A stretch of DNA of 64,000 nucleotides from Thysanoteuthis rhombus (lineage: Eukaryota > Mollusca > Cephalopoda > Oegopsida > Thysanoteuthidae): contig OY735237.1 of NCBI GenBank assembly GCA_963457665.1, positions 5,911,332 through 5,975,331 of the forward strand, read 5' to 3'. Under the pieces are notes generated by a model that searched no databases, was not told where the DNA came from, and saw nothing but the letters and a program-made list of their open reading frames with translations. Below are positions 1-64,000 of this stretch, in pieces. A program made the translations under genes and the position numbers. How positions within the stretch are numbered: the stretch's first letter is position 1; each line of letters begins with the position of its first letter.

Positions 1-4
1 ATAA

Positions 5-350
5 AATCAGGTCTGGTTAGTCACTCAATGGAAACCACCAAATAACCAACGTCTTTTGGCTGCATGCCATGTTGGGGGATGATCAATGAATACGTTACGC
101 CTAAATAAGTTAATTTTCATAAAACAAGCATGAATGTTGCTGGATACAAACTAATGATCAATTCAGCATGAACTTACATTGTAAATTGAACTTTTGGAAA
201 AATTTAAAAAAATCATTTTTTCTGAACTAAATAAGGAATAAACGTTGAAATTTTCAGCCCTAAAATACCCTGTACATGCGATACATGCACACACAGCCAG
301 ACCAATTTGAAAACTGAAGAAACCTATGTTGACAGTATCTAATAGATGCC
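5..350 (+). repeat. Interspersed repeat family A, copy 1
   Basis: Begins near CAGGTCTGGTTAGTCACTC. It shares with the other copies the ordered blocks GGCTGCATGCCATGTTGGGGG, AAACAAGCATGAATGTTGCT, CATGAACTTACATTGTAAAT, a TTTTCAGCCCT block, GATACATGC, AGCCAG and GAAGAAACCTATGTTGACAG. No open frame; unclassified. Confidence 0.75.
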
Positions 351-904
351 CCCCCCCCAAGAAATGCTATGCTCTGGGCTCTATCAATGTTATATGTAGC
401 CCTGATTCTTCAGATTGATAGTGAATGCTCTTCAGCTGATATTTCAAGTTTCCAAAAACACGGAGAAATATAATCATGTTCAAGCAACCAAATCAAAAAT
501 AGACACTGGTGTATGAATGCCCCCAGAGTTGGTTTTTTTTTTGGCTGTTGGGGAAGAGGAGGCTTTAGGGTACACATGAGCCCAAGTTTATCATTTTTAT
601 GTTATCGGTTTTTTTATTCCTCCAGTTTCTTTGATTTCATTGGACACACACTCACGCACACACGCACACACATATTCACACATTTTGTACGTCGATTGAC
701 AATGCAAGGATGAATTGTGATATGATTAAGATAGTAGAAAGATAAGACCATAGCCAAGCATGTTTAGATACAAGATGTGTATGATACTATGTATTGTATA
801 GGTAAGTGATGTCACAACTAAGGGACATAATTGTCTTTTTTAGTATTAGTTTTGTTAGTTGTTGCTAATAGTACTAACAGCTTTATTAGTTAGTATAACT
901 ATCA

Positions 905-1130
905 ATATGATTGCATAACAACACTTACAAATATACACACACATATTTATACATACACAAACAAATGTACACATACATACATAGATACATAGATACATAC
1001 ATACTCACTCAAAAATATACATATATATTTGTGTATATGTATGTATGTGTTTATACATGTTTCTGTATATACAGTATATACACAACATATATACATACAT
1101 ATACAAGCACATACATATATGCATAGGCAC
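905..1130. repeat. ACAT/ATAC-type simple-sequence region
   Basis: Alternating ACACAT, ATACATAC and TATATGTATG units on both strands. Any open frame here is a product of the repeat. Confidence 0.8.
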
Positions 1131-1135
1131 AAAGT

Positions 1136-2640
1136 TAGGGATTTGGAGTCAAAGATAGAATCACAGACAATAATTAGGTTACTGGAGTTAGAGGGTGGTA
1201 AAAATGTGCCGACTCTGACTAAGTTTGACTTGTAACATAATGCATTAAAATTTCTGATTTTACAGATGCTAATTCAATTAACCTATTTTTTCCTTTCCAA
1301 GATATATTTAAATTTGCAGAGGCTGATTTCAAATTCTTTGCTAATTTCAAAACATATCTAAGGACTTGTACAGATTCACAATGGGAGACAAATTCACAAT
1401 GGCAAAAAGAGTTTTAACAAAGTGAGCAGTTGTTGAATACTTTACAATCATAACAAGAGGGATTCATGAAATGTGTCAGTATTGAAGTACAGGACTTCCC
1501 AAAATGGGGCTTGTGCCCCCCCCCCTTCCCCAGGGTCAATGCAATTGAGAAAAAGATTCTTTTTTTTTTTAATTTCATATTCTAGCTTTAGGATCATTAT
1601 TAGCTGGTTATTGTAATTTTTCCTGCAACAAAATAAAACTTTGTGATTATACACTCAGAATTTAAACCAATCCACAAATTTAAAATTTATTAATAACCGT
1701 GCCGAAAAGTTCCATCATATAAAAATAATGATACTGTGTTTCCTATCTTAGTTTTAATTTCACGGAAGCAGGGGGAGTTGTGACAGATTTCTCTTAACAA
1801 TATGGGGTTACAATTTGAAATGTTTGGAGAGGCCTGTTGCAGAAGATGAGGATGGTGAAAAAATACATGAGGCTCAAATCAGTAGTTTTATCAGCCCCCC
1901 CCCCAATGCACTTACAAGAAGAGCATCAAATTTAAAAAGACACAGCATTTTTATCTTGAAGTATTAGAAACAGTACTTGAGAGAGAGAGAGAGAGAGCAG
2001 TTCAAAAAGTCCACTTACTTCAGGGTTTAAAAAAAAGATAAGAAATCTACTGATGGATAAACACCATTATCAAAATTCTTTACTACTGACAAGGTTACCA
2101 TAACAATGACATGAGAAAGTTTTTAAAATTACATTATCAAAATAGTGGGGAAAAATAGAGTACCAGTATCTTTTTTTTTTTTCCCACAACTAGCCTTTTT
2201 TGGCCTAAATGGAAAAATAGCTTGAAAACTAGGTTTCTCTGGATAGAAAAAGTATAAAGAGACAGGTAATTGAAGAGGTCAAATATATGAAAGAACAAAC
2301 CTGGTTGTTATAGGGTCAAACTCCATCTCTACTTCTATTCTGACTGAAGATGATTACCGCAACTTTTGTATTGTAGGTATACTAAATGAATTTGAAGACA
2401 TATAAGACTAGTCATATTAGTTCAGATGGAAATAGAACCACCAACCAATTTCATAATCTTATACATCAGTCAAATTTAATTAACAGTGGTGAGTTTACTC
2501 CCCTAAATCAGGTGAGAATTGTTTTTGTTCTTGTTGTTTATGTTATAAGCTTCAAGTTGGGCCGGAGTTTGACAAGATCTTCAAAAAAGTCTGAAGGGAC
2601 CCTTTTTCTCTATTAAAATGAATGCATGCATGCACCCCTA
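1136..2640. other. AT-rich intergenic DNA with homopolymer runs
   Basis: C-runs at 1517-1526 and 1895-1904, a GA run at 1981-1997, and T-runs. No frame with coding character. Confidence 0.5.
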
Positions 2641-2649
2641 TGCCAACCA

Positions 2650-3960
2650 TTTTGATTTGTTGATGAAAACAATAAAATGATAACTCAGACTTTGAGAATA
2701 GAGAAAACTTATGCACATCACACTAGTGAATATCTTTAGGAGTTTATAGAAGAATTTTTAGAAGATTTTGAAATTAAAAAAGTCATTTCTATGTATTGTG
2801 GCAGATGATGTTTCAAACATATTAAGTACAATTGAGAAAATGGATAAAGCTAACAGAGATAGTACACTAATATTGGAAAAAGAAGATGACATTCATACAA
2901 ATGATCCATGAACAGAACAAGCAATGGAGAGCAGTGAGATTTTAGATAATATTTTTGAAGAATTATCTGAGCTATGTGTTGCACTATGTGTACTTTCCAA
3001 GTATCAATACAAAATGGATTGAAGGATCATCACACAGCTACTTTTATTGGAAAGTTGAGGTAAGTGGCTATTGCAGCCAAGACCCCTAAAATGGATACTA
3101 TTCTGCAGAGACATGCTGAAAAAGTAGCCATTTTGGATCAAGCAACATGCTTAGGAAACATAAACTTGATGGTCAAGAGTTTACTTGAACTAAAAAATCT
3201 TTTTTGAAGTTTTGAATAACAGTTTCACTAACTGAAAGGCACTGAGTGCAAATGACACAATTAGAAAGTCCACTTTGTCACACTTTTACTGTCACCAAAA
3301 TGTTGTTATCTAAGGATTTAACACCTGGTTGATTCTTGTGGGAGTGTAAATACTTGATATATTACCTGAAAAAAGAGGAGGATTAATTGCTGATAGCATT
3401 GTATCTCAATGAAAAAAAGAGAGAGTCTCTTGCTTGGTAATCAAATCCTCTTAGCTGCTGTCTACATTGATCCAATAAGCTGAATTTTGCTGACCAATGA
3501 CCAAATTGCTTAAGGAAAAAAAAAATTCCATGAAGTAGCAATTCATATGAAAGGCTTACAGGTACATGAAACTCCTGAACCATGTGATGAAGAAGCTAGG
3601 AGCAATGGTAACTCAGAATCATCCTCTTCATACAAAGAATTGGACTTTAAAGCTTATTAGGACAAAATGGAACATTCAAAATTAAAGCAACACCATTTTA
3701 AGGCAGAAAAACAACCAGTAGATGTTCAAATAACTAAAGAAATATCCACTATATCTTTAAATAGATTGAAAGAAGTATAAAACTAACTATAGAAGTCATC
3801 CCTGCTTATCCAGAGGTTATTGATGATATAGTTTGAACTGTAGTAGCAACCCTACCTACCACAGTCAGTGTTGATAGAAACTAATCCAATCAGATTTAGG
3901 GACTTCTATGAAAAAAGTATCTGCGAGAGGCAATTCTGATTCTAAGAAAAGATGTTAGGC
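2650..3960 (+). pseudogene. Degenerate hAT-superfamily transposase
   Basis: Conceptual translation in shifting frames with several stops gives hAT-like pieces. Around 3455-3550 it reads LAAVYIDPIS, a stop, then ILLTNDQIA and KKKFHEVAIHM. Near 3850-3960 it reads LPTTVSVDRN and later REAILILRKDV, the place of the hAT C-terminal dimerisation domain (LP.T.VSVER..S..K...SDLR, ..EAIL.LR). Hydrophilic stretches such as EKMDKANRDSTLILEKEDD precede it. The copy is dead. Terminal repeats were not found; family A copy 2 begins at its right end. Confidence 0.6.
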
Positions 3961-3963
3961 AGT

Positions 3964-4345
3964 GTTGGGGATAATCAATTACAAAAATTGGGGAAAGGGG
4001 TGATCAATGAATTAGTTTCTTCTCTCACTTTTTGTTAGACAGTGATCATTAAAAAAGTCTAAATTTTCCAAAAACAGGCAGACACAAACTAAGGGATCAA
4101 TTTAGAATAAACTTACATTGCAAACTGAACCCCCTTGAAAAAAAAAAAAGTATTTAAGGGATAATTTTGAAAAAAAAAACAAAAAAATTTTCTTCTAGAA
4201 ATGATAAAGAGTAAATGTTTATATTTTCAGCTCCCTAGATACATTGGTAATTCCTGTACACAAGGAGCGTTCATACGTATACATAGCCAGCCAGTTCAAC
4301 TTGAAAACAAAGAGAAACTCATGTTGACAATTTTGGTGACAGTTT
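3964..4345 (+). repeat. Interspersed repeat family A, copy 2 (start truncated)
   Basis: Starts at GTTGGGGATAATCAATT, lacking the first 50-60 bp of the family, directly after the hAT remnant. Carries GTGATCATTAAAAAAGTCTAAATT, GACACAAACTAAGGGATCAATT and ends with CTCATGTTGACAATTTTGGTGACAG. Confidence 0.7.
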
Positions 4346-4674
4346 TGTCCAATGGTTGCTAATATGGCCTTTTCTTTAATTTTGTGAGTAATGTGTTGTT
4401 CAATATTACTCAATGTCTGTCGTCACCTCAATAAATTATAAAGATAAGCCACAAGAACTAGTAGCCATTGAACCTAAACTTCCGAGGTTATGTTACTATA
4501 AAGTGGCCGGCTGATTCACATTGGCAATGATGAAATGTCTTCTATGTTATATATCCAATAAATAAAAGATAGGTGTAATTAGTCGAATTAGAAATAGAGG
4601 AGTCAAAGTGGGAGTTACCATAAGTTAAGGAGTTGGAGTCAGGGTCAGAAGGATTTGTGCATTGACTCCATGGA

Positions 4675-5105
4675 ATAACTACAAAAACCATCAACCAAAA
4701 CTATCAATGTAGGTTTCTTCTGTTTTTAAGTGATTCAGGCTACCTATCTATTTATCTATGTGTTGGGCATACAAACTATACCAATGGGAGTAGAGGGCTG
4801 AAAATTTAGACATCTTTTTGAAAATTCTCTCTCAAAATAAGTTTCGGGTCAGAGTTCAATTCACAATGTAAGTTTACACTGAATTGGTCCCTTAGATTGT
4901 GTCATGCTTGTTTTTTTTTAAATTTGGACAATTTTAGTCATCACCATCCCACAAAAGGCAATAAAAATAACTTATTCTATATTTTTTCTTTTTCTTCTAT
5001 TTCATGATCACCCCTTTTTCCAATTTTATAATTGATCTCCCCTAACATGGCATGCTGCCAAAAAAAGTTGGTTTCTATTGAGTGACAAACCAAGCCCGTT
5101 TTTTT
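4675..5105 (-). repeat. Interspersed repeat family A, copy 3 (inverted)
   Basis: The same blocks in reverse: CATCAACCAAAACTATCAATG, GGTTTCTTCTGTTT, AGGGCTGAAAATTT, TTGGTCCCTTAG, GGCATGCTGCCAAAA and GAGTGACAAACCA. It points towards copy 2, so the two form a tail-to-tail pair separated by about 330 bp. Confidence 0.72.
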
Positions 5106-5159
5106 TTTTAATCATTTACTTAACTAGTTCTGTCTCCATGTAAGAAGTGAATATAAGTC

Positions 5160-7250
5160 AGTGGTTAGTGTATGTAAGAACTGTCTAAAAGTTTTTAATC
5201 AAATACTTGGGCTATTTGTTTTAGCAGTGGCAGGCACAGCCAGAAAAAACACTAAAATACTTTGAAAAATATCGCTAAGAATTTAGCAGAAACAAAAATA
5301 ACAGCTAATCACTAACTTTTATTATATAAATTTAGCTTTGTTTTTCTTAGCTCTAAAACCCTCCAAAACAGACGTAGAAAAGCTGGAATTTCAATATATT
5401 GTAGCTTTGACATAGAGCTTTGAATAAACTGTATGTTGAAAGTGAACTAATATTTAATTTCATTTGTTATGTAGACCTAGATCATCATTTGATTTTGGCA
5501 TGTTATACCTTTTTGGAGAGCTACCTATTCCGATATGAAAGTCTTCACAGAGTGTCAGTTTAGTGGTAGATACCATGACTTTTATACACATACCCTATCA
5601 CATGCAAATGAACAATGAAAATATCTGCCCAAATGATATCTCCGTAAGGTCTAAGTGAAATTCTGTAAGATTTTGTGGAAAGGTAGACAATAGGCTATAA
5701 AAGATGGGATTAAACTTTCAGGCAGATCTATGCGCAATTACCTCCCCATCATCGTGGTTATATGCCCATACCATAAGATATTACTGAACTTTCACGTTAG
5801 TCTTCACGATATCTCACAAGTTCTCAATGAATTTTTATGAAATTTTGTGGAAGGGTAGACAATAGATTATGGAAGTAGTGTTTAGATGTTGGAGTGGATT
5901 TATCAGCAAATATCTCCCATATGTCATAGTTGTCAGTCCACAGGTGTCTCATCTTGAAATAAAGGTTTGACATTTGATTGTAAATAGCTCAAAAGGAGGC
6001 ATATGATTCTCTTTTGAACTTTACTCAACACGAAATTTCCTTTCCAACAATATACACAATGCCAATGTGTAATTTTTCAGACAATGATAATCCACCATTA
6101 TGAAAATTAGTACAAAATTCTTTTCGTAACTGATGCAAAATGTCTACTCTAGTAAATTTTTACTGACTGACGGATTGTCTAGCATGGTATCACTAATCAA
6201 TTGGTTTCATTAGTCAACTCAAAAATTCCTACGGAGCCCTATTACAGCATCAGGATTAACTAAGAGCGAAAACAGCTTCCACACCCAAAAAATGAAATCA
6301 CAGCTCATTTAGAAAGGCTTTCACGTATTATTTTACTTCTGTTAGGATAACAAATAAAATGGCACCATGGAAGTTTTGCCACCTTGAGTGGTACCAATAT
6401 CAGGTCTGACCCATGGACTATTTAGACATTATCAAGATCTAAGATCTAAGATCTTCATGCTTGGGGATGAAAACTGCGAGTGTAGATTCCTAAATTTTTA
6501 ATTTGAAAATTTAATCATTAGGATGATATAATATATGTCAATTGAAATTGTGTTAACTGGGTTATCTGAAATTCACCGAAGGAAAACATTTTCAGAGATA
6601 ACTTTATCATGCCAATTATCAATTAAGCTACTTGTGAACCCGGATTTAACTAGCCAAGACACAACTCCTGTTTAAAACCACCTAAATTCATATCGTCTCA
6701 ACTCATTTTGCTTATCTCAGTCAATGAAGTTTGAAGAGGTATTTGTTTTAACTCATGTCTGTCTTTTTGTCCACACAATATCTCTAAAAGTTCTCAATGA
6801 ATTTTAATGACATTTTGTGGGAGGGTGGGCCATGAGTTGCGGAAAAGTGATTAAATCTAATTTTTGGTTGAGAGATATTTTTATTATTCTACCGGAAAAG
6901 AGATCAAAAACAAGCATCTAATAAGAAGTTAAATTTAAATTTCATGGGAAATAACTCAATATCTATACATTTGAACTTCTCTTGTGTTTTTAATATTTGA
7001 TCATCAATAAGTTTGTAGTTTGTGTATGTTGTGGGCAGAGGTATGTACTCTCTGTGTGTTTTCTAGCTTAATGTATTGGATTAGTAAAAATGGAAGTTTA
7101 GTTTGCTCAAATAGGAAACCAAATCAAAGAATAGAAACGGGAATTTTATGTGCAGAAATGGAAGACAAATCTGACGAGGGTTTAAAGTGTTAGTGTAGAA
7201 AACCAAAGTCCGATTAAGGCTGTTTTTTCTTCCCTCGAACTGTTGTCTTT
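5160..7250. repeat. Repeat region with a recurring internal motif
   Basis: The block TTCTCAATGAATTTTxATGA then ATTTTGTGG(A/G)AGGGT(A/G)G(A/G)C occurs at 5822-5860 and again at 6793-6830, with a weaker form at 5655-5700. Such blocks recur in animal interspersed repeats. Borders and class are unclear. No coding frame. Confidence 0.45.
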
Positions 7251-7594
7251 AAATTTAAAAACTTATAACACTGAACACCGCCTAAAATCATCATAGAAAA
7301 TCACAATCTCTGATATTATATGATCAGATGGGGTGATTATTGCACACTCAACCCCACCTGTTATTTTATTATCAACACCGCCTAATCCATCCGTGACAAT
7401 TGCTAAGACATTGAGGGCAGCGATCCTTATCAATCTAAGTCCACTTTTGGTACCAAGACATCTGATCATCAAAGAAGTTAAATTTGACTTTGGTTCTTGA
7501 TAACTTGAGGTAGTCAGGAAATTGCTAACTGATTTTAAGAGTACCTTGCAACAATTCTTGAAAGAGATTTATGAGACCTACTTAGACTAGTGTA

Positions 7595-7930
7595 AGCATT
7601 TTTTAGAAACTGTCAACAAAAACCTGTCAGTGTCAGCATAGATTTCTTCAGTTTCTAAAAGATTCTGGCAGGCTATCTACCAATCTGTTGTGTGTTATAA
7701 TATAAGTTCATGCTAAATTGGTCACACAGTTTGAGTCCAGAAACATTCACGTTTGTTTGTTTTTTCAAATTCAGATTTTTAGTGATCCAACAAAGGCGAT
7801 AGAAGTAATCATTTATTGAACTCTCTTTTCTCCGATTTTTTCGAATTGATCACTCCCAACACTGCATGCTACCAAAAGATGTGTGTTCACATGACGGTTT
7901 CTACTAAATGACAAACCAGACCTGATCATT
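7595..7930 (-). repeat. Interspersed repeat family A, copy 4 (inverted)
   Basis: Contains AGATTTCTTCAGTTTCT, AAGTTCATGCTAAATTGGTC, TTGATCACTCCCAACACTGC, GCATGCTACCAAAAGATG and AATGACAAACCAGACCTG, in the order expected of a reversed copy. Confidence 0.72.
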
Positions 7931-9260
7931 GTAGCATAACAAATGAATAAGGTGAAAAAAAAAGATCTCCATTCCCTTCTCCCCTTCATTCTAGCAAAAA
8001 GGGCAACTTACAGCAAGAACAGGGTTTGAGCTTTGATCGTTTCTATGTTTGTAGCTCATTCAATTGGAAGCAACATATCTTTCTTCTTAGTCCTTACTGA
8101 TATGACAGGTACAAAAGTCCTGTTTAGTTGCAATATCTGTTGCAGTGAGAAGCATTCTCAGTTTGCATCAGTTATCATGGAATACCTTCTGCGTCTAAGA
8201 CATTCATCTGTCCCTAAGTAGGCCTCAAACCTTGACTGTTCTACCATTACTATTGATCATATCTCCTACCAAGGGGCCCAAACACTCCTCCTTGCAGCTG
8301 ATATCAAGATGTTTTTTCAAAACTCTCTCACTTTCTCTCTCTTAACCACTTGATCCAATCCCTGAACATCCTGCTGACAGGTCCATATGTTAAGGGTATT
8401 TATTCATCCCCACCCCCAGGAAGTAAATTCAACACAAGGTCATGTTTAATGTCTGGTTCCAAACAAGTATGTGGGTGACAGTAAAAGTTGTATTCCTCTC
8501 CCCCACCTTGCCTTTTGGCATACTTCAAGCATCAGGGATTGATCCTGACCCCACCACTTCAAGTGCAATTGGGGGGGTACAGCCTGAGACCATGACCCCC
8601 TGGAACTAGTCAGTTGCTTATCAGTGGCCATGAATGACAGAGGGGGATCAGATAGCTCACAGGTAGGAGGCAAATGATCAGGTCCACTTGTTCACAACAA
8701 AACAGGATTACCATTTTAGCCATTTTATAGCCAAATGTTACAAACCTGGCATTTTAAAAAGCATTTCACCATAAATTGTTTGGCTTGGCCATGTTTAAAT
8801 TTTGGCTCATTTTTTTGTAGTAGTTTGTATTTCTAATGTCATATTGCTATGTACTTCAGTATTTCAATGTTTAGTTTAACAATCATCATTGTCAACACTT
8901 TTTTTAACCTTCTTCTCAATTTTTCAGTAACTTTCAATTGCAACTTTATTTAGGTTGTTATCATGAAATTATGATACAAAAATCAAGACGAAGGTAAATT
9001 GTAGAATTAAAAAAAAATCATAATTTAAAACTCTTCATCTGATAGAAATGAATGATAAAATAATAGCTTTTATAAACAGTTTTATCATTTGGCCATTTTT
9101 GGCAGTTTTTTTTTTTTTTTGTACCAGAAATGGCTCAAACTATTTGGCAAACCTGCAGTAAACTAAATTCCTACCTACCCAACCAGCATTGAAGTACTGA
9201 ACCCTTTCATTGGGATTATTGGTTTTATTGAGTTGGGGTTAAACTAAATAGAAACATCTA
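7931..9260. other. Intergenic DNA
   Basis: AT-rich, with a higher-GC part at 8380-8680 that looks like part of a tRNA-related repeat (phrases such as GGGATTGATCCTGACCCC). Nothing firm. Confidence 0.35.
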
Positions 9261-9267
9261 AAAATAC

Positions 9268-9912
9268 AGGTCTGGTTGGTCTCTAAATTGAACCCTTAGA
9301 GTGACTACCGTTTTTTTTGCCAACATGCCGTGTTGGGAGTGATCAATTGAAAAATTGGAAGAAGTGATCAATGAATAAGTTACTTCTCCTACCTCTTGTT
9401 ACTTAACTAAAAAGTGTGTAAAACAAAAACCAAATATGAACACAAACTAAGAGACCCATTTTGCATAAACTTACCTTGTAAATTGAACCCTTGAACAAAA
9501 AGCGATTTTGGGGTGCAGGGGGGGATTTTGAAAAACCTGGAGTAAACGTTTGAATTTTCAGCCCTCTTGCTCCATTGGTGCAGCCTGTATATGTGATACC
9601 AGTTATCCAGTTTAGGGCTCTTTGCACTATATTCAGCAAGTTTCTAGTTTTCAGTTGTGTGGAAATTTACTTAATTAGCAAGGACGCGTTGAAGCATTTT
9701 GGCAAGTTTTCAACCATTTTCAGCTTCTTCTTGGTGTTTTTTGGCCATTTTGGGCTTGTTTTGGCTATTTAAAAAAGAATTGTGTTTTTTGATAGTCAAA
9801 CTAGAGCAAAAATATTTTGAGTTAACAACCCTGCATGATGCATACACATCTAGGCGGCCAGCCAGAATCACTCAAAAACTAAAGAAACCTATGTTGAAAG
9901 TTTCTAACACCT
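9268..9912 (+). repeat. Interspersed repeat family A, copy 5, split by an insertion
   Basis: The family runs from CAGGTCTGGTTGGTC to GATACC near 9600, then resumes at about 9838 with GATGCATACACATCTAGG..CCAGCCAG and GAAACCTATGTTGAAAG. The 235 bp between are absent from other copies and read like an unrelated insertion. Confidence 0.65.
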
Positions 9913-9999
9913 CAAGATATATATGAAAAATAACTAAGACGTTTCCATGACCTACAGAGTTGAACATTACATAAATGAAATAAGGACTGTCAAATATTC

Positions 10000-10436
10000 A
10001 TTCTCAATTTCTTTTTCCTTTCTCTCTTCGTCCCTTTCTATTTCTCTCTCTTTCAATTTCTCTCTTTTAATTTTCTTTTTCTCTTGGACTTTTCTTTCTT
10101 CTTCTCATTCTTTGTCTCAGTTTACTTTTCCCTATTCTTCCTTCCTCTCTTTGTCGTTATCTCTTCTTTCATTCTTTCTAGATCTCCTCTTCTTTTTTTT
10201 TCCTTTATTTGTTTCTTCCTTTCATTCTTCCTTAATCTCCTTTTTCTTGCTTTCTTTCCTTGTCTCCTTTTCTTTCTTTCTTTCTTTCTCTCTTTTCTTT
10301 CTTTCTCTCTTTTCTTTCTTTCTTGCTTTCTCTCTTCTTTCTCCCTGTCCTTGTCTCCTTTTCTTTCTTTTTCTTTCCTCTCTTTCCCTGAATCCTTTTC
10401 TTTCTTTCTGTCTTTCTTTCTTTCCCATCTAATCAT
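10000..10436. repeat. Polypyrimidine (CTTT/TTTC)n tract
   Basis: About 430 bp nearly all C and T on the + strand, with TTTCTTTC units. The frames seen here (Phe/Ser-rich forward, Lys/Arg/Glu-rich reverse) are artefacts of composition. Confidence 0.85.
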
Positions 10437-11477
10437 TCAGCTAACTTGAAACTCTGCAAATCAATGTCAATCTTTTCACATTTCAAACAACTGAAGTGAT
10501 ATGAAAAGTATTAAATGAATCCCTTGAGATAAGAAAGAATGTAACCCAAGTTTTTTTCTTCTTTTTCTAATCTCAACTGAATAAATATGTAACAATAGAC
10601 ACTGTTTACCTAGAACTATGTTTCCCCTTGGAAGAACAACAACTGAACTATTGAACACGAAGTCAAAGTTTTGATAGGATCTTCAACTGATTTTCCCAGG
10701 CTTCTTCGAAGGGAAAAAATCTCATGAGTTTCGGGGGGGGGGGGGGTCTTACAAAACATACAAGTTATTCTTTGCCATGTTTTAACAGTGTGAAAAAAGG
10801 TTGCAGTTTGTCTCTTTTCACTGGAACCATCAGATTTTTTGTTATTTTTTTCCAAAGGATCAGGCAGTACAAAGAACTTTTTTTGTAGTGGTGAAAAAAG
10901 TATGGAGGATACTCCCTCAAGTGGTACCTAAAATCTTTATACTACTAGTTGATCTTGCTTTGGCTTACTTATGTCCCAAACTAGATGATCAGGCTTGATT
11001 TGATTTTCTCAGAATTGTATAACTTATCACTTGCACATAATAACATAGTAGGCATGGTATTGGACTTATGTGATTTTAACATTTTATCTCTCAACTCAGT
11101 ACTCAGTATTTTCTGCTACTTTCTGTTGTCTTTCTGTGACTCTTTTTTTCTTCTGAACTATAACAGTTTCACAAGTTGTCCACCTGGTGGAGCTACCTAC
11201 CTCTGCTGGGACTTTGCATACAGAAAAGTTGTTTTGGAAATGGTCCTGAAATAATGCATGGATTTCCGCTGATATCATGGGAAATGGTAGGTGACCTCAC
11301 CCAGCTGCATGCAAGGACTTTATAATAAAAATCTTCCTTATAACAAAACCATCGACCAAAATTGTCAACATAGGTTTCATCAGTTAATATTAAATGGCTG
11401 GATACTTTCTGGACGAACCTTGTAAATAGAGAACAAGCAATTGATCTATTCATATAAAAAATTAAACTTGCTATTAA

Positions 11478-11830
11478 AACAGGTCTGCTTAGTCACTCAT
11501 TAAAAACTATCACAAAACCAATGTCTTTTGGCAGCATGCCATATTTGGTAGTGATCAATTAAAAAAATTGGAAAAAGGGATGATCAGTTCATAAGTTACT
11601 TCTCTCTTTATTTTCAAAAAACAAGCGTGAATGCCGCCGGACATAAAATAAGGGACCAATTTATCATAAAATTACATTGCTGATTGAAACCCTCTCTAAA
11701 AACTATTTAGGGGGAATCTAAAAAAACAAAAAAAATTTTTTTCAAGGCATAATAAGGAGTAAATGTTTACATTTACAGCCCTCAAGCTCAGTGTGGCCTA
11801 TACACATGATACATCGATATAATGAACAGT
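11478..11830 (+). repeat. Interspersed repeat family A, copy 6
   Basis: AACAGGTCTGCTTAGTCACTC start, then CAGCATGCCATATTTGGTAG, AACAAGCGTGAATGCCGCCG, CATAAAATTACATTGC and TACAGCCCTCAAGCTCAGTG. A small inverted piece of the same family (CCATCGACCAAAATTGTCAA) lies just upstream at 11345-11385. Confidence 0.72.
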
Positions 11831-11904
11831 CTGATTTTCTCTGTTTGTTTTTTGTCTTTCTTTGTTTTTCTATATGTATCTTCTGCTAGAGTGCTCAGAT
11901 ACTA

Positions 11905-12490
11905 CACTTTGATCCATATTTACTCACTTTCCCACAAGTGTAAGATATAACAGATCGTTCTGATGAGGGGGTTCCATACGGAAAGCTTAAAAAATTACTC
12001 CAGTCTCCAAGAAGGCGTCAGGGCAAGCCCAACCCTTACCTTTAAGTGCGATAGGAAGGTGTACTGCTCCCCTGAGACTGGACAGAGTTATTTTTTGAGG
12101 TCACAGGATGAAACCTAGGCCTCTTAGTAATATTGAGCCTCAGGAGGCCATCATCAGCCATGTCATTGCGCTGCACAAAGCTACAAAGTATTTACTGTGA
12201 AGAGATTTGTATTTACTCACTTCCCCACAAGAGCAAGATGTGCGAAAATTGCTCCAGTCCTTGCCACTAGTTTTGTGAAGGCATCAGGGCAAGCCCGACT
12301 CTTGCCTTTAATTGCAATGGGAAGATGCTGCCCCAGGGTGTAATGCTCCTCTGAGACTGGGTAGAGTTGTTTTTTGAGCCTAGATGGATGAATCCTTGGC
12401 CTCTTGTACTTAACAATACCGAGCCTCAGTTAGCCATCATTGGCCACGTCATTGCACCGGCACAAAGCTACCAAAGTGTGTACTGCAAAC
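11905..12490. repeat. Tandem direct duplication of a roughly 290-bp unit
   Basis: ATTTACTCACTTxCCCACAAG starts each unit (about 11918 and 12211). Both continue with CATCAGGGCAAGCCC-type, GACTGG.(C)AGAGTTxTTTTTTGAG, CCTxGGCCTCTT, GAGCCTCAG and CACAAAGCTAC blocks in the same order. The copies differ by substitutions and small indels, so the duplication is not recent. Confidence 0.75.
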
Positions 12491-12493
12491 GAA

Positions 12494-12590
12494 TACTACG
12501 CTCTGATTCTGGGCAGAAGGCCAAGGCACGACAACTCAATCCTAGGTAGAGTGCAGAGATACTCTGATTCTGGGCAGAAGTGCCGATCCA
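12494..12590. repeat. Short direct repeat
   Basis: CTCTGATTCTGGGCAGAAG occurs twice, about 60 bp apart (near 12500 and 12560). Confidence 0.7.
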
Positions 12591-13529
12591 GACAGAAAGA
12601 AGACTGTGATTTTTGACAGGTACTATGCTAGCGAATAAATAGAGAGTCAACAATAGCCAATAAATCTGTGTATGTGGAATTTGATCCAAAAATTAATCTA
12701 TTCGATATGAAATACAAACAAATTTTCTCAAAGTGAAAAGGAAAAAAAACAAACTACGTGACTCTAGGTAGTTTCCTGTCATATAGCAAACAGAAGTATT
12801 TGGCTAAATTTAAATCTTAGGCCACAGCTGTTGCAAACATGTAACAACAAAAACTGGTAACATTAGATCAATCCCATGATCCTCTGCAACGGCAACAAAC
12901 CATAAGTCAATAAATTTGACAAAGAGGGACCAGGTGAATACAACTGACCTTAGGATTCCATTTTTTTCTCCTCTCTTCTCTTTGCTGATGATAACCAGAT
13001 GTGTATCTAATATACATGGAAAATTTGGTGTGTGTTTCTTTCATAATTTGTGTATCAGCTGGGAGATAAAAAGTTGCGAACAGAAAAGCGTGAAATAGGG
13101 ACAGAAATCAACAGAATTATATATATATATACTTATATATATGTATATATATATACATATATGCACTAGTTGGGGTACTTGGAGTTGCCTGGGGAAAAGA
13201 CTCCAAATATAGCATCATAGGAGAGTAAACAATATTTTATAAAGATTTTATGTAATTATATGAGGATGGAGGGATGTTCAGGTGAATTCCCTCTTACCCT
13301 GGTCAGGCACTCTCACACTGAAGAAGTTTCAAATAAAGCAATGCAGGGAAAGGTAAATTTTATTTTAGAGGGATCTTATACGATTAAATAAGGCAGGGTG
13401 CGTACTCCTGGGGTCAAGTTGGACAAATTTACATCCATTTGGATGCAGTCACTTAGCTGGATATAGAGACAAAAAAGTGGCAAGCAAGGAAGCAATAAGC
13501 AAAAAAAATATAATCATTTTTCTTTATAT

Positions 13530-13533
13530 AACA

Positions 13534-13584
<51 letters not shown>

Positions 13585-13592
13585 ATATATAA
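13530..13592. repeat. (TA)n arrays
   Basis: An imperfect TA array. Similar arrays flank it at 13125-13160 and 13898-13947. Confidence 0.9.
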
Positions 13593-13764
13593 ATATACAC
13601 AGTATATGTGGTACAAATCAGGCTAGCAGTATAACATAATATAATGATATATCGATAATATAAAGCCACTTCTGAAATGTAATGGATTTATTTCATACGG
13701 TGCTCGATACATACAACTTTTTACTCATGGAGTTAAATTTTTTTAGGGTAGAGCTGGAAATAAA

Positions 13765-13895
13765 TAGTAGAATGTGGATTTGCTACACAAACTAGCTCAT
13801 CTTTCTGCCCTCTTCAGGCCTCATCAGGCAGATTCGCCTGATAAGGCCTGAAGAGGGCAGAAAGATGAGCTAGTTTGTGTAGCAAATCCACATTC

Positions 13896-13900
<5 letters not shown>
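13765..13900. repeat. Near-perfect long hairpin (65-bp arms, 6-nt loop)
   Basis: 13765-13829 is the reverse complement of 13836-13900 with two mismatches (13822/13843 and 13767/13898, the latter G-U in RNA). The loop is AGATTC. Each arm includes CCTCTTCAGGCC and GCTAGTTTGTGTAGC (right-strand spelling). The right arm runs straight into a (TA)n array. A foldback transposon end or recent inverted duplication is likely. Confidence 0.92.
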
Positions 13901-13950
<50 letters not shown>

Positions 13951-14099
13951 AGATATAAGTAAAAAGTAAGGAAAAGCGATACTGGTTGTATTTGATGATT
14001 AGGATATTTAGTAAAAAGGGTTTGTGTTCATAGTTGTATTTCCCAGCTCGCAGGAAATATTTATCTGAGCAATTTCGATGAGTTAGTTAAGAGAGATCT

Positions 14100-14347
14100 T
14101 TCTTGATAATCTCATTGAAACTGGTCAGAGAAATATTGGTCCTCCAGTTTGTGTCAAGCAATGTTCACACTTGTTTTTCCAAAATTCAGACTTTTTTAGT
14201 GACCACTGACCAGCAAATGGTGAGAGGAATAACTTATTCATTGATCATCCCTATTTCCAATATTTTAATTGATCACACCCAACATAGCATGCTACCAAAA
14301 GACATTGGTCATGTTCCGGTCTCTATTGTGTGACTAAACAGACTTGT
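14100..14347 (-). repeat. Interspersed repeat family A, copy 7 (inverted, partial)
   Basis: GTGTCAAGCAATGTTCACAC, TTGATCACACCCAACATAGC, ATGCTACCAAAAGACATTGG and GTGACTAAACAGACTTG mark a reversed partial copy. Confidence 0.68.
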
Positions 14348-14449
14348 TACTTTTATCTTTATTAGATGAGGCATCAGCCACCATTAGTATTATAAATTTC
14401 TGACTAGTTTTCTTTCATCTTAATTTTTGATTTCTTTTTATCCGCAATC

Positions 14450-14590
14450 TATAGCACTGAGTAAACAGCACAGATTATAGATGAAGGATAAACTTTCAGT
14501 GAGATTCAAACTCACATTCCTTTTGCCTCAGAGGCGCTTGTTCGTTCTTTCTCGGTCCGTTATCTAAAAATCTATTTTTCCTCATCAGTT
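14450..14590 (-). mobile_element. tRNA-derived SINE copy (reverse)
   Basis: Reverse reading gives GAGTTTGAATCTCACTGAAAG (B-box-like), then a tail with TCTATAATCTGTGC and TTTACTCAGTGC. The tail matches the other SINE copies in the window. Confidence 0.6.
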
Positions 14591-17500
14591 CAACAGAATT
14601 GGACCTACAATCATTTTATGGTTTTGTAGGATTATTGAATGTTCTGCAAGTAATAAAGTTACTAATACAAGTTTGGTAAAATGTTCTGTAGTACAATGAG
14701 TTGATATGATTGCTGGCACTTGATCATACAATTATGGTAGCTCATAGGAGGCTTCACTATCATGCTTTCTCTAAGGAGCAGTGTATGCTTGAGAATGGAC
14801 CTGGTGCACAGTCTGGTCCATAACTTGGTGAGATATTCTGTTTACTTGTGGCAGAGTATGGGCTGAGACAGCAGGAGAACAATATGACACTTGGTATTCC
14901 CAGACAGTTACCCATCTAGTTATGAACAGACTCGATGTTGCTTAACTTCGGTGATTTTAGATTTGGCCAAATCATGTTTAATGGGTCAATATATCAATAA
15001 TGAAATCCAGTGTAGAAAGTACTAATATAAAATACGCAAGAGATTGACTTGAGTCCATGTGGCAAAATTGGTGCCAAGATCAGTGACATTAGAATCGAAT
15101 AAAAAGGATCACCGCCATTTTGATTTAAGTGACAAGCACGTGGGTATTTAAACCACATGAGTGGCCATTGTGAAAAGTGATAAGATGTACATGGTAAAAA
15201 AAAACAAAACAAAAAATGTTTCATCAAATACAAATAAAAAGGGAGGAAGATATTTTTAGACAAACTTTAAAAACATATATTTAATGAAAAACAAATAATG
15301 ATTCAAAATGGCTGAAACAAAAAAGAAACAAAGACATGATTATAGAAAGGATAGATATCAGGGGCGGATTCATGAGGTCTTCTACTGTGTTCTGGAAGAC
15401 CCTTAGAATTTTTCAAAATGATTATATACTGTGTATATAATTTTACATATTTTTATTTACACAGTTTTTTTTCATCTCAACTCATTCTCTTTAGACAACC
15501 AGAGGCCTATAAAAATGAATTCATCTTATCATTTGGACAAATATTCTGTAGAGATACTAAATTTTTTTTCCCATGGACTTATCTTTCATATGTGTAAAAA
15601 TCATGATGGTACAAAAATTCAAAGTAAAATAAATCATCAAATGAATTTGAAGAGGTGATATAATCATAAAGGAGAAATATTTTTCCGAAATTTTGGATGA
15701 TAGTTTTGTAGCATTATTGAATTTTCAAATTTTTCAAAACCTTCAGCTGAACAGGCTGGATCTACATTTAGATATGATTAATTTGATAATTAACTGCTAA
15801 TTCTAACCAGTGGAAATAATACAGAACTGTGACCTTGCTAAGAATTCCTTTGGAAAAAGATATAGAAGAGATATGTGATCTAGCGAATTTTATTGTCATA
15901 TTTTTACCTGACATCGGAGCTACTGAAGGATGATGCTTTAAATGAGGCCCGATATTTCCATAGTGCAAGGCGATGTTATTAAAAGCAGAGATTCAAGATG
16001 TATGTAAACCTGGTGGGACAAATGGAAAAGCACAGACAACTCAAGACATCAAGCATCAAAAAGTTAATGCTGACTCAACAGGATAAATGTTGTTGACAAG
16101 AGGAGTTTTGTAAATCACAAATCAGGGCCAACTATGAATTTGCTGTTAAGCTAACCTTAACTAGTAAGAATAAAAGACTTGTGACATAGTGTTGTGAAAT
16201 GCCGTTAGCTGCATTTTTGTGTGGTGAAGAAGAATAGGTTTACTGAATTGAATAGGCCTTGATAGGTATGATGACCGAGATACCAAATGCTACCGAAAAC
16301 AGAGACTTAGTAAATATATAGATCAGAAAATGAATGTGACTCTGAAGGCAGAAATATGCACACCCAAATATATTTGCCAAGATGCAGTTTTGTATGAAAA
16401 AGTAAGAAGTAAGAAGTTTTCGTGTCTGGACAGAAAATAGCAAAGCAAAATGTGATATGAGTGACAGTAAAGAAAGGGCAGGCATAGCCCTAAATACAAT
16501 GTGTGTGGTATCATGGCTACAAACTAGAAGTGAGTAAAGAAAAACTAATAGAGAATAGACTAAACTAATAGAAAATACAGTGGTCAAAGAGGCTAAGGGT
16601 TCACTTGATTCAGGCAAACTTTAGCAAGCTATGAAGAAGCTAATAGAAAATACTATAAGGAAAGGAAATACATGTACTGAAAAGTATTCAGGCATCACAT
16701 GGCCAGGGAAGCCACAGAAGTGAGCACTATGAAGCAGAAGTCGTTCTTTTTATAGGGGCTAAAAGAAAGTGGCATCAGAAGATCTGGAATTACTTTACTA
16801 TTTTCGTAATTTTTATCTATGGATGCATATATTTTCATATTTAGTTTCATGGTGATCTCTGCTAAACAGAAATGAGTTGTTATACTTCAAACAACCTGGT
16901 TACTCTTCATGAAACTTTGATAGATATTTGTATTCAAATCCAGACTAAAAAGAAATCATATGTGAACCGAAATCAAATTAGAGCAACGATCATGAAAGCA
17001 GTTTCATTCTAGGCATTATTGGGTCACCTTGCTGGAGATAAATTAATAAGAAAATAACCTGGTTTGCTTTCAGGAGTGAGGCCGATCTCTTGGAAATCAG
17101 CCTGAATATCAATTGCTATTATTCTGTTTTCCCGCAGGAGGAAAGAAGATCAGTTTTAAGTAGTACTCACCTCTTTTATCTGTCTTTAAAAAAAAAACTA
17201 CCCCTCCCAGGTTATTGTATTTTTAACAAACTCCAAATAGAACTACAAGAAGAAGCCAGTCTATCATAAGAGAATGTCGTTTGTGAGAGAAACCTACTTG
17301 GAAAACAGTTCATGCATACAAAAGTTACACTTGAAAAATGCATATGACTTTGTCTCCATCCTCCCCCACTTAAACTCATCTTTTTTGGTATCCTTTCCTG
17401 CGTGAATGTCTTACGATAAAAATGAAAAAAAGCTAGAAGGGGGTGATGAGTTGTTAATGGTACCCAACACTTGATTCTTTTCAGAAAAAGTTGTTTGCGG

Positions 17501-17960
17501 CATGTAACGCTCAGAAAGTGATGCAAACTTATTATTACCTTCTCTGCATCATTTTTGGTGACGCTAAAAAAAGATGGTCCTTTCTGAAGCCTGGTTGAAA
17601 ATTGGGCAGCTGAATTGCGCAATAAGTGAGATTATCCATTTTTCAACAATTACTGACTCTCAAGTTTCAATTTTCTGCAGCAAGAAAAAAAAGTTGTGTA
17701 ACTATTTAGAAGGTTTAAGTGCATGAGAATTTAATGAAACTATGTAATTTGTGTCTTTATATCTAGGGGCTCCTACTTGACAATTATCCCTCATATATAC
17801 ATATATATGTAGAGGATCTAAACATGGAATGGGGGTTACCATGCTAGTTGTGCTAGACCATTATTATTGGACTGGTCATTACTTAGTACCTCAAATAGTG
17901 GTCTTGTCTCAAACTAATTTAATCTTCCTAATTATACATATATATTTCATACATTTACCT
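14591..17960. other. Intergenic DNA without a recognisable gene
   Basis: AT-rich. Two longer minus-strand frames (16240-16617 and 17212-17622) lack recognisable motifs, and nothing around them suggests splice-supported exons. I see no definite repeat. Confidence 0.4.
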
Positions 17961-17964
17961 CTTT

Positions 17965-18270
17965 ATAAGGTCTGTCTAGAAAGTATTCAGCCATTTTGAG
18001 TATCCTGAGAACTGGTAGGTAACCTTGATGTAACTTGGTAGCAAATCAGAGGGGACCAGTAGGTACTAACTCACTCCCATGGCAGTACTAGGTCAGTAAG
18101 TTAGTTTGTGCATTGTGTGACCCATCACATTCCCACTGACTGACTGAGTCATTCTTTATATTTTGTCCAGAAATATTACTCAAGCTGGTCAGCCCCCTTT
18201 CAGTCCAGATTTGGCTCCCTGCAACTTCTGGTTTTTGTCAATATCAACCATCTATGCATTAACAAGGAAA
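17965..18270 (+). mobile_element. Mariner-type transposon fragment
   Basis: Begins GGTCTGTCTAGAAAGTATTCAGCC, like a mariner terminus. At 18190-18270 the frame reads QPPFSPDLAPCNFWFL, the mariner signature around the third catalytic Asp ((Y/F)SPDLAPCD). Most of the transposase between is missing, so this is an internally deleted dead copy. Confidence 0.7.
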
Positions 18271-18394
18271 GTGATTATGTCAAAAAATAAATATTCATTA
18301 TGTGAAATAGATGATTTTTTCATCTTCACACTTATGAGTTAGTGATGGACCTACATATGAAGACTAAGAATGTTTTCTGAAAATGTTTTTTATA

Positions 18395-18525
18395 GACTCC
18401 TAAACTGTTGCACTCTACAAGCTGGAAATTTGTGTAAAAGGGTAATTTGACCATGATTAACATAGGATAGGTGGTGATGATCCCTGGTCACCTCTACATG
18501 ACAATTTGGGATCATGTCTAATGAG
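18395..18525. repeat. Interspersed repeat family B, copy 1
   Basis: AGACTCCTAAACTGTTGCACTCTACAAGCT through GACAATTTGGGATCATG. The same ordered blocks (AGACTCCTTAATGGTTGCACCCTACAAGCT ... GGTCAATTTGGGATCAG) occur at 57995-58125. Confidence 0.7.
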
Positions 18526-18876
18526 AAATTTTGTCATATCAATCTTGTCTTGGAGAAATACAAATGCTATGAAAACCACTTTCATTTATCGTGAAAACTA
18601 ATTCCTTTATTGATTAAAAATCTCTTATTCTGAAAAAGCAAGTCTCTCATTCTGTAAATATAATACAATCTAAACTTTAATGTCAATCATCCTGTTCATA
18701 GAATCCCAACCAACTCCCAATTCAAAAGTATATTTTACTTGTGATCATTTTTTCTCTATTGTTTCTTGTATTCTCAACAATTATGGTAACTGATAATACT
18801 TTCAAGTTTTCTACAGCTATGTATTATTCAACCTCTTCAAGTTTCCAGTTTTCTGTGGTATTTGTACCAAGATACA

Positions 18877-18879
<3 letters not shown>

Positions 18880-18951
<72 letters not shown>
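18880..18951. repeat. (TA)n microsatellite
   Basis: More than 30 uninterrupted TA units. A second array lies at 19217-19265. Confidence 0.95.
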
Positions 18952-18953
<2 letters not shown>

Positions 18954-19215
18954 TGTTAGGAATAGAGCACTCTGGTGGATGGGGAATTCTGCGGGAATAA
19001 ATATATCACTTAAATTCAACCTTACTGACCGTCCAGCTCTGCATAGGGCAGAGATAAGATGCCAGCCTCTGGGTCTGAAGTGAAGGTTTTGATCCTACCT
19101 CGTGGTACAGGATGGGATAATGGATAGTCTATAGCCACATTGAAGAGTTGTAATACAACAAAACAACTGTCTGTGGATGACACAATCATATAATCATAAT
19201 TATATATACATGTAC

Positions 19216-19274
<59 letters not shown>

Positions 19275-19275
19275 A

Positions 19276-20620
19276 GAAAATCTACATCCACATAAATGTT
19301 TACTTTATGTATTCACTCTCCTTGCTATAACAGCCTATTCAAACTCCTTAACAATATTTCTACCACTTAGATATAAACAACATACATTTACTATTACAAT
19401 CAGTGCGAATATTTGATGGATAAAAAATTCAGTGTGAATTTAACATGCTTAAATTTTAGTTATGAATGAGTCTCAAACATTCCACAAATATAACAGCAAT
19501 CGATATTATAGAAAATTCTGCCTACAAATACTACTTCTATAATTTGGCTACGGCCCTAAAAAACATCTAGAATCTACACCCCCCCTCACTCCACAATAAC
19601 CTCTTTTGATTCCAGTGACAACTAATAAAAATGATCTATAGGCTGGAGCTGCATAGACAAATGAAATGCATGAGGTCAAATGAAAGACAAGAAGTCAATT
19701 GAAGGAAACCTGGGAAAATAAATACTATAAATTGAAGTCAATACTACCAACCCCCATTCATAAATTGCTTAGACAACATAAACAGAATAAACAATTAAAG
19801 AAAGGCCAAATGATACATTCACTGTGTCATAATGGGAGATCATATCAAATAAGAGTTTCAATATCATAAAACGCAATTTATATATCCATTTCCTAATAAC
19901 ATAATTGTTGTCTTGAAAGAAGCAGATAGAGTAGATACAGATTGTGAATAAACAAAATAAGAATTTAGAGTGAAAACAGTTATTTGGGTCTTTGCATTAC
20001 TAGCCATATATGTAGAGAGAGACAGATAAACATGTTATACATATATAAAGATATAGATATAAAACTGGGACTGATACTAAATATTAATGACTGTTGCAAT
20101 GGATAATGTGATAATGATAAATGTGAGTGGGTGTATATAACTACCATATGAAAATTTCTCTAAGAATTATTATGCCTCAGTGTTCTTTACTTTGTACAGT
20201 GAGCCATATTCTTCTTGTCTTTTGTCAGTTTTGGTTTCACTCATATAAAATGGCATTACGCCAACTACATCTCCTATTTCATAAATCTATTCCGCTATCT
20301 TTTGGGGGCAGTTACCATAGCAACAGGTACCCGGTAGTAAGATAAATGCACCACCCTTGGGATACTCTCAGTATCACATCTACTTTTGTAGGCGGGAAAT
20401 AAGGTATGGCACTTGTATTTAGGTATTCAATTTTTTTTTTGTACTAATTTTAAAACATCCCCCTAAATAGATAGAATTGATGAAAAGCAAATGATTAATT
20501 TTACCTATTATTCTTAGATATTCACTCATTTCATTTTGACTTGAGTAAACATAATAGATGAGGATGGTTTTAGTATCTTAAGACCATCATTGAAATGACG
20601 CAGAAACAGAAATAAATGAA
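19276..20620. other. AT-rich intergenic DNA
   Basis: Nothing beyond short A/T runs and a small C-run at 19580-19585. Confidence 0.4.
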
Positions 20621-20621
20621 A

Positions 20622-21090
20622 ACATGTCTAGTTAGTCATTCAATAGAAACTGTCACGTGACCAGTGTCTTTTGACAAACATGCCGTGTTGGGGGTGATCA
20701 TTTGAAAAATTAGATAATGATGAATGAGTTACTTTTCTCACATTTTATTGGGCATAGATCACTAAAAAAAGTCTGAATTTTCAAAAACAAGTGTGAATGC
20801 TGTCGAACGCAAAGTAAGGGACTAATTTAGCATGAACTTCCATTGCAAAAATGAACACTCCCCACTATAAACCTGTTTAGGAGTCGTTTTTCCAAAAAAT
20901 AAAAAAGTTTTTTTCTAGACATAAGAAGGAGTAAATATTTGGAATTTCTGTCTTTTAGCTCCATTGGTGTGGCCTGTATGTGTGATACATACATACATAC
21001 ATAGGTAGCTGAAACAATTTGAAAACTGAAGAAACCTAGGTTGAGAGTTCTGGTGATAGTTTTGGTTGGCGGTTACAGAAGTCAATAAAA
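20622..21090 (+). repeat. Interspersed repeat family A, copy 8
   Basis: Near full length. Starts AACATGTCTAGTTAGTCATT, includes AACATGCCGTGTTGGGGGTG, AACAAGTGTGAATGCTGTCG and CATACATACATACATAGG, and ends GTGATAGTTTTGGTTGGCGG. It lies only about 0.75 kb upstream of the SR gene start. Confidence 0.75.
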
Positions 21091-21839
21091 ATAACAGCTG
21101 TTTACTGCATTTAACCTAATGGAGGATTGTAATTATGTCAATTTAAGGCATCCATAAATAAAATATTGACTAATGATACTTAAAATATGAGGGGTTTCAT
21201 TTCTGTATTATTTCCTGTTTTTTTATCCTTTAATTTTTTTTACCAAAATTTAGCATATTTTCAGTTATGGCTTGGAATCATAAATTATTCAAATATAATT
21301 AAAACAGGAGAAAATATTGATATATATTGACACATTTATAGCACAAAACTGCTTAAAAATCTAATTCTTTACTGTAATATAAAGTAATTAATAAATTATG
21401 TATGTAATAATGTTACAACAATTAATAAGTAATGTATCATTTGTTCACTTCTAGAAGAATACTTAAATTTCCTTTAAATCAATTAATTACTTTTTTTGTA
21501 GCCGCGAAGTAGTATCCGTTACAGCCATAAATTTTGTAAATAAAAATCTAAAATGCTGTACGTTGGAATTCAAGAATTTTAAACTAAAAGATAAATTTGA
21601 ATTTTATAGACATAGTAATTTTAAAAGATAATTACTTGAATATCATTTTAACTATTTTCCTCAAAATTTCCTAAATACAAAATACATACAACAATACATT
21701 TTGTAAGTCTAACTTCAGATAATTGAAATATAGAGTTTGAGAGTTTGATGCAATAGAGAATAAATAAACATCATTTTGAATTATTGCATTTTTTCAAAAC
21801 TATTATTTATACTTTGATATCATTATTTTTCAATCCCCC
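21091..21839. other. AT-rich DNA directly upstream of the SR gene
   Basis: Very AT-rich, with no repeat of the upstream families. It may hold distal promoter elements, but none is identifiable by eye. Confidence 0.4.
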
Positions 21840-21927
21840 CCCCCCACAAATCGAAACAGTGGTCGTGAAACGGTCGCTGCGTCAGTTTTGTTACCTGGCG
21901 CTCCTCACACACATCCGGGCATCCATC
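21840..21927 (+). promoter_or_regulatory. Probable 5' UTR / core promoter region of the SR gene
   Basis: The 90 bases before the ATG are clearly richer in G+C and CpG than the AT-rich DNA on either side, as expected around an animal housekeeping start site. A C-run (21835-21845) marks the left side. No TATA box is convincing at a fixed distance. The exact transcription start cannot be read from sequence. Confidence 0.45.
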
Positions 21928-22048
21928 ATGTCGAGACGGGCGGAGGGTCAGCTCTTCATCGGGCGATTGAGTAAAAATACACGACAAAGGGATTTAGAGG
22001 AAATCTTTGAACCTTATGGCCGAATGCAACGATGTGAGATCAAATATG
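21928..22048 (+). CDS. SR gene exon 1 (coding part): start codon and first half of the RRM
   Basis: ATG at 21928 has A at -3. The frame stays open upstream to about 21784, but this is the first ATG that gives the family-typical MSRR start directly before the RRM. The exon encodes 40 residues through beta1 (RNP2), helix 1 and beta2, ending ..CEIKY plus one base, followed by GTAAGTG. It ends in phase 1. This is a marked GC and CpG rise against AT-rich surroundings. Confidence 0.93.
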
Positions 22049-25000
22049 GTAAGTGATTAAAACAATTTATTTCATTCGACTTACAGTGTATATTTGAAAC
22101 AAATCGTCTTGTCTCCCGAAGACCCTATGTGTTGAGTCGCCATTTTGTATACACATAAGGCGTGTTCGTCAGTACGGCCCTTCTTAGCGGCATCCTTTTT
22201 TCCTTTCTATATTTTATATAAGTAAATCTAATTTGATGTAAATGAATCTTTTTATTCAAAATTACTCAACTTAACTATCAGTCTTTAATCTTTTCTTTTC
22301 GGTGAAGTTTACGTATTAACGCAAAAATTAACAATTTCAATGTTTTCTTTCCATTATAAAAATAAAACATGCCGACGACGTGCGTGGGAAGGTTTTTACG
22401 TTAACATTTATTTACTCGTATATGATACGATAAATTTCTCTCAAAGGACTAGGGACATAATTGTGAGGTTTGATTATATTTGAATGTATAAAAAAATAAA
22501 GATAGTTTATATTACTAAGCTTTCTAGCTACTAAAAGTCGGGGTCGCATACTTCGATATCGCACTGTACTCGAGTAAATACGGCACATATCAATAATATA
22601 TATTCCCACTGTTTCATTAATTTACATTTTCAAAATTCTTTTAGTATATATATCATGATAATGAATAGCTTTTTTAGAAATTAGTTCTGTATTTCTCTTT
22701 TTAAGACGTTAACGTTGTAAACGAAGATCCTGTGTGAAATCAACCGCCTCTTGAATCAAACATTTTCCTAAGAAAAATTCTAAGGGATGACAAATTTCAT
22801 TTTTTTCATTATGAATTTTGACAAAAGGGAAGAATCATTTAGACGTATGTTCCTTGTTACTTATGTTCAATGCAAAGATTTTCAATTATTTTTGAAAACC
22901 AATACCGAAGTGATTTTTTTCAAAACCCTATTCTATGAAAAGATACCGTATGTACTCGAGTATAATGTGACCCCCCTTTTGTTGCTAAAAACTTGTCTTG
23001 TTATCATATTTGTTCACTAATGCTGCCCCCTTCCCCAAATTTTGAACCTGATTTGATGTTTTAAATTTCTCGCAATATACATGAGTGAATAAATACCCTT
23101 TCACAAATGAACTTCTGAGTTATACTTGCAATAACAATTTTAGAGAATTTAATTTATGAATTTATTTAGGTTTGACAATTGAATATTTCTGAAGTGAAAT
23201 ATTGGTCATTTTTGCTCAAGCAGGTGGGCACTTTTTAGGCCCAACTTAGTAGATAAAACTTGAATTTTATTTATAATTTTAGCATTTGTTTATAAATTTA
23301 CAATTGTTCATTTTTGTGGCCATAATTGACAATTTCATTGATTAGAAAAAATCTCAGTGAATGAGACATTTGTCACTATCTTATTTAATTTGAAAATGAA
23401 ATAAAATGAAGGCATATTTCAAAAACTGGTAATTTGCGAGGGAAACAAAGGTCAGATCGTCTTTTGTAAAAACGTTAAATTTGTAAAGAATACTTCATTT
23501 TTCAAATCTTGGTTTGGATATTTTATAATCGTTTTGTTTCATTAGAAAAGATACATATGTTTTGTACGTTTTTTTAGTATTTACTTCTAAAAAGTACGCA
23601 AAGATACGACAAGAAGAATCTTCTTCGCAGTTTTCCAAAACACAATTCTTCGAAATGCATCATGACAATGTCGTCAATTCATTGGAGAAAATAAGATTTA
23701 TGTTTTTTAATTCAAAACCTTGCTAGCAATCATTGATTCCATAGTTTTACATAAGAGGACAGAGAAGGACAGTTTTGTTCCCTGAAATGTAGAAAAAAAA
23801 ACATTGTCTGTGCGTTACTAGCAGAAAATTCCCTTTTGTCGGCTCTAACCCTTAAATTTGAAATTCAGATGAATTGTTTCAGCTTTTCCCTCAGAAAAAA
23901 ATTAGAAACTTGTCCATAGATTTTTTAAAAACCGGAATTCATCAATAACTTTTCTGAATTATTGATCGAAAACTGCTTCGAAAGTATTGAAAAGTCGTAA
24001 TTTGATCAAAATTATTCACGCAATCAATGTTTTTTTTTTTCCTTGAATCAATCTAAACAAAAGTGATTTTTCTGAAGACTTTAATCAGTTGCTATTTCTC
24101 CTTTGATATCTTGAACGTCCAATATCAGATTTTTTGAAAATTCATTTAAAGTTTTCACGTTAAATAAAAGTTCTCGAATTTGTAGTTTCACTTTAATTTT
24201 ACGCAACAACTAATGTTCCAAAGTCTGACGTTTTTTGTTTGAAAAAATCATAATCAGACTTATATTTATTGATCACGGATTTGTGATCTCTGAAAACATG
24301 AATTCATTCATAATTTCGATTTCTATTATTGAATTATTTGAAGAATGAATAACTACCTTTTTTTTAAAAAAAAATCTTCCTTGTGATCAATTTTTGTTTG
24401 AAATGCTAAGGAATAAACAGGTAGTAACAACCCAAGTACTTTCTCTGACCCTCTTCTTCGCAGTTCTTTTACTCTAGGATAAAGTATTATTATTATTAAA
24501 CATGCCTGGACACGTGTAACAAATGTCGATTTCCCCGCAACCACTTCTCCATATCCCCATTCTTATCACTTCTAGCTTTCGCTTCTACTACTGTTATCAG
24601 CATCATCACTTGAGAAGAGGAATAATATCACCACGTCGTCCTTTATACAAAACGATTATCGGTGTGATTTGTTTAGAAGAATAAATATATACACCATATT
24701 TGTTGGAGCCGATGTGTTTGTCGTAATAATTATATTCAAAATAAGCTTTTGAGTTATAAGTATTGCTCACCTATAAATCAAATAGAGAAAATCGAAGTAT
24801 GAAAAGAAATGGTAAATAAAAAAAAATCTTATTTTTTAACAAAACCCTTTCAACTCGTATTCATTAATCATTGAAATACTGTCTCGAAATTATCAAAAAA
24901 TAAAATTGATGTGATAATTTTATTCATTTATTTACTATTTCGATTGATTTTAGTTATAAATAAGAATTTGTAATCCATGAGTTTGAAATTTACACCTTTT

Positions 25001-28000
25001 CCTTGTATTAAGGTCAATTGACAATGCCCCCCGGCTCTCTTATTTGAAGTCGAGAGAAAGGTTACGGTTTAATCAAGTTCGGCTTTTGTTGGTTTGTTTT
25101 CAAGTTTTGGTCGGCTTTATCAAAATTATATCTTGAAAATAGGAAGTTGTCTCCTGTTAAGTAGGTATGTAAAAAGAAAAAAATTGACTATGAAATTTAG
25201 TATCTCACTTCAACGAGACTACACGATATCCGGTTAACTAACTAGTTCATCATCCTAAAAGTATTTCGTAATAATAAATGTAAATTTGTGAGAAGAGAAC
25301 CAATGCCTACTATCTCTTCAAAAATTCTATATAAAATGCTTTTTATATTTATATTTGCTTTCTTCATTTGAGATTTTAAAAAAAAAAACATACGGAGACA
25401 AATTTTGTGACGACCACGACGTGACTAGTAGGATTTTATGACACGTCACTAAAACATTTGAAAGCTACATATTCGTGTTTACTGCTTTTACCGCCTTTTA
25501 CAGCAAAGCCGGTTAATAGAGATTCATTTAATCGGTTCAGTCGAGTGGTTCTGATTTATTATTAGTAATCAAGAAAGAGGTGGAGAAAATCTAGTACTAC
25601 TGTGTTTTTTTTCAAGATTAGTCACGCATCGCCATACCTCGTAGTTCGTAATTGAAAACCTGTTGCAGTGTCAGTCAGTACCCACCCCCTCCACTCCAAC
25701 ACTTTCCACTCATAATTGTTTGAAACGGAGGAATTTATTTATTTTTGTTTATTTTTCAATTATCTTTTTCATTTTAATTTTAAAACTGATCAACGTGTGA
25801 ATTGGTGATTTTCTCAATTTGGCTATCCTTGGTTAGATAGGTCCGTGATACGGCAGCCATTTCCTGGCTTTAAAAATGGCTGAAATTGGCCTGATTTAAT
25901 TTCCAGATAAGTGTACATGTAAAATATTGAATATACTCCGAAAACTCCTACACAAAATATGATTATACGACGTCAGATATTAACTCAGTGACGAGGATAA
26001 AAGCCACCTATTTGTTTTTATCTTGATTTTAGAAATGTAAATGAAATCTAACCGTTTTTGAAGCCAGTCATTGTAGAATCCAGCAAACTTGAGCCACTTG
26101 AAAATGACTGTGTTTTCCTCCTATCAAACCAAGGATATCCCTCAATTTAAAATTTACAAACTAGAAGACAAAATTTGATTTAAAAACAAGTGGACACTTT
26201 GTATTTATATTCATATTATGAATTTATTTTTTGGGTATTTTTTCCTTAAAAAAAGTTCATTTTTTTTATATTTGTCATTTGTTTGGTTATTGATTGAGCA
26301 GGGAGTTTTATTATGAATAGTTTTTGACTTATGTTTTACTAATCCCCCCCCACTCCAATCACAAAAATTGAAAGGAAAGCTACCAATTGACTTGTACTCG
26401 ATCATCTTGTTATTAAAGGCTTGTGTGAGACAATTATATCCTTATTAAATTTCCTGTGTATATCAGTGGTAGCCCCTGGTATGTTTTAAGCACATTAGTT
26501 TGTGAAAATTCTCCCCCAAATGTGTTGGGTTCACGTTCACACTCATTCTGATGATGTTGATTATTTGATTTTCATCTATGACCTCTAAGTAGTCAAAGCA
26601 GTGTATAATTGCCAGGAATAAAGAATTAAGGTACCCCTTGAAGAACAGTTTTGATCTGGGGCCAAAAGGTCCTCTATACCTTCTGCAACAACTTGCTGGT
26701 TCTCAGCTAGTTATCTTTTGATCTTAGAATATCTTTTTTGCTCAGTCAATGTCCCCTTGTTATATTAGTTCTACAAATCTATTAACGATTATAATTTCTG
26801 TCATGGCAATATAGTGTTGCCAAATTAAAATAACATTGCATGATATTTCTTTGAATGTTCTTCCATGTACATGAAAGCATCTACTAAAACTACTCTGACT
26901 TGAAGTATCCATTCAATTTGAAGGATGTATATTTTTGAAAAAAATTCTTTCAACATTTCTTTGTAAATACTTGCTTGAAGAGTACCACTAATATATTGGG
27001 ATCAGTGTGGACCTCCCACTATTAGGTTGGAAATTGCCTTATTCTCTAAATCATGGTATTGCGGTTTTTAAAATCTCACTATGATGTGCTATTTTTTCTG
27101 TATTATGACAACAAGCTTTCAAACAAACCTACAGATATCAAATCAAATTATATAGTAAACTCTTGTAACTGTGCAGCTTAATGGCTCAGTTGTTTTTATA
27201 TTCTTGCAAGACTATTGTTAGAGATTTATTTACTGCTACAGCACATGAAGATTCAGGTACATTATTTTTATTTTATTTTTTCAAGAACTGAAACTAGTAA
27301 ACCCTTGAATGTCGCCTAATTTAACATGGGGCTGTAGACAGTGAAAGGCTAACAAAGTCATTTTTGTCTGTTCTTTTTGGTTTCTCATTATCAATATACT
27401 TAGTATGATATCCACCAATTAGGAAGGTACTTTTAAATCCCTGAAGGTGCTGTTATAACATGTTTTCTGTATTGAAGAAATCTCTGCCGACTCATACTTT
27501 CAAAGCTTGTTCTAATGATACATTTTGTCTTTCTTTTGTAGGTGCTGAAATGGGTGAGTTGTTTTCACATTTCAATTAAATCATTAAATTTGGAAAAGAA
27601 AATGTAAAATTCAAAACCTTTGTTACACCCAGCTACAAAATCCTTTTTTTTGGCGGGGGTTACTAGTACTAATTAGCCTTCCTAAATTCTCGTTTGATTT
27701 AGCAAAATTTACAGATTTGGTTGAATGATGATGTCAAATCTAAATATTCAGTAATTTCAGTTTTATTGTATTTTTTGTTCTTTCGCCCCTTTACTGTTAT
27801 AATTAGAACAGTGTCATTTAAAATATCTTCATGAAAGTTTTTCCTATCATTATATATTGAAAATATTTCTCAACTAGTATTCATAACTTACTTTCAAAAT
27901 TATTTTATTTCACTGTTAGTCGTTTTAGTATACCAACTGTATCTGACCTGTGTCTTGTTTTAGAGCCCCACAGGCCTGAAAACTTAGGTAGGATCTCCTT

Positions 28001-31000
28001 GTCAGTACTTTTCTCTGTCGAAATAATTGTATTTTAGAAAGAGGAGGCACAGCATTTCTTATTGACTAGTTACTGTTATGTACAGTCAAGCAATCATTTT
28101 TTCTTGCTGTCATTTCATGAGGTTGTGTCAGGTTATACTATGCATGTAAACAGCTTTTTATTCCATGGAAGGAACATATGTTCTATAGTGCTTTTCATCA
28201 TTGCATCTAAACTGTCCAAAAGCTGCATAATTTTACCAAATGTATGTTTGTAGTGGAGGTGTAGGGTAGCCTAACAGCATGAGGAATTGAATTGGTGAGC
28301 TTTGTCTGAACTCTGGCTGAGACTGTTCATGTTTTGCTATGCTCTACTCCCCAAGCTGTAAGTGAATAGTAAAGCGAACTGGACTCTATAGCTATTGTTG
28401 GCAACCAGTCTAGGAGTCAGACAACTTGGATTCCAAACCTGTCGAAGAAGAGATTCTCTCTCAAGCCATGTTTCCCTTGACACACCTATGATGAAAATCA
28501 TCTGTGGGGCCTCATGACTGTTCACTGGTTTATGAGTTGGAGAAAAAAATTGTTAGCTAATTAAACTTCTGTAGTTTCTCCTGGTATTGACATGAATATT
28601 GGTAAATACTGTTGAGATATGACAAATACAAGTTGTTTAGCTTGTGTGGTTGCTTCGTTTTGATTGAATTGTGTAGTATCATGATGCCACACCCAATAGA
28701 GTTGGTTATTGCTACAACTTCTTTAAACAGCATTAGAATTCTTCCTATATTCTAAAAGATCCAGATATAATGGATTAGGCTTTAGTGAAATGCATTGGAA
28801 CTATGACTTATGGTTCCTGACTTTTTTCTTTTTAAGCAGATTCGCATGAAAGGGCAATATTATGTACGTTTCATTCTGTTCTTGTATAATTGTTCCTATT
28901 AAGTGGCTATTTCTTGTAACCAATATTCCATTTAACTAGAATCCACTTATTTAACATAAGGAATCCTGTTGTTTCTGCTATTTCAATATTCCTAAAAATT
29001 TGCCTTGATATGAAAACTTACAAACATATTTATTGCAAATTGAATTTGTAATTTTTTTTATTACAGTTTTCTGCTTTTTTCTTCTTACAAGCATGTTGAA
29101 TTTATTTGCTTTCTCCCTTTTTTACTATCAACACCTTGTCAATTAATGTCTGTTATTTGCACTTTATTCCAAAAATTCTTGAAAAAATCTTTTTAGGAAA
29201 ATCTAACTATTTTAATAATTGTTATACTAATACTACCATTTTATAAACATGGTGGCTACAGATCAGGTTGAAAGTTTGATTTGGACTTTTGCTAGCTAAC
29301 TAGCTCTTGTAGCTCAGTTGGCAAGAGCAGCAAGGCATTAACCTGGTTCCCCTCTGGCACAGAGACATGAGTTTGAGTCCCACTGAAAGCTTATTCTATT
29401 TCCAATCCACACTTTTTACTCACTGCCATAGATTGATGGCCTGAGAAAAGTTGCAATAAAAGCAACAGAAAAATCAAGATAGTTGTCAAAAATTGATAAG
29501 ATTTTATTTTATTTTTTCTTACATGTTTTTTGGTAACAGATCAGTAATTTTTAAATTTCTTCTCCTATAAAATAGAATTTAGTTGACTATCATCTTGCAA
29601 AGTCTGCCATTCTTTCAGGAAAACCATTTTTAGTTTTCTAAAACATTTCAAATTTAAAAGGATTATTTTTGTTGCATAATAATGTGTATAGCTTCTAATT
29701 TTGTTGAAACAAAGACTTTTGTCTGGATGTTTTATTCATTGCATTGCTTTATCAAGACTGAATCTTGTCTTTCGTTGCTTTCTTCTTACAACATATCAGA
29801 TGCTGTACGCTCGGACTTCTCAGGCGTCTATTAGTATTATTTATTTATTTTTTTTTCTTTTCAAAGCTTAAATGTGCTTTCTTTGTCATGACAAAGTTCA
29901 ATTACTAAAAAAAAAAAGTCAGTGTACAATGGCTGAAATGTGATAACAAGAAAAACTGGAATTAGTCCAAGCAATACAATGAGTAAACTTTTTATCTATA
30001 AATTTTTTTTTTTTTTCTTTTCTTCTTCTCTAACATCAGATTTGATTTTTGTACAAGAAAATCTTTCCTTGTTCATTTTTTTTTCTTTTTTAAACGATAA
30101 ATGACTATCTAGTCTGAATATTAGAGTAAGAAAAAGAATTTTCCATAATGTTGCTTATTTGAAAGGTGTTGAACGACCGGAAATAGCAATTGAAACATTT
30201 TGTTATGACTACCTATCACCTTGTAATTTTTGTGTGTCTTGTCAGAATGAATTTTATAGAGAGCTCAATTATTTGGAGATTCAAATTCATTACTTCGATC
30301 ATATATTTTTGCTTTTATGCTTAAAACTTTTTTTCCCAAACTAAAGGCAAAATGTTAGTGTACATGATTATGAAGCATTTTCTGTATTTGAAACTTTTTT
30401 TCGATTAAAAGAATTTTCAGTTGTATTTAATCCCCTCACCTCACTAGTCACAGCTAGTCTTCAATTATTTGCAAGATGAAATTCAATTTTATTTTTCAGA
30501 TTATCTTTATGATTTACCGGTGTCTTTGTTGGTGTGTTCTCTGATTATAATTAGGTGTCCTTGTACAGTTATTATTGTCCTATCTATTTTGGCAGTATGA
30601 TGGGATTGGAAAGTGCCCCCCCCCCATTAAGCAGCCTATCCCTTCCCGTCTTATTTCTGAATCTAAAGAGGAATGTTTTGAAAAAGTAATTACATCTTGG
30701 TATTAATTGCATTTTCCTTTGAGTTAGAAAATGCCCTGTAAATGACATTTTCTAGAATACTGTAACCAGGAATATTGCACTCCTAATTTGATGATTAGAG
30801 ATGGAAATTCCATTTTAGCAATGATGGATAATTTCCTGTATTGCTTACATAAAATTAAAGGAACTATGGTTTTCAGGAATTATATCCCCCTCAGCTCTGA
30901 TTGTCATTTCAAAGGTCACCAGATACAAATATCTATATATTTTCACTTGACTTTTTATTTCCTCATCTAAAAACCTTGATGAGAACCATTAGGCCTTCTG

Positions 31001-34000
31001 ATCTCTGATATTGAACTCTGAAGTTAATATCTAATTCAGTATTAACATTTCTTCATATGACGTCACAAGGGATAATATGGCAGCCTTTTTCAAATGTGAT
31101 TCAGACTGAATCATATGAAACTTAGTTTTGTTGGGATCTGTGTGGCATTAGCAGAAAAATATAAGGTTGCAGGAAAAAATTAAAATTATTTGTGTACAGC
31201 TTATAGAAACGAAGATACTTTGGAACAAATAGTTCAGTAAGCTATAGTAGTATTAAGAAGAAAATCATTTTTCTCCTCTCTTTGCGGAAAAATTGAGAAC
31301 ATGAATTTATTACACGTCTTAAATCATGTTTGACTTCACAGAGAAACCTTTTGTTTATTTACCCCTGTAGTGCACGTTTTCTTGTTGGAGACTCCTGTTC
31401 AGGTAGCTTGTTTTCTGAAGTTTGCCTCCATTTCATGGGATATTTCAACAAATATTGATGGAACCGCACCTTTCTAGAACATGATTCTGCAAAATCCCAC
31501 TAATAGGGGAGCTACTAAGTCCGTTGGGGAATGGTCATACTGGCATTATTTTTAGTGTAAGGGGGGCTAAAAGTTCACTTTTAAAAATTTCTGCACCTGA
31601 ATTTTGCACATTTTGTGGTCCAGGGGGAGATATACAATCTAACATCCCCTCCTTTCATATTACAAATAGTAATGGCGCATGGCATTTTAATTATAGGCTC
31701 ACTGTGTAATTTGTTATAAGCACACACCCTCTGGTTTTGTGATGTCACAAGGAATCCCTATAGAGGGATGCAAGTCATGTATGCTTACTGTCTTTTTTGG
31801 TACTTGTGAACACTTTGATTTTTTAGCCATTAGTGAGGATATATTGTAGAGAAAAGGTTGAATACGGTTTTTAATGCCTTAGGTCAGCTACTGAAATTTG
31901 AAAAAAAATTGAATTTTCTTTTTTCTTTAGTTGACCATTAACATAAGATTGATAAAAAGAAGAAAAAAAATCTGGAAACATATGATCTAGTATATCTAGA
32001 ATCTATGTAATGTATTATGTATTAGTAAATGATCCTTGAATGTCAACATTTACTTTATTGAAATGTTATTTTTAGATGAAAAACATCCAAATTAGTTCAA
32101 TTAAACCCAAGTCTCTTGAAGTAAACTATCAGAGCAAAAGGGAGATAATTCCTAGAAGCCACCGCACCCCCCTTTTTATGTATGTAAAAATAGGAAATCA
32201 CCCTATTATGATCATAGTAATCGCAAAAATACCTAGAAATTCGTCCAAGCTTATTTTAAAGTGAGGTTATTTGATTTCTTTTGTATTTGTTGCACGATAT
32301 TTTTATTTGAGCTTTGAGCTTCACTGTGTCCATTATGCCTTGTTTTGCAGCATACGCCTTTGTTGACTATGAAGATAGGAGAGATGCTGAGGTATGTTTC
32401 TTGTTTGCTGTTTTTGGTAAAGAATAACATGTGTACAATTATTTGTATCTTTGCTTTGTCATTTTGTTAATATATTCTGGCTGTGTGGTCACTCAAGTGG
32501 GGGAATCAAACTTTGGTTTTCTTTTGTGGTCTGGTTCTGATATCTTCAAGTTGAAACCCAGAACTCCCAGCCATAAAATACTAGACACTATTTGACGGCT
32601 TGTTTCTCACAGCCTTGGCGTTTCTCATTTTATACGTTCGCTTGTAAAGCTGCCATGATGAGCTCACTGGATTTTACAAACACCTTTTTTTTTTTATTTG
32701 GTTATTGATAGTCTATCTATTTATGTTGTTACTCTCTGAATTTGCTACAGTTTACATTGTTTAGATTCATTGGCTGTTCTGCTCTGTTGAACCAGTCTGA
32801 ACTGGTTGGTTGCCTCTTTCATATGCACTGAACCATCAACATCTTCAGTTCTAGTACCAGAATTAGGAACATTTTTATAAACCATTGGAATTTTCAGTTT
32901 TTTTTTTTTTTTTGTAAAGCTCAATTGTGAAAGAAAAAATTTTTTCACAAACCATTTTTTGATCTTTATAATGAAATTCAATTTCTTCAAATAATGTAAA
33001 GCTCTGTAATATGGTCTTTATCTAGATCCTGTGACAATTCAAAGAGTATGTTTGTCACATAACTTGACCCTTTCCTCACTTCACTCCTGTGGTAATCAAT
33101 AATGCTAAACAGCTTACCTAACATTCATTTTTTGAAACGTAAGAATTATATTTTCCACTTGAATCGTGAATCAAACTATTAGAAAAGAGTTTGATTACCA
33201 CTGTCTTCGGGGCAGATTTGATTACCGTATATATTTGTGTATAGGTCTAGTTTTTTGACAAAAAATTAGATCTAGCTATACTTGTATGATTTTATGAAGT
33301 TGGAATTCATACATAATGGGAAGGACTACAGCAACCATTGGCTCCAAAAAAGAAGGATATATAATGGTTACTGCTAGCAAATGAGGCATAAAATATATAT
33401 ATAATATATAAAGCATACCATGGCCATGAATCAAGGAATCAACCTATACACTAGTATTTACGGTACTCTAAATTTGAATTTGTACACTCCCCCATCAACC
33501 TTCATATTTAATGTTGTTATCAAAATATGGTTTGTGATTAGTAAAATAGATTTTATTGTCCAGTTCTTATAAATAGATTTGTCTACTAATCAAATTTTGT
33601 TTCAGCTGATTAAATCTTGTTGAAGTCTTTCAATAAGACTTTTTCTTATTTAATTTTTTTTTCTTGGCCTTATATAGCTTATCTGACCTACTTGAGCCAT
33701 TTCTGGAATCTTTTAAACAAGTATATAATTGCATTGATTTCTGTGTGAAATCTTTTGATTTGAGTAACCCTTTGGATTTTTCAAACGTATATTCTCCCCT
33801 CATACTTTAAAAAATATTTTGGAGTGTTGTGAAGTCTTCATGTTGTCAGTGGATGTCTCAACTTTGTTTTGAAGAAATTGAACAAGAATTAAATAAATGC
33901 ATTGATTTAAAAAAAAAAAAAAATTCCAAGTCTTTAGGAAAAAAAAATTCCATTGATTTTCATTGGCTAAAAAAAAAAAAAGAACTTTTGAACTGTTCAG

Positions 34001-37000
34001 TTGTGTCTTGAATTGAACATGTCCTTAATGTAATGTTTAGTTACATGGTTTGTTTGTTTGGGATGTTCTTGTTGATATTTATCACTTCTTTACTGAAGAT
34101 AGCTTTCTCATGCTATGAATGAAGACAATGGTTATATTTAGTATAAAAGAAAATCCCATTAGTCTTACCATGTGTTTCTATTGCTCCCGTATGAAAAGCT
34201 CCCAAGTGATAGTGCCAGTTAGTATTGACTCAATCATTGATGTACCTGTGTTACCTACCTTGAGGCTCTGTGTAAGGTAAGAGGTCTATGGTCAAGTTAT
34301 ATTTACCATTTTAACTAAGAACTGTTCTTTCTTTTCAGACCTCCCCATTGTATTGGCCAGGTCTTCCTCTCCACAATGAAACCTTTCTTGGGATGATAGC
34401 TTTGAACAAACCTAGTTTGGAATTTAATCTGCTATACTTTTCAAGTAGAATCCCTATTGTTGTTGTTTTTGTTGTTCACTTGCGTTTTTTTTTTTGGCAA
34501 ATGTTCTGCTCTGAATTCGAACTGGGTATTTATGAGTTGGAGACCATGATTTTTAATCTTGTTTTTGTTTTCACACTATGCAGTCCTGTTGATGACTAAA
34601 GTATAAATACTGCTGTCTAGATCCGTTGTTCCCAAAGGGTGTGGAGCACACGCTTGTGCGGTGAGAGATGATGGAAAGTATGGCGGGAAGCCTAAGAATT
34701 AATTTGTAGAAACATGTAGAAGTTTCTGGATTTCATTTCTTTGTGTCGATGAGGAAATAAGTTTGTCTATAATTCTACCTGATGTGAGATTCCTTGACAA
34801 AAACAAGCTCATACCTCTCACTTAGTTTGTATTCTTACTCGAGGGTACATATTAGAGATACTTGTCTTTATTTCTGGAATGAATCGTGTTAAGTTACTGC
34901 ATTGTTTTATATTTTTTGGATGCCCCATCATAGTATTACCAAGTAGTTGTACTATGTTATGAATCAGCACTGCTAGAAGTTGTTTTTGAATGTAATCCTT
35001 AGCCATAAGAAATTTAGTATAGAGTGAGCAAATTGTTACTCAGTAAGTGTGACCCAGAGACAAAAGTTTGGGAACCACAGGTCTAGACTGCTTCATATTT
35101 CATTGATATTTGGAAACACGTGGAACAGGGTAAATATACAGTACTCCAATAAATGTCTACATGAAATATGGTGAAAAGTTACTAGTATCTTGTCACCTGA
35201 TGGTAAGAGAATAGATTGATCATGGTTGTGAAAACAAACAAAATGAAAATGGTCTAACATAAAACTCCTAAATACTAGTAATGTTCCATCTCCAAAAAGT
35301 GAAAGGCCCGTCCATCACCTTATGCAAAAGAACAGTTTTTAAAAAAATCAAAATATCAATCATCTATTCATGATTTGAACCTGATATAAATTTTATTGAA
35401 ATTTTTAATCTTAATCCAGTACTTTTGTCATTTGTAGAGTAGTTCCATAGAAACTTCAACGTTTGAAATATTTATCTTTTGAATATTTTTGATATTTTTT
35501 TTTTCTGTGCAACTCCTTATCTAATTTCCTCTTGACTTGGTCTGTATGTAAGAAATAATATACAAAAAATAATAATAGAATTTGCAATATCCAATATTTA
35601 ATCTATAATGATATAAAAAATGTTAACTATTTTACTTGTAGAAAAAATTGTAAAAAATTGACCCTCCCATCCCCATGTCAAAACTGATTTGCTATTTTTG
35701 TATATTTTTGAACTGTTGGCTTCTATTTTTTGCCATGTAAGTTTTTCTTCAAAATAATTTTCTTGATAATCGAAAATGAATCTATAAGATAATTCGGTAA
35801 ATTATTTGGATACAACTAATTTTAGATTTAGCACAGAAAATGGGTTTGATATCCATAACTTGAGTGAAAAAATTCACCCTTTTGATAGGGATAGTTTAAA
35901 TTCCTTTGTTAATTTGGATTTAATTCTATTTGCCTCCCTATTTCACCATGGGTTAAACTTTGTTTTATTAGGAAATATCAGTCTGTCCTCCTCCTTAATT
36001 CATATGCATTATAAAGATGACTCAATTCTGATAGTGAGTAAGCTGACTGTTGAAACTGTATAACAGGGTTGATTGATGTCTCTGACTGCACAACGACTTG
36101 TATGGTTTTGAGACCAAATGGAGCAGCTTCAATACCAATATAATCAAATGAATTAAAATCCATCGTTGGATTAACCATTCAGGAGAAATGGATTAAAATG
36201 CCTTTTTTTTATCTATTAATGTTATATCATTTGTTGGGAAGAGATTAACTAAGTTTCCCATCAGTACTAAATCCCTATTTATGGTTTGTTTGGTACCAAG
36301 TTTGTCCAATTTTGGTCTTGAAAGGTACCACATGACAACCCTGATGTACAGTCATTTTAAACTGATATATCAGATGTCTTTCAAGTGGTTTGCATCTGGG
36401 GTCCTGAAAATACAATGCTGTAATGTTTTATTTTAGATGTATGAGTGGGTATCGATTGGGCTTACCCTGCCACACTGGCCCATGATATATTGGCAGGAGG
36501 TTAGGGTAATGGGTATTACTTGGTGGTGCCTATCTCCTCTCAAAGTAACCTATAACAGGAATACATGGTACAGGTCGCTAAGAGTAATTCCTGACCTGAT
36601 ACCTTATTTACTTGTTTGAGATATTTGGAATTATCAAATTAGAAATGAGTAGTTTTAAATAGATTAATGGATTGCTTCAAATACATAATAACTAGTAATG
36701 GTATTAGTATATATTTACATAGCACTATTGATGTGGTAAAAAAATCCCTAAATTGTCCATTTACTGAGATTACAGACTGAGCTCTTTTGCCAGTCATTAC
36801 CTTCTCAGATGCACTGATATCTTGTAGAAAAAGGGTTTTCATTTCTTCTCTGACTTTCAGATTTATTTGTTGACACAAAGTGTCACTTGTACAAAATTAG
36901 AGATAAGAATTTCAGCATCTCTAGGATGACTTGTGCAGTCCTAACTAATGTACCTCACTTTTTTTTAAAAGCCATTCGTGACACCTGGAAAAGATAATGA

Positions 37001-40000
37001 TGTAATGTTTAGTTTTCTGCCTGGACCTTTAAAGGATGTAAGAAGTGATATGCTTCATAGATATAGAACTCATTTAGGAAAAAGTTATACGTTTAGAAAT
37101 CCTTGAAATAGGAAAACTTGATAACATGAATGGTAAAAAGATGTTCACAACAAAATTAAGTCAGTATAATTCAAGTAACAAAAATGTTTTCTGGTTTGTT
37201 GATATACACAGATATCTGTGACCATCACAATCCTACTAAAATTTTCATTTAGAATTTTTTTATAAAAGAAATTAATTTTTGTTTGTATTCTGATCAGAAT
37301 TTTTAAAAAAATTGAAATTGTAAAAATACTTTTTTTTTTTTTTTTTTTTTCCTTTGTGGACATTGTATTTCTTATGAATGATAATAGAATTGGGGAAATA
37401 GTTCGTTTTTAAAGCAATTCTAGAAAATCTTGTAAAAATGCTATTTAAATTCATTGGGATCGTGGAAAAATAAAAGCACATAAAGGATTCTACTAAAAAG
37501 TATATTCAACCTTGTGAATATTTGAATTTATTGATTAGAATGAGTAAAATGACTAAAGGTGTTAGATTTTTTTGATTATACAATAAAAAAATTCAACTTT
37601 CATTGATTTTGATAACTTGATAATATCTCTGAACATGAGGATTTAATTTCTATAGAATTGGATATTTTTCTCATAGTTGAGACTTGTTTCTTAAACTTGA
37701 GTATAATTTCCAGCCATCAAATATTGATGTATTCAATTAATTTTTAAATACCTTAATGCATTTGTAGAAACTTGAAAAATATCTTTCCTTAACTTGGCAT
37801 TTTTTAACTTGTATATAAAGGATCCCTCCCCTCCCACTGAAATTTCAAGAGATTAGTTTTCATTATTTCCCCAAATTTAGTTGGATAAATTATAGATTCA
37901 AGAAAAGAAATTTGGTAAATTGATTATCCAATACTTGAAAGTTTGATTGTAATTTAGAAAAACAATGAAAAAAAAAATCATACTAATATTTCAACATTAG
38001 AATTTCATATTAATGAAATAGCTTTTTAAAAACAAGTTTTTTTACATAGAAACTTTCATAAAAAAAAGTTAATACTCAAATCAGTTAATTTTTTTGCAAT
38101 TTTAACTAATACCCATTTCTATGCTTCAAGCAATACAAATGTTTCTCTTAAAAAGAAAAAAAAAAGACCCCTCTTATTGATTTCTGTCTCAAGTTGCCTT
38201 TTAAACGTGTATTTTAATTCTAGTGACTGTTTTAAGGTTGTTTTCAAAATAGTATTTGCATGTGTATTTAATACATTTCATTTGTGGTAAACTAGCAGAC
38301 TAGCCAAAAGCCGCAGAATACCTGATCCGGTTTGAGACCGAGCATGATCCGATAGCCAGGCCCGTTTCGCCTTTGGTATTAGCCATGTTCCCATGGTCTC
38401 CCTTGCCAGTTCCAAATCCTGACCATGCTTACCTGACCATTACCATGTGACCATGTCCATTGTGAACATTTCCATCTATCCATGACGTGGTGGAGCTGCC
38501 AATCCCACCGCCCTGGCCATGGCTTCCAAGCGTCTGTCTGCCATTGGTCCCATGGTTTTCAGTATGTCATGGCAAATCTGCCACTTTTTGTCATTGTCTC
38601 TTCAATTTCTGCATGTAATAACATCACATTGTTGTGTAATTTCTAGAATTGTACCATTCTTGCCTTTTTTTCCTTATTTCTCTCTCTCTTTTTTTTTTTT
38701 AAATTTCTATTTTTTTTTACTTATTTTTTTTTAACCCTAAAGTAACTTTTTTTTCCCCATTTGCACAAAAGTCTATACTTATCTATTCTTGTAATTTAAT
38801 GATAGGGAGGCTGATGTAATGGATGAATGCTACAAATAAATTTGTGGTGACTGTCTATGAAAAAAAGAAATACTGCTATATATTATTCATTTTTTTTTTT
38901 TTTTTTTGTTTTTGCATGTCTTTAAAATGAACCCTAAAGATCCTTTATTTTTATTTCATTTTTGTATTCTTGTGGGGGTATTTAATTCTGAATACCAAAA
39001 AAAAATTCATTATCCACTGATTTATCCAGACTAGGGTCCTCATCTAGGTTGTAATTGCCACATTCCGGCTGCTGTACCCTCTGACCCTCTTCAGGTGTCG
39101 TCATACTTGGTAGCCTTGTGGGAATTTGAAACGGAACCCTTTATTCAATCCATTGGGGTAGATTTTCGCTCCGTTCGTCATGTGGTGATTACTGGGAAGA
39201 TGAGGATACTGGTCTGAATAAATTGGTGGATAATAATGAAATTCACAACAAAATTGTTTTTCTATTTTCATAGAATGGTTCTTACATTCATCAACTAGTG
39301 CCATGCTGAAAAGGCTTAGATTCTAAATTTAATCATTTTTTAAAATTTATTTTGCATCTTGGAAATGTTTTCAACATAGATTTAACATAAAATTGTTTTA
39401 TAGACTGAATTATCTTTGTTGATGAAACGAGATTCTGTATATGACACTAATCAAAAGTCCTTGACAAACAATTACTTCAAATATGAAATTTTCTGTCAGT
39501 GTCTTGTAAATAAACTTAATAATACTCTTTAATTTGATAATTTTCTCAATTGTAGAACTATATAGCATTTTAAAATGTAAAAAATATATTTATCAACATG
39601 ATTGGAATTATAATACACACTGCCTTAAAATCTTGTAAGAAGAAGTAAAATACCTTTTGTAGATGCCATATTTCAGATCACTTTTTAATGAAACAAATAT
39701 TGCCTAAACATATTGCAAGATAATTTAAATATATTTAAGTATTGATGCTCTAAAACCATAGAAAAAGGCAAATAAATTAGTATATTTGATATGGATTTAG
39801 AAAATTCTTGAAATGTTTTGATATTTATTCAAATGTTATTTGGTCAAAGACCAAATGGTATATGACTAGACCATGAATCTTTCCTGAATTAAGATTGGAT
39901 TTTTTTTCCTAGGCACTGCTTCCTTGACTGGGTTGCCAGATTTGGTCAGAAGGGGAGATAAACCGAATTTTATTTATTTAGAGACTTACCCAACGCAGGC

Positions 40001-40746
40001 ATTGGAATAGTATTGAATTTATACTTGTAAGTCTAGAGTCAGAGGTTTAATACTAGTATCTTGAGGCTTATAATCCTGTATCTCAAAAAATAAAATGCAT
40101 TCAGACCTTTTGAAGGTTTATTCTGGTATTCATGACTATTCTAATGCCTATGTTGGGTAAGTCTCTCAGTTGAAAAGAGATTATGTCCCCTTCTGGCCAA
40201 ATCTGGCAACTTTGGTTTCCACTGTACGTGAGGGTCTTCTTCACCCCTTTCTAAGATCTTTTTTATTTTTTTTATTTTTTATTACTAATTTTTAAAACTT
40301 CATTTGAATATCTTCCTTTCTTCATTGTCTGATGGGTAAATATCTTGTATTCATCTGACATGTTGCATGGCAGCTACATTTGGTCATTGCCCAACATATT
40401 CAGTGTGAGGGCTTGCATTAATACAAGTTTAAACAAAGGAAGAATATATCCATATATTTTTTCTTTCCCAAATTTCTAATTATTGATTAGAAAGAAAGTT
40501 AAGCAGCTCCAGATCTATTTTAAACTCTCTTTTTGCTTGGGTAAAGTCTTTGCTATGCATTTGGTTGTCTGGGTATTGATTACTGGTTTATTTATTTTAA
40601 ATACCAGACACCTAGAATAAAAGAAATAATCTAAATCGTCAAATGCCTCCTCCCCTCCTCTACACACACTAATAGTGATAGTAACACAGAAATATGCTTT
40701 CAGTTGATGAATAACTGACAAACAAGTTGCAATGTGTTTGGGTGTG

Positions 40747-40808
<62 letters not shown>

Positions 40809-41347
40809 AACACACTATTCCCAAGTATCAAAGACACTCCCTAAGAATGAACCTTGGAAGTTCATCTTATTTGAATATTAACATTAAGCCTACGTGTAAT
40901 TATACAGAAAGTGTTTTTACTTTTCCAAGAATTCATTTCGATAAATTGAAGGTGCATTTTGGAAGCTGTTGTGTGTGTAAATATTTATGTTGATAAAATG
41001 TTCCAGAGATTACCAAAATGGTATCTTTACCAGCATTTGTGTGTAAGATCTTAAGAGAAGGAATCGAACCTCTTTGTAACTTTTTGGATATTTCACATAT
41101 GTGTAACACACATACACACAAACACTCCTTTGTCTTCTTCACTTCTATGTACTTCTCTTTTATTTCAACTAATTTGTAATGTCCAAGTGTTTTTTCTCGG
41201 TACTTTCTTGTCAGGCATTCACCTTGGACAAAATTTCTTCCACTCTTAATATTCTAAATTTCGATTATCCTTTCTGTTTATATTAACTACGCTTTTTCCA
41301 CAGATAGACTTAAGTACCTATTGTATTATTTCTCATTAATAAGATGC

Positions 41348-41418
<71 letters not shown>

Positions 41419-43822
41419 CATTGAAATATACCTGGAATTTATCGGCACATGAAAATGCTGTACACTAATAGCTTTAATCCTCATGCTTAGCCTCTTCTGC
41501 ACTGGATTTTCATATCCATTTAATGCTGTGTGTATTTAAACTTTTTTTTCTTTCCTACATTAATCTTCATTGTTTTTCATTATTTACATATATTTGTAAT
41601 ATATGTCTGTGTACACATAATTATATCCTCTTTAACTTTGCCTTGAATCAGTTAAATTTGCTGAGATCATAATATTTGTATAAAGTTTGTTTGAAATGTT
41701 ATTCAGTTTTGAAATGAATAAAAGGCATTTGGACCTTTTGGGGGTTTATTCTGGTGTCTTATATTTTTTAAGAAAAGAGATTCCCTGACTGGTATTTTTG
41801 AAGAAAAAAAGACATGGTTTTCTTGCCAATGGTTTAACCACCTCCACTATCCTCTTGGTAAAGAGAAAGATGTATACAAAATTATCGTCTTATTGAGATA
41901 GATTTCCCTCGGTTATGAAATCAAAATATTTCGTCTTAGAGAAATGTCTTACTTGTGTAAGACAGCTCTATATACATTACATCTGTCTAAAATTGTTGGT
42001 TTTTGTCCTATTCTGTTGGAAAAAAATCTTGGTGGGTAAAAATGCACCTCTCACAAGGAAAGGTTTTCTAATCTGCGAGTTAGAATTCTCAGGAATACTG
42101 ATAGAAACATCTTCGTGTTTTCTAGGATTGTCATATCAACCAGCCTCAATTCTATGTGAGATTTTATAATTCATCCTGACATTTTCATGTAGTCTCTCAA
42201 CTGCCAAATATAAAAGTTTTTTCAATTATCTACAATACTTCATCTAGTGGTAAGCATAAATAATGAAACTTACTTTAATAATACTATCCGTTCTCATGGA
42301 AACATGTTACTGATAGTTGAGATAATGAATCTGTAAAAAAAATGTGAAAATTGACCTCTGTGGCTGTGGAAGAGCTATCATAGCAGTTGGGTGTAAACTT
42401 GACTTCTCTCTGGCGTGAGGGACATATGCTTGATTCTCATTAGAGAACTACTCTCTTTTTCTGACTGGAGTGTTTGCTAAAAAAAAAACAAATGAAGTTA
42501 TTGAGTGACAAAATTAATGGAATATTCAATTACAACCTTCGTTGGGCATCTGGACTTATTGAAAACCGGTTTCAATCTATTCAAATTTTCTTTCAAATTA
42601 CTCTATGGGCAATATTTCACTTTTGTAACCAGGGTTGGCCAGTTTGAGCGACGAGGGGAGATAATTCGAGCTTTATCTGATAGACTTGAACTAACACAGG
42701 TTTGCTTGATTTCCAAAATCCAATGCTATTCAATGCCAGTGTTAAGCAAGTCTTGGTGATGAACCTCTTATTATCTCATTTTTTAGGTTGATCTGGCAAC
42801 CCTATCTATAATGTTTTGAATAAAAGGTTGGTGGTTAAAATTGGTTGGCCATGTCTAATAAATATTTCAGCTGCTTAACTTTCTTGTATTAATAACTTTA
42901 GCCTCTCTATCATTATTACCATCTATAAATATCTTGAAAGAAAATTAGTGGGAAATGGAAAAAAAAAATTTTTAAGGAAATGAAGAATAGAAATGTTAAT
43001 ATTTTTTCATTGGTCAGAAAGTCCCGTTCCCTAAATTTTAAAGATATATTTTTAAATTTGAATAATGATGTAAGCCTTTCCAATACCTTTTGAATGTTTT
43101 TTTTTTTTTCTTTTTCTTTTTTTTTTTTTTTAGATTTTTTTTTTGGCAGTTGTTTAATTCCAGGGTTTCTTTTACGCTTTCAGGATGCTATAAAGTACGA
43201 GAATGGCAGAGAAGTGTGCAGCTCTAGCATTATTGTGGAATGGGCCAAAGGAAACCCAAGACGACCACTAGTCAGTAATGTAAGTATTTTTTTCCTTTCA
43301 ATCTAATGGTTGAATGGCTACCAATGAGTATTTATACTGTACAGTAGTTAATCCAGTTATATTCAAATTTCTATGAGATTATTTATTCAGAAAAAGAAAA
43401 TACTAAACTTGTCTCCTAGTCCAGCCAAGGTTTGTCCTATGGCCCTTCAAAAGTTTACAACGTCAGTTCTGGGGATTCTGACCCTGGGGCAGCACCTGCC
43501 CATTCCATTTTGATGAGAGTGCCAGTAGGACATTTTTGATGCTTTTGTGACATCGGTTGTGGGAACTGAGCCACATGTATGCTAAACTGAGCGTGTCACA
43601 TCCTTCCCTCATAGGAAGGTGAATAAATATCTATTAATCTTGTTTTAGTGGAAGTCTATTGTTTCAAATGGTGGGAAGATATTTTCATTAGTAAAATTGT
43701 TACTTTCTAAGTGAGAGAGTCCATAGTTATGGACAGGGGAAACAGAAAAATTGTTAATCATATAAGTAGATTAGCTCATTGGCCAGGTTAACATAGCTTC
43801 TTTCATTCTTGTGTGTGTGATA

Positions 43823-43897
<75 letters not shown>

Positions 43898-44000
43898 TTT
43901 GTGTGTGCTCCGCACTTGGTGGTATCTGGCTTTTTACAGAAATAACAGCTACGTGTATGACTCTGGCCAGGTTAACATAGCTTCTTTCATTCTTGTGTGT

Positions 44001-44039
<39 letters not shown>

Positions 44040-47000
44040 TTTGTGTGTGCTCCGCACTTGGTGGTATCTGGCTTTTTACAGAAATAACAGCTACGTGTAT
44101 GACTCTAGAATCTAGCTTTCATTCCCAAGTAATGGAGCCTTTGTTCAATTTTTTGATTTGGAAAGAAAAAAAAAATGAATTGCTAGGCATATAAAGTGTG
44201 TATGTATACAGAGTAAGCTGCTTATTGTGATCAATTTGGGATGGTCTTTTAGATGACAATAACTGGCTGATAACATTAAGCAAAGGTTATAAAAATTGGA
44301 ATGATTAACATTCATTGTTTATGATAATTTATATTATTAAATAAATATAAATTTTCGAATGATTTTTGATAAACTGTTTTGAAGCTACTGATTTTGATAA
44401 TCGTTTGATAGCATTACCTGTGATTGTTGCAAACTGCTTCTTCTGTGTGCATGTATATATGATGTATACGTATATATATACATACAGGGTGGGTGAGAAT
44501 TACTCCCCATTAGAAATTATATGTAACCTTTGTAAATATTGTTCTAGAATTTCCTTTGTGTCTGTTGCATAATCTTTTTATGAATAAGTATATTTGATTG
44601 ATTCAATTAGAATACTTGATTTGATTGATTGATTTATTCAACCACTTTTTTGTTTGTACATCGGCTTGAAGCTTTGATGCTTAAATCTGAATTATTCCCC
44701 TTGAAAATTATATGTATTGGATGGCATTAGATTGTGAGATGAAACACAAAGGCTGACTTATAATAAAAACATTTTTTGCTTCCAAATAAACATTGTATCG
44801 ATATTTTGGTCAAGATTTGGTTCTAAGTCAAAAATTACTAACAAAGAATTTTTTTTTTTTCAATTTCTATTGGATATTTGACTTGATTATATCTCATTCA
44901 CTGAACATTTGACAGCATGCTCTGTCATCAATGCAGTTAGGTTCCATCCAGAATAGTATACACACTCCTTCCAGCTAAACATCAAAACATTCTACTGCAA
45001 AAAATATTATCATTATTATAAGACACTCTTCAAACTTTTCACACATATACAACCTATTTCAAGCCTACTGTAACCCATTTTAAGCACTGGGTGAAGTCAA
45101 AGTTGAATGAAGTAGTAGTCAACCAAAAATTGCCCCTTGCAAAAGAATATAGTGAAGTATATTAATATAAATATAGGTAGATGGGTGTTGGTTACTTAGA
45201 TATACATGTATGTCTATGTGCATGTATTTATATTACACTATGAGCCTGTGTGTAGGTAGGTGGACTAGGTCAAGAAAGAAAGAAAAGAAAAGAGATATTA
45301 AGTTTTTGGGGACAGGACAAGTGGCTATTAGACCTTTTTTTTGGTCCTGGGAGCCGATAGCTGGTGATTGGGGGTTTACATCATTTTCAGACGGTTTCTC
45401 TGTCTGAGGAAACCCCCATATTAAGGTTGAAAGCTGTTGAAGTCTTTTGAATCAGAAACCCCATGATTTAATTCTTTAGTAAAAATAAAGGTGTTTTTTT
45501 AAAGGGGGGGGGGTTATAAAGTTTTCGGGTTAATGTTCTGGTCAGTGAGGAAAGTCAGTTAATGGTCTGCTAGCAACCGTTCAAGTTTGTTGCTATTAGA
45601 TGCTAAGGGAGAGGAGAAAGAAAGGTAATTGTCTGGGTGGTGACAAAGAAGACCTCAAAATTTACTTTTGAGAGATTACTCCTACTACCTAGCCACGGAG
45701 AATCGGACTGTTTTACAGTATACTCTGTTCAGCATCTTTATTTTTGAGAAAAGTACTTAGTGATCATTTGAAACTTAACATAAAATAAAAGGACCCTTCG
45801 TTTACACGACGCCTGTCTTGATTGATTTATTTTACAAGCCCACACAGAATGCAATTATGATTCTATTCACAGCGACCCCGGCATTTCGGAACAGGTGATG
45901 CAGCAAAGGAAAAGGTATGCTCTCCCATCTCGTCTCTCTCTCTCTCTTTCTCTCTCTCCCTCTCTCCACTCTTAGATTTTCATCCAAACTATTTCAACCT
46001 CTGCTTCACTCCTTGTTTTCGTAAACTGCCCTTGTAACCTCAACACGGTCGCCTGAAACACAATGGCTTTTTAAAGCTGCATGCTTAAGATGCAGCAGTA
46101 ATGTAACAATAGATACTGTAAGATAATTGTTATTGGAAAGCTAAATGTTATTTGAATGTGTCTTCTAAAAAGTTATCACCATCAGAGCTAGCAGTTACTT
46201 GACTTTTTCTCCATTTTGGTATAGTTTTAAAACTTGAATTTTCTTTTTTCATTCAAAAAGTATGTTTGTCAATTAAAAAAAAATGTGGAGGATCTTTCGT
46301 TATGAAAAACTCAGGCTACGATAGGTAGGTAGTTCTATTAGTGTAATATCAAGACGTGAGACCTTCAGGTCTTTATATCAAATGCTGTACAGCATAGTGT
46401 AGAATCTGCTCTTTGTCTCTCCATGAAGTAGATTGATGAGATGTGTTCATTTGAATCTTTTTCAACATTGATAATTTCCAGTTTTAACTCTTGACTTCCT
46501 ATTCCGCACAAAACCATATCGCACAGCGCACATACACACACACAAACACACGAGGTCCTAAACTGCACCAGATGGCACTATTTGAAGTGCTTTGTTTAGA
46601 CATGCTAAAGGTAGAGCTAGTGTAAGGGAGATAATTCTTGTCCCTTCTTCTATTGATCATTTCCAGCCTGTAGGGTGTGCAATCATTGTCAAAGCGCATG
46701 TGGCTGAGTCATATTTGATTTTCTTTTCTCTAACGTTTTGTCTATGATCGTTTTTCTGTGGCTGGATACTTATCTAATTTTTTTATCAACAAATTGGTGG
46801 ATAATAAGGCTGCAGGGCTCGGAGATGACAACCACAGTGATGTCTGTTTCTTCAGTGCACACAAGTGACTTGTCTGACTTTGAACCAGTTGAACTTGAGT
46901 CAAACAACCCAGATTGAATTTCATCTGTGGAGTGGTCGGGCTCTTTTGTGAATCTAAAACCTGCAGCTTTTGCTAGTTTTGTTGGTCCAAAAAGAACTTA

Positions 47001-48970
47001 TTGGGCCGGTTGGATATTTTCAACTTTTCCCATCAGTTTTGATCGAGAAGATTGATGATCAAATGAACTTGTATGCAGAAAAGAAGTGGGCTGTCAACTT
47101 GATACCCATGTGTGTTTATGAAATTCGTGTGTACTTGTGAATTTCTTCATAAATAAGCTGCATAAAGGTAATTAAAAACACATCTTCTGTTTCTGCTATT
47201 TTCATGACCATGTCTGTAACTAATTGCATTTAATGTATTACTAACAAACACACCACACATTTTTTGTTTTCATTTAGTGTATCTGATTTTAAAAAAAATT
47301 CTAATTATTACATGATTAATCAACAACCATGTGTGTGCAACTAGCACTAATGACCTCTTCACATTAAAAAAAAGTCTTTCCTGCAATATTACCTATTTTC
47401 AAAACGATCTGTCCACTAGTAAAGACACTATAAACATTTGAATCAACAAACCCATTTTCTGCAAAATCAGTAGAGGACTGGGCTTTGGACACAGGATGTT
47501 GAGAGTTGAGCTCTTGTGAAGGGCCTGAAGAAACAATCCATTTTACCTATTTTTCTTTCTATTTCACCTCATGTTAAATAGGATTTCGATCCAAATTTGC
47601 CATCCAAATTCAATGACTTAACCCAGGCAATGCTGCGCAACTTTACTACTCCTATATAAAATAATTTTGAAATTAAAAGAATTAAAATCACCTACTCCAA
47701 AACTTTTATCTTTTCAGGGTTATGATGAATGTTATCGGTGTCATCGGCCAGGCCACTGGGCTAGAGATTGTCCCGATGACCGCTATTATGGTTACAGAAG
47801 GCCTGGTCGTAGCAATTATTACAGATCACCTTCTCCCAGAAGACGTCGACGGTAAGTACCGAACTCTTTCATTGCCCTTTGAAAGCTAGTTAGTGGGTTT
47901 GCAGGCAAGAGTACAGTTGTTGGTTTGTGGTAGATTCATCTACATCTGTGTTCCTTGACCTTTTTAGGTGATTGCCAAACTGAAACAATTAGATATTTAC
48001 TATTGCCTACAGAACTAATTCTACACTTCAATCCCAGTGAGACCCATTTTGATATCCGATAAGTTTTGAGAGTAAGAGAATTTTCCTGAGAATTTAATAA
48101 AAACCGGAAAATGATATATCTTAAAAAGTACATTCACTTAATCTTTTTCAGTGTAGCATTCAAATTGTCACAGATGGAACTGTTTTTTTGATACTTTCAA
48201 TCCAAGTTGTTAGTTACTTTCTGTATTGTGGTACCTACTTTTAGAAAAAATATGAAATCTCTCATGAATGATATTAATTGTCAGAAATAAATCCTTGAGT
48301 CAACGTAAATTATTTTGTAACTACTGATGAAGGTTGCTCGAAAAGCAGATCTTATCTATTCATCTGTTGCGACATGGAGAAAATTTTCACCAAAAACACT
48401 GAAAATGTTCATTATTGGTTTGTGTGGGAGGGAGGCAAAATCAGTTTGTTTTTAGGAAAATAACTTTTTTCAATCTTGTTTGATTTAAAAAGAGAAAAAA
48501 AGATACATGAAAACCTTTGATTTTATTTGTTGCTCATATTTTTTAAATTTCATTTCACCAGATCACGTTCTCGATCTCGTTCAAGAGATAGGCGTCGTAG
48601 ACGATCACGATCCCGATCTCGTAGTCGTGACAGGAGGAGTAGCAGTAGAGAACGAAGGCGCCGGAGCCCCAGCAGTGAGAGACGACGAGGTCGTGACAAA
48701 CACAGTCCTGAGAATTATAAACGAGATAAAAGTGCATCGAGGTCCAAAAGCCGGTCGCGGTCAAAGTCTAAATCTGCCAGCCGGTCACGGAGTCGCTCTC
48801 CCAGTCAGTCAAGAAGCAGATCTCGTAGCGCCTCCAAAGTAAAGACAAATGGTGAACAGGATGAAGTTGGAGATAAGCCAGGTCGATCTCGATCTCCCAG
48901 TCGGTCACGCAGTAGGTCCAGAGACAAGTTTTCAAGACAGTCCAGAAGTAGAAGTGCTTCCCAAAGCTGA
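21928..48970 (+). CDS. SR-family splicing factor: RRM + CCHC zinc knuckle + RS domain (six core exons, complete)
   Basis: Core exons 21928-22048, 32351-32391, 43184-43279, 45873-45914, 47718-47851 and 48562-48970 join without a frame break (843 nt, 280 residues plus TGA). All introns are GT-AG. The protein starts MSRRAEGQLFIGRL: RNP2 is LFIGRL (residues 9-14) and RNP1 is AYAFVDYE (41-48), so the RRM spans about 8-80. A zinc knuckle with C105, C108, H113 and C118 follows, then an Arg/Ser-dipeptide domain from about 140 to the end. Such proteins bind pre-mRNA exonic enhancers in the nucleus, and the phosphorylated RS domain recruits the spliceosome (family knowledge). An RRM followed by one knuckle resembles vertebrate SRSF7, but the RRM (GRL..TR.RDLE, YAFV.Y.D.RDAEDA) is closer to plant RS2Z proteins and SRSF4-6. 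No orthologue symbol is assigned. Intron 1 carries optional microexon candidates listed separately. Confidence 0.93.
27542..27553 (+). CDS. Candidate 12-nt microexon of the SR gene
   Basis: A strong pyrimidine tract ending TTCTTTTGTAG is followed by GTGCTGAAATGG and then the donor GTGAGTT. Length is 12 nt and flanking phases match (phase 1 in, phase 1 out), so inclusion turns ..KY-AYAF.. into ..KYGAEMAYAF.. without a stop. It would add four residues in the loop between RRM beta2 and beta3. Both splice sites are close to consensus, making this the best of the microexon candidates. The inclusion rate is unknown. Confidence 0.55.
27964..27987 (+). CDS. Candidate 24-nt microexon of the SR gene
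   Basis: Acceptor CTTGTTTTAG, 24 nt, then GTAGGATC. In phase 1 it adds EPHRPENL before AYAFVDYE with no stop. It lies 410 bp downstream of the 12-nt candidate. The donor is weaker (GTAGGA). It could be alternative or mutually exclusive with its neighbours, or a chance splice-like match. Confidence 0.4.
   Translation, partial: SPTGLKT
28270..28510 (+). mobile_element. tRNA-related repeat, family C copy 1
   Basis: Shares with 60415-60665 the phrases CTGAACTC(T/C), GTxxATGAATAG.., TTGGACTCT..TAG, GGCAACC and GTCGAAGA, in order. Confidence 0.5.
28840..28863 (+). CDS. Second candidate 24-nt microexon of the SR gene
   Basis: A good pyrimidine tract (CTTTTTTCTTTTTAAGCAG) is followed by 24 nt and the donor GTACGTTT. 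In phase 1 it encodes DSHERAIL and then changes the next residue to Ser before YAFVDYE. Its length and phase are identical to those of the candidate at 27964-27987, and His and Leu fall at corresponding positions of the two peptides, which could hint at exon duplication. Transcript support is required. Confidence 0.35.
29301..29470 (+). mobile_element. tRNA-derived SINE
   Basis: The A box TAGCTCAGTTGGCAAGAG (29310-29327) and B box GAGTTTGAGTCC (29369-29380) are spaced about as in a tRNA. The SINE body then follows: TATTTCCAATCC..ACTTTTTACTCACTGC and a tail TTGCAATAAAAGCAACAG. The acceptor stem does not pair, so it is not a functional tRNA gene. Confidence 0.75.
32351..32391 (+). CDS. SR gene core exon 2: RNP1 strand of the RRM
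   Basis: Acceptor TGTTTTGCAG and donor GTATGTTT bound a 41-nt exon. It begins in phase 1 and, joined to exon 1, encodes AYAFVDYEDRRDAE, the RNP1 motif with aromatic residues Y42 and F44 in the RNA-binding positions. Direct joining of exons 1 and 2 gives a beta2-beta3 spacing equal to that of SRSF4-type RRMs, so the form without a microexon should already be a canonical RRM. Confidence 0.93.
33223..33465. mobile_element. MITE with terminal inverted repeats
   Basis: The left end TACCGTATATATTTGTGTATAGG and the right end (reverse complement TACCGTAAATACTAGTGTATAGG) are inverted repeats with few mismatches. No coding capacity. The terminal type recurs singly at 22567-22584 and 22943-22961. Confidence 0.7.
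34623..35080. mobile_element. Short non-autonomous hAT-type element
   Basis: The ends CCGTTGTTCCCAAA and (reverse complement) CTGTGGTTCCCAAA are short inverted repeats of hAT type. They are flanked by GTCTAGAT (34615-34622) and GTCTAGAC (35081-35088), an 8-bp target duplication with 7 of 8 identical, as hAT elements make. Confidence 0.7.
38298..38545 (-). pseudogene. Gly/His/Asn-rich retro-pseudogene fragment (hnRNP- or TDP-43-like tail)
   Basis: A GC-rich island inside an AT-rich intron. One minus-strand frame runs about 82 codons with a single internal TAA and ends at TAG. It includes LGSHGQGGGIGSSTTSW, DGNVHNGHGHMV, then SGFGTGKGDHGNMANTKG, ETGLAIGS and ..YSAAFG. The spacing (GxAIG.. SxSN ..FG) recalls the glycine-rich C-terminus of TDP-43, but I cannot align it by search. 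No intron is needed, consistent with a processed copy, although no poly(A) follows. It could also be an unrelated Gly-rich protein fragment. Confidence 0.4.
38889..39325 (-). pseudogene. Candidate processed pseudogene or minus-strand terminal exon with poly(A) tail
   Basis: A minus-strand frame (39304-39101) encodes MALVDECKNHSMKIEKQFCC and later HYYPPIYSDQYPHLPSNHH, ..RFKFPQGYQ, with amino-acid usage unlike the random AT-rich frames nearby. After its stop, another frame continues MTTPEEGQRVQQPECGNYNL and DEDPSLDKSVDNEFFFG, suggesting one frameshift. Downstream on the same strand come AATAAA-type signals (about 38955) and a 17-nt A-run (38907-38891). CCTTTTCAG sits just before the start, so a real spliced terminal exon is the alternative. 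I do not recognise the protein. Confidence 0.4.
39930..40212. mobile_element. Foldback/MITE element, copy 1
   Basis: The left arm GGTTGCCAGATTTGG, CAGAAGGGGA.., AGAGACTTACCCAAC, AGGCATTGGAATAG is matched in inverted order on the right by CTATTCTAATGCCT, GTTGGGTAAGTCTCT, CCCCTTCTGGCC and CCAAATCTGGCAAC. Arms are about 80 bp around an unrelated centre of about 120 bp. Confidence 0.85.
40748..40802. repeat. (TA)n microsatellite
   Basis: Uninterrupted TA run. A longer one at 41349-41416 lies in the same intron. Confidence 0.95.
42631..42803. mobile_element. Foldback/MITE element, copy 2
   Basis: Starts AGGGTTGGCCAG and ends CTGGCAACCCT. It shares with copy 1 the terminal sequence, the (A/G)GGGGAGATAA block and TATTCAATGCCAGTGTTAAGCAAGTC in the right arm. 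Shorter and more decayed than copy 1. Confidence 0.65.
43184..43279 (+). CDS. SR gene core exon 3: second half of the RRM
   Basis: The acceptor is TTTACGCTTTCAG and the donor GTAAGTAT. The exon is 96 nt, phase 0 on both sides. It encodes helix 2 and beta4: DAIKYENGREV..SIIVEWAKG, ending with a Pro/Arg-rich linker. The order matches helix 2 and beta4 of SR-protein RRMs. Confidence 0.93.
43280..45872 (+). other. Intron 3 of the SR gene
   Basis: Contains the tandem duplication with two (TA)n arrays (43780-44105) and a stretch starting CAGGGTGGGTGAGAATTACT at 44486 that looks like a transposon terminus. Otherwise non-coding, with a G-run at 45505-45512. Confidence 0.55.
43780..44105. repeat. Recent tandem duplication containing (TA)n arrays
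   Basis: The unit GGCCAGGTTAACATAGCTTC..GTGTGTGTGATAT, (TA)n, GTATTTGTGTGTGCTCCGCAC.. to GTGTATGACTCT occurs at 43780-43964 and 43965-44105. The unique parts look identical. Only the TA array differs in length (about 72 against 35 bp). Confidence 0.9.
45873..45914 (+). CDS. SR gene core exon 4: 14-residue linker
   Basis: This 42-nt exon lies between ATTCTATTCACAG and GTATGCTC, phase 0 on both sides. It encodes RPRHFGTGDAAKEK, a basic linker between the RRM and the zinc knuckle. Because it is 3n and symmetric it could be skipped without a frameshift. Confidence 0.85.
45915..47717 (+). other. Intron 4 of the SR gene
   Basis: Begins with a CT microsatellite (about 45934-45965). I see no other repeat with a clear boundary and no coding frame with coding character. 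Confidence 0.5.
47718..47851 (+). CDS. SR gene core exon 5: CCHC zinc knuckle and start of RS region
   Basis: Acceptor TTATCTTTTCAG and donor GTAAGTAC bound 134 nt. It encodes GYDECYRCHRPGHWARDCP, a complete CX2CX4HX4C knuckle with the aromatic and Gly-His spacing typical of nucleic-acid-binding zinc knuckles. A Tyr/Arg-rich stretch and SPSPRRRRR follow, opening the RS domain. Confidence 0.93.
47852..48561 (+). other. Intron 5 of the SR gene
   Basis: 710 bp of AT-rich intron. Nothing recognisable beyond the splice sites. Confidence 0.6.
48562..48970 (+). CDS. SR gene last coding exon: RS domain and stop codon
   Basis: The acceptor CATTTCACCAG joins in phase 2 to exon 5. The frame encodes dense RS/SR and RD dipeptides, an SPS/SSERRR segment, a K/S-rich middle (SKSRSRSKSKSASRS), a short acidic interruption (NGEQDEVGDKPG) and a second RS block ending SRSRSASQS before TGA at 48968-48970. 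Other long frames here, on both strands, are shadows of the repetitive codons. Confidence 0.93.
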
Positions 48971-49970
48971 AACACATGAAAAGTTCTTGGTGCCGCAGCC
49001 ATCTTCCTTTCATTTCTTGTTTTGAGCTGCTTCATTTAATCTTTTTTATTTTTTTTAATTATTTTATTCATCTGAAGGTTTTTTTTTCTCCCTTTCTCAC
49101 TTTTTTCTCTGATATATTACAAATTTTTCTCGGCTTTATATCCATTCTTTGCTTTTTGTGGATTTAAGAAAAACCTTCCTTTTTTTTTCTTTTTTTTTTC
49201 TTTCTCTTTAAAATCAGGCATTTTTCAATAATTTCTTCATTCCTTAAATTCATCACTTTTATTATGATTTTATTTTTAATATCTTCAAGAATAAAAAAAA
49301 AAATCTTTGGCTGATATATTTACATGGTTACATCATCTTTTTAAAGTGTTTGATAGCATTAATCCTATCCCCCACACCCTCAAGAATTGTCATAAAAGTT
49401 GGCTCACAAGAACTTGTTGAAAAGTTTGCGGGAAAGCATTTTGAAGCGCTTATCTCCCCATCAACATTTGATTTAATCATTTTATTTCTTGAAAGATCTG
49501 ACAGATTTCATTCTTCTCTGAAAATTTATCTTTGAAGTCTGGAAAAGACCCTTGAAATGCTGTCGAAAATTTCAAAAGGTGTATCAATAATGTAAGCCAA
49601 AAGATTGCCCCGAGAGATTTTTTTTTTTTCATTTAAAAAGAAAAAAAAAAAAAAAAATTGTATGTATGTATGTGTGTCTGTGTGTGTGTATCTCCTCCCC
49701 TCCCCTCTGTTGTTTGAAATCATTTCCCATCTGTCGACTGCCATGCTCCCCTCATATTCAAAGGTTTCTTTTAACTGCCTGCTAAGCTGTGGGCATTGGT
49801 TGTATGAAATCCTTTCATATCTCTGCAAATACTGGTTCGGTTGTGGATGTATTGAATTTTTCCTCATATATTGGCATTTCGGTTTCTTTACATTAGTTTA
49901 TGAAGAAGAAAAAATTATGGCTTTGAATATCTTCATCTGAAGAAAAAATATGCAGCCTCTTTCCCTTCTC

Positions 49971-50014
<44 letters not shown>

Positions 50015-51620
50015 CTTCAATTCCTAATGCATTATTCCCAGCAGTTTTTCTTCTTAATCTTCCCCCTCAAGAATTTCTTTGCACTGGCCTACAAATCAAG
50101 ACATTATGGTTAATCTTGTGTTTTATTTGTAATTGCTGTGTAGTTCTGCTTGTGAAAAAAATGACAGTTGTGATTTAGTGGAGTTGAGAATGAGTGGACA
50201 AAAAGATTAGTAAGCCAGTGTGGGGAAAGTTCCTGTGTCTTGAGTCGTCCTCTCCTCATAACACAGGAAACTTCTTGGGTCCTCCTTACCTCATAATATA
50301 GTGTCTTTGTTGTTGGCTAATAGAGATTTTTTTTATTCCCGATTTCTTATCAACCCTAAGGAGATTCTTCAACCTTGGTCAGCTATGAATATGCCTTCAG
50401 TTGTAGTTGGCCATTTCTAAAGGTGAAGCTATTTTTGCTATTGACTATTCTTTACTACCCCCGCCATACCAACTTGATATTTGGTCTTCTTTCAAATAAA
50501 AAGGCTTGAATGGTCACCCTTACATTGATGAGGGTATAGTCTCTTCCCTTCCAACTACCATATTCAAGGGAAGGAGGGAGATAAATCTTTTAAAGTGGAT
50601 GCCTCTTCCACTTCGTTGTTTTTACAAGTGGTATTGAACTATGAACAAGTGTATATAGGTATTCTGATTTTAACATTTCTTGAAGATTGAAGAGAAGATC
50701 TTTATACACTGTGTTGGTTTTTGCATAACTTTCTTAGCTTTCCTTATGGTACCACTTCTTTCCTTCCGGTGTTTGACTCCCTTAGCTAACTCTCTAGGGG
50801 TGGGTGGGTGGCTCGTCTGTTACCTGCTTCTTCTCTTTTCAGAAAGATAATAATCCCACCCTTCCCTAGAGATATGAGATGTAGCCAGGATTTTAAACTT
50901 ACCCACTAAAAAAAATGCGCATTATATCAAAGTAGAAAATCCTTTTACTATTAAATAAGTATTTTATTAAAAGCCAACTTGACTGACCAAGCACTTTTGT
51001 AAAATATTTTCTCTTGATATTGAAATCTCTTGAGTGTCCAACATCTCTATGACTGTTATCTAGTAATTTTGTTTTTTCTCTTCTTTTTCTCATCTTTGGT
51101 TTTGAAAGATTTTTAAGGCTATTTATTATTGGCATTGTAATTTTTTTAACTTCATTGCAAAAAAAAAAAACAAACAATGTTTGAATGTGCCATATTGTGA
51201 AAAGATCTTTGGATGGTATCTTTAGGCTGTTGGTTAAACAGCAACAAACATTTTATGACTGACAAGAAAAGAAATGCATTTTTTTCAGCGATGGACTCAG
51301 CTGAGACTACATACTCCAATTTTCTTTTTTCTTTTCCGATTAATCTACTGGCCAATATTTTTGCTGTTCACCAACCCCTACTTTTTTTAAAAAATAAAAT
51401 GTTTTTTGAAATGATTCAAAGAAAGAAGACCCACTTCTTGGAATGATAGAGAATTGTCCACTCTGTCTTAATTCCTGTCTCTCCCTGCCCCTCCCAAACC
51501 CCAAATCATTCTTAACTTATTGAGCAGCTGAAATCCAAGACAGTTGTCATGGAAACCAAAGTTTAAAACAATTGCAGTGTAGCATGTAATGTCCTGCCAT
51601 ATTGAAATAAAGAAATGATA
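48971..51620 (+). other. Probable 3' UTR of the SR gene and downstream DNA
   Basis: The DNA after the stop is T-rich with long T-runs. AATAAA signals occur at 49290-49295, 50495-50500 and 51606-51611, so transcripts could end near 49.3 kb, 50.5 kb or 51.6 kb. A (TA)n array is at 49972-50010 and a short poly(A) run at 49639-49657. No further gene is visible. Confidence 0.5.
49972..50010. repeat. (TA)n microsatellite
   Basis: Uninterrupted TA run in the probable 3' UTR or just downstream of the SR gene. Confidence 0.95.
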
Positions 51621-52289
51621 TTGAAAATTTTTCTTTTTCTTCCATTTTTATAGCTTTGTTTTGTTGAGAAACAGGAAAGAAATTTCTAACCCATTAAAAA
51701 CAAGTGTCTTCATTTTTAGCATGGTACCAGTATAAAATAACAATTTACACATGGATCAGCACTACTGCCTAGAACAGAGTGTATTATCAGTGTACTCATT
51801 TGAAAATGTTGTGTACAAAAAATATCTATTGTATACTGGTTGTTCTAAAAAAGTATGGACAATGAAAATTTTGAATAACTTTTTTTGTATTGAATTTCAG
51901 ATTTTCAACTACCATTCAACCTTTCCTTGAAATTTGAGTTCTTGAGCTGCAGTTATGACCACATGAATGATTTGAAAAGGCTTGGTTCCTGCTGGAAATG
52001 TGTCAATTGATTTGATATATATATATGCAAATCGAATCGGCTAGCACAGGTTGGTGGCTGTTCAGTTGATGTCCGTGTTTCCTTCCGAACGGGAACCAGG
52101 CTTTTTCAAATTTTGTGGAAAGGTATTAACACACCTAGTTTCTACCGTCAAAATTTCTATTCAAAATCTCAAAGCAATGAAAAATGATTCTGAATTTTTC
52201 TTGTGTATTTTTCTAGAACATCCAGTTTTATGTAAGTTTATTTGACATTGAATTTGCCTTCAATTTTTGGTACTATTTGCCTTCACTGT

Positions 52290-52470
52290 TGTTGCTTTTT
52301 ATTGCAACTAAACTCTGGCTGGGTACTCAGCAATGAGTAAATAAAGTAACAGTGCAGATTGGAACAAAGAATGAGTTTCAGTTGAGAATCTAACTCACAA
52401 CTCTTTATACTGGAGACTGGCTTGCTTAATGCACAAATGTTCTTACCACTGAACTACTGGAATTTACTGG
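52290..52470 (-). mobile_element. tRNA-derived SINE (reverse copy)
   Basis: Reverse reading shows AGTTCAGTGGTAAGAA, GAGTTAGATTCTCAACTG, a body with TTGTTCCAATCTGCACTG and TTTACTCATTGCTGAGTACC, and a tail GTTGCAATAAAAAGCAAC shared with 29301-29470. Confidence 0.7.
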
Positions 52471-53934
52471 CAAGAGTCAGTCCAACTAAAGCCGTCAAAG
52501 TCACTTCCTATCCATGATCTCTGCACTTGAGTGATTATTCAATTTTATTTTCACTCTGAGTAGAAGTATTATAAATCATGAATTTTTGTTACTATTCACT
52601 CAGTATCCAGCTTGAGTAGTGATGAAAAGTAACAACAAATAAGATGAAGGTAAATGGTAGCCAAAATTGATAATAATGATTACTGTATTTCATCAGTAAA
52701 GATTTTTGTTTTGTTGTGTACTTGTCATGTTTGTTGAAGTTCTTAACTGTAATTGTTTTTGGTGTATTTGGGTCATATTGTATTGGCTGTTATAATTTTA
52801 AAAAAATTCTTGTAGAGTTTTCTCGTTTCCTTTCTGCTATACACTTTGAAAAGAAGAAATTGCACAATATATAGGAAATCTGTCAGCTTGGATATTTCTC
52901 ATTTCTTTGATTCATTTTGAATGTTTTTCTTGGATCCCTTCATATTCTGTCTTCATATGGGAGATTTGCAAGTTTATTAACTATTTTTGATGCTTTTCTT
53001 AGTACATTCTCGATCTCAGTGATGTCTTTTCTAAAGATGTGGAATCTATACTTGTCCTGTGTATTTTAGATGTGGTCTGTTTAATATAGCATTTAGAGTT
53101 TCTGTATCACAACAAAAATGAAACGTTTTTTTGTTTTTTTTTCTGTTCGTATGATTTATTCTTGGAACATTCACTTTTACATTTTGATGGAATATTTATT
53201 GGAAATAAGAAAACTCATCAGATGTGGTCAAGTTTCCTGACTACTTTTGAAGTAGTTGTCTATTTTGATGATTCTGATTGTCAATATTTGAATTAATGTT
53301 AAAATTACTGCATTATCACTTTTACTGAGGTATCCATTGTTTTTTAATTTTTCTATTATCATAATTTCTAGTTATAATTAGATCTGATGTACCAGGGATA
53401 TTCTTTCCTCCTTACTGTTGTTGGTTCATTTATGTATTATTTGCAAATTTAATGGAGAGGGAATTGTTACTGCTGGACCCTTCGAATTAGATCCAGTCTA
53501 TATTTGGGATATTATCAAGCACTTACAACTTCCTACTGTGAATTTTCATCTTGGTTATCAGTGGCATAAAGGACTTTCCAATAAATTATGCCCTAAAACA
53601 AGTTTTAAAAAAAATTGTAATTTTACTCCAGCATGGTTTATCATATAATTCCTAACATTTTACTACTAAATAATCTCTTAACACACCTCTTATATGATGA
53701 CTTCTTTTCAAGTAATTGATGAACAATATTTTAGAAATAGATGGATACTAAATGGATCCTACATCATGTTCCACTTATGGCTTTCATATCAGTATTTTAA
53801 ACTTATTCAACTCGACAGGTTTTGTTTAATGTTGCACACCCATACAGATTTGCTTTGTAGCTCAGATATTAAGGTTGGTATACTTTAGTTGTATTTCATA
53901 AGTTGCCTACATTGTTCTCCTTCCTCAGTATTAC

Positions 53935-54300
53935 TTTATATTATATTTTCCTTCCACTACTACTTTACTAACACTACCTACATATACTTACTATTACTAC
54001 TACTACACTTACTATACTTACTACTACTTTACTCACTTACTATTACTATACTTACAACTTCTACTATACTTAGTACTACAACACTTACTACTACTATACT
54101 TAGTATTACTACTATAGTAAGTGTAGTAGTAGTAGTAATACTTACTACTACACTTACTACTACTACTACACTTACTACTACTACTACACCTACACCTACT
54201 ACTACACCTACACCTACTACTACTACTACACCTACTACTACACCTCTTACTACTACTACTACACCTCTTACTACTACTACTACACTTACTAAGATAGTAA
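53935..54300. repeat. ACT/TAC trinucleotide-rich tract with strand switch
   Basis: Runs of (CTA)n mixed with ACTTACTA and CACCTACAC units. Near 54113-54140 the strand flips to GTAGTAGTAG, so neighbouring segments are inverted repeats of each other. The Thr-rich and Val-rich frames are artefacts. Confidence 0.85.
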
Positions 54301-56256
54301 GTAAGGAAGTACTATTTAATGGGGCGGGAAACGTTATTAATGTTAATTGAATATTGTACATACATATGATACATGGAAAGGTGAGATACAAATATAGCAA
54401 GTATAATTATGGATATAGATAAATAGTAATTTTGAAAATAGAATCCTACCATTGGTATTTACACTCTAGGTACATGATTGTAAGATAAATGTCTTTTTTT
54501 TTTTTGTATGTAGGCTCTGAAGATTGAAACCCTCTTACCCATTGATAAGAGTTGGAGTTAGAGAAAAAAAATGAACAGAACAGTTTGGAACATTTTTTTA
54601 TTTTGGCATCGGCCATTTTGCCAGAAATTTAGAATAGTCAACAAAGTTAGCAGTGAATACAAGAGACAGAAATGAGTCCACCTACCTTGTATGTACACAC
54701 ACACATTGCTACATACAAGAGATACTTTTCAAAAAAAGAAAAAGGGAGGGGCACTTGGAAAATATTAGTAATTTTTTAATCATATCAGCAGTATAGCATT
54801 TAATATAATCGAAATAAAAGCATTGGGTAATCATTTTTTAAAAAATACCAAAGGTTCCACAAAGATTGAAAAATATGTATAAATGGTACGAAAGACAATG
54901 TTCACAAAAAAAAAAAAAAAAGTTGCATCAGGTATGAATTTAAAAAAACATTACCACCACAGAGAAAACATTGAATTACTTTTTTAAATTAGTCAGGCGG
55001 GTAACTATTGAAATCTTGTCATATATTCTAAAATATTTATCTCCCCACCCCCATTTCATTACAATGAAATATTTACAAATTGATATTATTTGAGTAAAAT
55101 TGACCTAAATCTCTTGGAGCTGAAATCAATTTGAGAATCATAAAAAAAAAAAAAAAATGGATACTTATTTTCAAAGGCTGATCCATATCAATACAGTGGA
55201 TTTGGGTTAGATGGTACAAGGAAAAATAACCGTGTATGACTTTTTCAAGAGCAGAATCAAATGTATGTAGTTCTGTTCTAATGCAAATCCTTTCTGCTCA
55301 AGTTGATAAAGTTTAGAAAATGGATATTTTTAATTATCCCCAAATCAACTGATTGTTAATCTTCAATGAAAAAAGAAACGGGGGTGGGGATAGAATACAA
55401 ATTTCCATGACATTTCGTATATCCACAAAACCTACAGAAACCAAGATGGGCAAAGGGAACAAGATTTTATTTAATAAAATAAAACTTTTTGAGTATATTC
55501 ATAATTTTTGTTGAAAGCACCATTATTAACAAAGGAAGGAAAAAAAAAGAAAGTAAACTGTTTTTTGAGAGAAACAATTCTGTTGTGTCAGTTTTCTCAC
55601 CTGTCATAAGTGATTAGAGTCAACTGCAACCTTCATCAGGAGGAAAGGGCCATGGATTTAAAAACAAAAACACTGTACGAATTAACTTCTGCTTGATAAA
55701 AACTGCAAGTTAAATTCTAGGTCATGATGGTTGACATGGTCAAAAAAAAAATAAAACTGCCTTCATAATTTGATAAAAAAAAGATTCCTTGTGTCATTGA
55801 TGTTCAGACATTACTCTAGAGAAATTGTGAAGGTTTTTAAAAAAAAACATGCATGAAAGATAAAATGACTGTAGATATAAGTTTTATGAAGAATTTTTGA
55901 ATTATTTGAAATGAATGTATAGAGAAATGTCCTTGCCGTTATCATTATAAAACATTAGGATAAGTCACCAGAATGAGGTAACTATTTAAAAACAAAGATC
56001 TGATCATAAAAAAGACGAATTATTTTGTTCAAGGGAGACAATTCATAATATGAGGGCTTTCAGCGTTCATTATCAGGGTAAAAAAATGAAACAATCATAA
56101 AATCGATCAATTTTCAAAGGTACTAATTTTTGTCTCTCTTCACTCCTGAATTGATAAACAAGACTGAAATAAGGTGCTTATAAACTATTAACGGGGCTTG
56201 TATGAATTATATTATCAGGATAGAATTTAGTCCAAAGATATTTTTTTCTTTTTATT

Positions 56257-56406
56257 TCAAGATGTCATTTTCCATTTCTGGAATGCTTTGGCACCATCTT
56301 GTTTCCATTCTTCACTGGTTATGCATGATTTTTCAAATTGTGGCATGGAACATAAGGCACATGCTCCAATATAAGCAGCATGATATCGCTGAGGAGAGGA
56401 ATGAAC
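56257..56406 (-). CDS. Actin-related gene last exon with stop codon
   Basis: Acceptor TTTAATCATTTCAG on the minus strand, then 49 codons and TGA (56259-56257). It encodes VHSSPQRYHAAYIGACALCS.. and ends FQKWKMTS, matching the actin C-terminus [20 protein letters not shown]..; the last exon of an ARP is expected here. The six bases directly after TGA are AATAAA (56256-56251). Confidence 0.88.
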   Translation of the reverse strand, partial: VHSSPQRYHAAYIGACALCSMPQFEKSCITSEEWKQDGAKAFQKWKMTS

Positions 56407-59400
56407 CTGAAATGATTAAAGAAAAAAAGTTGGTTGAAAATCATTTGGCAAAAATATGACGAATTAGGCAAAAACATTTTGGTAGCCAATTATACTAACA
56501 TACCTACTCATCATCTTTCTCATCTGTCGCTAAAAGAAAAATCTGGTAATGAAACCAGTAGAGTGGCAATTCTGTTCTGGAATCATTTGCATTCTCCTTG
56601 ATTTTGTTCACAATCTCAAATTTATTTCAGGAAAAACCAGAAATTGCCAAATCTGGGTGATGTGATGTGATGCAATGTTTTGCCTAAAACCCTTGGAAAA
56701 GACATGAATGACTTGTTTGGTCATGGTGAATGCAATGATCACACAGTGTATGACCTCAGTCAATGATGTCTAAATGACAGCTGAGGGACCGAAAGGAAGA
56801 CTGTCTGTTCACACATGTGCAGTAAGGTCCTATCCAATTGTTAACATTCACCCGGTATATACCCTTGTAATTCTCATTTTTACATATTAATAGCTCTATT
56901 TACCATGTAAAATATTGAGCATTGTAATTAAACATCTACAATGGATGAAATCTGTTTTCTATTTCTGTTGATATATACACACACACACAACTTTTAGTGA
57001 CTGTTCATACAATAATGTTTCTGCATTTCACCTGACCAACTCACAGTAGTAAATGTGCTATAAAAGCATCTCACCTGTATTACTAAAGTTTCATTAAGAT
57101 GCTTGCTTAGTTCTGCTTCAAGTCTGTTGGCAAATCCAGGAATTAACGTGACACCGCCACTCAAATAAATGGATCTGAAATAGAAAAGGAAGATAATTCA
57201 TGAAATTAAAATTTTCCTGGTTGGAGATGATTCAACAAAACCTGAAAAAGATTAGCATAAAAAGAAAAAAAAAATATCGCAACTATTTCCGGCATTTAAT
57301 CTTTATCTGCCTAATTCAGGGGTTACCAGAATGGTCGATATCAATCCGTGGGGGTTGAACGGACTATACAAAGAGTTGATTAATGTGAGGATGGGTCTAT
57401 TGAAATATTTTTAGGTAAAAAAAAAATGACATTTAAATGAGAAATAAAAATACAACTTGCTGGTATACACTTCTGATTCATTTATTTGTTTTTATAGTCA
57501 ATTTTATATTCTGTAATGAAAGCAAGTCTTTTGATAAACAAGAACTGAAATCTGATATAATGATTATCGTATCAGTTGAAAGATTTGATATGTTGTACAA
57601 ATTTCTTGTTGGCAGCCCTGTCTGGGGGGGGGTCAGTGAGGGTTCAAGGATTCCATGAAGTGGTTGAAAGTCTAAAAAGTGTGGTGACGTCTAGTCTAAT
57701 CGATCTATATTCTTGTCGCCACAATAATGTGCCATTCAGTTTGAATCAGACATGCTACTAGTGTGACTATAAAATGAACTTAGCAACCCGTGCATAGCAC
57801 TAGATATATATATATCTATATGGATATTCAGATTCATCTAACATTTAGCAGATTTTTTGATCTTAGGATCAAATTATGCAAATGTATTGCAATAAAAAAG
57901 AGTTTAGGAAAAATGACAAAAGTCAAAAGACCAAAGGATAAACATCTAATACTATAAAAAAAAATGTTAGTTTGTTTCTCACCATATATTTTTTTTGTAG
58001 ACTCCTTAATGGTTGCACCCTACAAGCTTAAAATTTGTGTATGAGGGAACGTGACACAAGGATATGTGGCAATAATCTCTGGTGATCACTAAAGGTCAAT
58101 TTGGGATCAGATTAATTTTTATATCATCAAATCTAACACAGATGGCTGCAAATTTGTGTACAAGGATAACTTGACTTAAGTTGACCTTTAAACACCAAGG
58201 CACAACACTTTTCTACCCCAACTTGAACAATCTTTTCTGATCTCCAAATTCTTCACCTAACCAGTGACTTTAAGATGCCATTCTTATTTAGCAACACACC
58301 CGCACGACTTTCACCCACCTTTTGCTGAAGTTGCACAGGAGTGAAATGCTCACCTTTGTGGAATCCCTTCTGACATGTCATCCACATGACTACTCTTATG
58401 ATGCCAAGTAAGCTCAGGGGCGTATGATGCGTCCCCCCCCCTATCTAACAGTGGAACCACATTGCTACATCTGGGTCTGATATTGAGGGTGAAGAAAGGT
58501 ACCCTAAATATGCAAACCATGTAGCCTTCAATCAGTTCATATAACGGGTGTATGACATTGCAGTGAAAGAAGGTGTGCTCAATAAACTCCTCCATATCAC
58601 CACAAATCTACAACCATGCTGCGACAGACCATTTGCTGACCAAAAGCACATTCTGAATTATCAGTCAGATGTGGGATGCCTTGTTATTGTTGAGGCACCT
58701 CAGGCTAAATTAAGCGACTCAATCGTCTTGTACAGACCCCTTCACTATCACATGATATAATGCTTTCCTCGATGATCTATCTCTCCCCATGGCCTTGTGT
58801 CATATGAAACTAAACTTGGTAAACATTGAAAGATAAAAATGAAGTGATTAATTACCTGCACAGGTGTCGTCTGTTGTCCATAGGGCAAGCTTCAATAGCA
58901 TTTTTCACCAGGGATTGTATAGTTGGATAATCCATTCCCCACAAATCTGTATTAAATAATCCTTCAGGACTAACAAAGCGGCTAAGGCTATGGCTGATTG
59001 CACTGAAAAACAGAATATGTAAATAAAATCAGTTTTTAAACCATTTGAGCCGGGGAAAGAAAACTGGTAAATATCCATATGTGGCTGGGATTTTCCAGAC
59101 TGACAGGGTCAAAAAAAGAACCACCATTTAAAATTTTTGGTTGACTTTTTCTCTCATCGTAAGTTTTTTAGTCCGATCATCAGCCTACAGCAATGTGTAA
59201 ACAGTGCCGATTGAAAAATAAAGAAGCTCTGGGCAAGACTCAAACTTGTTTCTCTTTTACCTTGGGAAGCTGCCTGAAAGTAAGAATCTCACCCAGAGCT
59301 TTTTTTTCTTCATTTCCAATCTGTGCCGAAGACACGGTCTAAGAAAGTAGTGACATATGAGGTGTGTCCATGAAGAAATCTAACTTTTGAAATAGTGTGC

Positions 59401-61361
59401 CAATGAGACATTTAGCGTGCTCACAACTAAAATGTTATACAGCAGTGATCTTGACCTTTTATATAAAAAAACAACTGCATCAAGCTACAGTGGTTAGATC
59501 TTTAAACCACACGTACAAATTTGAACAATGAAGGAACTTGAAGAGCAACATATTTGTGAAGGATTCTGTTTCAAATTGGGAAAAACTTTTTGGAGATTTT
59601 TCTAGTATTGCAACTATGCCAATTCCAATCGGAGGGACATCCACTCAAGACTATGCCAAATCTGGACGACACTCTGTGTCAAAGGATGACAATAACATTA
59701 AAAAAGTGCACATTGTGATTTGTGAGCTAAATTGGTCCCTAAAATTGTGTCTGGCAGTATACACGCTTGTTTTTAGGAGAAAATGTTTTTTGTGATCACT
59801 GCCAGCAAAAATAGAAACTTATTTATCGATTATCCTTTTTTTCTGATTTTTTAATTGATCAGCTCCTACACGGCATGCTGCCAAAAGATGTTCGTCGCGT
59901 GATGTTTTTTTTTGAGTGACTAACCAGATCTGTTTGAATATTTTTTGCACTAGTCATCATTTTTAACAATGGTGTTTTTTTAAAATATTTTCTTTAGTCT
60001 TGTTTTCTACCCCAGTGAGTAAACAGTATTGATTGGAAATAGATGATAAGCTCTCGGGGAGACTCCACACCATTTTACTTGCTATTGTAGACAGAGCCTA
60101 AGTAGTTCATGATCTGATGCCACAAAAATTAAGAAAAAAAAACATCTGTCATAAAATTAATAATAGTTCACAATTCATCATCAAAGTTCCTGACATTGAG
60201 AAGTGATTAAAATTCTGTAGACTTACTTGTAAGTTTCTTCTGGAAGGTTAAACTTTTTCAGATACACAGTTTCTTTGAATTTTTCTGGGTTTTTCTGATA
60301 CTGTTGGCAATCTTCTTTGAAGTTTTTGGAAACAAAACAAGTCTGAAAGAAAAGAAGTAAATATTATTTGAAATTTTGAGATAAGCCATTATCATTACCC
60401 CACGATGTTGCAATTGTTGTAGCTGTGATGGTATGGAATTGGCAACCCGAGTTTGAACTCCAGTCAGGGCTGATTACGTTCACTTTGCACTAATGTCCTT
60501 GGTAAAGGCATGAATCCATCTCTTCTACCCTTCTCCCAGCTATGGGTAAAAGTGTATGAATAGCAGATTGGACTCTCTAGTTTTGGGAAGGCAACCCGGT
60601 CGAAGAGAAAGAGAACTCTGATTCCAAACCAGGGAGTGGTGCCCCCTTGATGGAGTTTGACACTCAATTTGATGTCCTTCCAGCAGACCTGTTTATTCCA
60701 ACTAAGTGTAATGGAAGTTAACTTCCTTTCATGTTGAAACTTGATACAGATTTTTCATTTCTAAATAATATACAAAGTATATATTGTTGATGGATTTACA
60801 TATAAACAATAAAGGATGTAATACAAAGAATATGTCATATTTAAGATGCTATTATTCAACATCTTCATATTTTCTTCATACGCTGATCATTCATAAATTC
60901 TATAGCACAATTTTGTTTTTTCAGTCATCCTGTAGTGCAAATATCCAAGGTAGAGCATTATAGTGTACACAGCCAAGTAGACTGCAACCCATAATAGAAC
61001 TAGAGAGTTGCCTCTGATTTTTATAGAAAAGCAATAAAAAATAAACTACTGTCTCTATATAATTGAAATGTTTCTAATCAATTGCACTTATTACTGCTTT
61101 TCCCTTTTCAATAAAATTGGCTTCATATGGAAGATCTCTCTTTTAATGAATTGTCACAAATCATTTCACAAGATAATAGTAGGGTTCACTCACCTGTTCC
61201 ATCACCAATCGTACAAGAAGTTGCTCTAAGGGAGAATACAGAGGGAAGTTTTCTGAAGTCAGACCGGATCGTAATGACTGTCGAATTTTGGGGGCACCAA
61301 AGGACTGTATAGTGTGTCCAGCATCAATCACAAAACCTAAAAATGAAAGTTAGGTAATTTG

Positions 61362-61445
<84 letters not shown>

Positions 61446-63707
61446 TAGTAGTTGGTTACTTAAATGAAAAAAATGTGTCTGTATATACTTAAATATAAAG
61501 AAATGTATATGTTTCATACACATGAACATTGATACTTATAAGTAACAGAAATAGAGAAAATACATTTCTAGGTACTGAAATTCTAAATTCAACACGGCTT
61601 GGAAACACTCTTTCCAGTGAACACACATTGTAACTTGGCTTTATTATTCCAAGATGCCACTATGGCAGAATTTCATCTTATTCCAGTGAATTTCAAGTAA
61701 ATTACAATAACATCCTATAAATCTATTTATTTAAAAGTAAAGATTTTTAAAAAATCCCAAAAGCTCTGAGCACCAATGACAAGGAAAGCATCAAAAGATT
61801 AACAAAAAAGCCTTACTTTCAAAATAGTCCCTTTGGAGGTGGTAAAAATATAGAAGAATAGAAACTACTTGTGTGTTGTACAAGTATCTTGAGGAGGCTT
61901 TTTTCATTACAATTTCCAAGTAAAACTTAAAGATAAAACAGTAATTTGGCCTCATAGGATGTATATATTGTTAAAAACAACTATATCTAATTCCTGCTAA
62001 AGTGGGTTGAAAAGTATACTGAATCATAATTCAATTATAAAAAACAATGAGTAAGAAAAGTGTAAAGAATGTATTGACTCAATGTCTTGGTAAAAAAAAT
62101 TAATAAGATGAAAAACTAGTACTCAAAATAGCAATAGTAATACATATATATATATACCTGTGAATGTGTTTTTAGACATATTTGTTGAAAATGCACAGTG
62201 CTCAATATTTTAGTAAAAAATGAAAAAAAATAGAGCTTATAAATTTTTTAAAATTGATTTATTATTGGACTCACTACAATTTGACAAATTGTTTTGATGT
62301 CTTTACATCTTTTCAAGCAAGTAAATGCGACCGAATTGTCTATTTTGAAAAATTATTATTTTGCACACGTCGTTGACAGTTTAGCTCAATTGTAAGAGTT
62401 ACGCTATGGTAAAGTGGCCACCCTGTTGATTGCAGGTTCGATTCCTGCAACATCCCCATTTTCTTTGATTGTTTATTCTATTCACAAAATGATACATTCA
62501 CCATGTAACAACGGGAGGTTATTTCAAATATAGTTTCATTATAATATATTGCAATTATGATCATTCTGTCGGATCATACATCTATTTCCTAATATCATAT
62601 ACATATATATGTGAGATTATGCATTTTCATATGGGATGAATATTTAAAGAAATTCTAAGGAAAGTAGAGGGAGGGGGAGAGAAGAAAGTGGAGGGAAAGT
62701 AATAAAGGAAGGAAGGAGGGGAGGGAGGGAAAGTGGAGATGGAAAGTGAGTGAAGAGAGATGCGGGGGTAAAGGGTGGAACAGAAAGAAAAAGGGTGAAA
62801 GTGGAGGGGAAAAGGGTGAATTTTGGGGGGTGAAAGGGAAAGAAAAAGGGTGTATGTGAGAGGAGGGAAGAGGGTGAACAGGTGATGGGGAAACAGTATG
62901 AATGGGGAAGGTGAAGGGGGAAAACAGTGAAATCGAATGTGGTAAGAGGAAGGGTGAAAGGGAAAGTAGAAGGGTAGGGAAGGTGGAGGGAGAAAGGTTG
63001 AAGAGGGGAAGGGGGAGGAAAAAGGGTGAAAGGGAAAGTGGAGGGTGAAAGTGGAAAGGAAAGATGGAAAGAGTAAAAGGGAAAGACTATAAGTGATAGG
63101 GAAAGTGGAGGGGGAAGGAGTAGGTAGAAGGAGGGGAGAAAAGGGAAAAGGGTCATAAAGAAAGGTAGAAGGAAAACAGAGAGAAAAAAAGGATAAAAGG
63201 CAAATTGGAGGAAGAAAAAGTGATAGGAAAAGTGGATGGATAAAGGGTGAAAGGAGTGAGGGTGAGAAGGTAGTGATGGGAGGGGTGACTGGACAGAAGG
63301 AGGAGAGTAGAGAGAGGGAGGAGAGGGGAAGGATGTAGGGAAAGTGGAAGGAGAAAAATGAAGGGGAAAGAAGAAAGGGAAAAAAGAGAGTGGCAGTAGG
63401 GAGGGAAAGAAGGGGGAAAATGGAGGGAGGGAGGTCAATGGAGGGGAGGGAGGACATCTGAGGGAAGAAAGTGGAAGGAGAATGAAGTGGACGTAGGTGG
63501 GTTAATAAACTTACCTTCATAGATTGGTAGGACTTCAAGCCTCTCTCCAATGTCAACAATAATTCCAGATTGAGCGTTGTACGAATATAAAGCCAAAAGT
63601 GCTTGTGGTGCCATACACACTCCACAAACTTTGAACTGGTCTATCAAAATATTCATCAGGAGGGATTTCTCTTCATCTCTGATGTTCAGTGGTAAAATTA
63701 ACATCAC
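56257..63707 (-). CDS. Divergent actin-related protein, C-terminal 282 residues (gene continues off the right edge)
   Basis: Six minus-strand exons, 63707-63515, 61336-61194, 60342-60227, 59002-58856, 57174-57075 and 56406-56257, join in frame (849 nt including TGA). Collinearity with actin is clear. LLALYSYNAQSGIIVDIGER..PIYEG matches actin phosphate-loop 2 and its YEG. RSIYLSGGVTLIPGFANRLE matches the adenosine motif LSGGTTMYPGIADR. The end RYHAAYIGACAL..F...CITSEEW matches actin's Y.VWIGGS.LA....F....I.K.EY. Identity elsewhere is low and the protein ends ..FQKWKMTS without actin's KCF. Most ARPs act in cytoskeletal or chromatin complexes (family knowledge), but the subfamily is not recognised, so no specific role is assigned. 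It converges with the SR gene. Confidence 0.88.
57075..57174 (-). CDS. Actin-related gene exon: adenosine motif
   Basis: 100 nt between TTTCTATTTCAG and GTGAGATG on the minus strand. It encodes SIYLSGGVTLIPGFANRLEA then ELSKHLNETLVIQ. The LSGG and PG(F/I)A(N/D)R residues of the actin adenosine-binding motif are conserved. Confidence 0.9.
57995..58125. repeat. Interspersed repeat family B, copy 2
   Basis: Direct-orientation relative of 18395-18525, with shared ends and internal substitutions. It lies in an intron of the actin-related gene. Confidence 0.7.
58350..58625 (-). pseudogene. LINE reverse-transcriptase C-terminal fragment
   Basis: The minus-strand frame reads ICGDMEEFIEHTFFHC followed by NVIHPLYELIEGYM. 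C..C(G)D.EE.IEH.FFHC....PL is the post-RT zinc-binding region of many non-LTR retrotransposons. An in-frame stop lies two codons before CGD, so the copy is dead. Confidence 0.65.
58856..59002 (-). CDS. Actin-related gene exon: actin residues about 254-294
   Basis: 147 nt between TGTTTTTCAG and GTAATTAA on the minus strand. It encodes ISHSLSRFVSPEGLFNTDLW.. then ..LVKNAIEACPMDNRRHLC. It matches actin ERFRCPEALFQPSF..ESCGI..T...I..CD.DIRKDLY. Confidence 0.88.
59175..59340. mobile_element. Two SINE fragments facing each other
   Basis: 59175-59285 read in reverse has GTTTGAGTCTTGCCCAGAGC and CAATCGGCACTGTTTACAC. 59286-59340 read forward has AATCTCACCCAGAGC and TTCCAATCTGTGCC. The opposite orientations suggest two insertions or an inverted rearrangement. 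Confidence 0.55.
59529..59712 (+). pseudogene. Mariner transposase N-terminal fragment
   Basis: One frame reads EEQHICEGFCFKLGKT, the start of a mariner HTH region. After a frameshift and deletion another frame reads DYAKSGRHSVSKDDNNIKKV, like the mariner motif (D..RSGRPS.S..D.NI.KV). Family A copy 9 begins immediately after it. Confidence 0.65.
59715..59937 (-). repeat. Interspersed repeat family A, copy 9 (inverted, partial)
   Basis: AATTGGTCCCTAAAATTGTG, ACACGCTTGTTTTTAGG, GGCATGCTGCCAAAAGATG and GAGTGACTAACCAGATCTG match the reversed family. It abuts a mariner fragment inside an intron of the actin-related gene. Confidence 0.68.
60000..60110 (-). mobile_element. SINE fragment (reverse)
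   Basis: Reverse reading has GGAGTCTCCCCGAGAGC, then ATCTATTTCCAATCAATAC and TTTACTCACTGGGG, the tail shared by the other copies. Confidence 0.55.
60227..60342 (-). CDS. Actin-related gene exon: actin residues about 216-255
   Basis: 116 nt between CTTTCTTTCAG and GTAAGTCT on the minus strand. It encodes TCFVSKNFKEDCQQYQKN.. and ..KFNLPEETY, matching actin KLCYVALDFEQEM...YELPDG. TCFV.. is also the spelling found in some ARPs at this place. Confidence 0.87.
60415..60665 (+). mobile_element. tRNA-related repeat (SINE), family C copy 2
   Basis: The head has a B-box-like GAGTTTGAACTCC, followed by CAGATTGGACTCTCTAG, GGCAACCCGGTCGAAGAG and GATTCCAAACC. It corresponds to the copy at 28270-28510. 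Confidence 0.55.
61194..61336 (-). CDS. Actin-related gene exon: actin residues about 168-215
   Basis: 143 nt between TTTTTAG and GTGAGTGA on the minus strand. It encodes (G)FVIDAGHTIQSFGAPKIRQ.. through ..LEQLLVRLVMEQ. It aligns with actin YEGYALPHAI..LDLAGRDLTDYL..; the usual GRDLT segment is replaced, so this is a divergent family member. Confidence 0.85.
61363..61442. repeat. (TA)n microsatellite, about 80 bp
   Basis: Uninterrupted TA run just upstream (on the minus strand) of the acceptor of the 61336-61194 exon. Confidence 0.95.
62372..62456 (+). ncRNA. tRNA-like sequence (tRNA pseudogene or SINE head)
   Basis: A-box-like TTAGCTCAATTGTAAGAG (62381-62398) and a B box GGTTCGATTCC (62435-62445) in a perfect T-arm, TGCAGG/CCTGCA around a 7-nt loop. 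The acceptor arms pair poorly (GACAGTT with AACATCC). The stretch between the arms, GGTAAAGTGGCCACCCTG, does not form a standard anticodon arm. So it is tRNA-derived but probably not a working tRNA gene. Confidence 0.5.
62645..63500. repeat. Purine tract (GGGAAAGTGGAGG-type), about 850 bp
   Basis: Almost pure G and A on the + strand (CT on the strand transcribed as the gene's mRNA-sense), built from degenerate GGGTGAAAGGGAAAGTGGA units. The long Pro/Phe/Ser-rich minus-strand frames across it are artefacts. It lies directly next to the donor of exon 63707-63515. Confidence 0.9.
63515..63707 (-). CDS. Actin-related gene exon: actin residues about 103-167
   Basis: On the minus strand TTTCTTCGTAG precedes GTGATG.., and the exon ends GAAG before GTAAGTTT. 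It encodes VMLILPLNIRDEEKSLLMNI and continues to GIIVDIGERLEVLPIYE plus one base. DIGER.EVLPIYEG replaces actin's DSGDGVTHTVPIYEG, so Asp and Gly are kept but the GDGVTH stretch is changed. Confidence 0.88.
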
Positions 63708-63944
63708 CTACGAAGAAATAAAAAAAATTAGGTTGATGTGAAAGTTTCAAGTGTCTTTTTTTGTATACTGTTAGGGATATCTAAGAAGTGTCTTTGAAGT
63801 TTACTCAGTTCTTTTTTTTCTTGTACGATCAGCCAACTGTAGAACATCATTTACAAGCCTTAGAGAAAACGAACATCAGTCGGTCCTTAAACACTTGTTT
63901 TTCTCTACTATGAATTGATTGTTGCTATCTTCAGGACAACCTAC

Positions 63945-64000
63945 AATATCTCTTCCAAAATGGAATATATTCGAGGGAAAAGTTCTGCATTCGGAAGAAT
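63945..64000 (-). CDS. Possible partial upstream exon of the actin-related gene
   Basis: The minus strand from the window edge reads SSECRTFPSNIFHFGRDI and then meets GTAGGT. SSECRTFPSNIF resembles actin GDDAPRAVFPSIVG. The donor leaves phase 0, which fits the next exon. If real, the joined protein would lack about 60 residues found in actin between this block and residue 103. It could instead be a chance frame. Confidence 0.3.

Follow-up and report, generated by a model that had tools for sequence, protein, structure and literature searches.

On balance, the first intron of a predicted SR-protein gene in the squid Thysanoteuthis rhombus appears to contain one genuine 12-nt microexon, designated m1, whose inclusion would be constitutive or predominant and would lengthen the β2-β3 loop of the RRM by four residues. 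Three further segments of this intron had been proposed, in an earlier sequence-only reading, as members of a microexon set that could tune the RNA-binding surface of the protein. In the reading favored here, m2 would most likely be unused or serve as a minor cassette, and m3 and m4 are probable decoys that resemble splice sites by chance within old repeats. Splicing of m1 into the transcript, at whatever frequency, is considered very probable and the inclusion of m2 unlikely, odds that reflect judgement and not a computed result. The sequence argues for one ordinary microexon and one open candidate, m2. Should m1 be real, the RRM of this protein would be annotated incorrectly by pipelines that overlook exons shorter than ~15 nt.

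Gene model and relationship to known SR proteins

The window, i.e., the whole stretch of 64,000 nucleotides that was analyzed, corresponds to C42:5911332-5975331 of a genome of 2,731,506,558 bases in 514 contigs, which was also searched. Five exons (Table 1) were predicted from domain matches and homology, phase, and splice sites. Exon 4 was identified by scanning for motif and phase after the junction between exon 3 and the RS exon proved to be out of phase. Joined together, the five exons form a closed frame of 266 amino acids.

Table 1. Exons of the gene model and candidate microexons of intron 1, in order along the window
Feature	Positions	Strand	Length	Content and splice signals
Exon 1, coding part	21928-22048	+		MSRRAEGQ..., first half of RRM; ends in phase 1 before GTAAGT; RRM_1 match
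m4 (candidate)	26467-26478	+	12 nt	VVAP; poor pyrimidine tract; acceptor score -0.15
m1 (candidate)	27542-27553	+	12 nt	GAEM; acceptor TTTCTTTTGTAG; donor GTGAGT; branch-point-like CTAAT 27 nt upstream
m2 (candidate)	27964-27987	+	24 nt	EPHRPENL; donor GTAGGA; branch-point-like CTGAC 18 nt upstream
m3 (candidate)	28840-28863	+	24 nt	DSHERAIL, next residue A -> S; tandem acceptor AAGCAG; weak donor TAT/GTACGT (slash, exon end)
Exon 2	32351-32391	+	41 nt	RNP1, AYAFVDYEDRRDAE; starts in phase 1; score 15.0
Exon 3	43184-43279	+		End of RRM, DAIKYENGRE...GNPRRPLVSN
Exon 4	47718-47851	+		CCHC zinc knuckle (GYDECYRCHRPGHWARDC...); PF00098 26.7 bits, cut-off 20.8
Exon 5	48562-48970	+		RS domain, stop codon; frame closed

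The predicted gene product is an SR protein that has a single RRM and one CCHC zinc knuckle. The N-terminal RRM of the form containing GAEM matched PF00076 with 55.5 bits (cut-off 20.7), and RS/SR dipeptides account for 69 of the 151 residues from GRSNYY to the C-terminal end. PF00098 matched one stretch, and the pattern C-x2-C-x(3-5)-H-x(3-5)-C, scanned along the window's + strand, likewise gave one. Exon 3 has two in-frame donors nine bases apart, just before the zinc-knuckle exon: a weak one at 43271 (GTCAGT) and a strong one at 43280 (GTAAGT).

Among solved structures, the closest RRM is that of SRSF6 (69.9 bits), with SRSF7 at 43.9 bits. The sequence-only assignment of the domain to an SR protein was right. 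The SRSF4/5/6 proteins are not known to carry a zinc knuckle, whereas the squid protein has one. In combining a zinc knuckle with an RRM of the SRSF4/5/6 type, the protein resembles the plant RS2Z proteins. An RS domain is common to the squid protein, the SRSF4/5/6 group, and the RS2Z group, but RS2Z proteins are described as carrying two zinc knuckles and one RRM (PMC3173450), while the squid protein has a single knuckle. Lottia is not named in the main text of that study. The RSZ/SRSF7 arrangement pairs an SRSF3/7-type RRM with one knuckle; the squid protein has one knuckle, and its RRM, which matches SRSF6 better than SRSF7, appears to be of a different type.

Searching the squid genome with the RRM gave 11 matches among 40 candidates scored, two of which were the gene's own exons 1 and 3. 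No close paralog or retrocopy keeping the spliced form was present among these matches, the next best being 32% identical. Relatives were absent from the viral contigs and the bacterial and archaeal genome contigs searched, and a literal peptide search of the literature gave no match.

Candidate segments measured against chance and repeats

The coordinates, lengths (12, 24, 24, and 12 nt for m1 to m4), AG/GT borders, and phases given for the four segments in the sequence-only reading all proved correct. A microexon is an exon of at most 51 nt (PMC6600660) that is spliced into mature transcripts, and the candidates agree with it in length and borders. Each segment is stop-free, lies between exons 1 and 2 in phase 1, and adds whole codons, so that m1, for example, would give EIKY-GAEM-AYAFVDY in the loop. 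As had also been proposed, the insertion point falls directly before RNP1. SRSF6 runs straight from β2 to β3 there, with no extra residues. The loop may contact RNA or position it, and the four residues added by m1 may alter RNA contact. Skipping all candidates leaves a complete RRM, again as claimed, with a Pfam score of 56.0 bits and a gapless alignment to SRSF6 (69.9 bits with a 114-aa query). This gapless match of the closest solved SR RRM to the skipped form counts against m1. The GAEM form aligned to SRSF6 with a four-residue gap at 63.9 bits with an 86-aa query, and the two SRSF6 scores are not strictly comparable because the query lengths differ.

Insertion of m1, m2, or m3 raised the Pfam score of the RRM from 56.0 to 58.9, 58.8, and 61.0 bits, respectively. 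This gain was rejected as evidence for any candidate because ten hand-typed control inserts, some of which permuted the candidate peptides, gave 55.1-60.8 bits. For m1 in particular, the gain lies inside the range of five arbitrary four-residue inserts (55.7-59.5 bits).

Acceptor, donor, and branch point were scored with approximate metazoan matrices that were not trained on this species, a point that counts against m1. Four scoring variants consisted of two polypyrimidine versions, each with and without the branch-point term. Two controls were used, namely 500 dinucleotide-preserving shuffles per variant of intron 1 (10.3 kb) in 300-base blocks, and 20 random loci of the squid's own genome on five contigs, amounting to 400 kb of strand. 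In all four variants m1 ranked first among the 3-51-nt candidates of intron 1, and it scored above exons 2, 3, and 4 each time. A frame-keeping candidate equalled it in a fraction of 0.004-0.008 of the shuffles, and none of any frame reached its score in the 400 kb of random strand. When candidates of any frame were counted, 1.0-5.4% of shuffles equalled m1, a point against it.

The remaining candidates fared less well. With the branch-point term m2 ranked second in intron 1, and without it fifth or third; frame-keeping candidates equalled it in 0.074-0.462 of the shuffles, and 27 candidates in the random strand reached its score, seven of them frame-keeping (0.175 per 10 kb). The corresponding shuffle fractions of 0.290-0.934 for m3 and 0.782-0.910 for m4 are at chance level. 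Branch-point-like motifs precede m1 (CTAAT), m2 (CTGAC), and m3 (CTGAC); as support for m3 the motif was rejected, since m3 stays at chance level with the branch-point term scored. For m3 and m4, the sequence-only figure of one to three fortuitous matches in every 10 kb is roughly correct. It is high for m1, for which frame-keeping matches of equal grade number 0.004-0.008 per shuffled 10.3-kb intron. Its caution that some candidates may be fortuitous was well placed. The proposed set that tunes the RNA-binding surface is not supported as a whole: m1 clearly beats chance, m2 is undecided, and m3 and m4 are at chance level.

Over both strands of the whole window, six candidates scored at least 14, with m1 second and exon 2 fifth. 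The rank of exon 2, which is known by homology, indicates that the scoring detects real short exons. The top candidate, at 61194-61225 on the - strand (32 nt, donor GTGAGT, score 19.8), outscores m1, which weighs against m1, and two of the six candidates have this donor in common. It is perhaps an exon of an actin-like gene, and it can be read either as a true exon picked up by the scoring or as a fortuitous match that surpasses m1. An actin-family reading frame that is an exon of another gene lies at 63435-63707 on the same strand (PF00022, 30.8 bits, cut-off 27).

The repeat context also separates the candidates. In the genome search, which skips very common words, the block 27400-28000 holding m1 and m2 found only itself, and the m1 block sits between repeats. 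The m3 segment lies in an interspersed repeat found at 39 other places among those scored (91 first-look candidates), 17 of which span the whole of m3. Of 20 copies that were fetched, 11 cover the acceptor, 6 of them with AG, and 17 cover the donor, 6 of them with GT, so the repeat does not carry the m3 splice sites invariably. Likewise, m4 lies in repeated sequence found at 18 other places, seven of which span it entirely at 74-82% identity. On the + strand, an abundant old repeat at 27190-27400 (936 first-look candidates, 69-84% identity among the matches listed) ends near the unmatched block containing m1 and m2. Another abundant interspersed repeat (886 first-look candidates) at about 29265-29445 on the + strand has a start that looks tRNA-like by eye and may be a SINE. 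No tRNA was called by ARAGORN anywhere in the window.

Alternative readings of intron 1

The acceptor of m1 scores 8.6, as compared with 5.4 for exon 2, and its donor 5.3, as compared with 5.2. Because both sites are strong and no other donor scoring at least 2 occurs within 300 nt of the m1 acceptor, regular inclusion is the simplest reading of m1, and because m1 outscores exons 2-4, regular inclusion fits better than choice. Direct joining of exon 1 to exon 2, with none of the candidates spliced, would agree with the complete, gapless RRM of the skipped form and with the tendency of long introns to yield candidate sites by chance. The standing of m1 relative to the shuffles and the random genome speaks against it, and we regard direct joining as distinctly unlikely. 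It is rather unlikely, though somewhat less so, that m1 and m2 are both real and are used alternatively, singly or together, to give loops extended by 0, 4, 8, or 12 residues. The two share a phase, keep the frame, and occupy the same unmatched block, and m2 is preceded by an exact CTGAC and takes second rank when the branch point is scored. On the other side, m2 is equalled by chance in 7-46% of shuffled introns, frame-keeping equals occur in random strand at the rate given above, and its donor GTAGGA is weaker than the donors of exons 1-4 as annotated. The further step, in which m1 and m2 alternate across squid tissues so that a zinc-knuckle SR protein with loops of +0, +4, +8, or +12 residues changes its own RNA targets, has a slim prospect of being correct.

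The full model of the sequence-only reading, in which three or four microexons are used alternatively at a single site, draws on the phase match and open frames of all four segments, but m3 and m4 reside in repeats and are equalled in 29-93% and 78-91% of shuffles, respectively, which makes this model most improbable. Nearly as improbable is a role of the m1 sites in recursive splicing of the 10.3-kb intron or in terminating a longer poison exon that would begin near 27286. A GT does follow the m1 acceptor, but the donor regenerated there has a score of -0.7, compared with 5.3 for the actual donor of m1, and recursive splicing at m1 was rejected because of this weakness. Weaker acceptors within 300 nt upstream of the m1 donor, at 27286, 27447, and 27478, could pair with it to form longer, frame-shifting exons, a possibility that counts against m1 and is given low weight. 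The acceptor at 27286 (score 4.2), joined to the m1 donor, would define a frame-shifting exon of 268 nt; it falls far below the m1 acceptor, however, and lies inside the highly repeated segment 27190-27400.

Comparison with other small exons and further observations

The idea of an exon that alters this loop is not new in kind, because it has been published for bee elavl2, where alternative exons 3a and 4a lie in the β2-β3 loop of RRM2 and 3-nt and other microexons occur as well (PMC8553928). In both cases small exons fall within the β2-β3 loop of an RRM in a splicing regulator. Bee ELAVL2, however, is an ELAV/Hu protein with three RRMs whose alternative exon use was demonstrated by transcripts (PMC8553928), whereas the squid gene encodes a predicted SR protein with one strong candidate microexon. 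Tissue-specific choice of m1 and m2 would mean that very small exons adjust the surface through which a splicing factor contacts RNA, something reported in part for bee ELAVL2 (PMC8553928).

Neural microexons that depend on eMIC/Srrm234 are very short and frame-keeping, as is m1, and they are described as having weak 3' splice sites with UGC motifs nearby (PMC8797185). The m1 candidate differs in its strong acceptor, and TGC is absent from the 45 nt upstream of m1, m2, and m3; the exon 2 acceptor has two UGCs. A search of the genome for the eMIC domain (PF15230) gave no matches, but the 14 controls gave none either, so that this zero carries no information. Our literature searches returned no microexon report for octopus and nothing on microexons in connection with RRM affinity. 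Literature on microexons that names cephalopods was sparse, in one case amounting to a mention in a reference list.

Other features of the window and genome were observed in passing. An Rfam tRNA match at 52374-52463 on the - strand, just above its gathering score (30.2 vs 29 bits), is possibly a tRNA-derived repeat. Low-complexity reading frames of considerable length, with more than one frame open, occupy 62627-63640 on the - strand, and the last 2 kb of the window show a strong GC skew. Together these features suggest that the + strand carries a purine-rich repeat. On the mitochondrial contig (C198), COX1 occurs at 10313, 17488, and 30857, equivalent to two copies per 20,544 bases, in a frame in which TGA is read through. 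Duplication of COX1 is a feature common to this contig and an oegopsid squid mitochondrial genome reported to have 20,851 bases and six duplicated genes, cox1 among them (PMC7800340).
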